In this document: one piece after another, positions 1 through 43,178 of the stretch
Layout: the number at the start of each line of letters is the position of its first letter
Numbering within the stretch: the first letter of the stretch is position 1
Source of the DNA: Oscillospiraceae bacterium
Lineage (GTDB): Bacteria > Bacillota > Clostridia > Oscillospirales > Oscillospiraceae
Direction: 5' to 3'
DNA length: 43,178 nt
Assembly (NCBI GenBank): GCA_902775355.1
Contig: CACYLY010000046.1
Coordinates: forward strand, 1 to 43,178
Translations under genes and position numbers: made by a program
The notes under the pieces: generated by a model
Database searches by the model: none
What the model was told of the DNA's origin: nothing
What the model saw: the letters and a program-made list of their open reading frames with translations, nothing else

Positions 1-49
1 GCCGGAGCCGAAAGATCTGAGGGCCTTGGGTGTGCCGCCCGGCGGGCGC

Positions 50-370
50 GAAACGACCACCCCGTAGCGCCGAGCATCGCTCGGCGAAGCTCACGCAAGC
101 CGGATGACGGAGGGAGTTTAAAGACGGGAGATGCGGATTGCCACACCAGTGACTCGGTCACTGGTTCGCAATGACAGTTTCGGAACCTTGGCGCGCGTTC
201 GCGGGTGCGACCTGAAGCGCCCCTACGGCGGCGAGACGACCACCCGTAGCGCCGAGCATCGCTCGGCGATCCCACATCCTGCCGAGTTGTTTCGTTTTCG
301 CCGAGCAATGCTCGGCGCTACGGCGGGCGACCGCAAGGGCGGAGCGAAGCGGAGGTCGCCCCTACGAGGC
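50..370. repeat. Palindromic intergenic repeats
   Basis: Gene-poor stretch downstream of the leftward GH2 gene. It holds several copies of a palindrome of the form CGCCGAGCA-A-TGCTCGGCG followed by CTACGG (for example near 300-321), and a GGGCGACC...GGTCGCCCCTAC unit near 325-365. The same units recur in other intergenic regions and inside the portal gene. The first 50 bases may be the end of a gene cut by the window edge, but nothing supports a call. Confidence 0.7.
135..177. repeat. GGATTGCC...GCAATGACA palindromic repeat
   Basis: Imperfect palindrome: GGATTGCCACACC, then CAGTGAC/GTCACTG around a short loop, then GGTTCGCAATGACAG. The same outer arms bracket longer inserts after the portal, scaffold and capsid genes (34246-34335, 35714-35800, 36934-37027), so this is the short form of a composite repeat. 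Confidence 0.65.
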
Positions 371-400
371 GGACGGGCGGCGTGTGCGAGGCGGCGGGGA

Positions 401-2074
401 TCAGGGCAGGCGGAGGCTGGCCTGGAGACGGGGGGCCAGGTCCGCCAGGTCCTCCGGTCGAAGCTTTTCAACCGCCCGGTCGAAGCTCAGCAGGCCGTTG
501 GTCTCGTCCTCCACGTCGGAGACCTGGGTGTAGATGCAGCCGCAGAGGCCCCGGGACACCAGGGGCAGGACCTCTTTCTCGTAGAGCGCGCGCAGATCCC
601 GCGCAAAGCTCTCCCGATCCGGACACTGGCGGTAGCCGTAGGTCTTTTCCAGATTGAAGCTGTGCTCCGGGATCTTCCAGCAGTAGCCGCCGAATTCCGA
701 CAGCAGCTGGGGCTTGTCTTCCGTGCCAAGCCGGAGCGTTTTGAAATAGATGTGAAGACTGTCCACATCGCTGGCCGTCTGGTGGAACCAGCCGGAGGTC
801 GTGTCGATAAAGCGGCTCTTGTCCTGGGAGCGGAGCCGGTAATAGGCCGCGTCGGCGCTGAACTGGCCCCAGCCCTCGTTGAAGATGGTCCACAGACAGA
901 TGCAGGGGTGGTTGCGCAGCAGCTCCACCGTCTCCTCCATGGCACGGTAAAAATTCTCCCGAGTCTCCGGGTCCCGGTTCCGCTTCTGATCCTTGCGCCG
1001 GACGAAGCCCAGATTGGGCAGGGCGGTCTCCTCCAGATAGTCATAGCCGCCGTTGTTGACCATGTCCTGAAAGACGATCATGCCCAGACGGTCGCAGTCG
1101 TAGTAAAACTGCTCCGGTTCGATCTTGATGTGCTTGCGCAGAGTGTTGAAGCCCAAACGCTTCATGGCGGTGATGTCCCGGGCGTAGCCCGTGGGGGTGG
1201 CGGGGGTGTAGAGCCCGTCGCTCCAATAGCCCTGGTCCAGCAGGCCGTGGAAGAAATAGGGCTTGCCGTTGAGACAGAGCCGGGGGATGCCGTTCACCGG
1301 CTCGATGCGCAGGGTCCGCAGGGCGAAATAGCTCTCCACCCGGTCCTGGCCGCAGGAAACGGAGAAGGGATAGAGCTTGGGCTTCTCCGGGCTCCAGAGC
1401 TCCGGCGCCTCCACCTGAATGCGGACCCGGCCCTTCTCCAGGTGGTAGTCCCGGCCGTTGAAACGGACAGCGCCCTCTGCCGGGCCCTCTACGGAGATAT
1501 CCGCCCAGTCCGGCCCCACGTCGATCCGCAGGCGGCGGATGTGCTCCTCCGGCACCGGCTCCATCCACACCGTCTGCCAGAGACCGGAGCAGGGGGTGTA
1601 CCACATGCCGCCTCGGTCACGGCGCTGCTTGCCCCAGGGAAAACGGGGGTCCAGATCGTTCACGACCAGCAGGAGCAGCTCGTTTTTCCCGGGACGCAGG
1701 GCGTCGGTCAGGTCCACGGTGAAGGGGAGATAGCCGTTGTCGTGCCGGGCCAGCTCCTGCCCGTTCACCAGCACCACCGCCCGGCGCATCACCGCGCCGA
1801 AGTGCAGCAGCACCCGCCGGCCCCGCCAGGCCTCGGGCACCGTGAAGCAGCGGCGATAGCGCAGCTCCGTGCCCGGCTTCGGCGGCGTCTCCACCCCGGA
1901 GAGCAGACTTTCCGGGCAGAAGGGGACGCGGATGGGCATGGTCTTGCCTTCAAAGCCCAGTTCCCAGTCTCCGTTCAGGCACAGCCAGTCCTCCCGGACC
2001 AGCTGGGGACGGGGATAGCGCTGCCAGGGGATGCCGACCAGCTCCCTGCCGGCTTTGGTATAAAGCTGCTGCAT
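401..2074 (-). CDS. Glycoside hydrolase family 2 (beta-galactosidase/beta-glucuronidase-like)
   Basis: 557-residue GH2 enzyme, probably a cytoplasmic exo-glycosidase acting on beta-galactosides, glucuronides or related plant or host glycans; the substrate cannot be told from sequence. The N-terminal jelly-roll sugar-binding domain is residues 1-175, the immunoglobulin-like domain about 175-260, and the TIM barrel follows. The acid/base is the Glu in LWTIFNE (E400) and the nucleophile is in LLSEFGG (E460), both in GH2 positions. No signal peptide. The ATG at 2074 was chosen because GGGAGGGT lies just upstream; an in-frame extension to 2209 is low-complexity leader. It stands alone, divergent from the XRE/H1-like gene, and no transporter or regulator is adjacent. 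Confidence 0.9.
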   Translation of the reverse strand: MQQLYTKAGRELVGIPWQRYPRPQLVREDWLCLNGDWELGFEGKTMPIRVPFCPESLLSGVETPPKPGTELRYRRCFTVPEAWRGRRVLLHFGAVMRRAVVLVNGQELARHDNGYLPFTVDLTDALRPGKNELLLLVVNDLDPRFPWGKQRRDRGGMWYTPCSGLWQTVWMEPVPEEHIRRLRIDVGPDWADISVEGPAEGAVRFNGRDYHLEKGRVRIQVEAPELWSPEKPKLYPFSVSCGQDRVESYFALRTLRIEPVNGIPRLCLNGKPYFFHGLLDQGYWSDGLYTPATPTGYARDITAMKRLGFNTLRKHIKIEPEQFYYDCDRLGMIVFQDMVNNGGYDYLEETALPNLGFVRRKDQKRNRDPETRENFYRAMEETVELLRNHPCICLWTIFNEGWGQFSADAAYYRLRSQDKSRFIDTTSGWFHQTASDVDSLHIYFKTLRLGTEDKPQLLSEFGGYCWKIPEHSFNLEKTYGYRQCPDRESFARDLRALYEKEVLPLVSRGLCGCIYTQVSDVEDETNGLLSFDRAVEKLRPEDLADLAPRLQASLRLP

Positions 2075-2097
2075 GGGGGACCCTCCCTTGAAGGAAT

Positions 2098-2165
2098 GAA
2101 AAATGAATAATGAATAATGAATAATGAATAAAGGGATGGAGGAATGAAGGATAAAAGGAATGATG
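2098..2165. repeat. AATGAAT/GAATGAAG short tandem array
   Basis: Low-complexity array of 7-8-nt units (AATGAATAATGAAT, then GGAATGAAGG) in the 5' leader of the GH2 gene. Related GAATGAAG arrays lie at 8131-8158 and 37530-37620. Confidence 0.7.
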
Positions 2166-2213
2166 GGATGCGGAGGAAGCGTTCGTCGGACGGGGGAGCG
2201 CCGACACAAAATC

Positions 2214-2222
2214 AGTATAGCA
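2214..2222 (-). promoter_or_regulatory. Extended -10 promoter for the GH2 gene
   Basis: On the minus strand the sequence reads TGC-TATACT, an extended -10 box. No good -35 is present at 17 nt. It would give a leader of about 135 nt carrying the short tandem array. Confidence 0.5.
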
Positions 2223-2272
2223 TCCCCGGGCGGCTTTGCCTATAGGGATATCCGCTTTTTCCGCGCTTTTTC

Positions 2273-2301
2273 TTGCAAATCCGCGCTGCGGATGGTATCA
2301 T
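2273..2301 (+). promoter_or_regulatory. SigA-type promoter for the XRE/H1-like gene
   Basis: TTGCAA, 17-nt spacer, TATCAT, placed 34 nt upstream of the ATG, which is preceded by AGAAGGAGG. Confidence 0.7.
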
Positions 2302-2334
2302 GAAAACAGAATGAAATAGAAGGAGGCCACAGCC

Positions 2335-2913
2335 ATGGCAAACACAGTCGGACCCTTGATCAAACAGGCCCGCACCGGCGCGGGACTGACCCAGGAGCAG
2401 CTGGCAAAGCAGATCGACGGATTGACCGCGGCGGATATCAGCAAGGCGGAACGGGGCGAGAAGGAGTTGACCCAGACCCAGCTCCGGCAGATCGCCAAGG
2501 TCACGGGGGTGACCCAGGCCTCCCTGCTGAACGCGGCCAAGGAGGACAGCGCCGCAAAGCCCGCGGCCAAGAAGCCCGCGGCCGCAGCCAGTACGGCCAA
2601 GAAGCCCGCCAGCACGGCGAAAAAGCCCGCGAGCACAGCCAAGAAGCCCGCCAGCACGGCAAGTACGGCCAAGAAGCCCGCCAGCACCGCCAAAAAGCAG
2701 GAGGAGTTCAAGCTCACCGCGGCGGAGAAGAAGCTGGTAGAGCTTTACCGGGCGGCGGACAAGAGCACCAAAGAGAACGCTGTGAAGCTGCTGAAAGGCG
2801 AGAAGCTGGAGGCGGCCGGTCTGTTGGGCTCTCTGCTGGGCGGCAGCGGCAACGGCAGCGGCGGCGGTCTGCTGGACAACGTCACCGATCTGCTAGGCCT
2901 GGGGAAGAAATAG
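2335..2913 (+). CDS. XRE-family HTH protein with histone H1-like Lys/Ala/Pro repeats
   Basis: 192-residue protein with three parts. Residues 5-60 form a Cro/C1-type helix-turn-helix (IKQARTGAGLTQEQLA, then a recognition helix near DISKAERGEKEL). Residues 70-122 are a basic repeat of A-K-K-P-A-S-T units, like bacterial histone H1 or AlgP tails. Residues 125-192 form a short helical segment (FKLTAAEKKLVELYRAAD) and a Gly/Leu-rich end. What is seen: a sequence-specific DNA-binding head joined to a non-specific, strongly cationic tail. What is inferred: a nucleoid-associated regulator. Monocistronic, with its own promoter and terminator. The target is unknown. Confidence 0.8.
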   Translation: MANTVGPLIKQARTGAGLTQEQLAKQIDGLTAADISKAERGEKELTQTQLRQIAKVTGVTQASLLNAAKEDSAAKPAAKKPAAAASTAKKPASTAKKPASTAKKPASTASTAKKPASTAKKQEEFKLTAAEKKLVELYRAADKSTKENAVKLLKGEKLEAAGLLGSLLGGSGNGSGGGLLDNVTDLLGLGKK

Positions 2914-2935
2914 GGCCCAACGGTTCGTGCAAATG

Positions 2936-2966
2936 AAAAAGCCGGGGAGAAATCCCCGGCTTTTCT
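2936..2966. terminator. Bidirectional rho-independent terminator
   Basis: Stem GCCGGGGA/TCCCCGGC with a GAAA loop, flanked by AAAAA on the left and TTTT on the right, so it can serve both the XRE/H1-like gene and the convergent E2-like gene. Confidence 0.9.
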
Positions 2967-3003
2967 GCGCAGAAAAACCTGCGGCCTGATTACTGAAACT
3001 GAC

Positions 3004-3885
3004 TCAGAAGATGTCCTCGACCACCTTGGTGGGCGGCGTCTCCAGGATCTCCGGGTGCGCGAACATGTACTGATAGGCCTGGAAGAACTGGGCGTAATAG
3101 TGCCCGTCCACAATGCCCTCGTCCACCACGGCCTTGGCGTCCACATACTTGCGGGAGACCACGTTGCCCCGGCGGTCCAGCTCGTAGGCGTGGCGCTTGG
3201 GACCGAAGGCGATGAACACCGGCAGAGTGCCGAAGTTGTATATGTGATGATATACGGGACCCAGACGAAGGGAGCCCAGATCCGTGATGATCATGGAGCC
3301 GTGGAAGGGGCTCACGTCCAGCAGAGACTGGGGGATCCAGCCGTAATAGTCCATGATGCGGAGGAGGCCGATGCCGGCCCGCAGCACAAAGCGGGGCAGG
3401 TGGGCGGCGAATTCCGCAACGTTTTCCGTGCCGTTGTTGTCGTCCGAGGTCTTGATCTCCTCGATCTTCTCGTTGAGCTTGCGGTACACGTCAAAAATCG
3501 TGTCCGTGGGCTCGAAGACCACCTTGATGGTGGTTTCGGTGGCGTCCACGCTCAGCTCCCGCTTGACGGTCATGACGATCTCGATGTTGTTGCGGGCGTA
3601 GATCCGGCGGCCTACCACGAAGCGGTTGATGCCCGGCAGCATGGAGATGGCCCGGATATGGCAGGCGATGAAAAAGTGCAGGATGCCGATGCCCTTGTAG
3701 CCCTCCAGCCGGAGAGCGCGCAGGCGGCGGTCCACCTCGGTGACCTCCATGGCCTCTTCATAATGGACATAGCGGTCGTTGCGCTGGGGCATGATAAAGG
3801 GGATGAATTTGTTGAAAGCGGGCAGGGAACGGAGCAGCCGCCCCTCCTTGCGGTCGCCGAAACGGCGTCTGTATGTGCTGGCCAT
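3004..3885 (-). CDS. Stand-alone 2-oxoacid dehydrogenase E2-like acyltransferase domain
   Basis: 293-residue protein resembling only the catalytic (chloramphenicol acetyltransferase-fold) domain of dihydrolipoamide acyltransferases, with no lipoyl or E1/E3-binding domain and no E1 or E3 gene nearby. Matching regions are the FNKFIPFIMPQRND start, the GIGILHFFIACHIRAI helix, and SMIITDLGSLRLGPVYH, which aligns with the E2 'tisNlG' strand. The E2 active-site motif D-H-R-x-x-D-G appears as D255-E-G-I-V-D-G261, so the catalytic His is replaced by Glu256. Known E2 chemistry therefore looks unlikely; a different acyl transfer or a binding role is inferred. ATG at 3885 preceded by GGAGG. Confidence 0.75.
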   Translation of the reverse strand: MASTYRRRFGDRKEGRLLRSLPAFNKFIPFIMPQRNDRYVHYEEAMEVTEVDRRLRALRLEGYKGIGILHFFIACHIRAISMLPGINRFVVGRRIYARNNIEIVMTVKRELSVDATETTIKVVFEPTDTIFDVYRKLNEKIEEIKTSDDNNGTENVAEFAAHLPRFVLRAGIGLLRIMDYYGWIPQSLLDVSPFHGSMIITDLGSLRLGPVYHHIYNFGTLPVFIAFGPKRHAYELDRRGNVVSRKYVDAKAVVDEGIVDGHYYAQFFQAYQYMFAHPEILETPPTKVVEDIF

Positions 3886-3918
3886 GAAGTACCTCCGGTA
3901 TGATGATCGTTCGAAAGG

Positions 3919-3947
3919 ATTATAGCCCCTGCGCGGGGAGATTACAA
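3919..3947 (-). promoter_or_regulatory. SigA promoter for the E2-like gene
   Basis: Minus strand: TTGTAA, 17-nt spacer containing CCCC-GCGCA-GGGG, TATAAT. It lies between the end of the dnaC-like gene and this gene, so the E2-like gene is separately transcribed. Confidence 0.8.
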
Positions 3948-3957
3948 GCGGGAATTG

Positions 3958-4950
3958 TTATGTGTTCAGCAAACGGCGGATATCTGTGCCCGAGAAGGGG
4001 AGAAGGTAGAATTCCCCGTCCAGCCGCGAACAGATCTGCGGGCTGTAGCGGCGCCGGAGCTCTTCTTCCTTGCAGTTGGTGGAGATGATGATGCGCCGGC
4101 CGTTCACCAGCCGGGTGTTCAGCAGGGTGTAGAGCGCGCTGACGGAATAGGGCGTCAGCATCTCGGTGCCCAGATCGTCCAGGATCATGAGATCGCAGCT
4201 GAGCATCTGGCGCACCCGGCGGGCGGCTTTCTCCGCCTCCTCCGGGTCCCGGGCGAACTTCTGCCGCTCAAAAGCGTCCAGCGCGGCGGCCGCGCTGTCA
4301 TAGCACACGGAGAAGCCCTTGGCGGCCACCACCCGGGCGATGCAGGCCGAGAGATAGGTCTTGCCAAGGCCGGTATCTCCCTGGAGAAGCAGGTTGGACG
4401 AGACTTTGGGAAAATTCTCGGCAAATTTTTTGCAGGCGTTGAAGACGAGGGTCATGGTTTCCCGGTCGGAAGCGCCGCCGGGAACGGGAGCGTCGCTGTA
4501 ATAGGAGAGATTGAAGTGATCGAAGCTCTCGTCTCCGTTTCGCAGCAGCACCCCCAGGTCCTTGGTCACCTCCTGGTTGTAGAGCCGGTGCAGGCATTCG
4601 CAGGGGGCGCCGTTGAAGATCCCGGTGTCCCTGCACTTGGGGCAGCTGCAGATCTCGTCCAGATAATCCACGTCCCAGCCCTGCTCCACCAGCAGCTCCG
4701 CCCGGCGGACCTGCAGGTCCAGGTTTTCTTTTTTCAGTTCCTCGATGCGCTCGGTCAGGTCGCTGCGGCGGGAGAGGGTCAGGCGCACCAGCTCCGCCAT
4801 CTGGGCGCGCATCCGCGCGTCGATCCGCTGGATCTCCGGCACCCTGGCATAGGCCGCGGCAAGGCGGCGCTGCTGCTCGGCCTGATTGGCGGCCCGGCGG
4901 GCTTCCAGCTGCTCTCTGGCCCGGGCCAGCAGTTTTCCGTCATAGGGCAT
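3958..4950 (-). CDS. DnaC/DnaI-like helicase-loader ATPase
   Basis: 330-residue AAA+ protein of the DnaI/DnaC/IstB group, expected to load the replicative helicase DnaB onto primed or origin DNA. The N-terminal part (1-95) is helical and charged. A Cys cluster C101-x-C-x-x-C...C117-x-C119 suits the zinc-binding region of DnaI. Walker A is GDTGLGKT (191-198), Walker B is LMILDDLG (254-261), and the sensor region reads IIISTN. It follows the DnaD-domain gene with an 11-nt gap, so the two form a replication-restart or initiation operon. IstB is the main alternative, but no IstA transposase is nearby and the zinc cluster favours DnaI. Confidence 0.88.
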   Translation of the reverse strand: MPYDGKLLARAREQLEARRAANQAEQQRRLAAAYARVPEIQRIDARMRAQMAELVRLTLSRRSDLTERIEELKKENLDLQVRRAELLVEQGWDVDYLDEICSCPKCRDTGIFNGAPCECLHRLYNQEVTKDLGVLLRNGDESFDHFNLSYYSDAPVPGGASDRETMTLVFNACKKFAENFPKVSSNLLLQGDTGLGKTYLSACIARVVAAKGFSVCYDSAAAALDAFERQKFARDPEEAEKAARRVRQMLSCDLMILDDLGTEMLTPYSVSALYTLLNTRLVNGRRIIISTNCKEEELRRRYSPQICSRLDGEFYLLPFSGTDIRRLLNT

Positions 4951-4961
4951 AGGCGTGTTCC

Positions 4962-5891
4962 TCAGATCTGTTCAAGTATTTTTCGAAGTGCGGCAGGATC
5001 GACCGGCTTGTTGTCCTGTTTGGAGGGCAGGGGATCCTTGCCTCTTGCGCGGGGCGGCTCCTTTTCCAGGATCTCCGCGGGGCTGTGCAGACCCTTCTGG
5101 TGCCAGCTCTGCAGGATCCTGCTCAGGTAGTTCCACTTGAGAGCGCCGGTGTTGGTGACGGTCCGGTCGGCGGCGATGGCGATGGCCTCCTCGCCGAAGC
5201 CCTGCTCCAGCCAGGTGTTCACGTCCTTTTCCTGGGTGGAAGAGAACTCCGACAGATGCAGCGCTTCCCGGATGCGGCCCAGATCGCTGTGCCGCTCCCG
5301 GCGGCTGCGGATGTATTCCTCCGCCTGCTCCAGGGTCAGGATCTCCCGATTGGCCCAGGCGTAGGCCTCCTTTTCCAGGAAGCGGGGGGTGGGCCGGCGG
5401 CTGTCCCCGTAGCGCCACTGGCAGAGCTCGGCGCAGAAGTGCAGCAGTTCCAGGATCACCTCCGGCGGCATGCCCAGATGGTCGTAGATCCCGAAGAGCA
5501 CCCGCAGGTCGTTGCCGCCCAGAGCCCGGCCCATGACCTGGGCCGCCTCGGCATAAATGGTCGTCAGCGCGGAATTCCCGCCGGAGCGGCGGCGGATCTC
5601 CTCGGAACTGTACTGGGGCAGCTCCTCCGCCGGCGCGGGCTCCGGCTTCCCCGGCGCGGGAGTCCCGGCGGGAGCCGGGAGAGGCTCCGGAAGCGCCATC
5701 CGCCGCAGCTTCTCCTCCGCCGCAAGGACTTCCTGCAGGGTGAGACACAGAGCGGCCGCCGCTTTTTCCGCATCCAGACTGCCGCTGCGCTGCCAGTAGA
5801 GCCACAAAAGGGCCACGTTCCCGTCATGGGCGGCGATGAGCCTGTCCAGCGCCTGGATCGATATGGACTTGTGCGCAGTCTGATCCGCCAT
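4962..5891 (-). CDS. DnaD-domain replication initiation protein
   Basis: 309-residue protein with a DnaD/DnaB-type C-terminal domain (about 185-255, including AYAWANREILTLEQAEEYI) and an N-terminal winged-helix-like part (about 5-70). A Pro/Ala-rich linker at about 75-100 joins them. In Firmicutes such proteins remodel DNA with DnaA/PriA and recruit the DnaI-DnaB complex; the adjacent downstream dnaC-like gene fits this. The ATG at 5891 was chosen because GAAGGAG lies seven to eight bases upstream; a longer in-frame start at 5990 would put the promoter inside the gene. The last third is charged and weakly conserved. Confidence 0.83.
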   Translation of the reverse strand: MADQTAHKSISIQALDRLIAAHDGNVALLWLYWQRSGSLDAEKAAAALCLTLQEVLAAEEKLRRMALPEPLPAPAGTPAPGKPEPAPAEELPQYSSEEIRRRSGGNSALTTIYAEAAQVMGRALGGNDLRVLFGIYDHLGMPPEVILELLHFCAELCQWRYGDSRRPTPRFLEKEAYAWANREILTLEQAEEYIRSRRERHSDLGRIREALHLSEFSSTQEKDVNTWLEQGFGEEAIAIAADRTVTNTGALKWNYLSRILQSWHQKGLHSPAEILEKEPPRARGKDPLPSKQDNKPVDPAALRKILEQI

Positions 5892-5961
5892 AAGCGCTCC
5901 TTCAGCAAAACGCGTTTCCCGGGTCCGGGAAAAGTTTACAGAATATTTCCCGGGGAGGAAC

Positions 5962-5990
5962 ATTATAACATCAAAATCATCTTGTCGCAA
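5962..5990 (-). promoter_or_regulatory. SigA promoter for dnaD-dnaC
   Basis: Minus strand: TTGCGA, 17-nt spacer, TATAAT. Its -35 overlaps the -35 of the rightward promoter at 5982-6011. Confidence 0.8.
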
Positions 5991-6011
5991 GGGGGGGAGC
6001 TGTGATATAAT
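5982..6011 (+). promoter_or_regulatory. SigA promoter for the U32 gene
   Basis: Plus strand: TTGTCG, 18-nt spacer, TATAAT. The shared -35 region is the small palindrome CTTG-TCG-CAAG, so the two divergent promoters lie back to back. Confidence 0.75.
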
Positions 6012-6064
6012 GCCATGTATTATAGCGAAAGTATGCCCTGAGGGCTTTTCTGAGGGATAGAGAT

Positions 6065-8134
6065 ATGATCGAGCTGCTTGCGCCGGCGGGTTCGCCGGAA
6101 GCGGTCATCGCCGCCGTGCAGAACGGCGCCGACGCCGTCTATTTGGGAATGGGGAATTTCAACGCCCGCCGGGGCGCCCGGAATTTCACCGACGAGGAAT
6201 TTGAAAAAGCCGTGCGCTATTGCCGCATCCGGGGCTGCAAGGTCTATGTGACCCTGAACACCCTGATCAACGACCGGGAGATCGAGCCCGCCGTCTCCGC
6301 GGCCAAGCTGGCCTCCGACCTGGGGGCCGACGGCATCATTATCCAGGATCTGGGCCTGATCAAGGCCATCCGCTCCGCCCTGCCGGACATCCCCCTTCAC
6401 GCCAGCACCCAGATGAGCATCCACAATCTGGCCGGGGTCCAGGCGGCGGCGGAGATGGGCCTGACCCGGGCGGTGCTGGCCCGGGAGCTGAGCCTGGAGC
6501 AGATCAAGTTCATCACGAAGCACGCCAGCATCGAGACGGAGGTCTTCTGCCACGGCGCCCTGTGCTTCTGCTACTCCGGCCAGTGCTACATGTCCGCCCT
6601 CATCGGGCGGCGCAGCGGCAACCGGGGCATGTGCGCCCAGCCCTGCCGCATGGAGTATTCCCTCACCGGGACCATGAACGAGCACCCCCTGTCCCTGAAG
6701 GACAGCTGCCTGGCCGACCGGCTGCAGGAGCTGGAGGAGGCGGGCGTCAGCTGCCTGAAGATCGAGGGGCGGATGAAGCGGCCGGAATATACCGCCATCG
6801 TCACCGGGATCTACAGCAAGGCGCTGAAGGAGCACCGCAAGCCCACCGCCGAGGAGATGGAGCTGCTGCAGCGGGCCTTCTCCCGCCAGGGCTTCACCCA
6901 GGGCTATTTCAACGGCGACAAGAAGGACATGTTCGGCGTCCGCCAAGAGACGGAGAAGTCCGACGAGGCCATCTTCACCACCGCCCGCAAGGCCTATGCC
7001 GACGGGGAGCTGAGACGGGTGCCCGTGCATTTCTACACCGTGGTGCAGAAGGGCGAGCCCGCCAAGGCCATCGCCTTTGACGACGAGGGCAACCGGGCCG
7101 TGGCCTTCGGGCCGGTGCCCGAGCGGGCCAAGCGCCAGGGCCTTACCGAGGGCTATCTCACCGAGCAGATGTTCAAAACCGGCGGCACCCCCTACACCTG
7201 CGTGGAAAACCGGGCCAAGGCGGAGCCGGGCCTGTACCTGCCGGCGGCGGAGATCAACGACCTGCGCCGCAAGCTCATCTCCGAGCTCTCCGAGCGCCGG
7301 GCCGTGCCCCCCACCAGAAGAGTGGGAAGACTGCCCGCCATGCCGAAGAATCTGGGGGCCATCGCCGATCCCAAGATCATTTTCCAGGTCCGCAGCGAGG
7401 AGCAGCTGAGCCCGGAGCTGGCCGAGCTGAAGCCGGATTATCTCTACGTTCCCGCCCTGCTCATGGCCCGCAGGCCCGAGCTGGTGCTGCCCTTTGCGGA
7501 AAAGGGCGCCGTGCCGGTGGCCGTGCTGCCCCGGATCATCACCGATCAGCAGAGCCCCCAGGTTTTCGAGGCCCTGCAGAAGCTCTTTGACGAGGGCGTG
7601 GGCGAGGCCCTGGTGGGCAATCTGGGCCACATCTTCCTGGCAAAAAAGGCCGGGATGCGGATGCGGGCGGACTTCGGACTGAACGCCTTCAACTCCCTGA
7701 GCCTGGAGCGGCTGCGGGAGGCGGGCTTCCTGTCCGCCACGGCTTCCTTTGAGCTGCGGCTGAGCCAGATCCGGGACATGTGCAAGCCCCTGGACACGGA
7801 GATCATCATTTACGGCCGGCTCCCGCTGATGATTTCGGAGCAGAACCTGGTGAAGACCACCGTGCAGGACACGGCCCAGCTGGCCGACCGGATGGGCTCG
7901 GTGTTCCCGGTGGCCCGGGACTTCGGGGACAGGACCGTGATCTACAACGCCCACAAGCTGTACCTGGCTGACAAGAAGGAAGATCTCTACGCCACCGGCG
8001 CCTGGGGACTGCGGCTGCTGTTCACCAACGAGAGCGGACGGGAGTGCGTGGAGGTGGCCAAGGGACACCTGGGGCTCTCGGATTACCGGCCCAACGTGCT
8101 GACCAGAGGGCTGTATTACAGAGGCGTGGAATGA
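6065..8134 (+). CDS. U32 family protein (RlhA/TrhP-like RNA hydroxylation or peptidase)
   Basis: 689-residue U32-family protein. The N-terminal TIM-barrel-like part (MIELLAPAGSPEAVIAAVQN; LHASTQMSIHN) and the cysteine motif VFCHGALCFCYSGQC...GMCAQPCR near 157-195 are typical. The long C-terminal extension (about 300-689) gives it the size of the RlhA-type members. Characterised relatives hydroxylate RNA (E. coli RlhA on 23S rRNA, TrhO/TrhP on tRNA) with Fe-S and prephenate involvement; older annotation calls them collagenase-like peptidases. RNA modification is the more likely role, but substrate is not shown by sequence. Start at 6065 fits the family start; the upstream GAGGGATAGAG is a modest binding site. 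Confidence 0.87.
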   Translation: MIELLAPAGSPEAVIAAVQNGADAVYLGMGNFNARRGARNFTDEEFEKAVRYCRIRGCKVYVTLNTLINDREIEPAVSAAKLASDLGADGIIIQDLGLIKAIRSALPDIPLHASTQMSIHNLAGVQAAAEMGLTRAVLARELSLEQIKFITKHASIETEVFCHGALCFCYSGQCYMSALIGRRSGNRGMCAQPCRMEYSLTGTMNEHPLSLKDSCLADRLQELEEAGVSCLKIEGRMKRPEYTAIVTGIYSKALKEHRKPTAEEMELLQRAFSRQGFTQGYFNGDKKDMFGVRQETEKSDEAIFTTARKAYADGELRRVPVHFYTVVQKGEPAKAIAFDDEGNRAVAFGPVPERAKRQGLTEGYLTEQMFKTGGTPYTCVENRAKAEPGLYLPAAEINDLRRKLISELSERRAVPPTRRVGRLPAMPKNLGAIADPKIIFQVRSEEQLSPELAELKPDYLYVPALLMARRPELVLPFAEKGAVPVAVLPRIITDQQSPQVFEALQKLFDEGVGEALVGNLGHIFLAKKAGMRMRADFGLNAFNSLSLERLREAGFLSATASFELRLSQIRDMCKPLDTEIIIYGRLPLMISEQNLVKTTVQDTAQLADRMGSVFPVARDFGDRTVIYNAHKLYLADKKEDLYATGAWGLRLLFTNESGRECVEVAKGHLGLSDYRPNVLTRGLYYRGVE

Positions 8135-8340
8135 AGGAATGAAGAAATGAAGACCCCTTCCGGCCTCGCCGCAGGCGGCTCGGCCACCTCCCCCAAGGGG
8201 GGAGGCGAGGCGCGGCCTTGCTTCCCCCTTTGGGGGAAGTCCTCAGTGCGCACACTGGGGAATAGGGGGATTTTCAATCCGTCGCGCAGCGACACCGCAA
8301 TTCCTTCATCAGCGCAGCGTCTTCATTTTTCAATAGAAAC
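8131..8340. repeat. Composite intergenic repeat block between U32 gene and maf
   Basis: Begins with GAATGAAG units, continues with a CCTTCCGGCCTCGCCGCAGG segment, a CCCCCTTTGGGGGAAG hairpin, CAGTGCGCACTGGGGAATAGGGG, GTCGCGCAGCGAC, and ends in CTTCATT. The same order of modules occurs at 37530-37992 in the prophage, so this is one mobile or amplified unit. No promoter is clear, so maf may be read from the U32 promoter. Confidence 0.75.
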
Positions 8341-8355
8341 GGAGTACATTACGAT

Positions 8356-8928
8356 ATGCATATCATCCTGGCGTCGGCGTCGCCGCGGCGGAAAGAGCTG
8401 ATGGAGATGCTGAAGGTGCCGAATCTGAAGATCGTCCCCGCGAAAGGGGAGGAGCGGCCTCCGGAGCACGCGGGGCCGGAGGAGCTGGTGATGGCCCTGT
8501 CCGCCGCCAAGGCCCGGGAAGTGGCCCGGCAGGCGGAGCCGGAGGATCTGGTCATCGGAGCGGACACCATCGTGTGGGTGGACGGGCATGCCTTCGGCAA
8601 GCCCCATGACGAGCGGGAGGCGGCCGCCATGCTGCGGCGGCTCTCCGGCGATACCCACGAGGTTTTCACCGGCGTCTCCCTTGTCCGAAAGGGACGCTGC
8701 GTGAGCCAGTGCGAGCGGAGCCTGGTGCGCTTTCGCCCCCTGGACGAGGAGGAGATCCAAAACTACATCGCCACCGGCGAGCCCATGGACAAGGCCGGCG
8801 CTTACGGCGCCCAGGGCAAAGGCGCTCTCTTCGTGGAGCACATCGACGGCGACTTCTTCAACGTTATGGGCCTGCCCCTGTGCAGGCTGGGTATCATGCT
8901 GAAAGAGCAGGGAGTGAACATCCTTTGA
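8356..8928 (+). CDS. maf: Maf-family nucleoside triphosphate pyrophosphatase
   Basis: 190-residue Maf protein. These enzymes hydrolyse non-canonical or modified NTPs such as dTTP, UTP and modified pyrimidines to the monophosphate. The signature LASASPRRKELM is at 5-16, the conserved GADT at about 68-71 and FGKP at 79-82; the later KAGAYGAQGKGALFVEHIDG...NVMGLPL segment is typical of the family end. It opens the shape-gene cluster, and its stop overlaps the TTG start of the first mreC copy (TTGA). Maf genes sit upstream of mreBCD in many Firmicutes; here mreB is missing from between them. Confidence 0.93.
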   Translation: MHIILASASPRRKELMEMLKVPNLKIVPAKGEERPPEHAGPEELVMALSAAKAREVARQAEPEDLVIGADTIVWVDGHAFGKPHDEREAAAMLRRLSGDTHEVFTGVSLVRKGRCVSQCERSLVRFRPLDEEEIQNYIATGEPMDKAGAYGAQGKGALFVEHIDGDFFNVMGLPLCRLGIMLKEQGVNIL

Positions 8929-9767
8929 AAGAATATCTGAAGAGATACGGCTCGCGGCTGATCATCATTCTGGCCGCCTCCGCATTTCTGATCCTGCTGG
9001 GAGCCGCCGTCCGCGGCGGCGGCATGGGCGTCCTGCGGAAGGCGACGGACGCGGCCTCCGTGCCGTTTCAGAAGGTGCTGGGCTCCACGGTCAACTGGTT
9101 CAACCGCATGTACGGCTATCTGTACCAGTACGACTCCCTGATGGCGGAGAACGAGTCCCTGCGCACCCAGCTGGCGGAAGCCCAGCAGTCCGCCCGGGAC
9201 GGCGTGGCCGCCTCGGAGGAGAACAGCCGCCTGCGCCAGGCCCTGGAGCTGCGGGAAAGCCACAGAGACTACGTGCTGGAATCGGCCAAGGTGGTGCTCT
9301 GGTCCGATTCCGTCTGGTCCTCGTCCTTCACCATCAGCAAGGGCAGCAGCAGCGGCATTGAGCTGGGCGACCCGGTGATCACCGAGTACGGCGCTCTGGT
9401 GGGACAGGTGACGGAGCTGAGCGAGAATTCCGCCGTCGTCAGCACCCTGATCGACGTGGACATGAGCGTGGGCGCCTATGTGGGCTCCTCCGGCTCCGCC
9501 GGCATGGTGGTGGGCGAGTACGCGATGATGAAGAACAAAAACGCGAAGCTCACCTTTCTGGCCGACGGCGCCCAGATCTTTGAGGGCGACGAGGTGCTGA
9601 CCTCCGGCTCCGGCGGCGCTTTCCCGGCGGGCCTGAGCATCGGCACCATCTCCAACGTGCAGACCGAGGCCGGCGGCCAGATCGAATTCGGCATCGTGGT
9701 GCCCCAGGTGGAGCTGGACGCCCTGGTGCAGGTGTTTATCATCAAGGACTTCGCCCCGGTGGAATGA
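8925..9767 (+). CDS. mreC: Rod shape-determining protein MreC, copy 1
   Basis: 280-residue MreC. It has an N-terminal transmembrane helix (about 11-29, LIIILAASAFLILLGAAV), a coiled coil (about 65-110) and the extracytoplasmic beta domain with SFTISKGSSSGIELGDPV and the conserved SGSGGAFPAGL segment. MreC organises the elongasome that links MreB, MreD, RodA and PBP2. The start is TTG, overlapping the maf stop by four bases, with GGGAGTG as binding site. A second copy follows 70 nt downstream, starting with the same leader bases. The copies differ most in residues 30-60 and near 195-215. Confidence 0.92.
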   Translation: MKEYLKRYGSRLIIILAASAFLILLGAAVRGGGMGVLRKATDAASVPFQKVLGSTVNWFNRMYGYLYQYDSLMAENESLRTQLAEAQQSARDGVAASEENSRLRQALELRESHRDYVLESAKVVLWSDSVWSSSFTISKGSSSGIELGDPVITEYGALVGQVTELSENSAVVSTLIDVDMSVGAYVGSSGSAGMVVGEYAMMKNKNAKLTFLADGAQIFEGDEVLTSGSGGAFPAGLSIGTISNVQTEAGGQIEFGIVVPQVELDALVQVFIIKDFAPVE

Positions 9768-9837
9768 GGCCCGGGACTGTTTCCGAGCCCCCGCGCCCTT
9801 CGGAGAAAAAGACGACTGAGCAGGAAGTGAACATCCT

Positions 9838-10677
9838 TTGAAAGAATATCTGAAAAAATACGGCGGGCGTCTGGCCGTCATCGTGATCGCCGCCGCCTTC
9901 CTGGTCCTGCTGGGAGCGGCTACCCGCAGCGGCGTCGGCTTCGTGCAGAATGTGACCGGCATCGTGGCCGCGCCCATGCAGAAGGTGCTGAGCTCCACGG
10001 TCAACTGGTTCAACAGCATGTACGGCTATCTGTACCGCTATGACGCGATGATGGAGGAAAACCAGGAGCTGCGCACCCAGCTGGCCGAGGCCCAGCAGGC
10101 CGCCCGCGAGGGCATCGCCGCCTCGGAGGAAAACGTCCGCCTCCGCCAGAGCCTGGAGCTGCGGCAGAAGCACACGGACTATGTGCTGGAATCGGCCAAG
10201 GTGGTGCTCTGGTCCAGTTCCAACTGGTCCTCCTCTTTCACCATCAGCAAGGGACGCAGCAGCGGCATCGAGCTGGGCGACCCGGTGATCACCGAGTACG
10301 GCGCCCTGGTGGGGCAGGTGACGGAGCTGGGGGAGACCTGGGCCACCGTCAGCACCGTGATCGACGTGGACATGAGCGTGGGCGCCTATGTGGGCGTGGC
10401 CGGCTCCTCCGGCAAGGTGGATGGCGAATTCACCCTGATGAAGGAAGGAACGGCCAAGCTGGGCTCTTTGGCTGACGGCGTCCAGATCTTTGAAGGCGAC
10501 GAGGTGCTGACCTCCGGCTCCGGCGGCGCTTTCCCGGCAGGTTTGGTCATCGGCACCATCTCCCATGTGGAGAGCGACGACAGCGGGCAGATCCGGTACG
10601 GCATCGTGGTGCCCCAGGCGGAGCTGGACACCCTGGTGCAGGTGTTTATCATTAAGGACTATACAGTGGTAGAATGA
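9838..10677 (+). CDS. mreC: Rod shape-determining protein MreC, copy 2 (tandem duplicate)
   Basis: 279-residue paralogue of the preceding gene, by eye about two thirds or more identical over its whole length. Architecture is the same: TM helix at about 12-29, coiled coil at about 65-110, beta domain after that. It too starts at TTG, and the 20 or so bases before it (CAGGAAGTGAACATCC) match the leader of copy 1, which in copy 1 is the end of maf. The duplicated unit therefore included the maf tail and the ribosome binding site. Its stop overlaps the mreD start (ATGA). Function is probably as for copy 1; two MreC forms may form mixed filaments, as two MreC proteins do in some other bacteria (inference). 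Confidence 0.92.
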   Translation: MKEYLKKYGGRLAVIVIAAAFLVLLGAATRSGVGFVQNVTGIVAAPMQKVLSSTVNWFNSMYGYLYRYDAMMEENQELRTQLAEAQQAAREGIAASEENVRLRQSLELRQKHTDYVLESAKVVLWSSSNWSSSFTISKGRSSGIELGDPVITEYGALVGQVTELGETWATVSTVIDVDMSVGAYVGVAGSSGKVDGEFTLMKEGTAKLGSLADGVQIFEGDEVLTSGSGGAFPAGLVIGTISHVESDDSGQIRYGIVVPQAELDTLVQVFIIKDYTVVE

Positions 10678-11219
10678 GCTTTCGAGAATTTATACTTCGA
10701 TATTTGATGCCCAGAGTGGAGTGGAAGCGGGTGCTGCGAAACCTGCTGTATATCTTCCTCTCCCTGCTGGTGCAGACCATGCTGCTCTCCCGCACCCGCA
10801 TCGCGGGCATCTGCCCCTATGCCCTGCCCGCCGCCGCGGTGGCCCTGGGCATGTTCGAGGGGCCGGTAGCGGGCGGACTGTACAGCCTGGTCCTGGGCTA
10901 TTTTGCGGATATGGCCTTTGTGGAAAACACCGTGCTCTTCACGGTGCTCTTCCCGGCCCTGGCCTTCATGACCGGCTTTGTCTCCCGGTTTTTCATCAAC
11001 CGCCGCTTTTTTGCCTTCATGGGCGCGGCCCTGGGAGGACTGCTGCTGACCGCCCTGGGCCAGATGCTGCACACCTCCACCATGGACGGTTTCGCCGCAG
11101 CCATGATCCCAACGGCGGTGCTGCAGACCCTCTGGTCCCTGCCCCTGGCCGCCCTGGCCTATGTGTTCCCGGCCAGGTGGAGCCTCTACGCGCCGGCCTC
11201 CAAGGGCGAGAAAACGTGA
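10674..11219 (+). CDS. mreD: Rod shape-determining protein MreD
   Basis: 181-residue integral membrane protein with about five or six hydrophobic segments (NLLYIFLSLLVQTMLL, ALPAAAVALGMFEGPVAGGL, TVLFPALAFMTGF, FFAFMGAALGGLLLTALGQ, and the C-terminal SLPLAALAYVF). Size, TM pattern and place between mreC and the PBP2 gene identify MreD, the membrane partner of MreC in the elongasome. Starts at ATG within ATGA, translationally coupled to mreC copy 2. Confidence 0.9.
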   Translation: MSFREFILRYLMPRVEWKRVLRNLLYIFLSLLVQTMLLSRTRIAGICPYALPAAAVALGMFEGPVAGGLYSLVLGYFADMAFVENTVLFTVLFPALAFMTGFVSRFFINRRFFAFMGAALGGLLLTALGQMLHTSTMDGFAAAMIPTAVLQTLWSLPLAALAYVFPARWSLYAPASKGEKT

Positions 11220-11261
11220 AGACAATTCGGGATTCGAGGAGGGGGACCTGCCGGAAAGCGT

Positions 11262-11345
11262 GGGCATACAACCCCTCAGTCATCCGGCGGACCGTAACAC
11301 GCCGGCTGACAGCTCCCCTTGCACAGGGGAGCTTATAAGGAGATT
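11262..11345. repeat. CTCCCCTTGCACAGGGGAG composite repeat ending at the PBP2 binding site
   Basis: Contains AAAGCGTGGG, CAACCCCTCAGTCATCCGGC, an imperfect GCCGGCTGAC arm and the hairpin CTCCCC-TTGCACA-GGGGAG, then CTTATAAGGAG, which supplies the ribosome binding site of the PBP2 gene. Nearly the same text occurs at 15470-15552. Confidence 0.8.
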
Positions 11346-11350
11346 TCTAT

Positions 11351-13442
11351 ATGAATAAAACCATCAAACCGACCCGTGTGGTCGCCATGGCCGTGCTCTT
11401 TGTCCTGATCATGGTGATCTACCTGGCCTTCCTCTACAACCTGCAGATCGTGCAGGGAGAGGAATACTACAACAAGAGCAAGGAAATCACCAACACGAAA
11501 CGCACCGTCACCGCAGCCCGGGGCAATATCCTGGACCGCTACGGCCGGGTGCTGGTGAGCAACAAGGAATGCTACAACCTGAAGATAGATACGGCAAAGC
11601 TCTTCAAAAACGACGACCCCAACGCCGTTATTCTGGAGCTAGTGCGCATGGTGGAGGGCTACGGCGACAGCTATACCGACGACCTGCCCATCTCCATGTC
11701 CCCGCCCTTTGAGTACGACCCGGATATGACGGATATCCAGCGCACCATGCTGGAGGCCTATTTCAAGGACAAGGCCAGGGAGCGGATCCTGCCGGAAAAC
11801 CCCAACGCCGTGGAGCTGCTGAGCTATATGCGCACCCGCTACGGCATCGACAACAGCTACTCCGCCGAGGAAATGCGCATCATCGCGGGCGTGCGCTACT
11901 CCATCAACGTGCGCTACGCCATCAACACCGCCGACTATATGTTTGTCGAGGACGCCAGCATGGAGCTGATCGCCTCCATCATGGAGAACAAGCTCCCCGG
12001 CATCGAGATCGAGCGGGCCTATGTGCGGGTCTACGGCACGGAATACGCCGCCCACCTGCTGGGCTACACCGGCCTCATGACCCAGGAGGAGTACGAGCGC
12101 TACTCCCTGCTCAACTACGCCACCAACGCCTATGTGGGCAAGGACGGCATCGAGTACGCCTTTGAGGAATATCTCCACGGCCAAGACGGCGAGGTGATCG
12201 AGACCAGGAACCCCTCGGGCACGGTATTGAGTACCGTCTACCTCAAGGAGCCGGTGCCCGGGAACCACGTCTACATCACCATCGACATCGCCCTGCAGGA
12301 GCAGGTGGAGCGCATCCTGGCCAACGGCGTGGAGAACGTGCTCATCAAGGATCGGAAGCAGACCCGTGCCGAGGGCATTGCCCGCGGCGACTATGACCCG
12401 GAGATGAAGGACGAGATCACCGGCGCCGCCGCCGTGGTGGTGGACGTGCGCACCGGCGAGCCCCTGGCCATCGCCAGCTGGCCCACCTACGACGTGTCCA
12501 CCCCTGTTCAACCGGGCGCTGATGGGCGCCTACGCCCCGGGCTCCACCTTCAAGCCCTGCGTGGCCATGGCCGCCCTCACCGACCCCGGCATCGAATTCA
12601 ACACCGAGACCCGCATCAAGTGCGAGGGCGTGTTCACCAAGTACGCCGCCGAGGGCTACGCCCCTGAGTGCTGGATCTGGAACGCCATGGCGCCGGAGCA
12701 TTACACCCACGGCAACGACAACGTGACCGAGGCCATCCGCGACTCCTGCAATTTCTTCTTCTACTCCGTGGGCCACGACCTGGGCGTCACCACCATGGGC
12801 AAGTACGCCCACCTTTTCGGCCTGGGCGTCAGCACCGGCATCGAGCTGGTGGAGACCAAGGGCAACATGTCCAGCGAGGACACCCACCACTACTATGTGG
12901 ACGACGACTGGCACATCGGCGATACCATGCAGGCCGCCATCGGCCAGTCGGACAGCATCTTTTCCCCGCTGCAGCTGGCGGAGTACTGCGCCACCGTGGC
13001 CAACTCCGGCACCCGCCACTCCGCCTCCATCCTCAAGGCCATCCGCAGCTTTGACTACAGCGAAAAGCTCTACGAGCGGGAGCCGGAGGTGCTGAGCGTC
13101 ATCGACTCCCCGGAATACAACTGGGTGGCCGTTCACAAGGGCATGTACCTGGTGCTTCACGACTGGGCCTACAACGCCCCCAACTGTGAGGTCTGGGTGG
13201 ACTGCGCCTGGGAGGTGGCCGGCAAGACCGGAACCGCTCAGAAGGGCGAAAAGATCACCAACGACGGTATTTTCATGTGCTACGCTCCTTTTGACAACCC
13301 GGAGGTCGCCATTGTCATCGTGGTGGAGCGCGGCGGCAGCGGCGCCGGCGTACAGTTCATGGCCCGACAGATCATGGACGCCTATATCAACATCAAGAGC
13401 TATAAGGACACCTCCGAGGAGGAGATGATCCTGCTGCGCTGA
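11351..13442 (+). pseudogene. mrdA: Penicillin-binding protein 2 (elongasome transpeptidase), frameshifted
   Basis: Class B PBP that crosslinks peptidoglycan during elongation. Frame one runs 11351-12502 with an N-terminal TM helix (about 11-31), the dimerisation motif RGNILDRYG and TGEPLAIASWPTYDVST. The reading then jumps to another frame from about 12501: PLFNRALMGAYAPGSTFKP, carrying the catalytic S-T-F-K, then SCN, and KTGTA near the C-terminus at 13230. Homologues normally have about 15 residues between YDxST and PLFNRA; these are missing here, so a deletion of about 44-47 nt would explain the frameshift. All catalytic motifs are intact otherwise. If the break is real the gene is inactive, which is surprising for a usually essential enzyme; an assembly error is a serious alternative. 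Confidence 0.85.
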
Positions 13443-13482
13443 GAAAAGGCGCGGAAAAGGCGGAGAAATCGGAAAAAAACAA

Positions 13483-13511
13483 TTGCGTCCTGGGAAAAAA
13501 CGGGATATAAT
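13483..13511 (+). promoter_or_regulatory. SigA promoter for mgsA
   Basis: TTGCGT, 17-nt spacer, TATAAT, 36 nt before the GTG start. It separates mgsA-hisS from the shape cluster. Confidence 0.85.
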
Positions 13512-13546
13512 AACTCAGTTATTAAGAAGCGAAGGAGTTGAGAAGC

Positions 13547-13904
13547 GTGAACATTGCCCTGATGGCTCATGATCGGAAAAAAGAACTGATGGTCCAGTTC
13601 TGCATCGCTTACTGCGGGATTTTGGCGGAGCATAATCTCTGCGCCACCCACGTCACGGGGAAACTGGTGGCCGAGGCCACCGGCCTGCCCATCACCCTGT
13701 ACCTCCATGCGGATCAGGGCGGCTCTCAGCAGATCGGCGCGCGGATCTCCTTCAACGAGATCGACCTGGTGCTCTTCTTCTGCGACCCGGCCAACCCCAA
13801 GGGCTTTGACGATATCAACAAGGTGGAACGCCTCTGCGATCAGGCAGGGCCTGCGCCGGGGCGACCTGGACTGGCGCAACATCGTCAATCCCCAGAAGCG
13901 ATAA
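13547..13904 (+). pseudogene. mgsA: Methylglyoxal synthase, internal deletion and frameshift
   Basis: Begins at GTG with GGAGTTGAG upstream and reads NIALMAHDRKKELMVQFC, THVTGKLVAEATGLPI, GGSQQIGARISFNEIDLVLFF, then VERLCD. These are the signature parts of methylglyoxal synthase, which turns dihydroxyacetone phosphate into methylglyoxal. In relatives LCD is followed by about 17 residues (the NIPVATN region) and then GLRRGDLDWRNIVNP. Here GLRRGDLDWRNIVNPQKR follows in a different frame, after only four extra bases at about 13841-13845, so about 47 nt are missing. The original frame continues to 13978 through repeat sequence. The His-98-region helix of the active site is largely kept but the NIPVATN strand is lost, so activity is doubtful unless this is an assembly error. 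Confidence 0.85.
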
Positions 13905-13936
13905 GCCGCGGGATCCGCAAACCGGATATCAAGGTA

Positions 13937-13962
13937 CGGGCGACCGCAAGGGTCGCCCCTAC
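13937..13962. repeat. GGGCGACC...GGTCGCCC palindrome
   Basis: CGGGCGACC-GCAA-GGGTCGCCC followed by CTAC, between mgsA and hisS. Same element as those translated inside the portal gene. Confidence 0.8.
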
Positions 13963-13988
13963 ATATTCTATCGGATAGGAGTATTGCT

Positions 13989-15347
13989 ATGGCAAAGGTT
14001 GCACCCCGGACCCTCTCCGGCTTCATGGAGCTGGCGCCCCGGGATCAGATGAAAATGGAGCGGATGCTGCAGGCCCTGCGGGAGAGCTACTCCCTCTTCG
14101 GCTTCACGCCGCTGGACACGCCGATCATCGAGTCGGCGGAGGTGCTGCTGGCCAAGGGCGGCGGCGAAACCGAAAAGCAGATCTACCGCTTCCAGAAGGG
14201 GGACAGCGATCTGGCCCTGCGCTTTGATCTCACCGTGCCCCTGGCCAAGTACGTGGCCGGGCACTACGCGGAGCTGTCCTTCCCCTTCAAGCGCTTCCAG
14301 ATCGGCAAGGTCTACCGGGGCGAGCGGGCCCAGCGGGGCCGCTTCCGGGAGTTCTACCAGGCCGATATCGACGTGATCGGCGACGGGAAGCTGGACATCC
14401 TCAACGAGGCCGAGATCCCCGCCGTGATCTACAGCACCTTTACCCGGCTGGGCCTGAAAAAGTTCAGGATCCGGGTCAACAACCGCAAGATCCTCAACGG
14501 CTTCTACGCCATGAACGGCATGAGCGAGAAGGCCGGGGAGATCATGCGCACCGTGGACAAGCTGGACAAGATCGGTCCCCACAAGGTCAAGCAGCTGCTT
14601 ATCGACGAGGTGAAGATGCTGCCGGACAAGTCCGAGAATGTGCTGGACTTCATGGCCATCCAGGGGGACAAGGCCTATGTGCTCTCCCGGCTGGAGGACT
14701 ACCGGGGCATGGATCCCACCTTCGACCAGGGGCTGGACGAGCTGATCACCGTGACGAAATATCTCAAGGACTTCGGCGTGCCGGAGGAGAACTTCGCCAT
14801 CGACCTGACCATCGCCCGGGGTCTGGATTACTACACCGGCACGGTCTATGAGACGGAGATGATCGAGCACCCGGAGATCGGCTCCATCTGCTCCGGCGGC
14901 CGCTATGACAATCTGGCGGAGTACTACACCGACAAACAGCTGCCCGGCGTGGGCATCTCCATCGGCCTGACAAGGCTCTTCTTCGTGCTCAACGAGCAGG
15001 GGCTTCTGTCCGACGAGATCGTCACCGCCCCCTGCGACGTGCTGGTGATCCCCATGACCGAGGAGGTCGGCCCCGCCGTGGCGGCGGCCACCGCCCTGCG
15101 GCAGGGCGGCCTGCGCACCCAGCTCTACTGCGAGAAGCGCAAGTTCAAGGCCAAGATGAACTATGCCGACAAGATCGGCGTGCCCTTCATCGTGCTCCTG
15201 GGCGAGGACGAGATCGCGGCAGGGGAGCTCAGCGTGAAAGACATGGTCAGCGGCGAGCAGCGGCGCATGAAGAGCGCGGAGGCCGCGGCCTTTATCCGGG
15301 AACAGGTGGAAAAGCGCAACAGCGGCGCGGTGATCAAGGAAAAGTGA
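13989..15347 (+). CDS. hisS: Histidyl-tRNA synthetase
   Basis: 452-residue class II aminoacyl-tRNA synthetase that charges tRNA-His. Motif 2 region YRGERAQRGRFREFYQ (about 109-124), the histidine-specific loop RGLDYYTGTVYE (about 277-288) and motif 3 region GVGISIGLTRL are present. The C-terminal anticodon-binding domain covers about 340-440. Length is in the normal range (about 420-450), with a short charged tail after 440. It is preceded by GGATAGGAG and probably shares the mgsA promoter. Confidence 0.96.
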   Translation: MAKVAPRTLSGFMELAPRDQMKMERMLQALRESYSLFGFTPLDTPIIESAEVLLAKGGGETEKQIYRFQKGDSDLALRFDLTVPLAKYVAGHYAELSFPFKRFQIGKVYRGERAQRGRFREFYQADIDVIGDGKLDILNEAEIPAVIYSTFTRLGLKKFRIRVNNRKILNGFYAMNGMSEKAGEIMRTVDKLDKIGPHKVKQLLIDEVKMLPDKSENVLDFMAIQGDKAYVLSRLEDYRGMDPTFDQGLDELITVTKYLKDFGVPEENFAIDLTIARGLDYYTGTVYETEMIEHPEIGSICSGGRYDNLAEYYTDKQLPGVGISIGLTRLFFVLNEQGLLSDEIVTAPCDVLVIPMTEEVGPAVAAATALRQGGLRTQLYCEKRKFKAKMNYADKIGVPFIVLLGEDEIAAGELSVKDMVSGEQRRMKSAEAAAFIREQVEKRNSGAVIKEK

Positions 15348-15404
15348 ACAACGAACAGTGAACAGTGAACAGCGAAGAGTTCTTCACTGCGCGCTTGCCT
15401 CTCC

Positions 15405-15640
15405 CCACGCTGCCGCGCGGGGCGAGCCAAGCTCCTTTGCACAGGGAAGCTTATAAGAGAGTAAGGAAAGCGTGGGTGTACAACCCCTCAGTCATCCGCC
15501 TTGCGTGAGACGGCGGATGCCAGCTCCCCTTGCACAGGGGAGCTTATAAGGAAAGGATCCTGAATCGGCACACCTCATCCGTCATCCGCCTTGCGTGAGA
15601 CGGCGGATGCCACCTTCCCCTCAAGGGGAAGGCTATATGG
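15405..15640. repeat. Tandem composite repeats between hisS and aspS
   Basis: Three related units. One is partial (about 15405-15460, GCTCCTTTGCACAGGGAAGC). The second (15470-15552) reads AAAGCGTGGG...CAACCCCTCAGTCATCCGCC, GGCGGATGCC and CTCCCC-TTGCACA-GGGGAG. The third (15572-15634) reads CACCTCATCCGTCATCCGCC, GGCGGATGCCACC and TTCCCC-TCAA-GGGGAA. The last ends in GGCTATATGGAAGGAGATTGG, giving aspS its ribosome binding site. Confidence 0.85.
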
Positions 15641-15655
15641 AAGGAGATTGGAAAT

Positions 15656-17434
15656 ATGCAGAATCGTACTCATACCTGCGGGGAGCTGAGGCTGGAGAAC
15701 GCGGGGCAGAAAGTCAAGATCGTGGGCTGGATGGAAAACGTGCGCGTGGTGGGCGGGAACCTGGCCTTCGTGGTGGTCCGGGACTTCTACGGCACCACCC
15801 AGGTGGTGGCCGAGACCGAGGACATGGTCGCCGCCTTCCGGGCCATCAACAAGGAATCCACCATTTCGGTGGAGGGCGTCGTCCGGGAGCGGGCCAGCAA
15901 GAACCCCAAGCAGGCCACCGGCGACATCGAGATCGTGCCGGAGAAGCTGGAGGTCCTGGGCCGCTGCCGCTACAACGAGCTGCCCTTTGAGATCAACCGC
16001 AGCCGGGACGCGGACGAGGCCACCCGCCTGAAGTACCGCTTCCTGGACCTGCGCAACCCCGCCGTGAAGAAAAACATCATCCTGCGCTGCCAGGTGGTGG
16101 CGGACATCCGCCGCCGCATGACCGAGCAGGGCTTCCTGGAGATCACCACCCCCATCCTGACCGCCTCCTCTCCCGAAGGCGCCCGGGACTATCTGGTGCC
16201 CGCCCGCAAGCACCCCGGCAAGTTCTACGCTCTGCCCCAGGCTCCCCAGCAGTTCAAGCAGCTGCTGATGACCTCCGGCTTCGACCGCTATTTCCAGATC
16301 GCCCCCTGCTTCCGGGACGAGGACGCCCGGGGCGACCGGACCCCCGGCGAGTTCTACCAGCTGGATATGGAGATGGCCTTCGCCGAGCAGGACGACGTGC
16401 TGGCCGTGCTGGAGACGGTGCTGCAGCCGGTGTTTGAAAACTTCGGCATCTACAAGCGGGTCAGCCAGGCCCCCTTTAAGCGCATCCCCTACCGGGAGGC
16501 CATGGAGCGCTACGGCACCGACAAACCGGATCTGCGCATCGACCTGGAGATCCAGGACGCCACCGCCCTGCTGCAGAACATCGGCTTCGGCCCCTTCGAG
16601 GGCAACACCGTGAAGGCCGTGGTGGTTTCCGATTTCAACGCCACCCGCAAGCAGATCGACAAGCTCTGCAGCGACGTGGAGGTCCAGACCGCCCAGAAGA
16701 GCTACTGGTTCCGTCTGGACGAGAAGGGCGAGATCGTGGGCGGCATCGCCAAGTTCGTGCAGCCCGTGAAGGAGCAGGTCGTCGCGGCCCTGGGCCTGAA
16801 GCCCGGCTGCTTCGTGGGTCTGGCCGCCGGCAAGCTGGCCGTGGCCCAGAAGACCGCGGGCGTGATGCGCTCCAAGCTGGGCGTCCTCTGCCCGGAGCAC
16901 ATGGACAGGGAGCAGTACGCCCTCTGCTGGATCGTGGACTTCCCCATGTACGAGATCGGTGAGGAGAGCGGCGAGCTGGAATTCTGCCACAATCCCTTCT
17001 CCATGCCCGCCGGCGGGCTGGAGACCCTGCTGAAGGCCGAGCGGGGAGAGATGGATCCCCTGGACATCATGGCCAACCAGTACGACCTGGTCATCAACGG
17101 CTATGAGAGCGCCTCCGGCGCGGTCCGGAACCACGACCCCGAGATCATGATCAAGGCCTTCGAGCTGGTCCGCCTGGGCGAGGAGGACGTGAAGAAGAAG
17201 TTCCCCGCCATGTACAACGCCTTCTGCTACGGCGCACCCCCTCACGCCGGCGCCGCCCCCGGCATCGACCGCATGGTGATGCTGCTGACCGGGGAGGAGT
17301 CCATCCGGGAGGTCATCACCTTCCCCATGAACCAGAAGGCCCAGGACGTGATGATGGACGCCCCCTCCGAGGTGACCCAGAAGCAGCTGGACGAGCTGCA
17401 CATCGCCATCGTGGGCGAAGTGGAGAAAGATTAA
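15656..17434 (+). CDS. aspS: Aspartyl-tRNA synthetase
   Basis: 592-residue bacterial-type AspRS. It has the N-terminal OB-fold anticodon-binding domain (1-105), the class II catalytic core with RYRFLDLRNP, the flipping-loop region SSPEGARDYLVP, motif 2 PCFRDEDARGDRTPGEF, the bacterial GAD insert (about 280-400) and motif 3 GAAPGIDRMVML. It joins aspartate to tRNA-Asp; many Clostridia use the enzyme also on tRNA-Asn with GatCAB, which cannot be decided here. ATG at 15656 with GGAAGGAG seven to eight bases upstream, supplied by the end of a repeat. hisS and aspS are often adjacent in Firmicutes. Confidence 0.96.
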   Translation: MQNRTHTCGELRLENAGQKVKIVGWMENVRVVGGNLAFVVVRDFYGTTQVVAETEDMVAAFRAINKESTISVEGVVRERASKNPKQATGDIEIVPEKLEVLGRCRYNELPFEINRSRDADEATRLKYRFLDLRNPAVKKNIILRCQVVADIRRRMTEQGFLEITTPILTASSPEGARDYLVPARKHPGKFYALPQAPQQFKQLLMTSGFDRYFQIAPCFRDEDARGDRTPGEFYQLDMEMAFAEQDDVLAVLETVLQPVFENFGIYKRVSQAPFKRIPYREAMERYGTDKPDLRIDLEIQDATALLQNIGFGPFEGNTVKAVVVSDFNATRKQIDKLCSDVEVQTAQKSYWFRLDEKGEIVGGIAKFVQPVKEQVVAALGLKPGCFVGLAAGKLAVAQKTAGVMRSKLGVLCPEHMDREQYALCWIVDFPMYEIGEESGELEFCHNPFSMPAGGLETLLKAERGEMDPLDIMANQYDLVINGYESASGAVRNHDPEIMIKAFELVRLGEEDVKKKFPAMYNAFCYGAPPHAGAAPGIDRMVMLLTGEESIREVITFPMNQKAQDVMMDAPSEVTQKQLDELHIAIVGEVEKD

Positions 17435-17439
17435 CAACG

Positions 17440-17525
17440 GATCCGCAGGGGCCGACGTCCCCGGCTTCCCGCAGACAAGGCAATGGTCGAGGCGGCGGGA
17501 CGTCGAGGGCGCCGTCCCCTACAGT
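17440..17525. repeat. GGGCCGACGTC / GACGTC...CCCCTAC repeat
   Basis: Intergenic palindromic unit: GGGGCCGACGTCCCCGG and later GGGACGTCGAGGGCGCCGTC-CCCTAC. It is a variant of the unit ending in CCCCTAC found elsewhere. Nothing else is seen between aspS and comM. Confidence 0.6.
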
Positions 17526-17545
17526 CGTTTTTGAAGGGTGATTGA

Positions 17546-19060
17546 ATGTTTGCACGCGTGAACAGTCTGGGGGTCAGCGGCATCGGGGGCTACGGCGTCA
17601 CCGTGGAGGTGGACATCTCCAACGGCCTGCCCGCCTTCGATATCGTGGGCCTGCCGGACGCGGCGGTGAAGGAGAGCCGGCAGCGGGTCCACGCCGCCGT
17701 GAAGAACAACGGCTTTCGCTTTCCCGTGAGCCGCATGACGGTGAACCTGGCCCCGGCGGACAAGAAAAAGGCCGGCACGGTCTACGACCTGCCCATGCTG
17801 GTGGGGATCCTGGCCGCCCAGGGGGAGATCAGAAAGCCCTCGGCGGACTGCGCCTTTCTGGGGGAGCTGTCCCTGACGGGGGAGCTGCGCCCGGTGACCG
17901 GCGCCCTGCCCATGGCTATCGCCGCCGCCCGTGAGGGGATCCGCAAGCTCTTCGTCCCGGCGGAGAACGCCTCTGAGGCCGCCTTTGCCGAGGGCGTCTC
18001 CGTCTATCCGGTGGACACCGTGGCCCGGCTGCTGAAGCACCTGAGGGGAGAGGAGGAGCTGGAGCCCGCCGAGCCGCCCCGGCCGGAGGATTCCCGCCTG
18101 GGCCTGCCGGACTTTGCGGACGTGAAGGGGCAGGAGAGCGTGAAGCGGGCCATGGAGATCGCCGCCGCCGGCGGGCACAACATCCTGCTGGTGGGGCCCC
18201 CGGGCGCGGGCAAAAGCATGATGGCGAAACGCCTGCCGGGGATCCTGCCGGACATGAGCCGGCAGGAGATGATCGAGGCCACGGAGATCCACTCCGTTGC
18301 CGGGCTCACCAGCCGCAAGCGGCCCATCGTGGCCACCCGGCCCTTCTGCTCGCCCCACCACACCATCTCCATGGCGGGCCTAGCCGGCGGCGGGACCATC
18401 CCGCGGCCCGGACAGCTGAGCATCGCCCATCTGGGGGTGCTGTTCCTGGATGAGCTGCCGGAGTTCCGCTCCGACGTGCTGGAGGTCATGCGTCAGCCCC
18501 TGGAGGACGGGGAAGTCACCGTCTCCCGGGCGGCGGGCACCGTCACCTTCCCCAGCCGCTTCATGCTGGTGTGCGCCATGAACCCCTGCAAATGCGGCTG
18601 GTACGGCCACCCCTCGGGCCGCTGCCACTGCTCCGTGCAGGAGGTGCGCCGCTACCAGAGCCGGATCTCCGGCCCGCTGCTGGACCGGATCGACCTGATC
18701 GTGGAGGTGCCGGCCCTGGAGTATGAGGAGCTGAAAAACCGGGCGCCCGCCGAGCCCTCTTCGGAGATCAAAAAGCGGGTGGACGCCGCCCGGGCCGTGC
18801 AGAGAGCCCGCTTCGGCGGAGACAGCACCCTGGTGAACGCCCGCATGGGCGTGAAGGAGATGCGCGCCTGCTGCGCCCTGGACCCGGAGAGCGACAAGCT
18901 CATGAAGGACGCCTTCGACGCCCTGGGCCTCTCCGCCCGGAGCTATGACCGGATCCTGCGGGTGGCCCGGACCATCGCGGACCTGGCGGGCAGCGAGAGC
19001 ATCGCCCCGGAGCACGTGGCCGAGGCCATCCAGTACCGGAGTTTTGAATTGACCGAATGA
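17546..19060 (+). CDS. comM: YifB/ComM family Mg-chelatase-like AAA+ ATPase
   Basis: 504-residue protein. The N-terminal Lon-protease-S5-like domain (1-165) begins MFARVNSLGVSGIGGYGV. The AAA+ domain has Walker A GPPGAGKS (217-224) and Walker B GVLFLDELPEF (297-307), with a zinc-type CKCGWYGHPSGRCHC segment near 350. The C-terminal domain is Mg-chelatase-like. Characterised ComM is a hexameric branch-migration helicase that helps integrate DNA during natural transformation; the Firmicutes role is less clear. ATG at 17546, preceded by GAAGGGTG. It ends just before a terminator. Confidence 0.92.
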   Translation: MFARVNSLGVSGIGGYGVTVEVDISNGLPAFDIVGLPDAAVKESRQRVHAAVKNNGFRFPVSRMTVNLAPADKKKAGTVYDLPMLVGILAAQGEIRKPSADCAFLGELSLTGELRPVTGALPMAIAAAREGIRKLFVPAENASEAAFAEGVSVYPVDTVARLLKHLRGEEELEPAEPPRPEDSRLGLPDFADVKGQESVKRAMEIAAAGGHNILLVGPPGAGKSMMAKRLPGILPDMSRQEMIEATEIHSVAGLTSRKRPIVATRPFCSPHHTISMAGLAGGGTIPRPGQLSIAHLGVLFLDELPEFRSDVLEVMRQPLEDGEVTVSRAAGTVTFPSRFMLVCAMNPCKCGWYGHPSGRCHCSVQEVRRYQSRISGPLLDRIDLIVEVPALEYEELKNRAPAEPSSEIKKRVDAARAVQRARFGGDSTLVNARMGVKEMRACCALDPESDKLMKDAFDALGLSARSYDRILRVARTIADLAGSESIAPEHVAEAIQYRSFELTE

Positions 19061-19097
19061 AAAACCGTGCTTGCCCAAGCGGCAAGCACGGTTTTAT
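19061..19097. terminator. Bidirectional terminator between comM and the 52-aa gene
   Basis: Stem AACCGTGCTTGCC/GGCAAGCACGGTT with loop CAAGC, flanked by AA and TTTT. Serves comM and the convergent small gene. Confidence 0.9.
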
Positions 19098-19252
19098 GCG
19101 CGCAGATACAGCTCTTCACACGCCTGCTGGGCCTGGACCAGCAGGCGCTGTGCCTCTTCGGGCCGTTCTGCGTCCAGGGCCTCCAGCGCGTCGGTGACGG
19201 CGTTGAACAGGCGCAGATACATGCTTTGATAGACCGATAAAGGCGTTTCCAT
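19094..19252 (-). CDS. 52-aa small helical protein, divergent partner of XRE regulator
   Basis: Short gene encoding METPLSVYQSMYLRLF, then NAVTDALEALDAERPEEA, QRLLVQAQQACEELYLRA. It is Leu/Ala/Glu-rich and predicted fully helical, with no signal peptide or TM helix. It is supported by an ideal TAGGAGG binding site before ATG 19252, a consensus-like promoter (19297-19326), and a near-identical second copy at 19654-19794. It is divergent from an XRE regulator, across an operator dyad. Function unknown; a small antirepressor, a partner of the XRE protein, or a toxin/antitoxin-type component are possible, none shown by sequence. Confidence 0.75.
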   Translation of the reverse strand: METPLSVYQSMYLRLFNAVTDALEALDAERPEEAQRLLVQAQQACEELYLRA

Positions 19253-19279
19253 CAGAATACCTCCTATAAAAGAACCACT

Positions 19280-19347
19280 CCACGTTTATGTGACGTATTT
19301 TAAGCCGGACTCCATGGTAATGTCAAGTATACGTCTGATAAACGTGG
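19280..19347. promoter_or_regulatory. Split inverted repeat (operator) between 52-aa gene and XRE gene
   Basis: Left arm CCACGTTTAT-GT-GACGTAT (19280-19298); right arm ATACGTC-TG-ATAAACGTGG (19329-19347). The arms are perfect inverted copies over 17 positions, with a two-base unpaired step in each and a 30-nt centre. They bracket the leftward promoter exactly: one arm covers the -10 and start point, the other lies just upstream of the -35. This is the layout expected for repression by a dimeric XRE protein, probably the product of 19350-19619. Confidence 0.75.
19297..19326 (-). promoter_or_regulatory. Strong SigA promoter of the 52-aa gene
   Basis: Minus strand: TTGACA, 18-nt spacer, TAAAAT. 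The -35 is perfect consensus. It lies inside the operator dyad. Confidence 0.8.
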
Positions 19348-19349
19348 TG

Positions 19350-19619
19350 ATGAATTTGAAGAAGATCCTCTTTGATTCCAACAAAAATGTGGTCTCCCGC
19401 ATCCTGCGGGAGAGACGGCTCGCTGCCGGACTGACCCAGGCCCAGCTTGCGGCCAGGATGCAAACGCTGGGCGTCAATCTGGACCAGCAGATGATCAGCC
19501 GGATCGAGAGCAACCGCCGATTCGTGACGGACTATGAGCTGGCCTGCTTCTGCCGAGTGCTGAAGCTCAGCACGGAAGAAGCTCTGGCGGATTTCTACGA
19601 GAACTACGGAAAAGAATAG
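19350..19619 (+). CDS. XRE-family transcriptional regulator (cassette 1)
   Basis: 89 residues from ATG 19350 (MNLKKILFDSNKNVVSRILR), which was preferred because the operator's right arm ends three bases upstream; in-frame starts at 19290 or 19314 would overlap the operator. Helix-turn-helix: RERRLAAGLTQAQLAARMQ, then QQMISRIESNRRFVTDYELACF. The product likely binds the dyad at 19280-19347 and represses the 52-aa gene and itself. It is paralogous to the protein at 19953-20210, sharing RIESxxRFVTDxEL. No strong ribosome binding site is visible. Confidence 0.8.
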   Translation: MNLKKILFDSNKNVVSRILRERRLAAGLTQAQLAARMQTLGVNLDQQMISRIESNRRFVTDYELACFCRVLKLSTEEALADFYENYGKE

Positions 19620-19624
19620 AGGAT

Positions 19625-19656
19625 CGGCGCAGGGGCGGACCTGCGCCGGTTTTTTA
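19625..19656. terminator. Terminator after XRE gene 1
   Basis: Stem CGGCGCAGG/CCTGCGCCG, loop GGCGGA, then GTTTTTT. It also faces the small-gene remnant that follows. Confidence 0.85.
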
Positions 19657-19794
19657 TGCACGAAGATACAGCTCTTCACACGCCTGCTGGGCCTGGACCA
19701 GCAGGCGCTGTGCCTCTTCGGGCCGCTCTGCGTCCAGGGCCTCCAGCGCGTCGGTGACGGCGTTGAACAGGAGCAGATACATGCTTTGATAGAC
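19654..19794 (-). pseudogene. Second copy of the 52-aa gene, start region lost
   Basis: About 141 nt nearly identical to 19094-19234, with only a handful of substitutions, keeping the frame ...YQSMYLLLFNAVTDALEALD to LYLRA-stop. Homology ends seven codons into the gene: the original ATG, the AGGAGG site and the promoter are replaced by unrelated sequence. An internal ATG at 19782 could give a 42-residue product but has no binding site. Most likely a duplication remnant. Confidence 0.7.
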
Positions 19795-19857
19795 AACATG
19801 ACAAGAGCTTTTTTCGGAAGACGGATCCAATGTCTTTGCCCTTCTCTCGGAAATGTA

Positions 19858-19892
19858 TTTCGAAATGACATTTAGTGCGTGTCATATCGAAA
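19858..19892. promoter_or_regulatory. Operator dyad 1 upstream of XRE gene 2
   Basis: TTTCGAAATGACA (19858-19870), nine-base centre, TGTCATATCGAAA (19880-19892): 13-base arms with one mismatch. The core is TGACA-N9-TGTCA. Confidence 0.75.
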
Positions 19893-19917
19893 CACATGTT
19901 ACCATACAATAACCCCA

Positions 19918-19938
19918 ATGACAAGAACTGAATGTCAA
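19918..19938. promoter_or_regulatory. Operator dyad 2 upstream of XRE gene 2
   Basis: TGACA-N9-TGTCA again (19919-19937), 61 nt from the first site core, and 16 nt before the start codon. A half site TGACAAGA also lies at 19799-19806. A possible -10 (TACAAT, 19905-19910) lies between the two dyads. Spacing and identical core suggest autoregulation by XRE protein 2. Confidence 0.65.
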
Positions 19939-19952
19939 AGGGGTGCTGAAAC

Positions 19953-20210
19953 ATGTTTACAAACAAAACGGAGGACGGGAGAAACAACCTTTGCGGATGC
20001 AAAGTTGCGGAGAGAAGAAAAGACATGGGGCTGTCCCAGCGCGCGCTTGCCGACAGACTGCAGCGGGAAGGCTTGGACGTGGACAAGAACGCCGTACAGC
20101 GGATCGAATCCGGGCAGCGCTTCGTGACGGATATTGAGCTGAAGTACCTGAGCAAAGCGCTTGATATCACGCTGCAGGAGCTGCTGGACCAGACGGAAAT
20201 GGGGAATTGA
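19953..20210 (+). CDS. XRE-family transcriptional regulator (cassette 2)
   Basis: 85 residues, starting at ATG 19953 with AAGGGG about ten bases upstream. HTH region: VAERRKDMGLSQRALADRLQ, then KNAVQRIESGQRFVTDIELKYLSKALDITLQELL. It is a paralogue of the XRE protein at 19350-19619, but diverged more than the small-gene copies beside them, so the two cassettes have different histories in their two halves. It probably binds the TGACA-N9-TGTCA dyads upstream, which differ in sequence from the dyad of cassette 1. Confidence 0.8.
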   Translation: MFTNKTEDGRNNLCGCKVAERRKDMGLSQRALADRLQREGLDVDKNAVQRIESGQRFVTDIELKYLSKALDITLQELLDQTEMGN

Positions 20211-20235
20211 TTTTACTCGAAAAACATGGTAGGAT
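20207..20235 (+). promoter_or_regulatory. Candidate promoter for thiI-cinA
   Basis: TTGATT, 17-nt spacer, TAGGAT, overlapping the stop codon of XRE gene 2 and about 75 nt before thiI. Confidence 0.5.
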
Positions 20236-20311
20236 AGGCCGATTCAGAGCCGCAGATCCATCCATATCGGGAAACGGTCCCTGCGGCGCGCAGACGGAAG
20301 GAACATACGCT

Positions 20312-21439
20312 ATGAACGACATTTTGCTTCTCAAGCTGGGGGAGATCGTGCTGAAGGGTCTCAACCGCAAGAGCTTTGAACAGAAACTCATGGGCAATAT
20401 CCGGCGCAGGCTGGTGCCCATCGGAAAATTTAAGGTCAGCTGCATGCAGTCCACGGTCTACGTGGAGGCCCTGGAGGAGGACGCGGACATGGACGCCGCC
20501 TTCGAGGCGGTGCAGAAGGTCTTCGGCGTGGTGAAGATCAGCCGGGCCGCCGCCTGCGAGAAGGACAAGGATGCCATCGCCCGCCTGGCCATCGACTACC
20601 TGCGGGAGGACATGCGCCGGGCCAAGAGCTTCAAGGTGGAGTCCAAGCGCAGCGACAAGAGCTTCCCCATGACCTCCATCCAGCTGAGCCAGTACGTGGG
20701 CGGGGAGCTGGCGGAGGCCTATCCCAACTGCGCCGTGGACGTCCACGAGCCGGAGCTGATCGTGAATCTGGAGATCCGGGACCTGGCGGCCTATGTCCAC
20801 GCCCAGCCGGTGAACGGCGCCGGCGGCATGCCCGTGGGCTCCAACGGCGTGGCGGTGACCCTGCTCGTGCGGCTGATCCCGGTGCACTTCTTCTCCTTCC
20901 CCTATACCTCCCAGCAGGCCAAGGAGAAGGTCATCGAGCTGACGAAGCTGCTCACCGCCTGGTGCGGGCGCATGACCCTGGAGGTGGTGCCCTTTACCCA
21001 TATCCAGGAGGAGATCCGGGACAAGTGCCCGGAGGAGTACTTCACCCTGATCATGCGGCGCTTCATGATGCGCATCGCGGAGCGGATCGCTCTGTCCAAC
21101 GGGGCGAAGGCCATCGTCACCGGGGAGAACCTGGGCCAGGTGGCCAGCCAGACCATGGAGGCCATGGCCAGCACCCAGGCGGTGCTGTCTTTGCCCGTGC
21201 TGCAGCCCCTGATCGGCATGGACAAGGAGGAGATCGTACAGATGTCGAGAAAGATCGGCACCTTCGACACCTCCATTCTGCCCTATGAGGACTGCTGCAC
21301 GGTGTTCACCCCCCGTCACCCCAGGACCCGGCCCAGCGTCGCCGAGGTGGAGACCGCCGAGAGCGCCCTGGACGTGGAGGCCCTGGTGGAGGAGGCCCTG
21401 CAGGGCATCGAGCGGATCCGGCTGGAAGAGGAGGAATAA
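20312..21439 (+). CDS. thiI: ThiI tRNA 4-thiouridine synthetase lacking its PP-loop
   Basis: 375-residue ThiI, which uses ATP to adenylate U8 of tRNA and passes sulfur to it. The N-terminal ferredoxin-like and THUMP domains cover about 1-165 (MNDILLLKLGEIVLKGLNR; ELIVNLEIRDLAAYVH). Homologues then read GxPVGxxGxxxxLLSGGIDSP...KRG-V-x-x-x-x-VHFxSxPYTS. Here LL (residues 184-185) is followed directly by VRLIPVHFFSFPYTSQQAKEK, so 17 residues including the ATP-binding SGGIDS motif are missing, in frame. The rest, including CCTVFTPRHPRTRP at the end, is normal. As it stands the protein should not bind ATP. There is no C-terminal rhodanese domain, as usual in Firmicutes. cinA follows three bases after the stop. 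Confidence 0.9.
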   Translation: MNDILLLKLGEIVLKGLNRKSFEQKLMGNIRRRLVPIGKFKVSCMQSTVYVEALEEDADMDAAFEAVQKVFGVVKISRAAACEKDKDAIARLAIDYLREDMRRAKSFKVESKRSDKSFPMTSIQLSQYVGGELAEAYPNCAVDVHEPELIVNLEIRDLAAYVHAQPVNGAGGMPVGSNGVAVTLLVRLIPVHFFSFPYTSQQAKEKVIELTKLLTAWCGRMTLEVVPFTHIQEEIRDKCPEEYFTLIMRRFMMRIAERIALSNGAKAIVTGENLGQVASQTMEAMASTQAVLSLPVLQPLIGMDKEEIVQMSRKIGTFDTSILPYEDCCTVFTPRHPRTRPSVAEVETAESALDVEALVEEALQGIERIRLEEEE

Positions 21440-21442
21440 GCT

Positions 21443-22693
21443 TTGCGCGAGTACAACACTGAGATCCTCTCCGTGGGGACCGAGCTGCTGCTGGGGCACA
21501 TCACCAACACCGACGCCCGGGATATCTCCGAGCTGCTGTCGAAGATCGGCGTGAACGTACGCTGGCACACCGTGGTGGGGGACAATCCGGAGCGGCTGGC
21601 GGCCTGCGTGGAGATCGCCAAGGGCCGGGCGGACATCATCATCACCACCGGCGGCCTGGGACCCACCTGCGACGATCTGACCAAGCAGATCCTGGCGAAG
21701 AGCTTCGGCCTGCCCCTCACGGAAAACGCCGCCGAGCGGGAGGGGCTCTACGAGTACATCCGGACGGGGAAGGACTTCACGCCCAATAATTTCAGCCAGG
21801 CCCTGCTGCCGGAGGGCTGCACCGTGTTCCACAACCGCTGGGGCACCGCTCCCGGCTGCGCCTTCGAGGCGGCGGGCAAGCTGGTCCTCATGCTGCCCGG
21901 GCCGCCCAACGAGTGCGTGCCCATGTTCCGGGAGTATGCCATCCCGTACCTGAAAAAGCTCTCCGAGGAGCAGATCGTTTCCCACTCCGTCCGGATCTTC
22001 GGGATCGGGGAGAGCGCGGTGGACCAGATCTTCGCCGAAGAGATGAACGCCATGCGCAATCCCAGCATGGCCCCCTATGCCAAGGAGTGCGACTGCCTGC
22101 TGCAGGTCACCGCCAAGGCGAAGAGCGAGGAGGAGGCCGAGGCCATGATGGCCCCGGTGATCGAACACGTGAAGGCGCGGCTGGGGGATGTGGTCTACGG
22201 CATGGATGTGGAGAGCATCGAGGAGGCCGTGCTGCCGCTTTTGAAGGAGCGGGGGCTGACCTTCGCCGCCGCCGAGAGCTGCACCGGCGGCGACGTGGCC
22301 CGCAGGATCACCGAGATCCCGGGGGCCAGCGCCGTCTTCGCCGGGGGCTGCGTGACCTACACCAACGAGGTCAAGGCCCGGCTCCTGGGCATCGACCGGG
22401 CGCTGATCGAGGAACAAGGCGCCGTCAGCGAGCCGGTGGCAAGGCTCATGGCGGAGCGGGTCCGGGCCGTCACCGGGGCGGACATCGGCCTGGGCGTCAC
22501 AGGCTTGGCCGGGCCGGACGGGGACGGGGTCCACGAGGTGGGCACGGTCTTCGTCTCCATGGCCGTGGAGGGGGAGACCTTCGTGCGCCAGCTGCACCTG
22601 GGCGCCTTCCGCACCCGCAGCTTCATCCGCCGCATGGCGGGGAACCATCTCTACGACATGATGCGCCGCTGGCTCACGGGCCTGGCGGTGTGA
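21443..22693 (+). CDS. cinA: CinA family protein (competence/damage-inducible, NMN amidase domain)
   Basis: 416-residue two-domain CinA. The N-terminal MoaB/MoeA-like domain (1-170) has VGTELLLGHITNTD and TTGGLGPTCDDLT; it acts as an ADP-ribose pyrophosphatase-type domain in studied members. The C-terminal domain (about 255-416) has AAAESCTGG and GVTGLAGPDGD, the nicotinamide-mononucleotide deamidase signature. Start is TTG 21443, with GAGGAGGAA at the end of thiI as binding site; no better in-frame start exists. Pathway: pyridine nucleotide recycling. Probably cotranscribed with thiI and ended by the terminator at 22745. Confidence 0.92.
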   Translation: MREYNTEILSVGTELLLGHITNTDARDISELLSKIGVNVRWHTVVGDNPERLAACVEIAKGRADIIITTGGLGPTCDDLTKQILAKSFGLPLTENAAEREGLYEYIRTGKDFTPNNFSQALLPEGCTVFHNRWGTAPGCAFEAAGKLVLMLPGPPNECVPMFREYAIPYLKKLSEEQIVSHSVRIFGIGESAVDQIFAEEMNAMRNPSMAPYAKECDCLLQVTAKAKSEEEAEAMMAPVIEHVKARLGDVVYGMDVESIEEAVLPLLKERGLTFAAAESCTGGDVARRITEIPGASAVFAGGCVTYTNEVKARLLGIDRALIEEQGAVSEPVARLMAERVRAVTGADIGLGVTGLAGPDGDGVHEVGTVFVSMAVEGETFVRQLHLGAFRTRSFIRRMAGNHLYDMMRRWLTGLAV

Positions 22694-22744
22694 GGATCGG
22701 GAGAAGGATGCCGGGGGCGAAAAACGCGATATAAGAATTCTTAA

Positions 22745-22776
22745 GAATTGCGCTGCTTGACGGCAGCGCAGTTTTG
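22745..22776 (+). terminator. Terminator after cinA
   Basis: Stem TGCGCTGC/GCAGCGCA, loop TTGACG, then GTTTT. Confidence 0.85.
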
Positions 22777-22829
22777 TGCTATTTTAGCTGTACTAAGACG
22801 GTTAATACAGTCGGATCGAAGAAGGCGGA

Positions 22830-23465
22830 GTGCGGGACGACAGGCGGCCAAGGGGTGAGGGCTGTCCCCCCTATTCCCCAGTGTGCGCACTGGGGACTTC
22901 CCCCGGAGGGGGAAGCAAGACGCCGAGCGATGCTCGGCGGCCCTTCGTCCTGCGGGATCGTTCCGTATTCGCCGGACAATACCCGGCGCTATGGGGACGT
23001 TTGAGCGCGGCATTCTCCCTCATCACCCCTCCAGTGTGCGCACTGGAGGGGAGCTTCCCCCGCTGGGGGAAGCACAGTCGGGCGACCAAAGGTCGCCCCT
23101 ACGGGCGCGAGACGGACGTGGACGCGGGAAGGCGGGGGAGACCCCTTCCGTCATCCGGCTTGCGTGAGACGCCGGATGACACCGTCCGCCTTGCGGTACC
23201 CGGAAAAATGTTCGCGCGTTCGCTTGCTCCATTTTTCCGACCGCTGCGGTAATTGCGGCATCGCTTTTTCTGCCACCGGCAGCGCGAAGCCGCAATTCCC
23301 CCGGAGGGGGAGGCAAGACGGGACGGCGGGAGACGGACGTGGGCGCGCGTAGGGAGCGATCCCTTGATCGCTCCGCGGATGATGCGTTGGCGCGTGATCG
23401 CGGGCGCGACCTGAAGCGCCCCTACGGCGCGAGACGGCGGGCGACCAAAGGTCGCCCCTACGGGC
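22830..23465. repeat. Dense palindromic repeat region, no gene
   Basis: Between cinA and the GntR gene there is about 0.9 kb without a credible gene. In order: CCCCAGTGTGCGCACTGGGG with CCCCCGGAGGGGG (22872-22915), CGCCGAGCGATGCTCGGCG (about 22921-22940), a second CCAGTGTGCGCACTGG unit with CCCCCGCTGGGGG (23031-23075), GGGCGACCAAAGGTCGCCC (23080-23098), a long composite CCGTCATCCGGC...GCCGGATGACACC + GTCCGCCTTGCGGT...GACCGCTGCGG + CCCCCGGAGGGGG (23147-23312), and GGAGCGATC palindromes up to another GGGCGACC unit (23440-23460). Several of these also occur singly elsewhere in the window. Confidence 0.8.
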
Positions 23466-23518
23466 GCGAGACGAACGTGGACGAGAGTTTGAACGGGGAT
23501 CGCGGTACATTCATGCAA

Positions 23519-23655
23519 TTCCGTAATCCGCATTTCGAATTCCGAATTGTTCCGTGCGGTGCGTTCCTGCAATTCCAAATTTCGCATTTCGAATTCCGAA
23601 TTGTTCCGTGCGGTGCGTTCCTGTAATTTCGAATTCCGAATTGCGAATTATTCAG
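23519..23655 (+). repeat. Direct repeats with AATTCCGAATT cores upstream of GntR operon
   Basis: A unit ATTTCGAATTCCGAATTG-TTCCGTGCGGTGCGTTCCTG occurs twice, about 57 nt apart, and a third partial AATTTCGAATTCCGAATTGCGAATT follows directly before the GntR binding site AGAAAGGA. Similar AATTCCGAATTG text follows the phage genes (35657-35691) and is translated in the portal gene. Confidence 0.75.
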
Positions 23656-23671
23656 AAAGGACGGTGGGCGG

Positions 23672-24034
23672 ATGATCAACATCAATTTCCGGGACGCCCG
23701 GCCCATCTATGAGCAGGTGCGGGACGGCTTTCGCCAGCTGATCCTCACCGGGGCGCTGCCGGCGGACAGTCGGCTGCCCTCGGTGCGGGAGCTGGCCGGA
23801 CAGCTGGCCATCAACCCCAACACCATCCAGCGGGCCTATCGGGAGCTGGAGCAGGAGGGCTACATCTGCTCGGTGCCCGGGCGGGGCAGCTTCGTGTGCC
23901 AGGGGGACGCCGCGGCCCTGGCCCGGCGGGCGGAGCTGCTGGAGCGCTGGGACGCGCTGAGCGGAGAACTGAAGCAGCTGGGGCTGACCGAGGAGGAGCT
24001 CTGCCGGCGGCTGAAAGGAGAAGCACATGATTGA
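23672..24034 (+). CDS. GntR-family regulator (YtrA-type)
   Basis: 120 residues: N-terminal winged helix of the GntR family (ARPIYEQVRDGFRQLILTG; RLPSVRELAGQLAINPNTIQRAYRELEQEGYI) and a short helical tail, the YtrA layout without a large ligand domain. YtrA-type proteins repress their own operon together with ABC transporter genes, often responding to envelope stress or cell-wall antibiotics. Its stop overlaps the next gene by eight bases, so it is the first gene of a three-gene operon. Confidence 0.9.
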   Translation: MININFRDARPIYEQVRDGFRQLILTGALPADSRLPSVRELAGQLAINPNTIQRAYRELEQEGYICSVPGRGSFVCQGDAAALARRAELLERWDALSGELKQLGLTEEELCRRLKGEAHD

Positions 24035-24920
24035 AGTACGGGATCTGGTAAAGAGCTTTGACGGCCTCCGGGCCCTGGACGGGCTGAGTCTCACGGTGCC
24101 CGCCGGGGCGGTCTACGGCCTGGTGGGGCCCAACGGCGCGGGAAAAAGCACCCTGATCCGCCATCTGGCCGGGATCCTCCGGCAGGATGCGGGAAGCGTC
24201 ACGGTGGACGGAGAGCCGGTCTATGAAAACCCGGCGGTGAAGCGCCGCATCGCCTACATCCCCGACGAGGTGTTCTACTATACCCAGGCCACCCTCCGGG
24301 ACATGAAACGTCTGTACCGGGATCTGTATCCGAGCTTTGACCGGGAGCGCTGGGAGAAGCTGGCCCCGGCCTTCGCCCTGGACGAGAAGCGGCCCATACG
24401 CAAGCTCTCCAAGGGGCAGCAGAAGCAGGCCGCCTTCTGGCTGGCCCTGGCCCTGCGGCCGGAGCTGGTGATCCTGGACGAGCCGGTGGACGGGCTGGAC
24501 CCGGTGATGCGCCGGCAGGTCTGGAGCCTGCTGCTGTCCGAGGTGGCGGAGCGGGGCGTGACGGTGCTGGTCTCCTCCCACAACCTGCGGGAGCTGGAGG
24601 ACGTCTGCGACCACGTGGGCATCCTGAACAAGGGGAAGATGCTGCTGGAGCGCAGCCTCTCCGAGCTGCAGGAGAACCTGGTGAAGATCCAGCTGGCCTT
24701 GCCCGAGGGGGCGGAGCTGCCGACGGATCTGGACATGCTCCACGAGAGCCGCACCGGGCGGCTGCGGCAGCTGATCCTGCGGGGGAAGGCCGAGGAGCTC
24801 ACCGAAAAGCTCCAGGCGGCGGGGCCCCTGTTCCTGGACATCCTGCCGTTGAATCTGGAGGAGATTTTTATCTACGAGCTGGGAGGCGCCGATCATGAAG
24901 TCAAGAATATCCTGCTTTAA
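24027..24920 (+). CDS. ABC transporter ATP-binding protein (YtrB/EcsA-like)
   Basis: 297-residue ABC ATPase. Walker A GPNGAGKST (34-42), signature LSKGQQKQ (about 129-136), Walker B LVILDEP with DGLDP, and the switch His in VSSHN. The C-terminal 80 residues are an accessory domain. It energises the permease encoded immediately downstream, whose start lies 26 bases inside this gene. Substrate unknown. ATG 24027 lies within the end of the GntR gene and has AAAGGAGAAG upstream. Confidence 0.92.
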   Translation: MIEVRDLVKSFDGLRALDGLSLTVPAGAVYGLVGPNGAGKSTLIRHLAGILRQDAGSVTVDGEPVYENPAVKRRIAYIPDEVFYYTQATLRDMKRLYRDLYPSFDRERWEKLAPAFALDEKRPIRKLSKGQQKQAAFWLALALRPELVILDEPVDGLDPVMRRQVWSLLLSEVAERGVTVLVSSHNLRELEDVCDHVGILNKGKMLLERSLSELQENLVKIQLALPEGAELPTDLDMLHESRTGRLRQLILRGKAEELTEKLQAAGPLFLDILPLNLEEIFIYELGGADHEVKNILL

Positions 24921-26700
24921 CGCCGGCGTCTGCCGCAATCTGCTGCGCCGCTGCTGGCCCCTTTGGGTGGGCTGGTTCGTGCTGCTGCTCTTCCTGCTGC
25001 CGGTGCAGCTGGCCAAGGCTTCCTTCTGGGGAGAGGAGACGCTGGCCCAGAGCCTGCAGCGCCTGACCCTGAGCAGCGGCCAGGACATGGTACTGATCTC
25101 CTTCTTCATGGGGATCGTGACGGCCATGGTGGTTTTCGGTTATCTGTACAATCCCCGCAGCTGCGGCTTGATGCACAGCCTGCCCCTGCGGCGGGAGACC
25201 CTGTTTTTCACCGCCTGGCTCACGGGCTTCCTGCCCATGCTGGCCGCGGAGCTGCTGACGGCCCTGCTCACCGGGGCCCTGTATCTGGGCGAGGGCCTGC
25301 CGCTGCAGGATCTGCTGACCTGGCTGCTGATGGCGGTCTGCTCCAATCTCTGCTTCTATGGGATCGCGGTGTTCTGCGCCATGCTCACCGGGAGCCTGCT
25401 GATCCTGCCGGTGGCCTATCTGGCCCTGAATCTGGCCGCCTGGGCGGCGGAGGACTGCCTGCGGGCGGTGCTGCGGGCCCTGGTCTACGGCGTCAGCACC
25501 CAGGGCGACGAGTGGTTCACCTGGCTGGCGCCGGTGGTCTGGCTTGATCGCCGGGTCTATGTGCAGCGGCTGGAGGACAGCGGGTTCTGGCAGGTCACGG
25601 GCCAGGGCTGGCTGCTGCTCTACGCCGGGCTGGGCCTGCTGCTGTCGGCTCTGGCGCTGCAGCTCTACCGGAAGCGCAATATGGAGTGCGCCGGGGACAC
25701 GGTGGCCTTCCCCGTGCTGAAGCCCATCTTCCGCTACTGCATGGCGGTCGGCGGCGCGTTGGTCTTTACCTCGTCGGTCTATTCTCTGCTGCTGGGGGGC
25801 AGCTTCCACGGACGGAAGGCGGCCTTTCTGATCCTGGCCCTGCTGCTTCTGGGCGCGGGCCTGGGCTGGTACATTGCGGAGATGCTGATCCGCCGGACCG
25901 TGCGGGTCTTTCCCGGAAGGTGGAAGGGCCTGGCGGCGGTCTGCGCGGTCCTGTGCCTGCTGACCCTGGCGGCGGAGTTCGACCTCACCGGCTTCGAGCG
26001 CCGGGTGCCGGACCCGGAGCAGGTGGAGGTCGTGTACGGCTATGCCCAGAGGAACTGGACGGTCCGGGAGCCGGAGAACATCCGGGAAGTCACGGAGATC
26101 CACCGGGACCTGGTGGATCACAAGGCCCAGCACGAGTCGGACATCCACTACTATGGCACCTGGGTCATGCTGCACTATGTGATGAAGGACGGCAGCAGCC
26201 TGGAAAGGTCCTACTACATCAATCGCTATGAGGTCGAGGAGCCCGGGGACGTGGACCGGCTGGAGGCGCTGCTGAACCGGCCGGAGCTGATGGAGCAGCG
26301 GCACAGCCTGCGGATCCCGGTGACGGAGAAGACCTTCTACGCCGCCCAGCTCTCCTGGTCCTGGGTGGACGAGCACCAGCGGGAGCAGTACGAAAGCCTG
26401 AATCTGAGCCAGGAGGAGGCGCTGGACTTCTACGCCCACGCCGTGCTGCCGGACCTGCGGGACCATTGCCTGGGGCGAGTCTGGCTGCGCGCCGACGGGG
26501 AGCGGCTGGAGACCGGCTCCAACGTGAGCTTCCACATGGAGCTGGTCCGGCCCGGCCCGGACGGCCCGGGCGGCGCGGAGGAATTCGACAGCCTGGATCT
26601 GGAGATCGACATGGATTCCGCGGCCTGCCTGGCCTGGATCCGGGAACACACGGAGATCCCCGTCCAGACCCTGGGAGAATCCATGCTGCCCGCCGCCTGA
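24895..26700 (+). CDS. ABC-2 type membrane permease with C-terminal soluble domain
   Basis: 601 residues. Residues 1-365 contain about eight or nine hydrophobic segments: WVGWFVLLLFLLPVQL, DMVLISFFMGIVTAMVVFGYL, AWLTGFLPMLAAELLTALL, LLMAVCSNLCFYGIAVFC, LLILPVAYLALNLAAWAA, GWLLLYAGLGLLLSALAL and others, ending in GLAAVCAVLCLLTLAA. The last 235 residues are soluble and probably outside the cell. The MHSLPLRRETLFFTAW loop is typical of YtrC/YtrD-like permeases of GntR-linked ABC systems. Works with the ATPase of 24027-24920. No terminator is obvious after it. Confidence 0.85.
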   Translation: MKSRISCFNAGVCRNLLRRCWPLWVGWFVLLLFLLPVQLAKASFWGEETLAQSLQRLTLSSGQDMVLISFFMGIVTAMVVFGYLYNPRSCGLMHSLPLRRETLFFTAWLTGFLPMLAAELLTALLTGALYLGEGLPLQDLLTWLLMAVCSNLCFYGIAVFCAMLTGSLLILPVAYLALNLAAWAAEDCLRAVLRALVYGVSTQGDEWFTWLAPVVWLDRRVYVQRLEDSGFWQVTGQGWLLLYAGLGLLLSALALQLYRKRNMECAGDTVAFPVLKPIFRYCMAVGGALVFTSSVYSLLLGGSFHGRKAAFLILALLLLGAGLGWYIAEMLIRRTVRVFPGRWKGLAAVCAVLCLLTLAAEFDLTGFERRVPDPEQVEVVYGYAQRNWTVREPENIREVTEIHRDLVDHKAQHESDIHYYGTWVMLHYVMKDGSSLERSYYINRYEVEEPGDVDRLEALLNRPELMEQRHSLRIPVTEKTFYAAQLSWSWVDEHQREQYESLNLSQEEALDFYAHAVLPDLRDHCLGRVWLRADGERLETGSNVSFHMELVRPGPDGPGGAEEFDSLDLEIDMDSAACLAWIREHTEIPVQTLGESMLPAA

Positions 26701-26819
26701 TTGTTCATAATCATTTTGGGCTTTGTTCATGCCAAAGTCATATTTCTGCGTTAGGATGGCAGCATCAGAAAGGGGCTTCGGACACGAGGCCCGAACCAGA
26801 ATAAAAGAGGTCTTTCAGC

Positions 26820-28421
26820 ATGGCAGATCCCAGAGAAGAAAATTGGGCCGAGAGCTCGGCGGAAAACCCGAGCCCGGAAGGGGACTTCCCCCCGATGGAG
26901 GAAGGTCCTGCGGCAGAGGACGCGCCCGCCGCGGAAAACACGGCACCGGCGGAGGAGATCCCCACTGCGGAGAATACGGCGCCGACGGAGGAGAACCCCG
27001 CCGCGGAGGATACGGCTCCGGCGGAGGGACCCGCGCAGGCTCCCCGGTACGCCCCGGACCGGGACGGCTGGTATCGCAGCGCCGGGGAATTCGGGCAGAG
27101 CCCCGAAACCATCTATTCCGACGCCCATTACGAGCCCGCCGGCTCCACCACCACCCCGCCCCGCTACTATACGCCGCCGGTTCGGCAGGAGCGGGTGAGG
27201 CGGGAGAAACCGCGGCGGAAACGCCGGGGCATCGGTCTGGGCGGCGCCATCGCCCTGTGCCTGATCTGCGCGCTGCTGGGCGGCTGCCTGGGCGCGGGGA
27301 TCAACAGCTGGCTCAACGAGAGCCGCTTCGACGCCCTGGAGCACGCCCTGGCGGAGAACGAACGCGTCAGCGCGGAAAACGCCGCCGCCATCTCCACCGC
27401 GAGTCTGCAGCAGCCCACCGTGGCCAGCCCCGTGCTCAGCACCGGCGCGAATCTCAGCCCGGCCCAGATCTATGCGCTCTCCTGCAAACAGGTGGTGGGC
27501 ATCACCACCAGCTACTCCACCCAGAACTATTTCGGCGGCAGCAGGGAGGCCACCGTCTCCGGCTCCGGCTTCATTCTCTCCGAGGACGGATATATCGTCA
27601 CCAATTACCATGTGGTCCAGGTGGCGGATGAGTCCAACCTGCCCATCCGGGTGGTGCTCCATGACGGGACCGAGTATGAAGCCGTCATCGTGGGCAAGGA
27701 AGATGTGAACGATCTGGCGGTGCTGAAGATCGAGGCCGTCGGCCTCAGCCCCGTGGTCATGGGCAACAGCGATGAGCTGCAGGTGGGGGACGAGATCTTC
27801 GCCGTCGGCAACCCTCTGGGCGAGCTGGAGTTCTCCATGAGCACCGGCCACGTCAGCGCGCTGAACCGGGTGATCTCCACCGAGGAAGCGGACAACATCT
27901 CCATGTTCCAGCTGGACGCCGCGGTGAATCCCGGCAATTCCGGCGGCCCGGTGTACAACACCAGAGGCCAGGTGGTAGGTGTGGTCACCGCCAAATACAG
28001 CGACTATGACGTGGAGGGCCTGGGCTTCGCCATCCCCAGCAACGACGCGCTGCGCATTGCGGAGGACCTGGTGAATAACGGCTATGTCACCGGCAAGGCC
28101 TATCTGGGCATCTGGACCGATGAGCGCTACAATGCCATGGTTGCCCGGTATTACGATATGCCCCTCGGCGCCTATGTGGCCGAGGTGTCCCCCGGCTCCG
28201 CCGCCGATCAGGCGGGGCTGGAGAGCGGCGATATCATCACCGCCGTCGACGGGCAGCAGGTGGAGAGCTCCACCGATCTGCGCAATCTGATCCGGCAGTA
28301 CAGCGCCGGGGACAGCGCGGAGCTGACCTATTTCCGGGCGGGCGAGAGCCGCAGCGTGCGCATCGTGTTCGACGAGCGCACCCCCGAATCCGGGACGACG
28401 CTCCCCGAGCGGGAACCCTGA
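26820..28421 (+). CDS. HtrA/DegP-type membrane-anchored serine protease with PDZ domain
   Basis: 533-residue S1C protease. The N-terminal cytoplasmic part (1-125) is acidic with repeats of P-A-E-E/T-A-E-N type; a basic stretch RREKPRRKRR precedes one TM helix (about 138-158). The outside protease domain has the triad H264 (TNYHVV), D298 (NDLAVLK) and S374 (GNSGGP). A PDZ domain (about 425-515) holds LGAYVAEVSPGSAADQAGL. It degrades or refolds misfolded exported proteins at the cell surface, as HtrA/HtrB do in Bacillus. ATG 26820, preceded by AAAAGAGGTC. Upstream 26701-26819 is AT-richer and may hold the promoter, but no clear box pair was found. Confidence 0.93.
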   Translation: MADPREENWAESSAENPSPEGDFPPMEEGPAAEDAPAAENTAPAEEIPTAENTAPTEENPAAEDTAPAEGPAQAPRYAPDRDGWYRSAGEFGQSPETIYSDAHYEPAGSTTTPPRYYTPPVRQERVRREKPRRKRRGIGLGGAIALCLICALLGGCLGAGINSWLNESRFDALEHALAENERVSAENAAAISTASLQQPTVASPVLSTGANLSPAQIYALSCKQVVGITTSYSTQNYFGGSREATVSGSGFILSEDGYIVTNYHVVQVADESNLPIRVVLHDGTEYEAVIVGKEDVNDLAVLKIEAVGLSPVVMGNSDELQVGDEIFAVGNPLGELEFSMSTGHVSALNRVISTEEADNISMFQLDAAVNPGNSGGPVYNTRGQVVGVVTAKYSDYDVEGLGFAIPSNDALRIAEDLVNNGYVTGKAYLGIWTDERYNAMVARYYDMPLGAYVAEVSPGSAADQAGLESGDIITAVDGQQVESSTDLRNLIRQYSAGDSAELTYFRAGESRSVRIVFDERTPESGTTLPEREP

Positions 28422-28469
28422 ATTTGCTGCTTTTCTACTCCTTTATCCTCTCTTTTCTCCCAAACGAAG

Positions 28470-28500
28470 GACCGCAGGCCAAAAACCTGCGGTTCTTTGT
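28470..28500 (+). terminator. Terminator after the HtrA gene
   Basis: Stem ACCGCAGG/CCTGCGGT, loop CCAAAAA, then TCTTTGTTT. Confidence 0.8.
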
Positions 28501-28519
28501 TTGCGCGGAAGCGGGGGAC

Positions 28520-28665
28520 GGGTGCGGGACGACGGGCCGCCGAGGGCGTCGGCCCCTACGGAGAGGACGGAAGTGGATGCGGGGCGGGACGGACGACCCC
28601 TTCCGTCACGGCGCTTGCGTGAGACGCGCCGCGACACCTCCCCCGGTGGGGGAGGCAAGGGCGGG
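28520..28665. repeat. Palindromic repeats between HtrA and PRTase genes
   Basis: A GGGCCGCCGAGGGCGTCGG-CCCCTAC unit, then CCTTCCGTCACGGCGCTTGCG...GCGCCGCGACACC with CTCCCCCGGTGGGGGAGG. Same families as elsewhere. Confidence 0.75.
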
Positions 28666-28702
28666 TGCGGGCGCGGGGTGGCGGGAAAATCGGAATTGCC
28701 TC

Positions 28703-28730
28703 TTGATTTTTCCGCGTTTTCCTGTACAAT
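28703..28730 (+). promoter_or_regulatory. SigA promoter of the PRTase gene
   Basis: TTGATT, 16-nt spacer, TACAAT. Start point expected near 28737. Confidence 0.75.
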
Positions 28731-28736
28731 AGGAGA

Positions 28737-28847
28737 GTCTGAAAAAACCGAAGGGCTGCTCCACTCCGTCGGTCCGGGCGCCGGGATCCTGTTGCGCGCC
28801 GACCGGGGGACGGGCTCGCCCCCAAAACTCTCAGGAGGAATACACCC
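28737..28847 (+). promoter_or_regulatory. Structured GC-rich 5' leader of the PRTase gene
   Basis: About 110-nt leader with two likely hairpins: GTCGG...GCGC/GCGC...CCGAC (about 28768-28803) and GGGGG...CCCCC (about 28804-28823), followed by ACTCTCAGGAGGAA with the ribosome binding site. Elements resemble parts of a glycine riboswitch (CCGAAGGGC, ACTCTCAGG) but the full aptamer is not there. Could be a purine- or PRPP-linked attenuator; not shown. Confidence 0.4.
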
Positions 28848-29402
28848 ATGACTTATGAAATCGATATCTGCGGTCTGAAGCGGGATCTGCCCCTGTGCAA
28901 GGTCACGGACGATCTGTACATCGGCGCTTTCGTGATGTTCGGCGACGTGGAGCTCACCGTGCACTGCGCCGCGGAGCTGCTGAAGAAGGCCCCCGACTAT
29001 GACTATCTCCTGGCTCCCGAGGCCAAGTCCATCCCCCTGCTGTACGAGATGGCACGGCAGAGCGGCGCGGAGAGGTATTTTGTCGCCCGCAAGGGGGCCA
29101 AGGCCTATATGTCCGACGTGTTTGAGGTCAGCGTCAAGTCCATCACCACCATGCATGTGCAGAAGCTGGTGCTGGACGTGGAGGACGCCAGGCTGATCCA
29201 GGGCAAGCGCATCCTGATCCTGGACGACGTGATCTCCACCGGCGAGAGCCTGCGGGCCACGGAGGAGCTGGTGCAGGCGGCTGGCGGCATCGTGGCCGGC
29301 CGGATGGCCGTCCTCGCCGAGGGCGACGCCTATGACCGGGACGATATCATCGTGCTGGGCAAGCTGCCCCTCTTCAATCCCGACGGCAGCATCAAGGCCT
29401 GA
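28848..29402 (+). CDS. Adenine phosphoribosyltransferase-like PRTase
   Basis: 184-residue type I phosphoribosyltransferase. The PRPP-binding motif ILILDDVISTGES is at 122-134, and the flexible-loop region holds YFVARKGAKAYM. Overall it is most like adenine or xanthine PRTases that join a purine base to PRPP to give the mononucleotide, for base salvage. The substrate base is not certain. ATG 28848 with CAGGAGGAA upstream. Single-gene unit between its own promoter and a strong terminator; it is the last chromosomal gene before the phage module. Confidence 0.85.
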   Translation: MTYEIDICGLKRDLPLCKVTDDLYIGAFVMFGDVELTVHCAAELLKKAPDYDYLLAPEAKSIPLLYEMARQSGAERYFVARKGAKAYMSDVFEVSVKSITTMHVQKLVLDVEDARLIQGKRILILDDVISTGESLRATEELVQAAGGIVAGRMAVLAEGDAYDRDDIIVLGKLPLFNPDGSIKA

Positions 29403-29419
29403 TTTCAGAACAAAATCGA

Positions 29420-29456
29420 AAGAAGCACGCCTTCTCGGAGGGCGTGCTTCTTTTTT
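29420..29456 (+). terminator. Terminator after the PRTase gene
   Basis: Stem GAAGCACGCC/GGCGTGCTTC with loop TTCTCGGAG, then TTTTTT. Confidence 0.92.
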
Positions 29457-29523
29457 CGGCGGGGATTAACAGGGGTGAGATAATGGCTCCAGAGGACGCG
29501 GGAAGCCGGAAGGGAGGCGCTGT

Positions 29524-30054
29524 GTGGGAAAAACGGACTGGAACCTGGTGGAGGCGGACTTTCTGGCCACCGGCCTGTCTTACGCCAGACTTGCCAAGAA
29601 GCACGGCCTGTCTCTGAACACCCTGAAAAGAAGGGCCGCCGCGGGACACTGGCAGGCAAAGCTCAGGGAGCTGACGGAGCGGGAAGAGCGCTCAATGGGC
29701 CTGAGCGAGGCGGAGCCGGTGGCGCCGGAGGAACTGGCAATGGCGACCCGGCAGAGCCGGCGGCTGCGCCTGGAGGACACTGCCGACCGGATGCTGGAGA
29801 AAATCAGCCGCTCCCTGGACGAGCTGGAGCCGGACAACCCCTACGCCCTGGCCACCCTGGTGCGGGCGCTGAAGGACCTGCGGGAGCTCCAGGGCCTGCG
29901 GAAGGACGCCCTGGACCTGGCCGAGCAGCAGGCTAGGATCGAACGGCTGCGGATCGCAGGTCAGCGCTCCGGGAACGAGAACGAGGACGAGGCGGCCGGG
30001 GTGCTGATCCTGCCGGCCATCGAGGAAAACAAGGAGCCTGAGGCGGAAAGCTGA
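29524..30054 (+). CDS. Terminase small subunit (TerS)
   Basis: 176 residues. The N-terminal helix-turn-helix (DWNLVEADFLATGLSYARLAKKHGLSLNTLKRRAAAGHWQ) is typical of TerS proteins of the PBSX type that recognise the packaging site; a helical middle (about 85-145) would form the oligomer. It begins the phage late gene run and is followed by terL after a repeat-filled gap. Start GTG 29524 with AGGGAGG upstream. Confidence 0.82.
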   Translation: MGKTDWNLVEADFLATGLSYARLAKKHGLSLNTLKRRAAAGHWQAKLRELTEREERSMGLSEAEPVAPEELAMATRQSRRLRLEDTADRMLEKISRSLDELEPDNPYALATLVRALKDLRELQGLRKDALDLAEQQARIERLRIAGQRSGNENEDEAAGVLILPAIEENKEPEAES

Positions 30055-30474
30055 AGGGCCGAAACAGCGGGCAGGGGGCCGGGCGCTCTTCTTTTTTTGA
30101 GCGGAAGCTGTCTTTTTAAGACAAAACCGAGCCGCTTGCCCGCGGAGACCCGGCTCTTCTGCCTGCGGACGGAGAGGAGTTCGTGGTTTGCGAGGAGTGA
30201 CACCTCATCCGTCATCCGCCTCGCGGGGGATCGGCGGATGCCACCGTCCGCCTTGCGGTGCCCGGAAAAATGTTCACGCGTTCGCTTGCTCCATTTTTCC
30301 GACCGCTGCGGAAATTCCGGCCTCGCTTTTTCTGCCACCGGCAGCGCGAAGCCGCAATTCCCCTCAAGGGGAAGGCCAGGAGGGGAGCGGGAGAATGAGG
30401 AGTAGTGCATTGGAACAGAGGACAACCCCTCCGGCCTGCGGCCACCTCCCCTTGCACAGGGGAGGTCTTGAGGG
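30055..30474. repeat. Composite repeats between terS and terL
   Basis: About 420 nt without a gene. 30198-30385 is the long composite: CACCTCATCCGTCATCCGCC, GGCGGATGCCACC, GTCCGCCTTGCGGTGCCCGG, an AAAAATG...CATTTTTCC pair, GACCGCTGCGG and TTCCCC-TCAA-GGGGAA. 30424-30470 is a short form: CCTCCGGCCTGCGGCCACC + CTCCCC-TTGCACA-GGGGAG, whose end GGAGGTCTTGAGGG is the terL ribosome binding site. 30090-30160 has two weak hairpins near runs of T. Confidence 0.8.
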
Positions 30475-32004
30475 ATGAGGATCGACGGAGCGCCGGGGAG
30501 GGTCGTTTGGAGGCCCCAGGAGCGGCAGATCGCCTTCATGCGCAGGGGCGAGGATGAGGTCCTGTACGGCGGGGCAGCCGGAGGCGGCAAAAGCGACGCC
30601 CTGGTGATCGAGGCCACCCGGCAGGTGGAAATCCCCTATTACAAGGGGCTGATCCTGCGCAAGACCTATCCCCAGCTGACGGAGCTGATCGAGAAGAGCC
30701 TGCACTATTATCCCGCGGCCTTCCCCAAGGCGAAGTACAACGAGCAGAAGCATACCTGGACCTTCCCCAGCGGGGCCAGGATCGTCTTCGGCTCCCTGCA
30801 GCACGAGAAGGACCGCTTCAACTACCAGGGCAAGGCCTATGACTTCATCGCCTTCGACGAGCTGACCCACTTCAGCTTTGACGAGTACATCTACCTGAAA
30901 AGCCGCAACCGCCCCAACGGCCCGGGAACAAGGGTCTACATGCGCAGCACCGCCAACCCCGGCGGCGTGGGGCACAGCTGGGTGAAGGAGCGCTTCATCA
31001 CCGCCGGGGAGCCCATGAGCACCATCTGGGAAGAGGTGGTTGTGGTCCATCCCGACGGGCACAGCGAAAAGCAGCGCATGAGCCGGGCCTTCGTGCCCAG
31101 CACGGTCTTCGACAACAAGATCCTGCTGGAAAACGACCCCAAGTATCTGGCCAGGCTGGCAAGCCTGCCGGAGAAGGAGCGGCAGGCCCTGCTCTACGGC
31201 GACTGGGACTGCTACGAGGGGCAGGTTTTCGAGGATTTCCGGGTCGAGCCGGACATGCGGGCGGCCAACGCCGCCGGCGTGGATCTGCCCCGGGAGGAGC
31301 TGAAAAAGCAGCGGCGCTGGTGCCACGTCATCGAGCCCTTCGAGATCCCGGCGGGCTGGAAGATCTGCCGCAGCTTCGACTGGGGCTACAACCGGCCCTT
31401 TTCCGTGGGCTGGTGGGCCGTGGACTTCGACGGGACAGTGTACCGGATCCTGGAGATGTACGGCTGCACGGAGACGCCGAACACCGGCGTCAAGTGGGTG
31501 CCGGAGCGGGTGTTCGGGGAGATCGCCCGGGCGGAGCGGGAGCACCCCTGGCTCAAGGGGCGGCGGATCGCCGGCGTGGCGGACCCGGCCATCTGGAACG
31601 CGGAGATGGGCGTGTCCATCGCGGAGACGGCGGCGAAAGCGGGCGTGTACTTCGAGAAGGGCGACCACCAGAGGATCCCCGGCTGGATGCAGCTGCATTA
31701 CCGGCTGGCCTTCGACGAAAACGGCTTTCCGCGGATGTACGTGTTCAACACCTGCAGGGCTTTTATCCGCACGGTGCCGACGCTGCAGTATGACACGGCC
31801 AGGCCCGAGGATCTGGACACGGCGGGCGAGGACCATGTGGCCGACGAGACCCGGTATTTCCTCATGAGCCGCCCCATCCAGCCCAGACAGCGTGCAATGC
31901 CCGACAAATTCAACACGGGGCCCCTGCACCTGTTCCTGGACATTCAGGAGAAAGACCTGGCAAGGGCGGAGGCGAGACCGAAAATGGAGGTTTTGAAGAA
32001 ATGA
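30475..32004 (+). CDS. Terminase large subunit (TerL)
   Basis: 509-residue packaging motor. ATPase domain: Walker A GGAAGGGKS (32-40) and Walker B FIAFDE (D128, E129), with a coupling motif near MRSTANPGG. Nuclease domain: RSFDWGYNRPFSVGWW (about 300), and ADPAIW (about 368), giving the metal-binding acidic residues of the RNase H-like fold. It cuts concatemers and pumps DNA through the portal, whose gene starts inside the terL stop (ATGA). ATG 30475. Confidence 0.95.
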   Translation: MRIDGAPGRVVWRPQERQIAFMRRGEDEVLYGGAAGGGKSDALVIEATRQVEIPYYKGLILRKTYPQLTELIEKSLHYYPAAFPKAKYNEQKHTWTFPSGARIVFGSLQHEKDRFNYQGKAYDFIAFDELTHFSFDEYIYLKSRNRPNGPGTRVYMRSTANPGGVGHSWVKERFITAGEPMSTIWEEVVVVHPDGHSEKQRMSRAFVPSTVFDNKILLENDPKYLARLASLPEKERQALLYGDWDCYEGQVFEDFRVEPDMRAANAAGVDLPREELKKQRRWCHVIEPFEIPAGWKICRSFDWGYNRPFSVGWWAVDFDGTVYRILEMYGCTETPNTGVKWVPERVFGEIARAEREHPWLKGRRIAGVADPAIWNAEMGVSIAETAAKAGVYFEKGDHQRIPGWMQLHYRLAFDENGFPRMYVFNTCRAFIRTVPTLQYDTARPEDLDTAGEDHVADETRYFLMSRPIQPRQRAMPDKFNTGPLHLFLDIQEKDLARAEARPKMEVLKK

Positions 32005-34196
32005 GCGTAAAAAAGCGGGAAGAGAAAAAGAGAGCTCTGGCGACCGAAGGTCGCCCCTACGGGGAGGGGACGCGGGCGACCGCAAGGGTCGCCCCTACGG
32101 CAGACGGCGGGCGATTCGTGAATCGCCCCTACGGCGCGGGCGTGGGGATGCCGCCTGCGGCGGGGACCTCATCCGGCGCAAGCGCCACCTTCCCCGTGCG
32201 CGGGGAAGGCATGAGGGCCGCCGGGGGCGTCGGCCCCTACGAGGGCGAAGGGACGCGGGCGACCGCAAGGGTCGCCCCTACGGCAGACGGCGGGCGATTC
32301 GTGAATCGCCCCTACGGCGAGGAACGACGGGACGCCGGGGGCGAAGGAACGCGGGCGACCGAAGGTCGCCCCTACGGCGTGGGGACGCGGGCCGCCGAGG
32401 GCGTCGGCCCCTACGGAGTGGGGAAAGACGCCGGTGCGGATAGGACGGAGGGATCTGAACCTTCCGAACTCCGAACTCCGAATTCCGAATTGACTTTGCC
32501 CATCGGTGAGAAGGAAGTGGAGGAGGCCTATCAGACCTTGCTGAACTACCGGGCGGGAAAGGCCAATCTGGAAAAGCGCCTGGTGGAGAACCAGCAGTGG
32601 TACAAGCTGCGGCAGTGGGAGTGCATGCGGCGCAAGAGCGGCGAGGTGGAGCCCGCCTCCGCCTGGCTGCTGAACGCCATCGCCAACAAGCACGCCGACG
32701 CCATGGACAACTTCCCCGCGGCCCACGTGCTGCCCCGGGAGGAGGGGGATCGGGAGGAGGCCCGGATGCTCTCCGGGATCCTGCCGGTGGTGCTGGAGGC
32801 CTGCGACTTTGAGGAGGTCTACTCCCGGGCCATGGACGACAAGCTGGAGAGCGGCACCGGGGTCTTCGGCGTGTTCTGGGACCCGGCCAGGCTCAACGGT
32901 CTGGGGGACATCGACATCAGCGCCGTGGACCTCATCAATCTCTTCTGGGAAAACGGCGTCAGCGATATCCAGCAGAGCCGGAACCTCTTCTATGTGACGC
33001 TGCGGGACAACGACCTGCTGGAGCAGGATTACCCCCAGCTGAAGGAGCGGCTCAGCGCCCCGGCCCTGGACGTGAACCGCTATTTCTACGACGACGCGGT
33101 GGACACCCAAAATAAGAGCGCGGTGGTGGACTGGTACTACAAAAAGCGGGACGCCGCCGGGCGGACCCGGCTGCACCTGTGCAAATTCGTGGCGGGGATC
33201 AGCGAGCCCCTCTTCGCCTCGGAGAACGACCCGGCCTACGCGGAAAAGGGCTGGTACGCCCATGGGCTCTATCCCTTTGTCTTCGACCCGCTGCTGCGCT
33301 GCAAGGGCAGCCCCGCGGGCTTCGGCTTCCTGGACGTGGGCAAAAACGCCCAGGAATTCATCGACCGGGGAGACCAGGCCCTGCTGCAGAACATGCTCTT
33401 CAACGCCCGGCCCCGGCACTTCATCCGCGCGGACGGCTCGGTGAACGAGGAGGAATTTGCCGACGCCTCCCGGGACTTCATCCATGTGGACGGCAACCTG
33501 GGCGGGGACAGCATTTTGCCTGTGCAGCCCAACCCGCTGAACCGGCTGTATCTCACCATCCTGGAGAACAAGGTCCAGGAGCTGAAGGAGACCACCGGAA
33601 ACCGGGACGTGTCCAACGGCGGCACCACCGGCGGGGCCACGGCGGCCAGCGCCATCGCCGCCATGCAGGAGGCGGGCAGCAAGCTCACCCGGGACTGCAG
33701 CATGGGCTCCTACCGGGCCTTCCGCAAGGTGCTGCTGCTGTGCATCGAGCTGATCCGGCAGTTCTACGACGTGCCCCGCTGCTTCCGCATCCTGGGCCAG
33801 GGCGGCGCGGAGGACTTCGTGCGCTACTCCAACCGGGGGCTGCGGCTGCAGAGCGTAGAGGGGGAGGAGGCCTGGCGGCTGCCCCTCTTCGACATCCGGG
33901 TCACGGCGGAAAAGCAGAGCCCCTACAGCCGCATGGCCCAGAACGAGCTGGCCCTGCAGCTCTACGGCGCGGGCTTTTTCGCGCCCCAGAACGCCAGGGC
34001 CGCCCTGGCCTGCCTGGACATGATGGACTTCGACGGCAAGGACTTCGTGCTGCGCGCTATCCGCGCCAACGCCAGGGAGGCGGCGGCAGCGGCGGTCCCG
34101 CCCGAAGCGCCCGCCGGGGGCGGGATCCGCGGCGGCGAGGCCCCGGGAGTCCTGAAAGCCCGGCGGCAGGCCGCGGAGGCGGGAGCGCCGAGATAG
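32001..34196 (+). CDS. Phage portal protein with repeat-encoded N-terminal insertion
   Basis: 731 residues. Residues 165-731 form the portal, the dodecameric ring at the capsid vertex; size, the region LEKRLVENQQWYKLRQWE, LLNAIANKHADAMDNFP, a low-complexity GGTTGGATAASAIAAMQ and place after terL support this, with a podovirus P22-like portal as nearest guess. The ATG overlaps the terL stop (ATGA) and 13 basic residues follow. Residues 14-164 come from palindromic repeats (32040-32490) that stay in frame with no stop codon. They contain two identical 25-residue copies (21-45 and 82-106). The normal gene probably ran from residue 13 almost straight to 165. A later TTG start at 32490 is possible, but no binding site precedes it. 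Confidence 0.88.
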   Translation: MSVKKREEKKRALATEGRPYGEGTRATARVAPTADGGRFVNRPYGAGVGMPPAAGTSSGASATFPVRGEGMRAAGGVGPYEGEGTRATARVAPTADGGRFVNRPYGEERRDAGGEGTRATEGRPYGVGTRAAEGVGPYGVGKDAGADRTEGSEPSELRTPNSELTLPIGEKEVEEAYQTLLNYRAGKANLEKRLVENQQWYKLRQWECMRRKSGEVEPASAWLLNAIANKHADAMDNFPAAHVLPREEGDREEARMLSGILPVVLEACDFEEVYSRAMDDKLESGTGVFGVFWDPARLNGLGDIDISAVDLINLFWENGVSDIQQSRNLFYVTLRDNDLLEQDYPQLKERLSAPALDVNRYFYDDAVDTQNKSAVVDWYYKKRDAAGRTRLHLCKFVAGISEPLFASENDPAYAEKGWYAHGLYPFVFDPLLRCKGSPAGFGFLDVGKNAQEFIDRGDQALLQNMLFNARPRHFIRADGSVNEEEFADASRDFIHVDGNLGGDSILPVQPNPLNRLYLTILENKVQELKETTGNRDVSNGGTTGGATAASAIAAMQEAGSKLTRDCSMGSYRAFRKVLLLCIELIRQFYDVPRCFRILGQGGAEDFVRYSNRGLRLQSVEGEEAWRLPLFDIRVTAEKQSPYSRMAQNELALQLYGAGFFAPQNARAALACLDMMDFDGKDFVLRAIRANAREAAAAAVPPEAPAGGGIRGGEAPGVLKARRQAAEAGAPR
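32037..32493 (+). repeat. Palindromic repeats inside the portal coding sequence
   Basis: A string of GCGACC-GCAA-GGGTCGC-CCCTACGG and GCGATTCGTGAATCGC-CCCTACGG units (six or more), a TTCCCCGTGCGCGGGGAA hairpin module (about 32187-32208), a GGGCCGCC...GGCCCCTAC unit (two forms) and an AACTCCGAACTCCGAATTCC tail (about 32465-32490). All of these families occur between genes elsewhere. The segment 32061-32135 is repeated nearly identically at 32244-32318. Confidence 0.9.
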
Positions 34197-34197
34197 T

Positions 34198-34335
34198 TCT
34201 GCGTTTTCAGAGTTCAGAATGCAGTGTTCAGAGGACGAGGGGAAGGATTGCCGCACCGTAGGGAGCGTGCCTGCATGCCTCCGGAAACACGGAGCGATCA
34301 GGGGATCGCTCCCTACGGTTCGCAAGGACAGACAG
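34198..34335. repeat. Composite repeat downstream of the portal gene
   Basis: Starts with a TCAGAGTTCAGAATGCAG low-complexity piece, then the framed unit GGATTGCCGCACC ... GGTTCGCAAGGACAG, whose inside carries GCATGCC TCCGGA and GGAGCGATC-AGGG-GATCGCTCC-CTACGG palindromes. Confidence 0.8.
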
Positions 34336-34344
34336 GAGGAGCGA

Positions 34345-34683
34345 ATGGTTAGTGTTCGGTTTGAGCAGGACCGGGAGCGGGGCTTTCTGAGCATGGAGCT
34401 GGTCGGACACGCGGGCTTTGCCCAAATGGGGAAGGACCCGGTGTGCGCCGGGGCCTCTGTGCTGGCCATGACCCTGGCCCAGTGCGCGAAGGCCATGGAG
34501 GAGGCCGGGAGACTGCGGGAAAAGGCCCATATCCTCCTCCGCGGCGGTCGGGCGCTGGTGACGGTGAAGCCCCGGGAGGGCTTTCTCGACGAGGCCCGGC
34601 ACCTGTTCTGGGTGGGCGAGACCGGCCTGCGGCTGCTGGCCGAGGCCTACCCGGGGTATATCGAAATTCAGAGCGGCGATTAG
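34345..34683 (+). CDS. Phage-encoded Prp-like cysteine protease
   Basis: 112-residue protein matching Prp (YsxB, formerly DUF464), the protease that removes the N-terminal extension of ribosomal protein L27 in Firmicutes. The signature GHAGFAQMGKDPVCAGASVL gives His22 and Cys34, the catalytic positions of S. aureus Prp; the end (ARHLFWVGETGLRLLAEAYPGYIEI) fits the family too. It sits between the portal and the scaffold, where phages usually place the head maturation protease. The scaffold and the major capsid protein both carry I-Q-L-F-A/G at residues 12-16, close to the Prp site. Inference: it processes those proteins. ATG 34345 with ACAGGAGGAG upstream. A displaced host prp gene is the alternative, but no rplU/rpmA genes flank it. 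Confidence 0.85.
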   Translation: MVSVRFEQDRERGFLSMELVGHAGFAQMGKDPVCAGASVLAMTLAQCAKAMEEAGRLREKAHILLRGGRALVTVKPREGFLDEARHLFWVGETGLRLLAEAYPGYIEIQSGD

Positions 34684-34689
34684 AAACGG

Positions 34690-34752
34690 GATCCGCTTCG
34701 CGGGGACCTCATCCACCGCAAGCGGTCCCCCTTCCCCGTGCGCGGGGAAGGC
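34690..34752. repeat. CTCATCC...CCTTCCCCGTGCGCGGGGAAGG repeat
   Basis: GATCCGCTTCGCGGGGACC, CTCATCCACCGCAAGCGG and a TTCCCC-GTGCGC-GGGGAA hairpin. The same module is translated in the portal gene at about 32150-32212. Confidence 0.75.
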
Positions 34753-34806
34753 AAAGAGGCGCTTTGAATAATTGGTTTCGCCCACCTACGGGCAGGAGGT
34801 TTTTTC

Positions 34807-35655
34807 ATGAGCAGATACGATTTGGTTTCTCTGTACGACATCCAGCTCTTTGGCGACGCGGGAGCGGGAGACGGCGCGGGAAACGGCGGGGGCAGCCCCG
34901 CGGGGCAGGAAACGGCGGCCCCCGCCCAGCCGCAGACGGGCGCGAAAGAGGCCCCGGCCCAGCGGCAGCAGGGTCGGGAGACGGCTCCCGACGCCGGGGA
35001 GCGGCAGCCAAGCGCGGACGATCGGGCGGCCCGCTTCGAGGAGCTGATCAAGGGGGAGTTCAAGGACCTCTACGATCAGCGAGTCCAGGACACCATCCGC
35101 AGACGCCTGAAGGGCAGCGAGGAGACGGCCAGACGGCTCAGCACCCTGGGCCCGGCTCTGGAGCTGCTGGGGCGGCACTACGGCGTGGACGCCGGAGACG
35201 CCGAGGCCCTGGGCCGGGCCATCCGGGAGGACGCCGCCCTGGCCCCGGAGAAGCCCCGGGCCGTCGAGGCCAGACGGCAGGAGCAGGCCAAGCGCCAGGT
35301 CTCCGACTGGCTGCGGCAGGCGGAGGAGCTCCGGGGCCGCTACCCCAGCTTCGACCTGGGGCAGGAGGCCAGGGACCCCCGCTTCCGCAGCCTGATCGGC
35401 AGCGGCGTGCCCCTGCGCACCGCCTTTGAGGTGCTGCACCAGCGGGAGATCCTGCCGGCGGCCATGGAGTACTCCGCCCGGAAGGCGGAGGAACGGCTGG
35501 CCGACAGCGTCATCGCCGGGCAGCGCCGCCCCGCCGAGGGGGCCATGGGCGGCCAGGGGCCGGTCCTCAGCAAGCGGGACGTGAACGCCCTCAGCCGGGC
35601 AGAGCGGGACGAGATCGACCGGCGCGTGGCACGGGGAGAGAAGATCCGGTTTTGA
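34807..35655 (+). CDS. Phage scaffolding protein
   Basis: 282-residue acidic/helical protein. Residues 17-75 are a Gly/Ala/Gln-rich disordered stretch, 76-220 are helical and charged (RFEELIKGEFKDLYDQRVQ; QEQAKRQVSDWLRQAEELRGRYP), and the C-terminus (LSKRDVNALSRAERDEIDRRVARGEKIRF) is basic and would contact the capsid, as in phage scaffolds. Position just before the major capsid gene supports the call. The start MSRYDLVSLYDIQLFGDAG carries I12-Q-L-F-G16, matching the site in the capsid protein. ATG 34807 with GCAGGAGG upstream. Confidence 0.85.
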   Translation: MSRYDLVSLYDIQLFGDAGAGDGAGNGGGSPAGQETAAPAQPQTGAKEAPAQRQQGRETAPDAGERQPSADDRAARFEELIKGEFKDLYDQRVQDTIRRRLKGSEETARRLSTLGPALELLGRHYGVDAGDAEALGRAIREDAALAPEKPRAVEARRQEQAKRQVSDWLRQAEELRGRYPSFDLGQEARDPRFRSLIGSGVPLRTAFEVLHQREILPAAMEYSARKAEERLADSVIAGQRRPAEGAMGGQGPVLSKRDVNALSRAERDEIDRRVARGEKIRF

Positions 35656-35656
35656 C

Positions 35657-35800
35657 AATGCGGAATTCGGAGTTCGGAATTCGGAATTGTCTCCTCGGAG
35701 GAAGAAAGGAACGGATTGCCACACCGTAGGGAGGCATGCCCACATGCCTCCGGAAGACGGCGGAGCGATCAGGGGGATCGCTCCCTACGGCGCGCAATGA
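35657..35800. repeat. Composite repeat between scaffold and capsid genes
   Basis: GCGGAATTCGGAGTTCGGAATTCGG-type low-complexity run (35659-35691), then the framed unit GGATTGCCACACC-GTAGGG...AGGCATGCCCACATGCCTCC...GGAGCGATC-AGGGG-GATCGCTCC-CTACGG-CGCGCAATGACA. Same layout as after the portal and capsid genes. Confidence 0.85.
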
Positions 35801-35838
35801 CAAATCCGTCCGACACAAGGTATGAGAGGAGAATGACA

Positions 35839-36897
35839 ATGAAGAAACTTTTCCACAGCATGTTCAGCTTTATCCAGCTGTTCGCGACCCAGACCACGAC
35901 CATGAACAGCTCCGGCAACGATCTGTCGCCGGAGATGAAGACCTACTACGACAAGCGCCTGCTGGACTACGCCTCGGCCAACCTGGTCCATGACCAGTTC
36001 GGCCAGAAGCGCCCCATCCCCAAGAACGGCGGCAAGACCATCGAGTTCCGCTCCTTCAGCCCGCTGGCCAAGGCTACCACACCCCTCACCGAGGGCGTGA
36101 CCCCCAACGGCAACCAGCTGGACGTGAAGACCGTCACCGCCACCGTCAGCCAGTACGGCGACTTCATCGTCCAGTCCGATGTGCTGGAGCTGACCGCCCT
36201 GGACAACACCATCCTGGAGGCCACCAAGCTCCTGGGCCGTCAGGCGGGCATGACCCTGGACACCATCACCAGAAACGTGCTGGTGGGCGGCACCAACGTG
36301 ATGTACGCCCCCAAGATCAACGCCTCCACCGGCGCCGAGACGGCAGTCGTCTCCCGCGCCGGCCTGGACAACACCTGCGTGCTCACCGTGAACCTGGTGG
36401 AGCAGGTGGTGGCCGAGCTGCGGGCTCAGAACGCCCCCACCATCGACGGGGACTACATCGGCATCATCCACCCCTACACCGCCTACGACCTGATGCGGGA
36501 CCCCGACTGGCGGGATCCCCACAAGTACGCCGACACCACCAACCTCTATGAGGGCGAGATCGGCAAGATCGGCGGCGTGCGCTTTGTCCAGAGCACCGAG
36601 GCCAAGATCTGGCGCGACTCCACCTGCCCCGCCCAGAGCGGCGCGAACCCCGCCTATTACGCGGTGTTTGCCTCGCTGTTCTTCGGCGACGGCGCCTACG
36701 GCACCACCGAGGTGGAGGGCGGCGGCCTGCAGACCATCGTGAAGCAGAAGGGCTCCGCCGGCACCGCCGATCCTCTGGACCAGCGTTCCAGCGTGGGCTG
36801 GAAGGCCATGAAGACCGCGGAGATCCTGCTGCCCAGCTACCTGATCCGGGTGGAGCACATGACCCGCCGTTACAGCGCCACGGCCAGCGCCAACTGA
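35839..36897 (+). CDS. Major capsid protein, N4-gp56 family
   Basis: 352 residues. The body matches the N4-gp56 family of HK97-fold capsid proteins: LLDYASANLVHDQFGQKRPIP, KTIEFRSFSPLAKATTPLTEGVTP, GDFIVQSDVLELTALDN, IIHPYTAYDLMRDPDW, NLYEGEIGKIGGVRFVQSTEAKIW and GGGLQTIVKQKGSAGTADPLDQRSSVGWKAM. The N-terminus MKKLFHSMFSFIQLFATQT carries I12-Q-L-F-A16, at the same residues as in the scaffold, and is a candidate cleavage site for the Prp-like protease. The ATG at 35839 was preferred to 35832 because GAGAGGAG lies seven bases away. Confidence 0.92.
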   Translation: MKKLFHSMFSFIQLFATQTTTMNSSGNDLSPEMKTYYDKRLLDYASANLVHDQFGQKRPIPKNGGKTIEFRSFSPLAKATTPLTEGVTPNGNQLDVKTVTATVSQYGDFIVQSDVLELTALDNTILEATKLLGRQAGMTLDTITRNVLVGGTNVMYAPKINASTGAETAVVSRAGLDNTCVLTVNLVEQVVAELRAQNAPTIDGDYIGIIHPYTAYDLMRDPDWRDPHKYADTTNLYEGEIGKIGGVRFVQSTEAKIWRDSTCPAQSGANPAYYAVFASLFFGDGAYGTTEVEGGGLQTIVKQKGSAGTADPLDQRSSVGWKAMKTAEILLPSYLIRVEHMTRRYSATASAN

Positions 36898-37265
36898 GTT
36901 CGCAGTTCGCAGTTCGCAGGAGACGAGAGAGCGGATTGCCGCGCCGTAGGGGGGCATGCCCACATGCCTCCGGAAGACGGCGGAGCGATCAGGGGCGAAG
37001 GGTCGCTCCCTACGGCGCGCAATGACAGGAACCAAGGGGGAGGGCGGGAGCTCTCCCCTGAGGGGAACGAGGGACGGAAGACACCTCATCCGTCATCCGC
37101 CTCGCGGGGGATCGGCGGATGCCACCAGTCCGCCTTGCGGTACCCGAAAAACGCATCAGGCTAACGCTGTTCTTCGCGTTTTTCGACCGCTGCGGTAAAA
37201 CCGTGCTCGCTTCATCCGCCACCGGCGGCGCGAGCCCGCTTTTCCCCTCAAGGGGAAGGCTATTA
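36898..37265. repeat. Three successive repeats downstream of the capsid gene
   Basis: A GTTCGCAGTTCGCAG run, the framed GGATTGCCGCGCC...CGCGCAATGACA unit (36934-37027), and the long CACCTCATCCGTCATCCGCC composite (37080-37262) with GTCCGCCTTGCGGTACCCG, AAAAACGC...GCGTTTTTC and GACCGCTGCGG parts. The last ends TTCCCC-TCAA-GGGGAAGGC and leads into AAGAAAGGAGATTGG, the binding site of the next gene. No gene seen. Confidence 0.85.
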
Positions 37266-37282
37266 AGAAAGGAGATTGGAAC

Positions 37283-37528
37283 ATGGCAGAGAACATGAAA
37301 AACCAGATCGACGAGGCGGCGGAGCAGGAGGAGCTGATCAGCATCCGGCTGCCGCTGACCAAGGAGCTCCAGAGCGACGTGTTCGTGCGCGTCAACGAGC
37401 GCACCTGGCTCATCAAGCGGGGCGAGACCGTGAAGCTGCCCGCCTGCGCCGTGGAGGTGCTGGAGCACGCCGAGCAGGCCACCATGGCGGGGCTGCAGTA
37501 CCAGGCGGAGCACGAGAACAAGAGCTGA
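37283..37528 (+). CDS. Small phage head-region protein, function unknown
   Basis: 81 residues, acidic N-terminus, then ISIRLPLTKELQSDVFVRVNERTWLIKRGETVKLPACAVEVLEHAE. The middle looks like a small beta domain found in proteins encoded between capsid and adaptor genes of Clostridia prophages; no function is known to me. It has an excellent ribosome binding site (AAAGGAGATTGG), supplied by the end of a repeat exactly as for aspS. Confidence 0.7.
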   Translation: MAENMKNQIDEAAEQEELISIRLPLTKELQSDVFVRVNERTWLIKRGETVKLPACAVEVLEHAEQATMAGLQYQAEHENKS

Positions 37529-37529
37529 G

Positions 37530-37992
37530 GGAATGAAGGAATGAAGGAATGAAGGAATGAAGGAATGAAGAAATGAAGGAATGAAGGAATGAAGGAATGA
37601 AGGAATGAAGAAATGAAGACCCCTTCCGGCCTCGCCGCAAGCGGCTCAGCCACTGTCCGCCTTGCGGTACCCGAAAAATGCTGCGGGCGTACGCTCTTCC
37701 TTGCATTTTTCGACCGCTGCGGAAATTCCGGGCTCGCTTCATCTGCCACCGGGCAAGACGCGGCCTTGCTTCCTGCGAGGGGAGGCAAGACGCGGCCGTG
37801 CTTTCCACGAGGGAAGGCAAGACGAGACCTTGCTTCCCCCTTAGGGGGAAGTCCCCAGTGCGCACACTGGGGAATAGGGGATAATCAATCCATCGCCGAA
37901 GGCGATACCATAATTCCTTCATTAGCGCAGCGTCTTCATTCCTTCATTAGCGCAGCGTCTTCATTCCTTCATTAGCAACGCGACTTCATTTT
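37530..37992. repeat. GAATGAAG tandem array and composite repeat block
   Basis: 37530-37620: about ten units of GGAATGAA(G). 37620-37900: CCTTCCGGCCTCGCCGCAAG, a GTCCGCCTTGCGGTACCCG...TTTTTCGACCGCTGCGG unit, three GGCAAGACG-CGGCC... steps, CCCCCTTAGGGGGAAG and CAGTGCGCACACTGGGG. 37909-37992: three copies of CTTCATT-AGCGCAGCG-T. The overall order equals that at 8131-8340 upstream of maf. No gene is seen in it. Confidence 0.85.
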
Positions 37993-38010
37993 TAGGAGAG
38001 GTGACGGATC

Positions 38011-38376
38011 ATGACCATTGCAGAGGCCATCCGGGAGGCGGATCGGCTGAAGCCCAACAGCTTTCCAGCGGAGGACAAGCTCCGCTGGCTGGAACGGCTG
38101 GAGCTGCGGCTCCGGGAGGAGATCCTGGAACGCTGCGAGGGGACGCTTCCGGCCTGGAGCCCCTTCGGGACCGGAGACCTGAGCCGGGCGCTCCAGGTCC
38201 CGGCGCCCTATGACGAGATCTATGTCCACTGGCTCTGTGCCCAGATGGACTACTATGAGCGGGAGTACGAGGGCTTCAATGCCTCCAACGCCATGTTCGA
38301 GGCCCTCTTCCGCCGCTTCCGGAACGCCTACAACCGGGAGCACCGGCCCAGGACGGGCGAAAAGCACTATCAGTGA
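38011..38376 (+). CDS. Phage head-completion / head-tail adaptor-like protein
   Basis: 121-residue, largely helical protein: MTIAEAIREADRLKPNSFPAEDKLRWLERLELRLREEI, then PYDEIYVHWLCAQMDYYEREYEGFNASNAMFEALFRRFRNAYNREH. The pattern (helical bundle, late conserved Y-D-E-I/L-Y...Q-x-D-Y...Y-N) is that of short adaptor proteins which bind the portal ring after packaging. Context after the capsid gene supports it. ATG 38011 with GGAGAGGTGA upstream. Confidence 0.75.
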   Translation: MTIAEAIREADRLKPNSFPAEDKLRWLERLELRLREEILERCEGTLPAWSPFGTGDLSRALQVPAPYDEIYVHWLCAQMDYYEREYEGFNASNAMFEALFRRFRNAYNREHRPRTGEKHYQ

Positions 38377-38388
38377 GGGGGCGGGGAG

Positions 38389-40140
38389 ATGTTCTATCCG
38401 AAGCTGAGGGCGAGAAAGAAGAGCAGACAGACCGTCGAGCGCTTCCCGGGCTATGTGCGCAAGCTGCGGGGCCCGGAGGGGGCCTGCTGGGATATGGAGA
38501 ACCTCAGCGGGGAGGAGTACCCCCTGCTGGAGACCCGCAGGCCCCGGGGCCTGGTGGGGATGCTGACGAACCCCGGAGGACTGCTGGAAAAGGACGCGCC
38601 CTGCTGGGTATCCGGCGGGACCCTGTACGTCAACGGCCTGGCCACGAGCGTGACGGGCCTTGCCGCTGGGGAAAAGCAGCTGGTGAGCATGGGGGCCTAT
38701 GTGCTGATCTTCCCGGACAAGGTCTACTACAACACGGCGGACCCGACGGATACCGGCAGCATGGAGGCCAGCTACCGTGCCCTTGGCACCGTGAGCTACA
38801 CGCCCTGCGATGTCGACGGCAATCCCTACACCATCGGGAGTACCGGCGTTGCGGAGCCCGCAGACCCGGCCAACGGCATGATCTGGGTGGATACCTCCGA
38901 GGGCGGGACCGTGTATCGGGAATGGAGCCAGGTGGAGTTTATGTGGGTGAGCATCGAGACGGTCTACACCAAAATCAGCTTTCCCAGCCGGGGACAGCTG
39001 CCGCAGCTTTTCCGGCAGTACGACGGCGTGACCATCTCCGGCAGCCAGCTGGACGACATCAACGGGGAGAAGATCCTCTACGCAGTGGGCGGAGACGAGA
39101 ACACCGACGACTACGCGGTGGTGGTCGGCCTGCTGAGCGCGGCGCAGAGCGACGAGCAGCAGGACCTGAAAATCCAGCGGAAGCTGCCCAAAATGGACTA
39201 CGTCTGCGAGTGCCAGAACCGGCTCTGGGGCTGCTTTTACGGCAGCGACGGAGGCAAGACCCTGAACGAGATCTACGCCTCCGCCCTGGGGGACTTCCGG
39301 AATTTCCGGCAGTATCTGGGTCTGTCCACCGATTCCTGGACCGCCAGTGTGGGCTCCGACGGGCCTTGGACCGGGGCGGTGAATTACCTGGGCAGCCCCT
39401 GCTTCTTCAAGGAAAACCGGATCCACCGGGTCACCGTCAGCGCCCAGGGGGCCCATCGGCTGGAGGAGACCGTGTGCCGGGGCGTCCAGAAGGGCAGCGC
39501 CAAGAGCCTGTGCGTAGTGGGGGAGACCCTGCTTTACAAGAGCCCGGTGGAGGTCTGCGCCTGGCAGGGGGGCTTTCCCCGCGGCGTCAGTCAGGCCCTG
39601 GGCGACGGGGTCTACGACAGAGCAAGCGCCGGGGCCTTCGGAGAAAAATACTACCTCTCCATGCGGGACGCCGCCGGGGCCTGGCACCTCTTCGTATATG
39701 ATCTGGCCAAGGGACTCTGGCACCGGGAGGACAGCCTGCAGGCCCTGGGCTTTGCCCGCTGCGGCGAGAGCCTCTACTGCGTCGACGCCGCCTCCGGAAG
39801 GCTCTGGGACCTCCGGGGCGCGGCGGGCAGCAGGGAGAGCGGGATCGAATGGATGGCCGAGAGCGGCATCCTGGACTACCGGCTGCCGGAGCACAAGTAC
39901 CTGGGCCGCTGCAGCTTCACCCTCTGGCTGGACAGGGGCGCGGAGCTGGCGGCCTGGATCGAATACGACAGCAGCGGGGACTGGATCGAGTGCGGGCGCA
40001 TCGAGAGTGCCGGCAGGGGGACCCGGACCCTGCCCATCCGGCCCCGGCGCTGCGACCATCTGCGCGTCCGGCTGACGGGCCGCGGCGCGGTGAAGCTCTT
40101 CTCCGTGACAAGGACGCTGGAGGTGGGGAGCGATGCCTGA
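38389..40140 (+). CDS. Large phage virion structural protein (neck/tail), unknown type
   Basis: 583 residues, rich in beta strand with many Gly-, Trp- and Tyr-containing turns, such as LWGCFYGSDGGKTLNEIYASALGDFRNF, GSPCFFKENRIHRVTV and LLYKSPVEVCAWQGG. It may form a beta-propeller (about 55-480), with a C-terminal beta sandwich. Nothing identifies a catalytic role. It starts 12 nt after the adaptor gene, with GGGGCGGGGAG upstream, and overlaps the next gene by eight bases. By position it is a neck, tail-hub or stabilisation protein of the podovirus type; this is inference. Confidence 0.65.
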   Translation: MFYPKLRARKKSRQTVERFPGYVRKLRGPEGACWDMENLSGEEYPLLETRRPRGLVGMLTNPGGLLEKDAPCWVSGGTLYVNGLATSVTGLAAGEKQLVSMGAYVLIFPDKVYYNTADPTDTGSMEASYRALGTVSYTPCDVDGNPYTIGSTGVAEPADPANGMIWVDTSEGGTVYREWSQVEFMWVSIETVYTKISFPSRGQLPQLFRQYDGVTISGSQLDDINGEKILYAVGGDENTDDYAVVVGLLSAAQSDEQQDLKIQRKLPKMDYVCECQNRLWGCFYGSDGGKTLNEIYASALGDFRNFRQYLGLSTDSWTASVGSDGPWTGAVNYLGSPCFFKENRIHRVTVSAQGAHRLEETVCRGVQKGSAKSLCVVGETLLYKSPVEVCAWQGGFPRGVSQALGDGVYDRASAGAFGEKYYLSMRDAAGAWHLFVYDLAKGLWHREDSLQALGFARCGESLYCVDAASGRLWDLRGAAGSRESGIEWMAESGILDYRLPEHKYLGRCSFTLWLDRGAELAAWIEYDSSGDWIECGRIESAGRGTRTLPIRPRRCDHLRVRLTGRGAVKLFSVTRTLEVGSDA

Positions 40141-40954
40141 ACTGCCGCCGATCCTGCAGGGAGAGGCCCTGCAGCAGATCGCCCAGCTCCGGGACTATCT
40201 GGTGCGCCGGGAGCGGGGGCGGGAGAATGAGATCCTGCAGACGGTGACGGCAAATCCGGAGACGGTGCGGAAGGCGGTCTCTTCCACAGGAACGACGCCG
40301 GGCAATGCCCGGCGCTACGGGGAAGGAGCGGAAACGGACGCGGGCAGGCGGGCCGCAGCGCTGCGGGCGCTGATCGTCAAGACCGCAGATGAGAGCCGGG
40401 CCGGGGATCTGGTGCTGACGAACAGCATCGGAGAGCTGAGCCATGAGCTGCGCCAGGAGTACCTGGCCAGGAGCGAGTTCGGCGAATACCGGCAGGAGAT
40501 CGCCCTGCTCATCGAGGCCACTGCCCGGCAGATCGTGGAGAGCTACGGCTACCTGGAAATGATCCGGGCCACGGAGGCGGAGTTGGGGGAGGTGGGCGAG
40601 GCCTTCGCGGAATACCGCGCCGAGCTCAGCGGACAGATCCGCCGGGGCTTTCTGGAGGACCCGGATACACACATGACGGTGCTGGGCATCGCCATCAGCC
40701 AGCAGCTGCGGTTTACCGGACAGGAGCTGACGGACGGGGGCTGGACCTACTTTGAGCTCTCCCCCGGGCAGACCCTGGGCCTGTATACTTCCACCGGCTG
40801 GCAGTTTTGGGTGAACGGCCGAAAGGTTGGCTGGTTCGACAGCTCCGACGGCATGCTGCACACCGTTTCCCAGGCGGTGGAGCAGGAGATCCGCCTCGGG
40901 AGCTGGAGCATCAGCGCCGACGGCGGGTTGGGGATCCGCTTGACGGGAGCTTAG
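40133..40954 (+). CDS. Phage tail-associated protein with a small repeat-derived insertion
   Basis: 273 residues. Helical N-terminal half (residues 10-45 and 75-175, e.g. EYRQEIALLIEATARQIVESYGYLEM), then a beta-rich end (LRFTGQELTDGGWTYFELSPGQTLGLYTSTGWQFWVNGRKVGWFDSSDG). The end resembles phage structural proteins that attach fibres. Residues about 54-64 (TTPGNARRYGE) are encoded by a CGCCGGGCA-A-TGCCCGGCG-CTACGG palindrome (40296-40320), the same unit as at 300-321. No function assigned. Confidence 0.65.
   Translation: MPELPPILQGEALQQIAQLRDYLVRRERGRENEILQTVTANPETVRKAVSSTGTTPGNARRYGEGAETDAGRRAAALRALIVKTADESRAGDLVLTNSIGELSHELRQEYLARSEFGEYRQEIALLIEATARQIVESYGYLEMIRATEAELGEVGEAFAEYRAELSGQIRRGFLEDPDTHMTVLGIAISQQLRFTGQELTDGGWTYFELSPGQTLGLYTSTGWQFWVNGRKVGWFDSSDGMLHTVSQAVEQEIRLGSWSISADGGLGIRLTGA
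40296..40320. repeat. Palindromic repeat translated within a tail gene
   Basis: CGCCGGGCA-A-TGCCCGGCG followed by CTACGG, in frame. Confidence 0.8.
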
Positions 40955-40964
40955 GAGGCGGAGT

Positions 40965-42418
40965 ATGAGCACGACTTTGACAACCGAAGCGCGGTGGTAC
41001 CGCGTGGGAGCCGTCTATCCGATGGACGGGAGCCTGGGCTATGATGCGTTTCCTCTGGTGGGGCGATTTAAGTTCCGTTTGCTTCCAGCGCCTACGCCGT
41101 GTACGGCGGCGGCTATCAATACAACGACCCGGGCTTTCACTTTTTGGTGACGGCGGCGTCCACCGGCTACGAGAGCAAGGTGGGCACGGACATCGGGTTC
41201 GCGGCGGCCAAGACCTGGGACAGCGCTGCCCAGCAGTACAGGCTGACCGGCAGCGCGAGCGTGGAGCTGCTGCCGGACGCGGACTATTACCTCTGGATCT
41301 GGCCGAACTCCACGCTGATCAGCCGCATCGAGCCCGGCGGCATCAGCGTGACGGTGGACGGCGTGTACGGCGCGCCGAGCACCATCAGCGCCAGCGACGG
41401 GAACTTCGGGAGCCAGATCCCGGTGGCGCTGACGGCGGTGACCCAGGGAGCGGAGCACACGCTGACGGTGAGCTGCGCCGGAAGGACCGAGACGCTGCTG
41501 ACGGACAGCGCCGCGACGAGCGCGGTTTGGACGCCGGACCTGGCGACCTATGCGGCCCTGCTGCCGAACGCGGGGAGCGCAACAGCGACCTTCACCTGCG
41601 TGACAAAATTCAGCGGGAACACCGTGGGCACCAGGACCAAGACCATCACCGTGAGCTTCGCCGCCGGGAGCCTGAGCCCGACGCTGACAAGCGGCTGGGC
41701 GACCGCGGCTGCGTACAACACCGGATCCGCCGCGGCGGGGCTCGGCGTTTTTGTGCAGGGCTACAGCAAGGCGGAGCTGAGCTTTGACAGCTCGAAGATC
41801 AGCTGCAGGAACGGGGCAAGCGTGGCAAGCTACCGGATCCGCTGCGGCGGGGTGACGGTGAACGCGAGCCCTTACCGCACGGGGGTGCTGACAGGAGACG
41901 CGGAGATCCTCTGCACGGTGATCGACAGCCGGGGCCAGGAGGCCAGCGAGACGCTGCAGATCACGGTGCTGCCCTATGCGGAGCCCCGGCTGACCGAGGT
42001 GATGGTGTTCCGCTGCGACAGTTTGGGAGACCCTGCGGACGACGGGCAGTACTACTCGGCGAAGGGGAAGGCGCTGTTCTCGTCTCTCAGCGGGCAGAAC
42101 AGCATCAGCCTCAGCGCGGCCCACAAGCGGACGGACGCGGCGTCCTATGGGACGGAAGCGACGCTGCAGAACGACACGGCCCTGGTGATCGGGACTATCT
42201 CGGCGGACTACAGCTACCAGGTGCGGCTGACCGTGACCGACACCCTTGGGAACAGCGCCCAGGGCATCGTGGCGCTGGCGACCCAGCACTGGGCCATGAA
42301 GTTCCGCCCAGGGGGAATGGGCGTGGGATTCGGCAAGGCGCCGGAGCACGACAACTGTATCGAGCTGCCCGCCGGCTGGGTGATCCGCATCGGGAACACC
42401 GTGGTGGTAAGTGAATGA
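40965..42418 (+). pseudogene. Phage minor structural (fibre-type) protein, frameshift near the start
   Basis: The start MSTTLTTEARWYRVGAVYP at 40965 has GGAGGCGGAG upstream. That frame soon loses sense and ends at 41150, while from about 41072 another frame is open to 42418: FASSAYAVYGGGYQYNDPGFHFLV and on. The long part (about 445 residues) is a series of beta-sandwich repeats (VALTAVTQGAEHTLTVSC; SYQVRLTVTDTLGNSAQG) and ends FRPGGMGVGFGKAPEHDNCIELPAGWVIRIG, an end typical of siphovirus minor structural proteins of the DUF859 type. Alternatively the long part starts at GTG 41099. A net frameshift lies at about 41060-41085. Confidence 0.65.
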
Positions 42419-42485
42419 GCGCAGCGTATGGAGAGGAAGCCCTCATCCCGGGATACAGGGATGAATTGCGGGCGCGATTCGGCGG

Positions 42486-42552
42486 GGACCCCTTCCGTCA
42501 TCCGGCTTGCGGGGGACGCCGGATGACACCTCCCCCGGTGGGGGAGGCAAGA
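42486..42552. repeat. CCGTCATCCGGC...GCCGGATGACACC + CTCCCCCGGTGGGGGAG repeat
   Basis: Short composite repeat ending GGCAAGAAAGAAAGGAGATCG, which gives the next gene its ribosome binding site. Confidence 0.85.
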
Positions 42553-42568
42553 AAGAAAGGAGATCGAG

Positions 42569-43178
42569 ATGATCCATGTAAACGTACGGCAGCGGGACGC
42601 CGCGGCCCAGGCGACGGAGCCCATCACCTCCGGCAGCGTGGGGCTGGCGGTCAGCTTCCGCTTCTCGGAGGACTGGACGGGGCTGGCCAAGGCCGCCCTC
42701 TTCAAGGGGAGCGGGACGGCCGTGGACGTGGCGCTGACCGGAAGCGAGTGCACGGTGCCCCACGAGGTGCTGCAGCTCGCCGGCGGGCACCTGAAGATCG
42801 GCGTGTACGGCACGGGGAATCAGGGGCAGCGCCCCCTCGGAAGTGACGCCCACGCCGGCGACTCAAAGCTTGGTGCAGCAGGCTCTGGAGGCGGCGGAGA
42901 CCGCGGTGGAGGCGGCGGAGAGCGTCGAGGCCATCGCCCAGGGCCTTCGGGACGACGCCGACAGCGGCGCCTTCGACGGCGAGGACGGTGCCAGCGCCTA
43001 CGAGCTCGCCGTGGAGCAGGGCTACACCGGCACCGAGGCCCAGTGGCTCCAGAGTCTCCGCGGCCAGGATGCGACTGTGGACGCCACACTGTCCAACGAA
43101 GGCGAGGCGGCGGACGCCAAAGCAACCGGTGCGGGCATCAGCGCAGCCCAGCATAAAGGCGACTACGCGCTGAAATTC
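42569..43178 (+). pseudogene. Phage fibre/baseplate-type protein, frameshifted, cut by the window edge
   Basis: N-terminal 90 residues are clear: MIHVNVRQRDAAAQATEPITSG, SVGLAVSFRFSEDWTGLAKAALFKGSG, HLKIGVYGTGNQGQ. In relatives a strand with IPT-x-W follows. Here, from about 42830, the sense continues in another frame: SAPSEVTPTPATQSLVQQALEAAET, then AIAQGLRDDADSGAFDGEDGASAYELAVEQGYTGTEAQWLQSLRG and on to the window end without a stop. About 15-17 residues appear to be missing at the join, so a deletion of about 47-50 nt is likely. The original frame runs on to 43156 as Gly/Arg-rich nonsense. Confidence 0.75.

Follow-up and report, generated by a model that had tools for sequence, protein, structure and literature searches.

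The question raised by this locus is what a gene for a Prp-type protease does in the head module of a prophage. Interest in Prp as an antibiotic target stems from its processing of ribosomal protein L27. The window, the whole 43,178-nucleotide stretch of Oscillospiraceae DNA analysed here, carries the gene between the portal and scaffold-like genes of a prophage head module (Table 1), and this position supports the proposal of a preliminary description that the phage brings its own Prp. In the reading favoured here, with a probability of roughly 0.86, the dedicated head-module Prp would cut the leaders of the scaffold and capsid proteins after Phe15 during assembly. What the sequences themselves display is the prp gene with its invariant catalytic residues, matching sites in the two substrates, a host L27 that is short and has no prp beside it, and the association seen from phage to phage. 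From these we infer that cleavage takes place, at which bond and when, and what the phage gains by it.

Table 1. Head-module features of the window; the arrow marks the predicted cut.
Feature	Position	Strand	Details
Terminase large subunit gene	30475..32004	+	Context; profile matches
Portal gene, 5' of prp	32001..34196	+	Context; phrog_156
prp (A1)	34345..34683	+	Phage-encoded Prp-type cysteine protease, 112 aa; G21, H22, A23, G29, D31, C34, S38
Scaffold-like protein, predicted substrate	34807..35655	+	282 aa; phrog_13908, a family listed without a function
Predicted Prp site in scaffold	34837..34854	+	D-I-Q-L-F↓G, residues 11-16; 15 residues removed
Major capsid protein, predicted substrate	35839..36897	+	352 aa; phrog_1357 'major head protein'
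Predicted Prp site in capsid	35869..35886	+	F-I-Q-L-F↓A, residues 11-16; 15 residues removed

The identity of the gene product, first proposed as a Prp homologue with His22 and Cys34, was confirmed. The protein belongs to the Prp family (PF04327 / MEROPS C108), with a significant match over the full length of the Pfam profile (E 4.7e-13, 49.6 bits against a cut-off of 27, positions 1-90 of 90), and it also matches the PHROG profile phrog_4478 'peptidase' and, by profile, the solved Prps 2g0i (6.5e-17) and 4peo/7kld (1.3e-13). The catalytic pair His22-Cys34 and the residues Gly21, Gly29 and Ser38 that mark the family are all present and are unchanged in 28 of 28 aligned phage Prps; the part of a review that treats S. 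aureus Prp gives the same numbering and roles (PMC9405229). The gene is not of the rpmA-linked ribosomal type, in which prp lies between rplU and rpmA and L27 has an N-terminal extension. Downstream, the scaffold-like protein owes its name to gene order, its gene preceding that of the capsid as scaffold genes do in named phages. The capsid gene has a second in-frame ATG at 35833.

Both predicted substrates carry I-Q-L-F at residues 12-15, as had been reported, followed by G16 in the scaffold and A16 in the capsid. The pattern [LIVMY]Q.F[AG] occurs in the first 35 residues of three window ORFs (≥80 aa, with a ribosome-binding site), the third being a GTG frame outside the head module (4516-5127, VQAFA at residue 25). 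The preliminary description had taken the site as shifted relative to that of L27, a reading that was dropped: I-Q-L-F-A aligns residue for residue with the L-Q-x-F-A of L27 and 80alpha, as listed in Table 1 of the review (PMC9405229), and is thus in the standard Prp register (L/I-Q-x-F↓A), true site changes (LRLF↓D and similar) being found in other loci. During head assembly, Prp would bind the N-terminal leaders of scaffold and capsid and cut with Ile at P4, Gln at P3, Leu at P2, Phe at P1 and Gly or Ala at P1', so that each protein would lose 15 residues.

The association of leader and prp was followed across 89 homologous head modules. A capsid leader with a Prp-type site was found in all 51 loci that have a local prp, in 9 of 14 that lack it but whose host has an L27-linked Prp, and in none of the 24 with neither, a class in which the short L27 of 4 of the 22 genomes was deduced from an 88-aa frame, not read. 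Phage prp genes were called with our own profile because Pfam missed the divergent gene of L230, and still more divergent Prps could escape it. The preliminary description had named prp-less homologues that keep the motif equally well as the observation that would count against it; that search gave these 0 of 24 and 9 of 14 loci. The rule for a Prp-type site, with Y at P4 and L at P1 already added, was written before the class-level sample was drawn (35 of the 89 modules were sampled after it), and the permitted P3 residues, among them E, were settled only later; the class-level sample alone gave the leader in 5 of 5 loci with prp and 0 of 20 with neither Prp. As to the expected correlation of prp with the motif, the broad site stood (51/51), and the exact [IL]QLF[AG] turned out to be only a subset (15/51), with [LI]Q.F[AG] present in 29/51. 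The broad site is loose, shuffled leaders matching it in 11.4 of 52 cases. The strict site was scored in the first 36 residues of same-strand ORFs in prp-bearing loci. Capsid frames carried it in 89 of 118 cases and scaffold frames in 74 of 110, and it was absent from all 94 portal frames and all 551 other frames; the shared motif thus exceeds chance. A scaffold site was recognised in at least 29 of 52 prp-bearing loci. In IMG/VR, all 62 complete head modules examined had prp and 59 of the 62 the broad site; these come from the best 80 of 499 confirmed loci and are therefore near relatives of the window capsid. A single-protein scan of viral_contigs (query P0001) returned four pattern matches and no relative. 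We consider it very probable that the shared motif marks the predicted cleavage site of this Prp in both proteins.

Several loci stand outside these counts. Weak phrog_1357 matches were left out in 3 of 40 genomes of the order sample besides the own genome (G117, G211, G233) and in 8 of 45 of the class sample outside the order (G257, G263, G423, G427, G472, G510, G522, G564), as were loci missing the capsid N-terminus (such as L116, L120, L365 and L369). Twelve of the 101 parsed loci were omitted as truncated or of unknown host (L101, L102, L103, L105, L225, L239, L244, L333, L342, L355, L357, L358); six of them have the broad site (L102, L103, L105, L225, L244, L357), and among these six only L244 has a local prp. 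L111, L113 and L243 fell outside automatic parsing, and all three have prp and, by eye, a strict site.

An association of this kind could also arise if Prp were a hitchhiker and the motif an ancestral, functionless feature of the capsid proteins kept by descent. Clade clustering is strong and independent events are few: the capsid tree holds only five changes of Prp availability, and independent pairs on it gave four in the expected direction (three in some pairings) and none opposite, which is not significant (sign test, p 0.125). Descent alone is nevertheless very unlikely as the explanation, given that scaffolds and a different type of capsid protein have the motif as well, that it is missing from all 24 loci with neither Prp, including L106, a near sister of L109, and that the site class covaries between the two substrates, the P3 class of scaffold and capsid agreeing in 28 of 29 loci. 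Phage and host Prps also fall into separate groups (two label changes), which gives no sign of a recent capture.

The nine loci that have the leader and no local prp may not all be users of the host L27-linked Prp, since each of these genomes contains a further Prp elsewhere. For five (G127, G091, G190, G063, G367) the further Prp lies beside a same-family portal on another contig; no capsid gene of the family occurs within the stretch examined there, and no portal within the stretch examined around the corresponding capsid loci (L219, L224, L234, L238, L329), so that each pair may be the split parts of one phage. In G465, L330 and L349 each combine a portal and Q-type sites with the lack of a prp. 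The further Prp of this genome is part of the L328 module, whose sites are non-Q, which leaves these two as the best candidates for 80alpha-like use of a host Prp. The remaining two, L335 and L353, are ambiguous. Among the five leaderless loci of the host-Prp class, G291, G463 and G519 have the L27-linked Prp only, and G280 and G308 have one further match each, below cut-off. The omitted L239 (G226) has the scaffold site LQFFA, and neither a prp nor L27 was found in its genome; it would be an exception if the host truly lacks Prp. G163, of the class with neither, holds a second prophage (L231) with its own prp besides the prp-less, leaderless L222.

Another explanation takes the leader as a conserved signal for assembly or for chaperone binding, with Prp mainly a binding partner or chaperone and cutting incidental. 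In 80alpha an intact scaffold N-terminus is reported to be needed for capsid formation and its cleavage is not (PMC5744158), and Prp has been discussed as a ribosomal protein chaperone (PMC9405229). We regard this explanation as unlikely, because the phage Prp sequences examined retain both the His and the Cys of the dyad, because the site varies least at P1 Phe and the A, G or D after it, and because one phage (L214) encodes prp and scaffold as a single reading frame, with no internal ATG, GTG or TTG start and with the predicted site, LCRF↓D, at the junction. Five more prp-scaffold frames have a possible internal start. Binding and cutting are compatible with each other.

The preliminary description had added that the enzyme may also act on host L27, and a stronger version would have the phage Prp serve a host target, L27 or FlhB, with the capsid motif coincidental. 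L27 is the known Prp substrate, and FlhB is proposed for bacteria without a long L27 in section 3.2 of the review (PMC9405229). The host L27, however, begins M-AHKKG, short and without extension or Prp site; rplU and rpmA are adjacent with no prp between them, and both PF04327 matches of the host genome (assembly 87.5% complete) lie in prophage head modules. L27 is therefore ruled out as the target here. FlhB was rejected as well, no flhB scoring above the family cut-off in this 87.5% complete assembly (18.7 against 24.4 bits), and the distribution of the strict site in prp-bearing loci (89 of 118 capsid frames, none of the 551 other ORFs) makes either of these host targets extremely improbable. 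Supply of the protease from the host chromosome, as in 80alpha, was likewise not found in this assembly, both genomic matches being prophage-borne. Across the genus, own genome included, each of the 20 prp genes found shares its locus with a phage portal gene.

The closest known system is S. aureus Prp acting on L27 and on the capsid and scaffold of phage 80alpha (MEROPS C108), which shares the family, the catalytic residues, the site register L-Q-x-F↓A and the two substrates, with leaders of 13 and 14 residues removed against the 15 predicted here. It differs in that the S. aureus enzyme is host-encoded and essential for L27, whereas the window Prp is phage-encoded and its host has a short L27 and no L27-linked Prp. 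Laboratory E. coli is described as not cleaving the 80alpha capsid and scaffold proteins (PMC9405229). The phage of the window would thus carry its own version of what 80alpha borrows, and could mature its head in this way even where the host lacks both a long L27 and a Prp linked to it. A prp-like gene also follows the portal gene in Enterococcus phage phiFL3A (gp45, 'peptidase, domain DUF464') and in Lactococcus phages PLgT-1 and TP712, where both the scaffold and the major head protein have LQ.F[AS] leaders (assigned in TP712 by likeness to PLgT-1), but their capsid proteins are not matched by the window capsid family profile. HK97-like prohead proteases, which are of types unrelated to Prp, are likewise phage-encoded head maturation proteases, but what they take off is a long delta domain, not a short leader; delta-domain removal is described for phi12 (PMC8569155). 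The Cp-1 capsid protease, known here from section 3.1 of the review, is also a clan CR cysteine protease trimming a capsid N-terminus, but it is a different enzyme of the clan and removes about 40 residues (PMC9405229). The earlier suggestion that Prp replaces the usual prohead protease is not supported; in 80alpha cleavage itself is dispensable, an uncleavable capsid or scaffold protein still yielding viable phage (PMC5744158). A literature search recognised no description of a phage-encoded Prp acting on its own head.

Non-Q sites occur in 17 of 30 loci where the host has its own Prp and in 2 of 21 where it does not; L210 and L232 are examples of the R/N type. A doubtful but possible wider reading is that Prp is at root a phage head-maturation protease, retuned together with both substrates, and that the ribosomal Prp-L27 pair of Firmicutes was domesticated from phage. 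On this tentative reading, R/N/S-type sites, as against Q-type sites, might go with altered catalytic loops; retuning away from the L27 site might be commoner where the host has Prp; and some lineages might have fused Prp to scaffold as a self-cutting polyprotein.

The role of Prp in bacteria without a long L27 is left open in section 3.2 of the review (PMC9405229), and in this genus Prp appears to belong to prophages and to trim heads. The analysis provides a rule by which capsid leaders that are cleaved might be recognised, protease-substrate pairs whose specificities covary, and a natural protease-scaffold fusion usable in assays. Because cleavage is dispensable in 80alpha, the system is suited to asking what leader cleavage is for.

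The prophage head module of the window, contig C46 of an assembly of 2.86 Mb that is 87.5% complete, runs in the order terminase large subunit, portal, Prp, scaffold-like protein and major capsid protein, and its phage-encoded Prp very probably trims the scaffold and capsid proteins at an ordinary Prp site, as judged from sequence comparison. The Prp covers the PF04327 profile whole (49.6 bits against a cut-off of 27), and its G21, H22, A23, G29, C34 and S38 agree with the S. aureus Prp numbering in the accessible part of PMC9405229. A profile of 28 phage Prps, with M1, G21, H22, G29, C34, S38 and G94 invariant in 28/28, matches the solved Prps 2g0i (6.5e-17), 2idl (8.3e-16), 4peo/7kld (1.3e-13), 7jvs (1.3e-11) and 1s12 (2.1e-7).

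Genes of the prophage head module in the window
Feature	Position	Remark
terminase large subunit	30475-32004	prophage head module
portal	32001-34196	prophage head module
Prp	34345-34683	PF04327 match
scaffold-like protein	34807-35655	prophage head module
major capsid protein	35839-36897	prophage head module

Repeats were also noticed in this prophage. The portal frame starts with in-frame repeat units (RPYGEGTRATARVAPTADGGRFVNRPYG and similar, 32032-32410) before the matched portal domain, possibly a repeat insertion or a wrong start. Direct repeats, several families of which are common to more than one spacer, lie between the genes (30199-30376, 34301-34330, 35709-35802, 36929-37260, 37649-37787), and an 8-base unit (AAGGAATG) forms a tandem array at 37528-37616, directly past the gene at 37283-37528.

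Residues 12-15 read I-Q-L-F in both the scaffold and the capsid protein; residue 16 is G in the scaffold and A in the capsid. The preliminary description read this as a shifted motif, but the sites stand in the standard register (P4 I or L, P3 Q, P2 any residue, P1 F, P1' A or G) of the L27 site LKLNLQFF/A (slash, cut) and of the sites listed for the 80alpha scaffold and capsid proteins in Table 1 of PMC9405229, as far as that source is accessible. The accessible part of PMC5744158 places the 80alpha cuts between F and A, with 13 and 14 residues removed, and reports that 80alpha with an uncleavable capsid or scaffold protein is still viable; phage Cp-1 has a clan CR capsid protease (PMC9405229, accessible part). 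Head-protein cleavage in the window's phage, with its timing and use, is something we infer. When [LI]Q.F[AG] was counted up to 36 residues from starts that have a ribosome-binding site, in prp-bearing genome and IMG/VR loci pooled, it was present in 89/118 capsid and 74/110 scaffold frames and in 0/94 portal and 0/551 other frames; 2/65 Prp frames scored, as expected of frames continuing into the scaffold.

Head modules were gathered by the window's capsid family, phrog_1357, from 60 genomes of relatives, 217 of the order and 393 of the class, the class sample being drawn after the rule was put in writing. Host Prp and L27 were located with PF04327 and PF01016, the capsid start was picked by its ribosome-binding site, and the stretch from start to conserved core was searched for a leader with the broad site [LIVMY][QRNKHSDATCGE].[FL][AGDSE]. 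Among 101 loci parsed, 89 had complete context and a known host. The leader was present in 51/51 loci with a local prp (the host has an L27-linked Prp for 30 of them and lacks it for 21), in 9/14 that lack a local prp in a host with an L27-linked Prp, and in 0/24 with neither (22 genomes; two host families supply 12 and 7 of these loci). Phage or host Prp versus neither thus gives 60/65 versus 0/24 (Fisher 3.7e-17) and, for phages lacking a local prp, host Prp versus none gives 9/14 versus 0/24 (Fisher 1.2e-5); the class sample alone gives 5/5, 5/10 and 0/20. For [LI]Q.F[AG] the three classes score 29/51, 6/14 and 0/24. The exact motif [IL]QLF[AG], which the preliminary description suggested testing for correlation with prp, is found in 15/51, 2/14 and 0/24: it is absent where neither Prp is present, but it marks only a subset of prp-bearing loci, and leaders do persist in part of the loci without a local prp whose host has an L27-linked Prp. 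Shuffled leaders reach the broad site in 11.4/52 versus 52/52 observed, and [LI]Q.FA in 0.07/52 versus 29 (the 52 include L244, of unknown host). Having no leader, the capsid proteins in the neither class start 12-18 residues ahead of the core, and predicted mature ends of leader-bearing ones lie 7-33 residues ahead of it.

The 14 loci without a local prp, in hosts with an L27-linked Prp, are a mixed class. All nine leader-bearing ones are in genomes with an extra Prp above cut-off beyond the L27-linked one, and the five leaderless ones are in genomes with the L27-linked Prp only or with an added below-cut-off match (G280, G308), so that these data do not demonstrate a host Prp serving these phages. 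For five loci (L219, L224, L234, L238, L329) the extra Prp adjoins a same-family portal on another contig, whose fetched stretch includes no capsid gene of this family, and these may therefore be split phages, the alternatives being rearranged prophages or assembly effects. Their genomes (G127, G091, G190, G063, G367) hold portal-prp contigs (L458-L462, L465) and portal-less scaffold-capsid contigs. L330 and L349, both of G465, have a portal but lack prp, and their sites are of the Q type, as in L27 of the host; of the nine they seem closest to 80alpha. The other two are L335 and L353. The contrast of 51/51 with 0/24 is independent of this class.

Kinship limits how these counts can be read: Prp availability has to change just 5 times on the capsid tree, and the independent pairs number 4 (3 in some pairings) for and 0 against, where significance is unreachable. 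The clearest case, from the window's genus, sets L106 (no prp, no leader) against its near sister L109 (prp, LQFF/A). In the Prp tree (87 columns, weak support) phage and host Prps fall in separate groups with 2 label changes and one host row (L278) among the phage rows, which speaks against a recent capture of the phage prp.

The arrangement recurs among other phages. From the best 80 of 499 confirmed IMG/VR loci, fetched with a capsid alignment, 79 were parsed and 62 were complete; these carry prp in 62/62, the broad site in 59/62, [LI]Q.F[AG] in 55/62 and a scaffold site in 58/62, the three exceptions to the broad site having LQLFV (L414, L416) or LQTFT (L422). The 17 incomplete contigs from the same best 80 show the broad site in 16 and prp in 6. 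Enterococcus phage phiFL3A (gp45 'peptidase', DUF464) and Lactococcus phages PLgT-1 and TP712 likewise have a prp-type gene past the portal, and their scaffold and major head proteins bear LQ.F[AS] leaders, but their capsid proteins do not match the window-family profile. The phiFL3A major tail protein (L371:9917-10291) begins MKKLDLQLLAGEP and is a possible third Prp substrate. L457 represents another head-module type, which has prp but neither a portal nor a capsid gene belonging to the window's family; near its prp, ORFs 3686-4516 and 6247-7152 begin MRKMDLQLFG and MKKYLNLQLFA. Comparison thus makes head trimming by a phage-encoded Prp a well-supported prediction, of which no description was recognised among the papers listed in the literature searches.

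Action on host L27, considered possible in the preliminary description, found no support. In the window's own genome rplU adjoins rpmA with no prp between (L21 frame end 1456, L27 ATG 1498, positions of L003), and L27 begins M-AHKKG. All 21 L27 N-termini read in the genus, including this one, are short, and 20/20 prp genes of the genus, including the genome's two, share their locus with a phage portal; L27 therefore cannot be a target here. PF04327 matches occur in 16/36 relatives within the genus, some of them incomplete genomes, and the genome's second match is in a prophage fragment on contig C82 (portal-prp-scaffold-capsid) with sites IQLF/G and IQLF/A. FlhB, the other proposed Prp target, gave no match above cut-off in this genome.

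In some loci no stop codon separates protease and scaffold. L214:7680-8618 holds both in one open frame; the junction reads LDLCRF/DGE, and no ATG, GTG or TTG stands in frame between residues 102 and 149. L211:2978-3937 is similar but has a GTG that might serve as a start. The stop is also missing in L221, L228, L453 and L374, a faecal phage record, but these have an ATG just ahead of the site.

The two substrates also vary together. A scaffold site was recognised in at least 29/52 prp-bearing loci (L228 and L334 also have one by eye), and scaffold and capsid sites agree in P3 class (Q or not) in 28/29 loci, except L244, and in P1' class (A or G, or not) in 28/29, except L212; 0/20,000 shuffles, which ignore kinship, reached either agreement, and independent pairs give 4/4 for P3 (p 0.125). 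P3 agrees in 55/61 IMG/VR loci from the best 80 of 499. Two unusual Prps were also seen: that of L097:11354-11770 has an insert, AAPPSPQGEGLGG, in its His-Cys catalytic loop that appears repeat-derived, and L230:5351-5743, in a host without L27-linked Prp and with LQLFA sites in the neighbouring scaffold and capsid, is a strongly diverged Prp-like gene with a long loop, GHAPVPEHLRHYTKEEPPIFGSIPCC, missed by Pfam. Non-Q sites (LRLF/D, LSLF/D, LNLF/D) accompany altered Prp catalytic loops, and the short loop GHATGSxxxCA (L207, L231, L232, L235, L328) occurs with non-Q sites in 5/5. Non-Q sites make up a larger share where the host has an L27-linked Prp (17/30) than where it has none (2/21; Fisher 9e-4, kinship not corrected), an excess that would be consistent with insulation from host Prp and host L27.
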